From assembly GCA_937902605.1 (NCBI GenBank), contig CALFNC010000433.1, forward strand, positions 1 through 12,273: a stretch of 12,273 bases of DNA, in the 5' to 3' direction. The stretch is from an uncultured Acidobacteriota bacterium (GTDB taxonomy: Bacteria; Acidobacteriota; Thermoanaerobaculia; UBA5066). A program made the position numbers and the translations under genes. Of the stretch, positions 1 to 12,273 are shown piece after piece (within the stretch, counting starts at the first letter, position 1; every line of letters begins with the position of its first letter). A model generated the notes under the pieces. The model was not told the DNA's origin, did no database searches, and saw only the letters and a list, made by a program, of their open reading frames with translations.

Positions 1-855
1 GGTGTTCTCGTCCCGGACACCGCCCTATCGGCCTGGGTCTTGATGGCGCCCGGAACCGTCCTCGCCCCCCGGGAAACACGTCTCTACCCGGACTATTACC
101 TCGAGAAGAGGGCGAACGGGCAGATGCTCCTTCCCCGGGAGTTCAATGCCGCGAGCGATCCAGCGTTCTCACACATCCGCCTCAGCCTCGCTCTCCTGCA
201 GATGCAGCTCGGAGCCGGGAGCTCGCAGGCAAGGGAGGAACGTCTGGGGAATCCGCCCTGGCTCCGGTCTCATCCGGACATGGTCCGTCGCTTGACTGCT
301 TCCGCGTTTACGGCGAACGCAGCGTACTGGGTGCTCCGGGGTCCGTTCGGATGGCCTTTCCTCGGACGAGCCTCGATCGGAGCGCCGAAGCTCGACGAGA
401 CGTACAACCGAGCCTGGGCGGGCGCGCAGGCTGACCAGGTTCTCCGAAACGTCGACGTGGGCCGACCCGATCGGGCCGTCGCTCTCGCCGAGCGGCTCTT
501 CGAGCTCTCGCCCTCGGGCTACACGGCCGCGCTCCAGGCCGAGAGCCTCCGGGCCTCGGGACGGCTCGAGACGGCAGAGGCATTCCTTCGCTCCGTCCCG
601 CCTCCCTTTCACTCCTCCCCGAGCCTCGGCGTGGTGTCGGCGCTGATCGCGCGGGATCACGGAGACGAGAGGACTGCCCGGTCGATTCTAGAAGATGTCG
701 CCCGCGTATTCCCGAGACCCGCTCTCGTGGCAGCAGTAGCCCGCCCGCTCGCGGAGTGGCCTGCGAGCCTCCACCGGATGACGGGAGAGAACCTCGAGAC
801 GCGAGAGCTCTCCCTCCCAACACTCGGCTCCGGAGGCGCCAAGCCCGGCCGCTGA
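1..855 (+). CDS. C-terminal part of an unrecognised protein with TPR-like helices (5' truncated)
   Basis: The frame is open to the first base of the window (first codon GGT at 1) and ends at TGA 853-855, so this is probably the 3' part of a longer gene. An in-frame TTG at 40 is possible as a start but has no convincing ribosome binding site. Codon choice is strongly G/C-ending, as in the real genes downstream. I do not recognise the family. The second half is Ala/Leu/Arg-rich with helix pairs (for example around the words DRAVALAERLFELSP and RTARSILEDVARVFP) that resemble tetratricopeptide repeats. The first half is rich in Trp, Pro and aromatic residues and has no clear motif. No signal peptide or heme motif is visible. 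A strong hairpin lies 12 nt after the stop. It is probably not part of the electron-transfer operon, since a regulator and two gaps separate them. Confidence 0.6.
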   Translation, partial: GVLVPDTALSAWVLMAPGTVLAPRETRLYPDYYLEKRANGQMLLPREFNAASDPAFSHIRLSLALLQMQLGAGSSQAREERLGNPPWLRSHPDMVRRLTASAFTANAAYWVLRGPFGWPFLGRASIGAPKLDETYNRAWAGAQADQVLRNVDVGRPDRAVALAERLFELSPSGYTAALQAESLRASGRLETAEAFLRSVPPPFHSSPSLGVVSALIARDHGDERTARSILEDVARVFPRPALVAAVARPLAEWPASLHRMTGENLETRELSLPTLGSGGAKPGR

Positions 856-866
856 AGATCGTTGCC

Positions 867-903
867 CCTCTCGACCTCTCGCTCGACCGAGAGAGGTGAG
901 AGG
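867..903 (+). terminator. Strong stem-loop after the first gene, terminator-like
   Basis: Bases 867-872 (CCTCTC) pair with 898-903 (GAGAGG), and 874-880 (ACCTCTC) pair with 891-897 (GAGAGGT). Together they give a 13-bp stem with one bulged G at 873 and a 10-nt loop at 881-890. It begins 12 nt after the TGA at 853-855, where an intrinsic terminator would sit. There is no following T-run, so it may instead protect the mRNA 3' end, or belong to the leader of the regulator gene at 1074. Confidence 0.45.
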
Positions 904-1057
904 TGAGTACCGGCTCCCCAGGAAACGCTCGAGTCGACCTGCCGTGGCGCGGCGACACGACGCCGGGCGTGGCGACGTAGAATCGGTCGCAGAATGCACC
1001 CCGAGTCCGGCTGCGCTCCCGATGATCCCGCCTTGCCCGATCCGGAGGGAACGGCGC

Positions 1058-1063
1058 GAGGAG
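1058..1063 (+). promoter_or_regulatory. Ribosome binding site for the PAS-LuxR gene
   Basis: GAGGAG sits 10 nt upstream of GTG 1074. It supports the GTG start for a protein that begins just ahead of the PAS domain. Confidence 0.5.
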
Positions 1064-1073
1064 CGAGAGCTTT

Positions 1074-1748
1074 GTGAAACCGTCATTGCGCCCGCCACCG
1101 GAGCTGAGCCTGCTCTTCGAGGCTCTCAGACCCTCGCCGGACCCAGTCTTCGTTACGGATCGCCAGAACAGGATCGTCTTCTGGAACCTCAGCGCAGAGA
1201 GACTTCTGGGATACACCGCTGACGAAGTCGTCGGAGCTCCCTGTGCTGCCTCGCTGCAGGGGTGTGATAGCTACGGGAACCGGTACTGCGGCGAGGAATG
1301 TCCGATCACTCAGGCGGCGAAGCGGGGCGAGAGTGTCAGGCAATTCGGTCTCCGACTCCGCGCCCGGGACGGACATGTCCTTCTCATGGACATCAGCGTC
1401 CTCCAGTTTGCGGTCCACGCCCCCGAGACTTTCTACCTGGCCCATATCCTCAAGCCTTCCGTCGCTGCGATGCCCGCCGCACGGATCTCTGATGGGCCGA
1501 ACGAGCCACCACGCTCGGCGCTCGCGGCCGTCCGGGACTCCCCGGACGCGCGTGCGCGGAAGCTGACGAGCCGCGAGGTCGAGGTGCTCGGGATGCTCGC
1601 CGCGGGCCGCACGACGCCGGAGATCGCCGACCGGCTCCATATCTCCGCGCTGACCGCAAGGAATCACATCCAGAACATTCTCGACAAGCTCGAGCTCCAC
1701 TCCAAGGCCGAAGCGGTCGCGTTCGCGTTCCAGAAAGGGCTGATCTAG
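1074..1748 (+). CDS. PAS domain LuxR-family transcriptional regulator with a four-cysteine PAS insert
   Basis: This 224-residue protein is a one-component regulator. Residues about 15-130 form a PAS domain (PDPVFVTD, IVFWN, AERLLGY). Residues about 162-224 form a LuxR/GerE helix-turn-helix (LTSREVEVL, GRTTPEIADRLHIS, TARNHIQNILDKL, KAEAVAFA). The PAS domain carries Cys57, Cys64, Cys72 and Cys76 in a Cys-x6-Cys-x7-Cys-x3-Cys pattern; from memory, related PAS-HTH proteins share this arrangement. It could bind metal, an Fe-S cluster or form disulfides, which would suit a redox sensor. GTG 1074 is chosen because GAGGAG lies 10 nt upstream. There is no receiver domain, so it is not a classical response regulator. 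It ends 122 nt before the electron-transfer operon and points the same way, so control of that operon is a reasonable but untested inference. Confidence 0.88.
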   Translation: MKPSLRPPPELSLLFEALRPSPDPVFVTDRQNRIVFWNLSAERLLGYTADEVVGAPCAASLQGCDSYGNRYCGEECPITQAAKRGESVRQFGLRLRARDGHVLLMDISVLQFAVHAPETFYLAHILKPSVAAMPAARISDGPNEPPRSALAAVRDSPDARARKLTSREVEVLGMLAAGRTTPEIADRLHISALTARNHIQNILDKLELHSKAEAVAFAFQKGLI

Positions 1749-1870
1749 GGCCTTCCGTCCCGTCCCTGGTGCAAATTCACTAGACACAATGGTGCGCGTT
1801 GGGGATTGGGGATCACCCTGCCCGGGAGCACATTCCTTTCCACGTTGCCTACAATCGAAAGGAGTGCCCC
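1749..1870 (+). promoter_or_regulatory. Intergenic leader before the electron-transfer operon; probable promoter region
   Basis: This 122-nt gap is the only substantial non-coding stretch between the regulator and the end of the eight-gene operon, so the operon promoter or a regulator site most likely lies here unless transcription reads through from the regulator. No convincing -35/-10 or -24/-12 pair was found. Visible sequence features are the word TGGTGC at 1767-1772 and again at 1790-1795 (23 bp apart), and a tandem TTGGGGA at 1799-1805 and 1806-1812. Either could be an operator, but nothing proves it. Confidence 0.35.
1858..1864 (+). promoter_or_regulatory. Ribosome binding site fixing the GTG start of the cytochrome-porin
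   Basis: AAAGGAG lies 6 nt upstream of GTG 1871. It selects that codon over an in-frame upstream start at 1799, which would put 24 non-signal-like residues ahead of a normal signal peptide. Confidence 0.75.
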
Positions 1871-3271
1871 GTGAACGGATTCAAGCGAGGTACCACGACG
1901 CTCTTCCTCCTGCTGGGCGGCCTGGTCGTATTTCTGGGCGCCAGGCCGGCTGCCGCGGTCCCCGCCTTCTCGCGGAAATACCAGACGTCCTGCCAGACGT
2001 GCCATTCGATCTTTCCGAAGCTGAACCCGTTCGGCGAGGCCTTCCGCCTGAATGGATATCACCTCCCGGGCGAGACCGAAGAGCAGGTCAAGCAGAAGGC
2101 GGTGTCCCTCGGCGCGGACGCCTACGCCAGGATGTGGCCAGAGATGGTCTATCCGAGCAGTCTTCCCGGGAACGCCCCGTTTGCCCTGAACGTGAAGATG
2201 GCGAACATCTACGCGTCGAGCCACGACGACACGGGCAAGCAAATCGTCCACAACGACTTCCAGTTTCCGCAGGAGGCGAACCTCTTCGGCGCCGGGACGC
2301 TTGGAGACCACTTCAGCTTCTTCAGCGAGGTGACCTACGCCGAGAACCCGGACGGGAGCGGGTCGGTCGAGATCGAGCACGCCCGACTCGACGTCATTTC
2401 GGCATTCGGCCCCGAGCACCTCGTCAACTTCCGGATCGGCAAGTTTGCTCCGAACCTCTACGACGGGTTCCAGGAGATGTGGCTGATGACCGACAACGGT
2501 GTCGACACGCTCTTCGCCTACAACCCGATCGGATTCAATGGCGGAACGGGCCTGGCCGACAGCGGAGGCGGCGTCAGCCTTCCGGCGCGGACCCGGGCGA
2601 TCGAGATGTACGGTGTCGCCGCTCATCGCCTTTTCTACACGGTCGGCATCTCCGCCCCGATAGGCGCCGGCGGCCCGAACGGCCAGTTCAACAACAACAG
2701 CAGCAAAGACTTCTACGCCAGGGTCGACTACAAGTTCGGAGGCATGGGCCTGGACGGGGACTCGACGGGCGTCACGTTGCCCCCCGAGAACTGGCGGGAG
2801 ACCTCCTTCCGCGTTGGCCTCTTCGGCTACTTCGGCAACGGAACCGACGTCAACTACGCCATCACCGACCCTGCGGGGAATCCGTTCCAGATGCAGCAGA
2901 CGAGCTTCAGGCGTACCGGCGTCTATGGGTCGCTCTACGTCGGCGATCTGAACCTCATCGGAGTGGCGGTCCACGGGAGCGACGACCTCTCCCTGCGCGA
3001 CAACGACACGGGTGAGGAGCTGTCTAGCGCGACCCGGACCTATGACACCTTCTTCCTCCAGGCCGACTACGTGATCGTGCCCACCTTCCAGGTCTCGGCC
3101 CGCTACGAGAACCTGCGGCCCGCGGACCCCTCCGTGGACACCCAGAAGGCTTTCAACCTGAACCTCAGCGTCCTCGCGCGGGCCAACATCAAGCTGATGC
3201 TGGAGTATCACAGGGATCTTCACGATGCCCAGAACTACCAACTTGCCGCGGTCTTAAGGGCCGCGTTCTGA
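1871..3271 (+). CDS. Outer-membrane monoheme cytochrome c-beta-barrel fusion (Cyc2-like architecture)
   Basis: The 466-residue product starts at GTG 1871, set by AAAGGAG 6 nt upstream. Residues 4-29 form a Sec signal peptide: Lys/Arg, a Leu/Val-rich core, then ARPAAA and probable cleavage after Ala29. The mature chain begins with one c-type heme motif, Cys41-x2-Cys44-His45, in the context CQTCHSIFPKLNPFGEAFRLNGY. The remaining roughly 400 residues are Gly/Asn/aromatic-rich with alternating hydrophobic patterns and end in a C-terminal Phe, as outer-membrane beta-barrels do. A small heme domain followed by a porin-sized barrel is the layout of Cyc2, the iron-oxidising outer-membrane cytochrome, and the LN-x-FG-x-x-F-x-x-x-GY words after the heme also recall Cyc2. 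It would carry electrons across the outer membrane. It could instead belong to a related, uncharacterised cytochrome-porin family with another partner. It is the first gene of the operon, 13 nt before the cupredoxin gene. Confidence 0.8.
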   Translation: MNGFKRGTTTLFLLLGGLVVFLGARPAAAVPAFSRKYQTSCQTCHSIFPKLNPFGEAFRLNGYHLPGETEEQVKQKAVSLGADAYARMWPEMVYPSSLPGNAPFALNVKMANIYASSHDDTGKQIVHNDFQFPQEANLFGAGTLGDHFSFFSEVTYAENPDGSGSVEIEHARLDVISAFGPEHLVNFRIGKFAPNLYDGFQEMWLMTDNGVDTLFAYNPIGFNGGTGLADSGGGVSLPARTRAIEMYGVAAHRLFYTVGISAPIGAGGPNGQFNNNSSKDFYARVDYKFGGMGLDGDSTGVTLPPENWRETSFRVGLFGYFGNGTDVNYAITDPAGNPFQMQQTSFRRTGVYGSLYVGDLNLIGVAVHGSDDLSLRDNDTGEELSSATRTYDTFFLQADYVIVPTFQVSARYENLRPADPSVDTQKAFNLNLSVLARANIKLMLEYHRDLHDAQNYQLAAVLRAAF

Positions 3272-3284
3272 AGGAGGCAATACC

Positions 3285-3866
3285 ATGAAGGGAATACTCG
3301 TACTCGCCCTCTCCGCCGCCGTGGCCCTGCCGCTCGCGGCCGGGGACATTCACGGCAAGGTCACCTGCAAGGGGGTCCGCGACAGCGGCGATGCCGTGGT
3401 CTACGTCGGTGCGATCGCTGGCAAGACATTTCCCGCGCCGGCGCAGCACGCGAAGATCGACCAGAAGAACCTCGTCTTCTGGCCCCACGTCCTCCCCGTT
3501 CTCGTTGGGACGACCGTGGATTTCCTCAACAACGACGCCGTCCTCCATAACGTCTTCTCGCCCGATGGCTGTGCCGAGAAGTTCAACCTCGGGACCTGGC
3601 CGAAGGGGGAGATCCGAAGCTACACGTTCAAGAAGGAATGCGTGGCCGCCACTCTCCTCTGCAAGGTGCACCCCGAGATGGAGGCGTTCGTGGTGTCGGT
3701 CCCGACACCGTACTTCACCGTCACCAAGCCGGACGGCTCCTTCAAGATCGAAGGCGTTCCCGACGGCTCCTACACGGTCAAGGTCTGGCATCCGAAGCTC
3801 AAGCCCACGCAGAAAGCAGTGACCGTCGCCGGTTCCAGCGCGGCCGATTTCGAGATCGCCAAGTAG
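3285..3866 (+). CDS. Periplasmic cupredoxin with C-terminal carboxypeptidase-regulatory-like domain
   Basis: The 193-residue protein starts at ATG 3285 behind AAGGAGG (3270-3276), which overlaps the preceding stop codon. Residues 1-19 are a signal peptide ending ALPLAA. Residues about 60-140 form a plastocyanin-like fold with a full set of type 1 copper ligands: His88 (in VLHNVF) and Cys126, His129 and Met132 (in LLCKVHPEM). Residues about 143-192 look like a carboxypeptidase-regulatory/transthyretin-like beta-sandwich (YFTVTKPDGSFKIEGVPDG, YTVKVWHPKLK). Extra cysteines at 28, 96 and 119 could form a disulfide. The likely job is a soluble one-electron carrier between the outer-membrane cytochrome and the periplasmic hemes of the bc-type complex. 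Copper binding is well supported by the ligands; the partners are inferred from gene order. Its stop is 2 nt before the next start. Confidence 0.85.
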   Translation: MKGILVLALSAAVALPLAAGDIHGKVTCKGVRDSGDAVVYVGAIAGKTFPAPAQHAKIDQKNLVFWPHVLPVLVGTTVDFLNNDAVLHNVFSPDGCAEKFNLGTWPKGEIRSYTFKKECVAATLLCKVHPEMEAFVVSVPTPYFTVTKPDGSFKIEGVPDGSYTVKVWHPKLKPTQKAVTVAGSSAADFEIAK

Positions 3867-3868
3867 TC

Positions 3869-5734
3869 ATGGCCGACGTCAGCCACGAGTGGCTGGAACG
3901 GAACTTCCCCTGCAAGTGGGCGTGCCCGGTCCACACCGAGGCTGGCAAGTACGTCACGCTGGTAGCGGAGGGGCGGTACCGTGAGGCCTATGCCGTGGCG
4001 CGCCGGCCCAACCCGCTCGCGTCGATCTGCGGGAGGATCTGCGCGGCCCCTTGCGAGAGCGTCTGTCGCCGGGGTGAGCTGGATGCTCCGATCGCCATCC
4101 GCGCCATGAAGCGCTTCGTCACCGAGAGGTTCGGCGTGGAGAGCATGCTGGACCTCTCCGTTCTTTCCGAGATCTACGGTCATCGGACCAGACGGCATCC
4201 GGAGAAGGTCGCGGTGATCGGCTCCGGTCCCGCGGGCCTCGCCTGCGCACACGATCTGGCCCTCCTCGGGTATCCCGTGACCATTTTCGAAGCCGCTCCG
4301 GTTCCGGGCGGGATGCTCCGCCTCGGCGTCCCGGAATACCGGCTCCCCAGAGCGCTCATCCAGCTCGAGATCAACGCGATCCTTTCCCTGGGCGTCGAGC
4401 TGAGGGCGAACACCCGCCTCGGACCAGGCCTGACGCTCTCCGATCTCAAGGCCCAGGGCTTCGCCGCGATCTTCCTCGCCGTGGGCGCGATGCAGAGCCG
4501 GGACCTGGCCATCCCGGGCATGGACATGGACGGCGTCCTCAAAGGGATTGACTACCTTCTCAACGTCAACCTCGGCTACAAGGTCGAGATGGGACGCCGT
4601 GTCGTCGTCATCGGCGGCGGGAACGTCGCGCTCGACGTGGCGCGCACCGCCGCTCGGAGCGGCGAGGCCGCCAACCTCGAACGGAATCTCTCCGTCGTCC
4701 AGGCGCTCGACGTCGCCCGGAGCGCCGTCCGTTTCGGAGCCCGGGACGTTCTCGTCTGCTCCCTGGAGTCCGAGATCGAGATGCCGGCGTCCCGCGAGGA
4801 AGTCGACGAAGCTGAAAGGGAAGGGATCCGTTTCCAGCATCGCGTGGGCCCCAAGCGGCTCGTGGGCGAAAACGGCGTTGTCACCGGCGTCGAGCTCCTG
4901 ACGGCCTCGAGGGTCTTCGACGAGAACGGGCGCTTCGCCCCCCAGCTGGTCGAGGGGTCCGAGCGGGTCGTTCCGACGGACACCGTGATCGTCTCGATCG
5001 GGCAGACCGGCGACCTCTCGTTCCTGACGCCGGAAGACGGAGTCAGCAACCGTCAGGGCCGGATCGTCATCGACCCGGACACGCTCGCGACCACCGCACC
5101 GGGGATCTACGCTGGCGGAGACGCCGCCTTCGGACCTCGGATCGCCATCAACGCCGTGGCGGACGGGAAGAAGGCAGCCCTCTCGATCGACGAGCACCTC
5201 AGGGGACGCCCGCGCCTCTCGGAGGAGATCCTCGTCGAAATCGATGTCTCGCACCGCTATGAAAGGACGCTCGACTACGAGGGGATCCCGCGCCAGCAAC
5301 CGCCGACCCGCCCCCTGTCCCGCCGGATCGGGATCGCCGAGGTGGAGGAATGCTTCGGGGAACGCGAGGCCCGCCTCGAAGGGACCCGATGCCTCCACTG
5401 CTGGACCAACACCATTTTCGAAGAGAGTCCGGACGAGGGAACCGAATGCATCCTCTGCGGAGGCTGCCAGGACATCTGCCCGGAGGACTGTATCGAGATC
5501 CTTCCGTCGGCGGCGATCCGCCACCTCCCGGCTTCGGCCCGGGAGCTGGCGCCCATTCTGTGGGAAGGACGGCAGGAGGGCTCCATCTTCATCAAAGACG
5601 AGGAAACCTGCATCCGGTGCGGGCTCTGCGCGGCGCGGTGCCCCGCAGGGACCATCACAATGCAGAGCTTCCGGGCCGAGTCAAAGGAGGACCGTGGTGT
5701 CGAAAGTGTCGAAAGTGTCGAACGATCCGCGTGA
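3869..5734 (+). CDS. GltD/NfnB-like FAD-NAD(P) oxidoreductase with N- and C-terminal Fe-S modules
   Basis: This 621-residue protein has no signal peptide or membrane segment, so it is probably cytoplasmic. Residues 10-85 are a glutamate-synthase-small-subunit-type Fe-S domain: Cys15, Cys19, then Cys54, Cys58, Cys62, Cys66. An FAD site follows at about 113-142 (VAVIGSGPAGLACA) and an NAD(P) site at about 244-275 (VVVIGGGNVALDVA), with the second FAD motif (IYAGGDAAFGPR) near 412-425. The C-terminus adds Cys508-x2-Cys511 and two ferredoxin-type motifs, Cys527/530/533/537 and Cys581/584/587/591. No glutamate synthase large subunit is nearby, so true GltD is unlikely. Next to Rieske and cytochrome b it more likely links NAD(P)(H) to the quinone-reactive complex. 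A 12-residue word is repeated inside the NAD(P) domain (254-265 and 279-290). ATG 3869 has only a weak ribosome binding site but follows the previous stop by 2 nt, which suggests coupling. The 3' end overlaps the Rieske gene by 38 nt. Confidence 0.9.
   Translation: MADVSHEWLERNFPCKWACPVHTEAGKYVTLVAEGRYREAYAVARRPNPLASICGRICAAPCESVCRRGELDAPIAIRAMKRFVTERFGVESMLDLSVLSEIYGHRTRRHPEKVAVIGSGPAGLACAHDLALLGYPVTIFEAAPVPGGMLRLGVPEYRLPRALIQLEINAILSLGVELRANTRLGPGLTLSDLKAQGFAAIFLAVGAMQSRDLAIPGMDMDGVLKGIDYLLNVNLGYKVEMGRRVVVIGGGNVALDVARTAARSGEAANLERNLSVVQALDVARSAVRFGARDVLVCSLESEIEMPASREEVDEAEREGIRFQHRVGPKRLVGENGVVTGVELLTASRVFDENGRFAPQLVEGSERVVPTDTVIVSIGQTGDLSFLTPEDGVSNRQGRIVIDPDTLATTAPGIYAGGDAAFGPRIAINAVADGKKAALSIDEHLRGRPRLSEEILVEIDVSHRYERTLDYEGIPRQQPPTRPLSRRIGIAEVEECFGEREARLEGTRCLHCWTNTIFEESPDEGTECILCGGCQDICPEDCIEILPSAAIRHLPASARELAPILWEGRQEGSIFIKDEETCIRCGLCAARCPAGTITMQSFRAESKEDRGVESVESVERSA
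4628..4738. repeat. Internal 36-nt direct repeat within the NAD(P) domain
   Basis: Bases 4628-4663 and 4703-4738 both start GCGCTCGACGT and encode ALDVARTAARSG and ALDVARSAVRFG (9 of 12 residues identical), 25 residues apart. The first copy is the helix directly after the GGGN dinucleotide-binding loop. The second continues into the usual strand and the EMPAS word typical of NfnB/GltD proteins. Confidence 0.7.
5683..5690 (+). promoter_or_regulatory. Ribosome binding site of the Rieske gene, inside the upstream gene
   Basis: AAAGGAGG lies within the 3' end of the flavoprotein gene and 6 nt ahead of GTG 5697. It supports the 38-nt overlap and rules out the long N-terminal extension of the same frame. 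Confidence 0.75.
5697..5723. repeat. Three tandem 9-bp units at the Rieske start
   Basis: GTGTCGAAA at 5697-5705, GTGTCGAAA at 5706-5714 and GTGTCGAAC at 5715-5723. Each unit offers an in-frame GTG. In the Rieske frame it encodes (V/M)SK-VSK-VSN; in the flavoprotein frame it encodes the repetitive tail VES-VES-VER. Confidence 0.85.
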
Positions 5735-6206
5735 CGAGATCCGGAACGAGGACGACGACCCGAACCGGCGCCAGTTTCTGAGCCGCGTCGCCATGGGAGC
5801 CTGCGCCGCCGCGGCCGTCGGTTCGGGCGTCGTGACGCTCGACTTCCTCGAACCGAAGGTTCTCTTCGAGCCTCCGACCCGCTTCAAGGCGGGAAGCCCC
5901 CTCGATTACCCGGAAGGAACCGTCAAGTTCAACAAGGAACGCAGAGCGTACGTCGTCGGCGGTTCGAGCTGCGTTTATGCGCTCTCGGCAGTCTGCACCC
6001 ATCTCGGGTGCATCACGCGGTTCGTCCCGGACGAAAACGCCATCTCGTGCCCTTGCCACGGCAGCCGTTTCGACACGGAAGGGAACGTCACCCATGGCCC
6101 GGCGCCCCGCCCGCTGCCGTGGATCGAGATCGGCACCGACGAGAAGGGGGAGCTCGTCGTGGACACGGCGATCGTGATTCCTCATGGAAAGGTGTTTCGC
6201 GTATGA
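5697..6206 (+). CDS. Rieske [2Fe-2S] protein of a cytochrome bc/b6f-type complex, TAT-exported
   Basis: The 169-residue protein is the high-potential iron-sulfur subunit that takes the first electron from quinol at the Qo site. A twin-arginine signal is present (Arg24-Arg25-Gln-Phe-Leu, then an Ala/Gly/Val-rich helix to about residue 48) and probably stays as the membrane anchor. Cluster ligands are Cys100 and His102 in CTHLGC and Cys118 and His121 in CPCHGS; Cys105 and Cys120 should form the usual disulfide. The Ser of CPCHGS, which raises the redox potential, is kept. The usual Tyr two residues later is Phe (SRFD). GTG 5697 is selected by AAAGGAGG; GTG 5694, 5706 and 5715 are in-frame alternatives. 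Its TGA (6204-6206) overlaps the ATG of cytochrome b. Confidence 0.93.
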
Positions 6207-6973
6207 ATACGATCTCTCTCGCACCTCTGGAGCGATGGCTGCGCGGGACGGCGGTCTTCCGGTCGATCGTGCGCCACGGCGCCTCCGAGACGAACCGCAA
6301 CCGGTCGCTCATCGTCTTCGAGAACCTCTTCCTCCACGTCCATCCGGTCAAGGTCCGGGAGAAGACCCTCCGCTTCTCGCACACCTACTGGCTCGGAGGC
6401 GTCACCCTGGCGTGCGCCGTTCTCCTCGTGGCGACCGGCGTGCCGCTGATGTTCTACTACCACCCCTCGGTCCCGCAGGCGTACCGCGACATGAAGGAGC
6501 TCCAGTACGTCGTGGACAACGGTGTGTTCCTACGCAATCTGCACCGCTGGGCGGCGCACCTGATGGTCTTCACCGCGTTCCTTCACATGCTCCGGGTCTT
6601 CTACCACGGGGCGTTCCGGCCCCCGCGTCAGTTCAACTGGGTCATCGGCGTCGTCCTCCTCATCGTGACCCTCCTTCTCTCATACACCGGGTACCTCCTC
6701 CCTTGGGATCAGCTCGCCTTCTGGGGCGTGTCGGTCGGGACGAACATGGCCCGCGAGGCACCGGTGATCGGCGAGAAGATCCGGTTCCTTCTCCTGGGAG
6801 GGAACATGGTCTCGGAGAACGCGCTGCTCCGCTTCTACGTCCTGCACTGCGTGGTTCTTCCGGTCGGCCTTCTTGTCTTCCTCGCGGTCCACTTCTGGAG
6901 GATCCGGAAGGACGGGGGCGTCCAGGGACCTTCGGACGACGCTGCCGGTTCCATCGACGAGGCGGGATCATGA
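6203..6973 (+). CDS. Cytochrome b, b6-type N-terminal subunit of a Rieske/cytochrome b complex
   Basis: The 256-residue membrane protein carries both b hemes of a split (b6/IV) quinol oxidase. Four hydrophobic helices are visible, at about 62-84, 114-134, 147-167 and 209-232. Heme ligands are His114 and His128 (x13 spacing, in LHRWAAH...FLHMLRVF) and His215 and His230 (x14 spacing, as in b6-type rather than mitochondrial proteins). The words [11 protein letters not shown] and GYLLPWDQ are family-conserved. The N-terminal tail (about 60 residues) is longer than in cytochrome b6. The position of the Cys that covalently holds heme ci in b6f (just before LGG in the first helix) is Trp63 here, so covalent heme ci is probably absent. 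It overlaps its neighbours on both sides by ATGA. It is petB-like, but I do not assign the symbol. Confidence 0.93.
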
Positions 6974-7677
6974 GCACGCTCCCGCCGCTTACGGCCGTCG
7001 AGTCGAACGATCCGGTCGGGACTCCCCGGCGGATCGCCCTCGTCCGTCCCGACACGCGTCCCTCCGTGCGCCGGACGGAAGAACGTTACGTGATGACCTT
7101 TCCCCACCTGATCCTGCGGGAGGTGATCCTCTTCCAGGTCGTCGTGATCCTCCTGTCGCTCGCCGCTCTCGTCTTCAACGCCCCGCTGGAAGAGATGGCG
7201 AATCCCGTCGAGACTCCCAACCCCGCCAAGGCCCCGTGGTACTTCCTTGGCTTGCAGGAGCTCTTGCACTACTTTCCACCGGTCGTGGCGGGAGTTCTCC
7301 TGCCCGGTCTCGTCGTGGTGGCTCTGGTCGTCATTCCCTATGCCCGGGTCAACCTGACGGCGGGTCCGTTCTGGGAAGGGAAGGGACGCGGGACCTCCCT
7401 CACCGTCGCGGGGATCGCGGCCGCGCTCTTCCTCTTCCTCGCAGCGTTCCGCTGCTGGGCGATCGCCATCCCGACCCTCCTGGTCACGGCGGCCCTCTTC
7501 GCCGCGCGCGGGACTCAAGGACCCGGATTTCGTGGCGCCCTGTCGCGCCTCTCGCTCCCGCAGTGGATCATGACGTGGTTCGTCGTCGTGGCAACCGTCC
7601 TGACGGTCATCGGGACGTTCTTCCGGGGCCCGGGCTGGTCGTGGGTCTGGCCGTGGCTCTCGGTGACCCACCCATGA
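6970..7677 (+). CDS. Subunit IV-type C-terminal cytochrome b subunit
   Basis: The 235-residue protein supplies the remaining helices and the Qo-site loop of the split cytochrome b. Hydrophobic segments lie at about 48-70, 103-127, 140-175 and 195-215. The Qo signature region is [19 protein letters not shown], aligning with the PEWY loop, but the dipeptide before Trp-Tyr is Ala88-Pro89, so the usual acidic residue (PEWY or PDWY) is missing. The C-terminal FFRGPGW-x-WVWPW ending is rich in Trp. ATG 6970 overlaps the cytochrome b stop (ATGA). It is longer than plant or cyanobacterial subunit IV because of a roughly 45-residue N-terminal tail and an extra hydrophobic stretch. It is petD-like by position and sequence. 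Confidence 0.9.
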
Positions 7678-7700
7678 AGTCGGTGACACGTCCATGAAGA
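7661..7700. repeat. Imperfect 20-bp tandem duplication spanning the subunit IV / octaheme junction
   Basis: Bases 7661-7680 and 7681-7700 match at 16 of 20 positions (both begin CGGTGAC and contain CCATGAAG). Each copy holds an ATGA. The first ATG (7674) overlaps the subunit IV stop and opens a seven-codon frame whose TGA overlaps the second ATG (7694), the start of the octaheme cytochrome. Confidence 0.75.
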
Positions 7701-9718
7701 AAGACTCGCTTCGCCTCCGTCTGGTCTTTGCCATTACGAGCCTCCTCTTCCTGATCGTCCTGGCGATCTCGCCGGCGAAGAACTACTTTCGCGAGTACCG
7801 GTCTGTTCAGCGGGACTTCCGGTCGCTCGGGATGAGCCGTGCAAAGAGTCTGAAGGCCGCACAGGCCTACCAGAAGCGGCCCGTCGCCATCGAGCAGGTC
7901 TGGCTTCGGGACCTCGACAGGGTGGACCGGTGCACGACCTGCCACCTCGGCGTTGCGGACCCGGCGATGGCGGACGCTCCGGAGCCGCACCGCCTGCATC
8001 CGCGCACCGCGCACACACCGGGCGACCTCGAGCGGATGGGATGCACGTCGTGTCACGCGGGGGAGGGCCTGGCGACGGTGCGGCCCGAAGCCCATGGGAC
8101 CACCGCGGAGGCCGAATCTCCCATGATCCCGCTCGCCTACCTCGAGGCGGGCTGCGGACGCTGCCATACCTCGGAGAAGGTCTCCCAGGCATCGCTTCTC
8201 TCTCGCGGCCGTGCGCTGATGACGCGTGCCGGCTGTTATGCGTGTCACGCGGTCCGCAGCCACGAGCAGTTTCGGTCCGAGGCCCCTCCTCTGAACACGA
8301 TCAGCGTCAAGACCGGCGGGGAGTGGATCCACCGGTGGCTGAAGGACCCGAGTGCCGTCAATCCAAACGCGACGATGCCCAATTTTCACCTGGAGCCGAA
8401 GGAGATCGAGGAGCTGACCCACTACCTCTTCTCGCGGCCCGTCCCGCGGGACCTCGCCGCGGCGATCGAGAAGGCATCGGCCGAGCCCGCGGGCGACGCG
8501 GCCACAGGCAAGAAGATCTTCTCCGAATCGCGGTGCATCTCCTGTCATACCGTCGAAGGGAAGGGGAACGGCTCGGCGCCCGAGCTCTCGAAGGTGGCTT
8601 CCTCGGCGACGCCTGGCTGGCTCCTCGCCTTCCTGCGCGACCCACAGGCGTTCGATCCGGTGACCCGGATGCCCCGCTATCATTTCTCGGATCAGGAATC
8701 GCGCGATCTGGTCGCGTACGTCACGGCCGAGTTCCGCGATTTCGACGCGCCAAAGGAGATCCTCGAGCCCATACGGGTCAACCAGACGCTGGCCGAGAAC
8801 GGTAAGAAGGCCTTCTCGCGCCTCGGCTGCTTCTCGTGTCACGACCCTATCCAGGGCGAGGCGACCGAGAAGTTCGGACCCGAGCTCAACGGCATTGGCG
8901 AGAAGCGGGCGGCCTCGCTCGACTTCGGAAAGCGGACCGATCTGGCTCGTAACCCCCCGGCTTGGCTCGCGGCCAAGCTCGAGAATCCCCGTTCCTTCGC
9001 GGCGGGGCTCCGGATGCCGTCGTACGGGTTCAATGCCGATGACACCCACGCCATCGTCACCGCACTCCTTTCCCTTGGCTCTCAGCCGGTCCCCGAGGCC
9101 TACCGGCCCCCGCTCTCCGGCAGCCCCGCTCCGATCCCGGGCGGAGCCGTCGGCGCCCTGATCCAGCGTTATCGCTGTCTTTCCTGCCATCAGATTGGGA
9201 CCCAGGGTGGTGACATCTCGATGGCCCCGCTGACCCACGAGGGGAGCAAAGTCCAGCGCGACTGGCTCGTCGACTACCTCATGCTCTCCTTCACGATCCG
9301 GCCGATCCTCGAAGAACGGATGCCGGTCTTCCGCATTCCAAAGGACGAGGCCGTGCTTCTCGCGGACGCCATCGAGAGCTTCTACGTCGATCCCTCCATT
9401 CCCGAGGACCCGTTCGCTGGACGCCCCGAGCCGGACCGCAATCCCGTCGAGGGGCAGCGCCTCTATGTCACCCTCGGGTGCCGTGGCTGCCACATCGTCG
9501 GAGCGGGAGGCGGTTACTACGGACCCCCGCTCACCGACACGTCCACGCGCCTCAAGCCGGGCTGGATCTACGCCTGGTTGAAGGCCCCTCAACGCTGGCG
9601 CGCTGACGTTCGTTGTCCGAACTACGGTCTGTCCGACACGGATGCCCTTCGTCTGACCGCGTATCTCGGAACCCTTCATGGCGAGAAGGCCGGGGCCAAG
9701 GTGGGAGGCAAGAAGTGA
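7694..9718 (+). CDS. Membrane-anchored octaheme cytochrome c of the Rieske/cytochrome b complex
   Basis: The 674-residue protein has an uncleaved N-terminal membrane helix (about 8-26) and a large periplasmic part with eight CxxCH motifs at residues 80, 117, 154, 181, 281, 379, 495 and 596. The first three are exactly 37 residues apart and form a separate module, probably with His as second ligand. The last five look like repeated class I cytochrome c domains, each with a downstream ligand word: MPNF (Met228), MPRY (Met326), MPSY (Met441), MPVF (Met543) and, in the last one, CPNY with Cys641 in place of Met. No cytochrome c1 or f gene is present, so this protein probably takes electrons from the Rieske protein or passes them to or from it. 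ATG 7694 follows subunit IV by 16 nt within a tandem duplication. It overlaps the next gene by 4 nt. Confidence 0.9.
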   Translation: MKKDSLRLRLVFAITSLLFLIVLAISPAKNYFREYRSVQRDFRSLGMSRAKSLKAAQAYQKRPVAIEQVWLRDLDRVDRCTTCHLGVADPAMADAPEPHRLHPRTAHTPGDLERMGCTSCHAGEGLATVRPEAHGTTAEAESPMIPLAYLEAGCGRCHTSEKVSQASLLSRGRALMTRAGCYACHAVRSHEQFRSEAPPLNTISVKTGGEWIHRWLKDPSAVNPNATMPNFHLEPKEIEELTHYLFSRPVPRDLAAAIEKASAEPAGDAATGKKIFSESRCISCHTVEGKGNGSAPELSKVASSATPGWLLAFLRDPQAFDPVTRMPRYHFSDQESRDLVAYVTAEFRDFDAPKEILEPIRVNQTLAENGKKAFSRLGCFSCHDPIQGEATEKFGPELNGIGEKRAASLDFGKRTDLARNPPAWLAAKLENPRSFAAGLRMPSYGFNADDTHAIVTALLSLGSQPVPEAYRPPLSGSPAPIPGGAVGALIQRYRCLSCHQIGTQGGDISMAPLTHEGSKVQRDWLVDYLMLSFTIRPILEERMPVFRIPKDEAVLLADAIESFYVDPSIPEDPFAGRPEPDRNPVEGQRLYVTLGCRGCHIVGAGGGYYGPPLTDTSTRLKPGWIYAWLKAPQRWRADVRCPNYGLSDTDALRLTAYLGTLHGEKAGAKVGGKK

Positions 9719-10113
9719 AGCGAGCGTTCCTGGCAGTCCTTCCCCTGTTCCTGGTGGCCGCCTGCACGGGGAAACGAGCGGCGGCGCCCTCCAAGCCGGA
9801 GGCTTCCGCTCCACCGAGCTACGAGATACGGCTCGGGAAGGAGACGTTCAGGCTCTACTGTCAGACCTGCCACGGGGAGACGGGAGCCGGGGATGGGTTC
9901 AACGCATTCAATCTGGACCCGCATCCTCGTGACATCTCGGACACGGCGTTCCAGAAGAAGAAGAGCGACTCCGACCTCGCCGACGTCATCCGTCGGGGTG
10001 GTGCGGGAGCGGGCCTCTCCGCCCTGATGCCTCCCTGGGGACGGACCCTCTCGGAGGCGCAGATTAACGAGGTGATCCTCTACGTCAGAACGCTGAAGAA
10101 ACCGCCCGCCTGA
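9715..10113 (+). CDS. Monoheme class I cytochrome c lipoprotein
   Basis: The 132-residue protein starts at GTG 9715 (GTGA overlap with the previous stop), 6 nt after GGGAGG at 9703-9708. Residues 1-17 are a lipoprotein signal with lipobox LVAAC, so Cys17 should be lipidated. An Ala/Pro/Lys-rich linker to about residue 35 follows. The heme motif is Cys49-x2-Cys52-His53 (YCQTCHGETGAGDG) and the sixth ligand is probably Met105 in SALMPPWG, the standard class I pattern. The final helix is INEVILYVRTL. As a tethered carrier at the end of the operon it probably shuttles electrons between the octaheme subunit and another periplasmic partner, such as the cupredoxin. The partner is inferred. Confidence 0.9.
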   Translation: MKRAFLAVLPLFLVAACTGKRAAAPSKPEASAPPSYEIRLGKETFRLYCQTCHGETGAGDGFNAFNLDPHPRDISDTAFQKKKSDSDLADVIRRGGAGAGLSALMPPWGRTLSEAQINEVILYVRTLKKPPA

Positions 10114-10138
10114 TCGCAAACCGGCGCAGCCGATCAAT

Positions 10139-10152
10139 GGCCGCACGCGGCC
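10139..10152. terminator. Possible bidirectional terminator between convergent genes
   Basis: GGCCGCACGCGGCC forms a short, fully G/C-paired hairpin (GGCCG/CGGCC with a 4-nt loop) in the 42-nt space between the lipoprotein cytochrome stop (10113) and the convergent c-di-GMP gene stop (10156-10158). No T-run follows on either strand, so the call rests mainly on location. Confidence 0.3.
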
Positions 10153-10155
10153 GGC

Positions 10156-12273
10156 TCAGCTTCGGACGATCGCCGCGATCCGATCGGCCGGAACGGCCGG
10201 GTTGAAGAAATGGCCCTGAGCGCTGTCGCAGGCATTCTCCCGGAGGAAGGCCACCTGCCGCTCGGTCTCCACGCCCTCGGCGACCACGTGAAGGCCGAGC
10301 TGACGGGCCAACGAGATGATGGTCAGGACGATCTCCCGCTGGGTCCGGTCGTCCGGCACGTTGCCGATGAAGCTGCGGTCGATCTTGAACGTGTCGATGG
10401 GGAAGCGCCGCAGATGGGAGAGCGACGAATAGCCCGTCCCGAAGTCGTCGATGGCCAGGCGGACCCCGAGACTCTTGAGGGCCGCGAGCCGGGCCTCCGC
10501 CTCCACCCCCTGCTCCATGATCGCGCTCTCCGTGATCTCCAGCTCCAGGTAACCCGCCTCGAGTCCCGTCTCGGCGAGAATCGCCTCGACCCGTAGCTCG
10601 AGATCCTGCTGAAGCAGCTGGCGGGGCGAGACGTTCACCGCCATCGTCCCGAACGGCAGCCCCGCATCGAGCCACGACCTCATCTGCCGGCAGGACCGGC
10701 GAAGGACTTCTTCACCGAGCGGGACGATGAGGCGGGTCTCTTCCGCGACGCCGATGAACGAGGATGGCATGACCAGGCCACGCTCCGGGCTCTGCCAGCG
10801 AAGAAGGGCCTCCACGCCCTCGATCCGGCCGTCGGCGAGGCGGACCACTGGCTGGTAGTGGAGGAGGAATTGATCGAGGGCGAGCCCTCGGCGCAGCTCG
10901 GATTCCAGCGCCAACCTCTCGTTGGCGGCCACCGTCAGAGCCTCGGAGTAGAAACGGAACGTGCTCCGTCCCCGCTCCTTCGCCTCGTACAGCGCCGCGT
11001 CGGCGTTCTGGATCAGGACCTCGGTGCGATCACCATCGGCCGGGAAGACGCTGATCCCGATGCTCAGCCCGACGTAGACCTCCCGGCCGTTGCCAAGGAG
11101 GAACGGGTGGCGGAACCGGTCGATGAGGTCGATCGCGACGGCCGCCGCCGCCTGCGGCCCGTCGATGTCCTCGAGGAGGACGATGAATTCGTCTCCGCCG
11201 AGCCTCGCGATCAGATCGCCGTCGCGGAGGCGCTCCCGCAGGAGCCGGGCAGTCGACTGGAGGATCTCGTCCCCCGCAGCATGGCCCAGGCTGTCGTTCA
11301 CGTTCTTGAACCGGTCCAGGTCGAGGAAGAGCACGGCGCCCGAACGACCGCTGCGCCGGCTGCGAGAGACGGCCTGGCCCAGGTACGAGGCGAGGAGGAG
11401 CCTATTCGGGAGGTCCGTCAGCGGGTCGTGCCGCGCGAGGTGCTCCAGCTTCTCTTCGGTCGCCTTGAGCGTGGAGATGTCGCTGAAGACGCCCACGTAT
11501 CCCGCGATGCGGGATCGCTCGCCCCGCACGACGCTGATCGAGAGCCACTCCGGGAAGATCGTTCCGTCCTTCCGGCGATTCCAGATCTCGCCCTGCCACT
11601 GGCCGGTCCGGACGAGCTCCTGCCACATCTCCTGGTAGAAGGCGTGGTCGTGCCGGCCAGACTGGAGGAATCGCATGTTCCGGCCGATCATCTCCGTGCG
11701 GTCGTAGCCCGTGATGGCCGCGAACGCTTCGTTGATCTCCTCGACCTCGCCCTTGTCGTTCGTGATGACGAACCCCTCGCGCGAGCTGGAGAACACGGCG
11801 GCCGCCCGCGTCAGCCTCTCCTCGTCCCGCTTCCGTTCAGTGATGTCCTGGATCGTCCCATACAGCCGGCGCGGCGAGCCGTCGGCCGCGTACTCGAGGA
11901 CCCCCAGGCCGTGGACCCAGCGTTCCTCCCCGTCCGACCGCCGAACGATCCGGTAATCCCTGTCGAATCGCGCATGCTCCGCTACGAGCCGCTGGAAGTA
12001 GGTCGCGATCTCTTCCCGTTGGGCTACGTCGACGAGCTCCAGCCAACCCTCGACGTTACGCACGTACGTCGCGTCGATCCCAAAGATGCCGTCGAGAACT
12101 TCTGAGCTGGACCACGCGTCCGACGGGAAGTCGTAGACGTAGCTCCCCATCCGTCCCAGCGCCTGTGCCTCCCGTAGTGCCCGCTCGCTCTCCCGGAGCG
12201 CCTCTTCCGCTCGTTTTCGTTCGGTGACGTCGCGGGTGACGCCCAGGAGCGCCCGGACGACCAGCGTCCCTGT
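10156..12273 (-). CDS. PAS-PAS-GGDEF-EAL cyclic-di-GMP regulatory protein (N-terminus outside the window)
   Basis: The minus-strand frame is open to the last base, and the 41 codons upstream of the internal ATG at 12150 encode GVTRDVTERKRAEEALRES, the typical end of another PAS/PAC unit. The gene therefore continues beyond 12273, and 705 residues are visible. In order: the end of one PAS, a PAS_3-like domain, a second full PAS, a GGDEF domain and an EAL domain. GGDEF is intact (11185-11199) with an inhibitory RxxD site (RDGD) five residues before it, so diguanylate cyclase activity is plausible. The EAL domain keeps EALLRW (EAL at 10804-10812), LEITES, IDDFGTGYS, FKIDRSFI and VVAEGVET, so phosphodiesterase activity is plausible too. 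It may do both, switched by the PAS ligands. Soluble in the visible part. It is convergent with the operon and not obviously linked to it. Confidence 0.92.
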   Translation of the reverse strand, partial: TGTLVVRALLGVTRDVTERKRAEEALRESERALREAQALGRMGSYVYDFPSDAWSSSEVLDGIFGIDATYVRNVEGWLELVDVAQREEIATYFQRLVAEHARFDRDYRIVRRSDGEERWVHGLGVLEYAADGSPRRLYGTIQDITERKRDEERLTRAAAVFSSSREGFVITNDKGEVEEINEAFAAITGYDRTEMIGRNMRFLQSGRHDHAFYQEMWQELVRTGQWQGEIWNRRKDGTIFPEWLSISVVRGERSRIAGYVGVFSDISTLKATEEKLEHLARHDPLTDLPNRLLLASYLGQAVSRSRRSGRSGAVLFLDLDRFKNVNDSLGHAAGDEILQSTARLLRERLRDGDLIARLGGDEFIVLLEDIDGPQAAAAVAIDLIDRFRHPFLLGNGREVYVGLSIGISVFPADGDRTEVLIQNADAALYEAKERGRSTFRFYSEALTVAANERLALESELRRGLALDQFLLHYQPVVRLADGRIEGVEALLRWQSPERGLVMPSSFIGVAEETRLIVPLGEEVLRRSCRQMRSWLDAGLPFGTMAVNVSPRQLLQQDLELRVEAILAETGLEAGYLELEITESAIMEQGVEAEARLAALKSLGVRLAIDDFGTGYSSLSHLRRFPIDTFKIDRSFIGNVPDDRTQREIVLTIISLARQLGLHVVAEGVETERQVAFLRENACDSAQGHFFNPAVPADRIAAIVRS

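What the first reader, a model, noticed from the sequence alone, without database searches (positions are those of the whole stretch)
1871..10113. Eight-gene operon that could join an outer-membrane heme conduit to a Rieske/b complex and an NAD(P) flavoprotein
Seen: one co-directional run, all junctions 16 nt or less or overlapping, encoding cytochrome-porin, cupredoxin, FAD/NAD(P)/Fe-S protein, Rieske, cytochrome b6, subunit IV, octaheme c and a lipoprotein cytochrome c. Known: Cyc2-type cytochrome-porins start Fe(II) oxidation, and neutral Fe(II) oxidisers need reverse electron flow through a bc complex to make NAD(P)H. Inference: this operon packages the outer-membrane entry, the periplasmic carriers, a quinone-reactive complex and an NAD(P) module together, so it might be a single extracellular-donor-to-NAD(P) pathway. 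Electron export in the opposite direction would use the same parts.
Basis: partly seen in the sequence, partly recalled or inferred. Interest (0 to 1): 0.8.

Follow-up and report, generated by a model that had tools for sequence, protein, structure and literature searches.

The report
Outer-membrane heme porin tied to NAD-linked respiratory complex
Some bacteria of the phylum Acidobacteriota, including several cultured Geothrix, keep together a block of genes for a heme-carrying outer-membrane pore, periplasmic electron carriers and an unusual membrane complex with an NAD-binding part, so the block probably exchanges electrons between the outside world and the cell's own energy carriers, in a direction not yet known.

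Summary
The eight genes are real and tightly packed (junctions -20 to +16 nt): a Cyc2-like monoheme cytochrome-porin, a cupredoxin, a GltD-like FAD/4Fe-4S NAD(P)-type flavoprotein, Rieske, cytochrome b6, a subunit IV predicted with five helices, an octaheme c and a lipoprotein cytochrome c. The unit, with a LuxR-PAS regulator, recurs in Acidobacteriota: in 17 of 17 informative loci whose cytochrome b is at least 74% identical to the window's, a cytochrome-porin precedes the cupredoxin, including Geothrix oryzisoli, G. terrae and G. campi. The inner-membrane part resembles the NAD(P)-linked Rieske/b complexes of anammox Kuenenia, whose two Rieske proteins are the closest in the PDB; but the heme c_N Cys is missing. 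More distant complexes often lack the porin, and one porin cluster lacks the flavoprotein. The autotrophic Fe(II)-to-NAD(P) reading is weakened: no RuBisCO or CdhC match in 19 of 19 operon genomes, presence in an Fe(III)-reducing genus, and thermodynamics under which NADH forms only while electrons flow outward. Best reading: a trans-envelope, probably bifurcating, menaquinol/NAD/extracellular module. New variant of a known kind; direction open.

The parts
1074..1748 (+). LuxR-type regulator with PAS domain; conserved neighbour of the operon
   Evidence: Pfam GerE and PAS; found next to the operon in 16 of 16 clade-A loci with enough sequence (14 upstream, 2 downstream; in L065 it is split over two frames)
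1871..3271 (+). Cyc2-like monoheme cytochrome-porin (GTG start); CxxCH at residue 41
   Evidence: AVPAFSRKY..CQTCH..PKL; AlphaFold2 barrel, mean pLDDT 72.5, with the heme region mostly below 50; Foldseek matches to 16-strand porins incl. OprP and OprO
3285..3866 (+). periplasmic cupredoxin with a carboxypeptidase-regulatory-like domain; His..Cys-x2-His-x2-Met ligand pattern
   Evidence: Pfam; ligand pattern conserved in the alignment
3869..5734 (+). cytoplasmic GltD-like flavoprotein: Fer4_20 domain, FAD and NAD(P) domains, two C-terminal ferredoxin-type [4Fe-4S] motifs
   Evidence: Glu in place of the second Arg of the RR found in GltD/Nfn relatives, 39 of 39 rows
5715..6206 (+). Rieske protein with twin-arginine-type signal (start uncertain)
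   Evidence: Pfam PF00355; best solved relatives 9rk4 and 9rk3
6203..6973 (+). b6-type cytochrome b; conserved His pairs 114/128 and 215/230; Trp63 where b6 has the heme c_N Cys
6970..7677 (+). subunit IV, five long helices predicted, Qp motif KAPWY
7694..9718 (+). membrane-anchored octaheme cytochrome c (8 CxxCH)
   Evidence: N-terminal hydrophobic stretch read from the sequence
9715..10113 (+). lipoprotein monoheme cytochrome c
   Evidence: VAAC lipobox read from the sequence

Best explanation
A conserved trans-envelope respiratory module. Shown from sequence: an inner-membrane Rieske/cytochrome b6/subunit IV complex with an octaheme c and an FAD/4Fe-4S NAD(P)-type subunit, encoded with a cupredoxin, a lipoprotein cytochrome c and an outer-membrane-type cytochrome-porin. 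Inferred: menaquinol is oxidised at the Qp site. One electron goes Rieske -> octaheme c -> cytochrome c/cupredoxin -> porin heme -> an extracellular acceptor. The other goes through the b hemes and Fe-S clusters to FAD and NAD+. With E0' of -70 mV (menaquinone) and -320 mV (NAD(P)) from PMC12954380, this is downhill only if the outward acceptor lies above about +180 mV (more against a membrane potential). Below that the same parts would run backwards and consume NADH. My odds: architecture 0.85; porin functionally coupled to the complex 0.8; NAD really coupled 0.65; net outward, bifurcating use 0.45.
For: Conserved order and slot in 17 of 17 informative clade-A loci and porin plus cupredoxin in 8 of 10 next-closest loci. 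In a sample of 199 Acidobacteriota genomes, 14 of 21 porin matches lie within 4.3 kb of a same-strand cytochrome b. Within one genus the slot holds either of two porin types while the other genes stay (G010 type A, G002 type B). The best PDB matches of the Rieske are the two anammox ones, 9rk4 (Kuste4569) E 2.9e-24 and 9rk3 (Kustd1480) E 6.6e-20, against 2.4e-16 for the next. They belong to complexes with the same kinds of subunit, for which NAD(P)H generation by bifurcation is proposed (PMC12954380: abstract, introduction, section 3.3, discussion and passages read). That paper's structural match for the Kuenenia flavoprotein, 9bp5, shares its chain sequence with 9bov, the second-best PDB match of the window's flavoprotein. 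Five-helix SUIV. No RuBisCO or CdhC match. Present in Geothrix, described as an electrogen (PMC12285243, passages).
Against: No biochemistry. The Cyc2 proteins whose activity is described in the passages of PMC8406198 that I read are Fe(II) oxidases, which favours import; PMC11748539 (passage) suggests that Holophaga and Geothrix may take up ferrous iron. Only 9 of 47 Geothrix genomes carry the clade-A cytochrome b, so it is not needed by the genus at large. Fe(II)/Fe(III) at neutral pH, 0 +/- 100 mV (PMC8406198, passage), is below the +180 mV tipping point, so ordinary iron oxides would not support NADH formation this way. In the 199-genome sample 74 genomes have a cytochrome b at E <= 1e-60 but only 19 a porin match, so the complex family is far wider than the pairing. 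Heme c_N, present in the anammox models, cannot be bound the same way here. L086 pairs the porin with a complex without flavoprotein, and L094 has porin and cupredoxin without the complex.
Confidence: 0.45

Rival explanations
1. Electron uptake with confurcation: Fe(II) or another extracellular donor feeds the porin, cupredoxin and octaheme c; the complex runs backwards, joining these electrons with NADH electrons to reduce menaquinone.
For: The porin is Cyc2-like, and the Cyc2 studied in PMC8406198 oxidises Fe(II). Neutral Fe(II) potential lies below the tipping point. All 19 operon genomes searched encode a heme-copper oxidase, so oxygen-linked lithoheterotrophy is possible. PMC11748539 (passage) speculates that Geothrix and Holophaga take up ferrous iron.
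Against: No obvious gain over sending Fe(II) electrons to an oxidase directly (inference). Heme-copper oxidases occur in 47 of 47 Geothrix genomes, with or without the operon, so they do not discriminate.
Confidence: 0.25
2. One reading: extracellular donor electrons pushed uphill through the complex to NAD(P)+ for biosynthesis.
For: All the parts are there; reverse flow through a bc complex is established in acidophilic Fe(II) oxidisers (recalled).
Against: RuBisCO and CdhC gave no match in 19 of 19 operon genomes (other CO2-fixation routes were not tested). A single pass from about +100 mV to -320 mV is too steep for one charge crossing, and reversal of a bifurcating complex uses NADH (inference).
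Confidence: 0.1
3. A loose assembly: the porin-cupredoxin pair and the NAD-linked Rieske/b complex are separate functions that share one redox regulon.
For: Each half occurs without the other: L094 (pair alone), L081 and, as far as its contig reaches, L080 (complex alone), and 6 of 8 sufficiently long loci below 58% cytochrome b identity.
Against: Strict co-linearity in 17 of 17 clade-A loci, with flanks that look different from locus to locus (by eye), and replacement of one cytochrome-porin type by another in the same slot.
Confidence: 0.15
4. The flavoprotein gives NADH electrons to the b hemes, making an NADH:menaquinone or NADH:extracellular-acceptor oxidoreductase without bifurcation.
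For: The same cofactor chain is reversible, and heterotrophs have NADH in plenty (inference); Glu in place of Arg at the cofactor-binding motif suggests NAD(H) rather than NADP(H) (inference).
Against: It would waste energy that an NADH dehydrogenase can conserve; the anammox authors call refilling the quinol pool from NAD(P)H unlikely on this ground (PMC12954380, discussion).
Confidence: 0.05

Closest known systems
NAD(P)-linked Rieske/cytochrome b complexes of anammox Kuenenia stuttgartiensis (Kustd1480-1485, Kuste4569-4574)
   Same: b6-type cytochrome b, five-helix SUIV, multiheme c in place of cytochrome f, FAD/4Fe-4S NAD(P)-type subunit related to Nfn proteins, Rieske with Ser in the cluster loop (Phe at the Tyr position, as in 9rk3/Kustd1480); closest Rieske proteins in the PDB
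   Different: No Cys for heme c_N (Trp63 instead); a cupredoxin and a lipoprotein c beside the octaheme c; tied to an outer-membrane-type cytochrome-porin, where Kuste4569-4574 has an HAO-like octaheme protein
Cyc2 fused cytochrome-porin (Fe(II) oxidase family)
   Same: Single N-terminal CxxCH, AxPxF(A/S)RKY and PxL motifs, predicted 16-strand barrel matching general porins incl. OprO/OprP
   Different: One motif position differs in the window (Ser for Ala); activity unknown; embedded in a Rieske/b operon; cluster assignment not tested
Selenite/tellurite-reduction operon cytochromes ExtP/ExtQ/ExtS (NCBIfam)
   Same: Among NCBIfam models cytochrome b is closest to ExtP and SUIV to ExtQ
   Different: Both below the curated cut-offs (275.6 of 290 bits for ExtP; 55.2 of 150 for ExtQ)
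Canonical cytochrome b6f and bc1 complexes
   Same: Rieske plus diheme cytochrome b core with the standard His pairs
   Different: No cytochrome f or c1, Qp motif KAPWY instead of PEWY (recalled), no c_N Cys (b6f), extra NAD(P)-type subunit

Membership tests
Anammox-type NAD(P)-linked Rieske/b complex | Split b6-type cytochrome b with two His pairs | tested here: met
   Pfam Cytochrome_B and Cytochrom_B_C; H114, H128, H215 and H230 among the invariant columns of A1; that these are the heme ligands is by analogy, recalled
Anammox-type NAD(P)-linked Rieske/b complex | Subunit IV with five transmembrane helices | tested here: met
   AlphaFold2: five long helices 43-68, 104-128, 140-159, 163-178, 196-217; modest confidence, mean pLDDT 60
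Anammox-type NAD(P)-linked Rieske/b complex | Hexa- or octaheme c in place of cytochrome f | tested here: met
   8 CxxCH in 7694-9718
Anammox-type NAD(P)-linked Rieske/b complex | FAD/Fe-S NAD(P) oxidoreductase subunit | tested here: met
   Pyr_redox_2, Fer4_20, Fer4_7; cluster Cys ligands conserved; NAD(P) binding itself not testable
Anammox-type NAD(P)-linked Rieske/b complex | High-potential Rieske (> +300 mV) | not testable with these tools
   Only the sequence correlate: CPCHGSRF, with Ser present and Phe at the Tyr position as in 9rk3/Kustd1480
Anammox-type NAD(P)-linked Rieske/b complex | Heme c_N (covalent Cys in cytochrome b) | tested here: not met
   Trp at the position in the window and the 20 other clade-A cytochromes b; a Cys in only one of the 49 cytochromes b tabulated, L042
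Anammox-type NAD(P)-linked Rieske/b complex | Extra interface b heme (His and Arg/Lys) | tested here: inconclusive
   His45 and R235-K236 conserved in A1, but spacing 190 against 204 from the residue numbers in PMC12954380; no Kuenenia cytochrome b sequence was held for alignment
Cyc2 | AXPXFAR[Q/K][T/Y] upstream of CXXCH | tested here: inconclusive
   Window AVPAFSRKY: 6 of 7 fixed positions; several relatives (e.g. L092, L093) have the FARKY form (motif definition)
Cyc2 | PXL 4 residues downstream of CXXCH; single CXXCH; over 365 aa | tested here: met
   CQTCH-SIF-PKL, one CxxCH, 466 aa
Cyc2 | 16-strand porin resembling OprO/OprP | tested here: met
   AlphaFold2, 16 strands of 7 or more residues; Foldseek 2o4v E 2.6e-12 (rank 2), 4rjw E 1.4e-10 (rank 16), TM-scores about 0.5; other 16-strand porins match equally well
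Cyc2 | Fe(II) oxidase activity | not testable with these tools
Canonical cytochrome b6f/bc1 complex | Cytochrome f or c1 subunit and no NAD(P) subunit | tested here: not met
   Octaheme c and flavoprotein instead

The most novel reading that the evidence does not exclude
An electron-bifurcating Rieske/b complex that splits menaquinol electrons between NAD+ and an extracellular acceptor through a dedicated Cyc2-like cytochrome-porin: extracellular respiration that conserves energy directly as NADH, with a redox tipping point near +180 mV below which it runs in reverse.
Probability: 0.3. Interest if true: 0.88.

Novelty: new variant of a known kind. Interest (0 to 1): 0.62.

Why it matters
The role of NAD(P)-linked Rieske/b complexes is an open question in anammox bacteria (PMC12954380). 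Here the same kind of complex sits in an operon with its own likely route to the outside, in named, cultured Geothrix strains, which makes the bifurcation proposal testable in isolates. It also warns against calling Fe(II) oxidation from Cyc2-like genes alone, because this porin is genetically tied to a complex that could equally export electrons.

Tried and rejected
Chance or assembly artefact: rejected, since the order is the same in isolate scaffolds of G. oryzisoli, G. campi and G. terrae. Autotrophy: PF00016 and PF03598 gave no match in 19 of 19 genomes, with the controls ringing in 5 and 2 of 14; the reductive TCA cycle and other routes were not tested. Oxidase content as a sign of direction: uninformative, 19 of 19 operon genomes and 47 of 47 Geothrix genomes. 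Solved relatives of the porin by sequence: none meaningful. Rfam on the window: nothing. Promoter scan: 1 found against 0.8 in shuffles. Flanking genes for functional hints: looked at by eye in eight loci, no shared partner seen except a topoisomerase-like ORF in two Geothrix loci; no family search was run on them. A direct alignment with Kuenenia cytochrome b, SUIV and flavoprotein was not possible, as no locus of it was fetched. Occurrence outside Acidobacteriota was not tested beyond the narrow two-pattern scan, whose 18 loci all bear names of Acidobacteriota groups (Acidobacteria/Acidobacteriota, Thermoanaerobaculia, Holophagaceae, Geothrix). In print? Searches listed no paper whose title or abstract start describes this operon; cluster-3 Cyc2 in an Acidobacteriota MAG is in print (PMC9671151, passages).
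Full report
OBSERVATION. The eight ORFs are as described and tightly packed. The cupredoxin stop and the flavoprotein start are 2 nt apart and no + strand terminator-like site falls at a junction, so separate transcription of 1871-3866 and 3869-10113 is unlikely but untested. Read directly from the sequence: the flavoprotein has no signal-like N-terminus; the cupredoxin and porin begin with signal-like stretches, the Rieske carries an RR motif, and the last gene has a VAAC lipobox.

CONSERVATION. Cytochrome b relatives at 80-85% identity were found in 8 of the 59 other genomes. A scan of genome contigs with their alignment A1 gave 18 loci, all named as Acidobacteriota groups, among them Geothrix oryzisoli SG189, G. 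campi SG10 and G. terrae SG184; eight of the 18 are the same contigs as L031-L038 and are counted once. Adding L092 and L093 and the window gives 21 'clade A' loci (cytochrome b 74-100% identical to the window). Four contigs end before the porin slot (L051, L052, L059, L066). In the other 17 of 17 a cytochrome-porin stands directly before the cupredoxin: 14 like the window's (one, L055, cut by the contig end) and 3 of a second type, FARQTG..CxxCH (L056, L060, L064). The two types are homologous (hhalign probability 98.6, E 1.4e-15). Both types occur in the same slot in genomes of one genus (G010 type A, G002 type B). The LuxR-PAS regulator adjoins in 16 of 16 informative loci, 14 upstream and 2 downstream (in L065 it is split over two frames). 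In eight loci inspected by eye the flanks look different, apart from two Geothrix loci that share a topoisomerase-like neighbour, so the unit appears to be regulator plus eight genes.

FURTHER OUT. At 58-70% cytochrome b identity, 8 of 10 loci have a cytochrome-porin and cupredoxin (L082 and L083 with the type-B porin after the lipoprotein cytochrome c); L081 has neither, and L080 has neither in the 4.3 kb held upstream; all ten have the flavoprotein. Below 58%, of 16 loci taken without regard to the porin, eight hold less than 4.5 kb upstream of cytochrome b; of the other eight, two (L096, L098) have a cytochrome-porin, without a cupredoxin. L086 and L091 were taken because of a porin match: both have porin and cupredoxin, but L086 lacks the flavoprotein. 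L094 has porin and cupredoxin with no complex. In a phylum sample of 199 genomes, 19 genomes gave 21 porin matches at E <= 1e-20; 14 of 21 lie within 4.3 kb of a same-strand cytochrome b, and at least one of the other 7 (G022:C12) ends at a contig edge. In the same sample 74 genomes have a cytochrome b at E <= 1e-60, so most complexes of the wider family have no window-type porin in the genome at that threshold. In Geothrix, 9 of 47 genomes carry the clade-A cytochrome b (genus identified because contig coordinates of G167, G191 and G227 equal those of L057, L062 and L058). The operon is thus a patchy accessory unit.

WHAT THE PARTS ARE. Porin: no Pfam, NCBIfam or meaningful PDB sequence match. 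It fits the Cyc2 definition of Keffer et al. (PMC8406198, passages read) except for Ser in place of Ala at one motif position; AlphaFold2 gives 16 strands of 7 or more residues (mean pLDDT 72.5, heme region mostly under 50), and Foldseek ranks OprP 2o4v second and OprO 4rjw sixteenth among many 16-strand porins with TM-scores near 0.5; OprO and OprP are the porins that paper names for Cyc2. Cupredoxin: His..Cys-x2-His-x2-Met pattern conserved. Flavoprotein: Fer4_20, FAD and NAD(P) domains, two C-terminal ferredoxin motifs; with two clusters in the Fer4_20 domain, as in GltD and dihydropyrimidine dehydrogenase (recalled), that makes four, the number modelled in Kuenenia. Its two best solved relatives are the NfnA-like chain 9n5u and 9bov/9bp5; 9bp5 is also the match named for the Kuenenia flavoprotein. 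In 39 of 39 rows a Glu stands where GltD/Nfn proteins have the second Arg of RR, which I take to mean NAD(H) rather than NADP(H) (inference). Rieske: the two best PDB matches are 9rk4 (E 2.9e-24) and 9rk3 (6.6e-20), deposited as Kuste4569 and Kustd1480; a b6f Rieske follows at 2.4e-16. Cytochrome b: Trp63 replaces the heme c_N Cys in all 21 clade-A sequences; only L042 of the 49 tabulated has Cys. Subunit IV: KAPWY in 48 of 48 rows and five long helices (modest confidence).

MECHANISM. PMC12954380 (abstract, introduction, section 3.3, discussion and passages read) describes Kuenenia complexes with these kinds of subunit and the proposal that menaquinol bifurcates one electron to a high-potential acceptor and one to NAD(P). 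With that paper's -70 mV and -320 mV, the outward acceptor must exceed about +180 mV, or about +330 mV if one charge is moved against 150 mV. Fe(II)/Fe(III) at pH 7 is given as 0 +/- 100 mV in PMC8406198. So with mineral iron the coupled reaction would run towards NADH consumption; with Mn(IV), chelated Fe(III) or another strong oxidant (potentials recalled) it would make NADH. This argues against a one-pass donor-to-NAD(P) pathway and leaves two live readings: outward bifurcation (my first choice, 0.45) and uptake with confurcation (0.25). The lack of c_N fits a weakened quinone-reduction site but does not prove it, since bc1 complexes lack c_N too (recalled).

METABOLIC CONTEXT. RuBisCO and CdhC: no match in 19 of 19 operon genomes each; completeness is told for 9 of the 19, and 7 of those are at least 90% complete. 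Heme-copper oxidase: 19 of 19 and 47 of 47 Geothrix. PMC12285243 (passages) calls Geothrix an electrogen and its Table 1 lists 0 'oxiEET' genes for that genus; PMC11748539 (passages) speculates that Holophaga and Geothrix take up ferrous iron; PMC9671151 (passages) reports a cluster-3 Cyc2 in a MAG classed as Thermoanaerobaculum aquaticum, described there as an iron reducer. Cyc2-like genes in this phylum are therefore known; the operon with the NAD-linked complex was not seen in the titles and abstract starts listed by searches, which is weak evidence of novelty.

VERDICT. Real, conserved, and a new variant that joins two known kinds. Function and direction are inferred, not shown.

Noticed in passing
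window 1074-1748: The LuxR-PAS regulator has a Cys-rich PAS stretch (C..NR(Y/F)C...C) kept in 17 of 18 homologues found in the loci (the 18th, L065, is broken), so it may sense redox state or bind a metal.
   Followed up: partly
L032/L060, L037/L064, L038/L056: A second Cyc2-like porin type (FARQTG..CxxCH) fills the porin slot in place of the window's type, even within one genus.
   Followed up: yes
L046 (G000:C312) 244-3220: The window's genome holds another Rieske/b/multiheme-c cluster (cytochrome b 48-50% identical), cut at the contig start where a flavoprotein gene could lie.
   Followed up: partly
L094 1478-3659: A window-type porin and cupredoxin pair with none of the membrane complex beside it.
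   Followed up: no
L086 4226-12006: Porin, cupredoxin, Rieske, cytochrome b, SUIV and cytochromes c without the flavoprotein.
   Followed up: partly
L096 13671-15197, L098 13122-14669: A third kind of FARKY cytochrome-porin (..NKTGYxFKRLGYRMP) upstream of flavoprotein-Rieske/b clusters, without a cupredoxin.
   Followed up: no
window 10156-12273 (-): Convergent PAS-GGDEF-EAL protein next to the operon end; relatives were not searched for.
   Followed up: no
L042 5263-10717: A cytochrome b that keeps the c_N Cys, with a Rieske whose loop reads much like 9rk3; possibly a true Kuenenia-type complex in Acidobacteriota.
   Followed up: no
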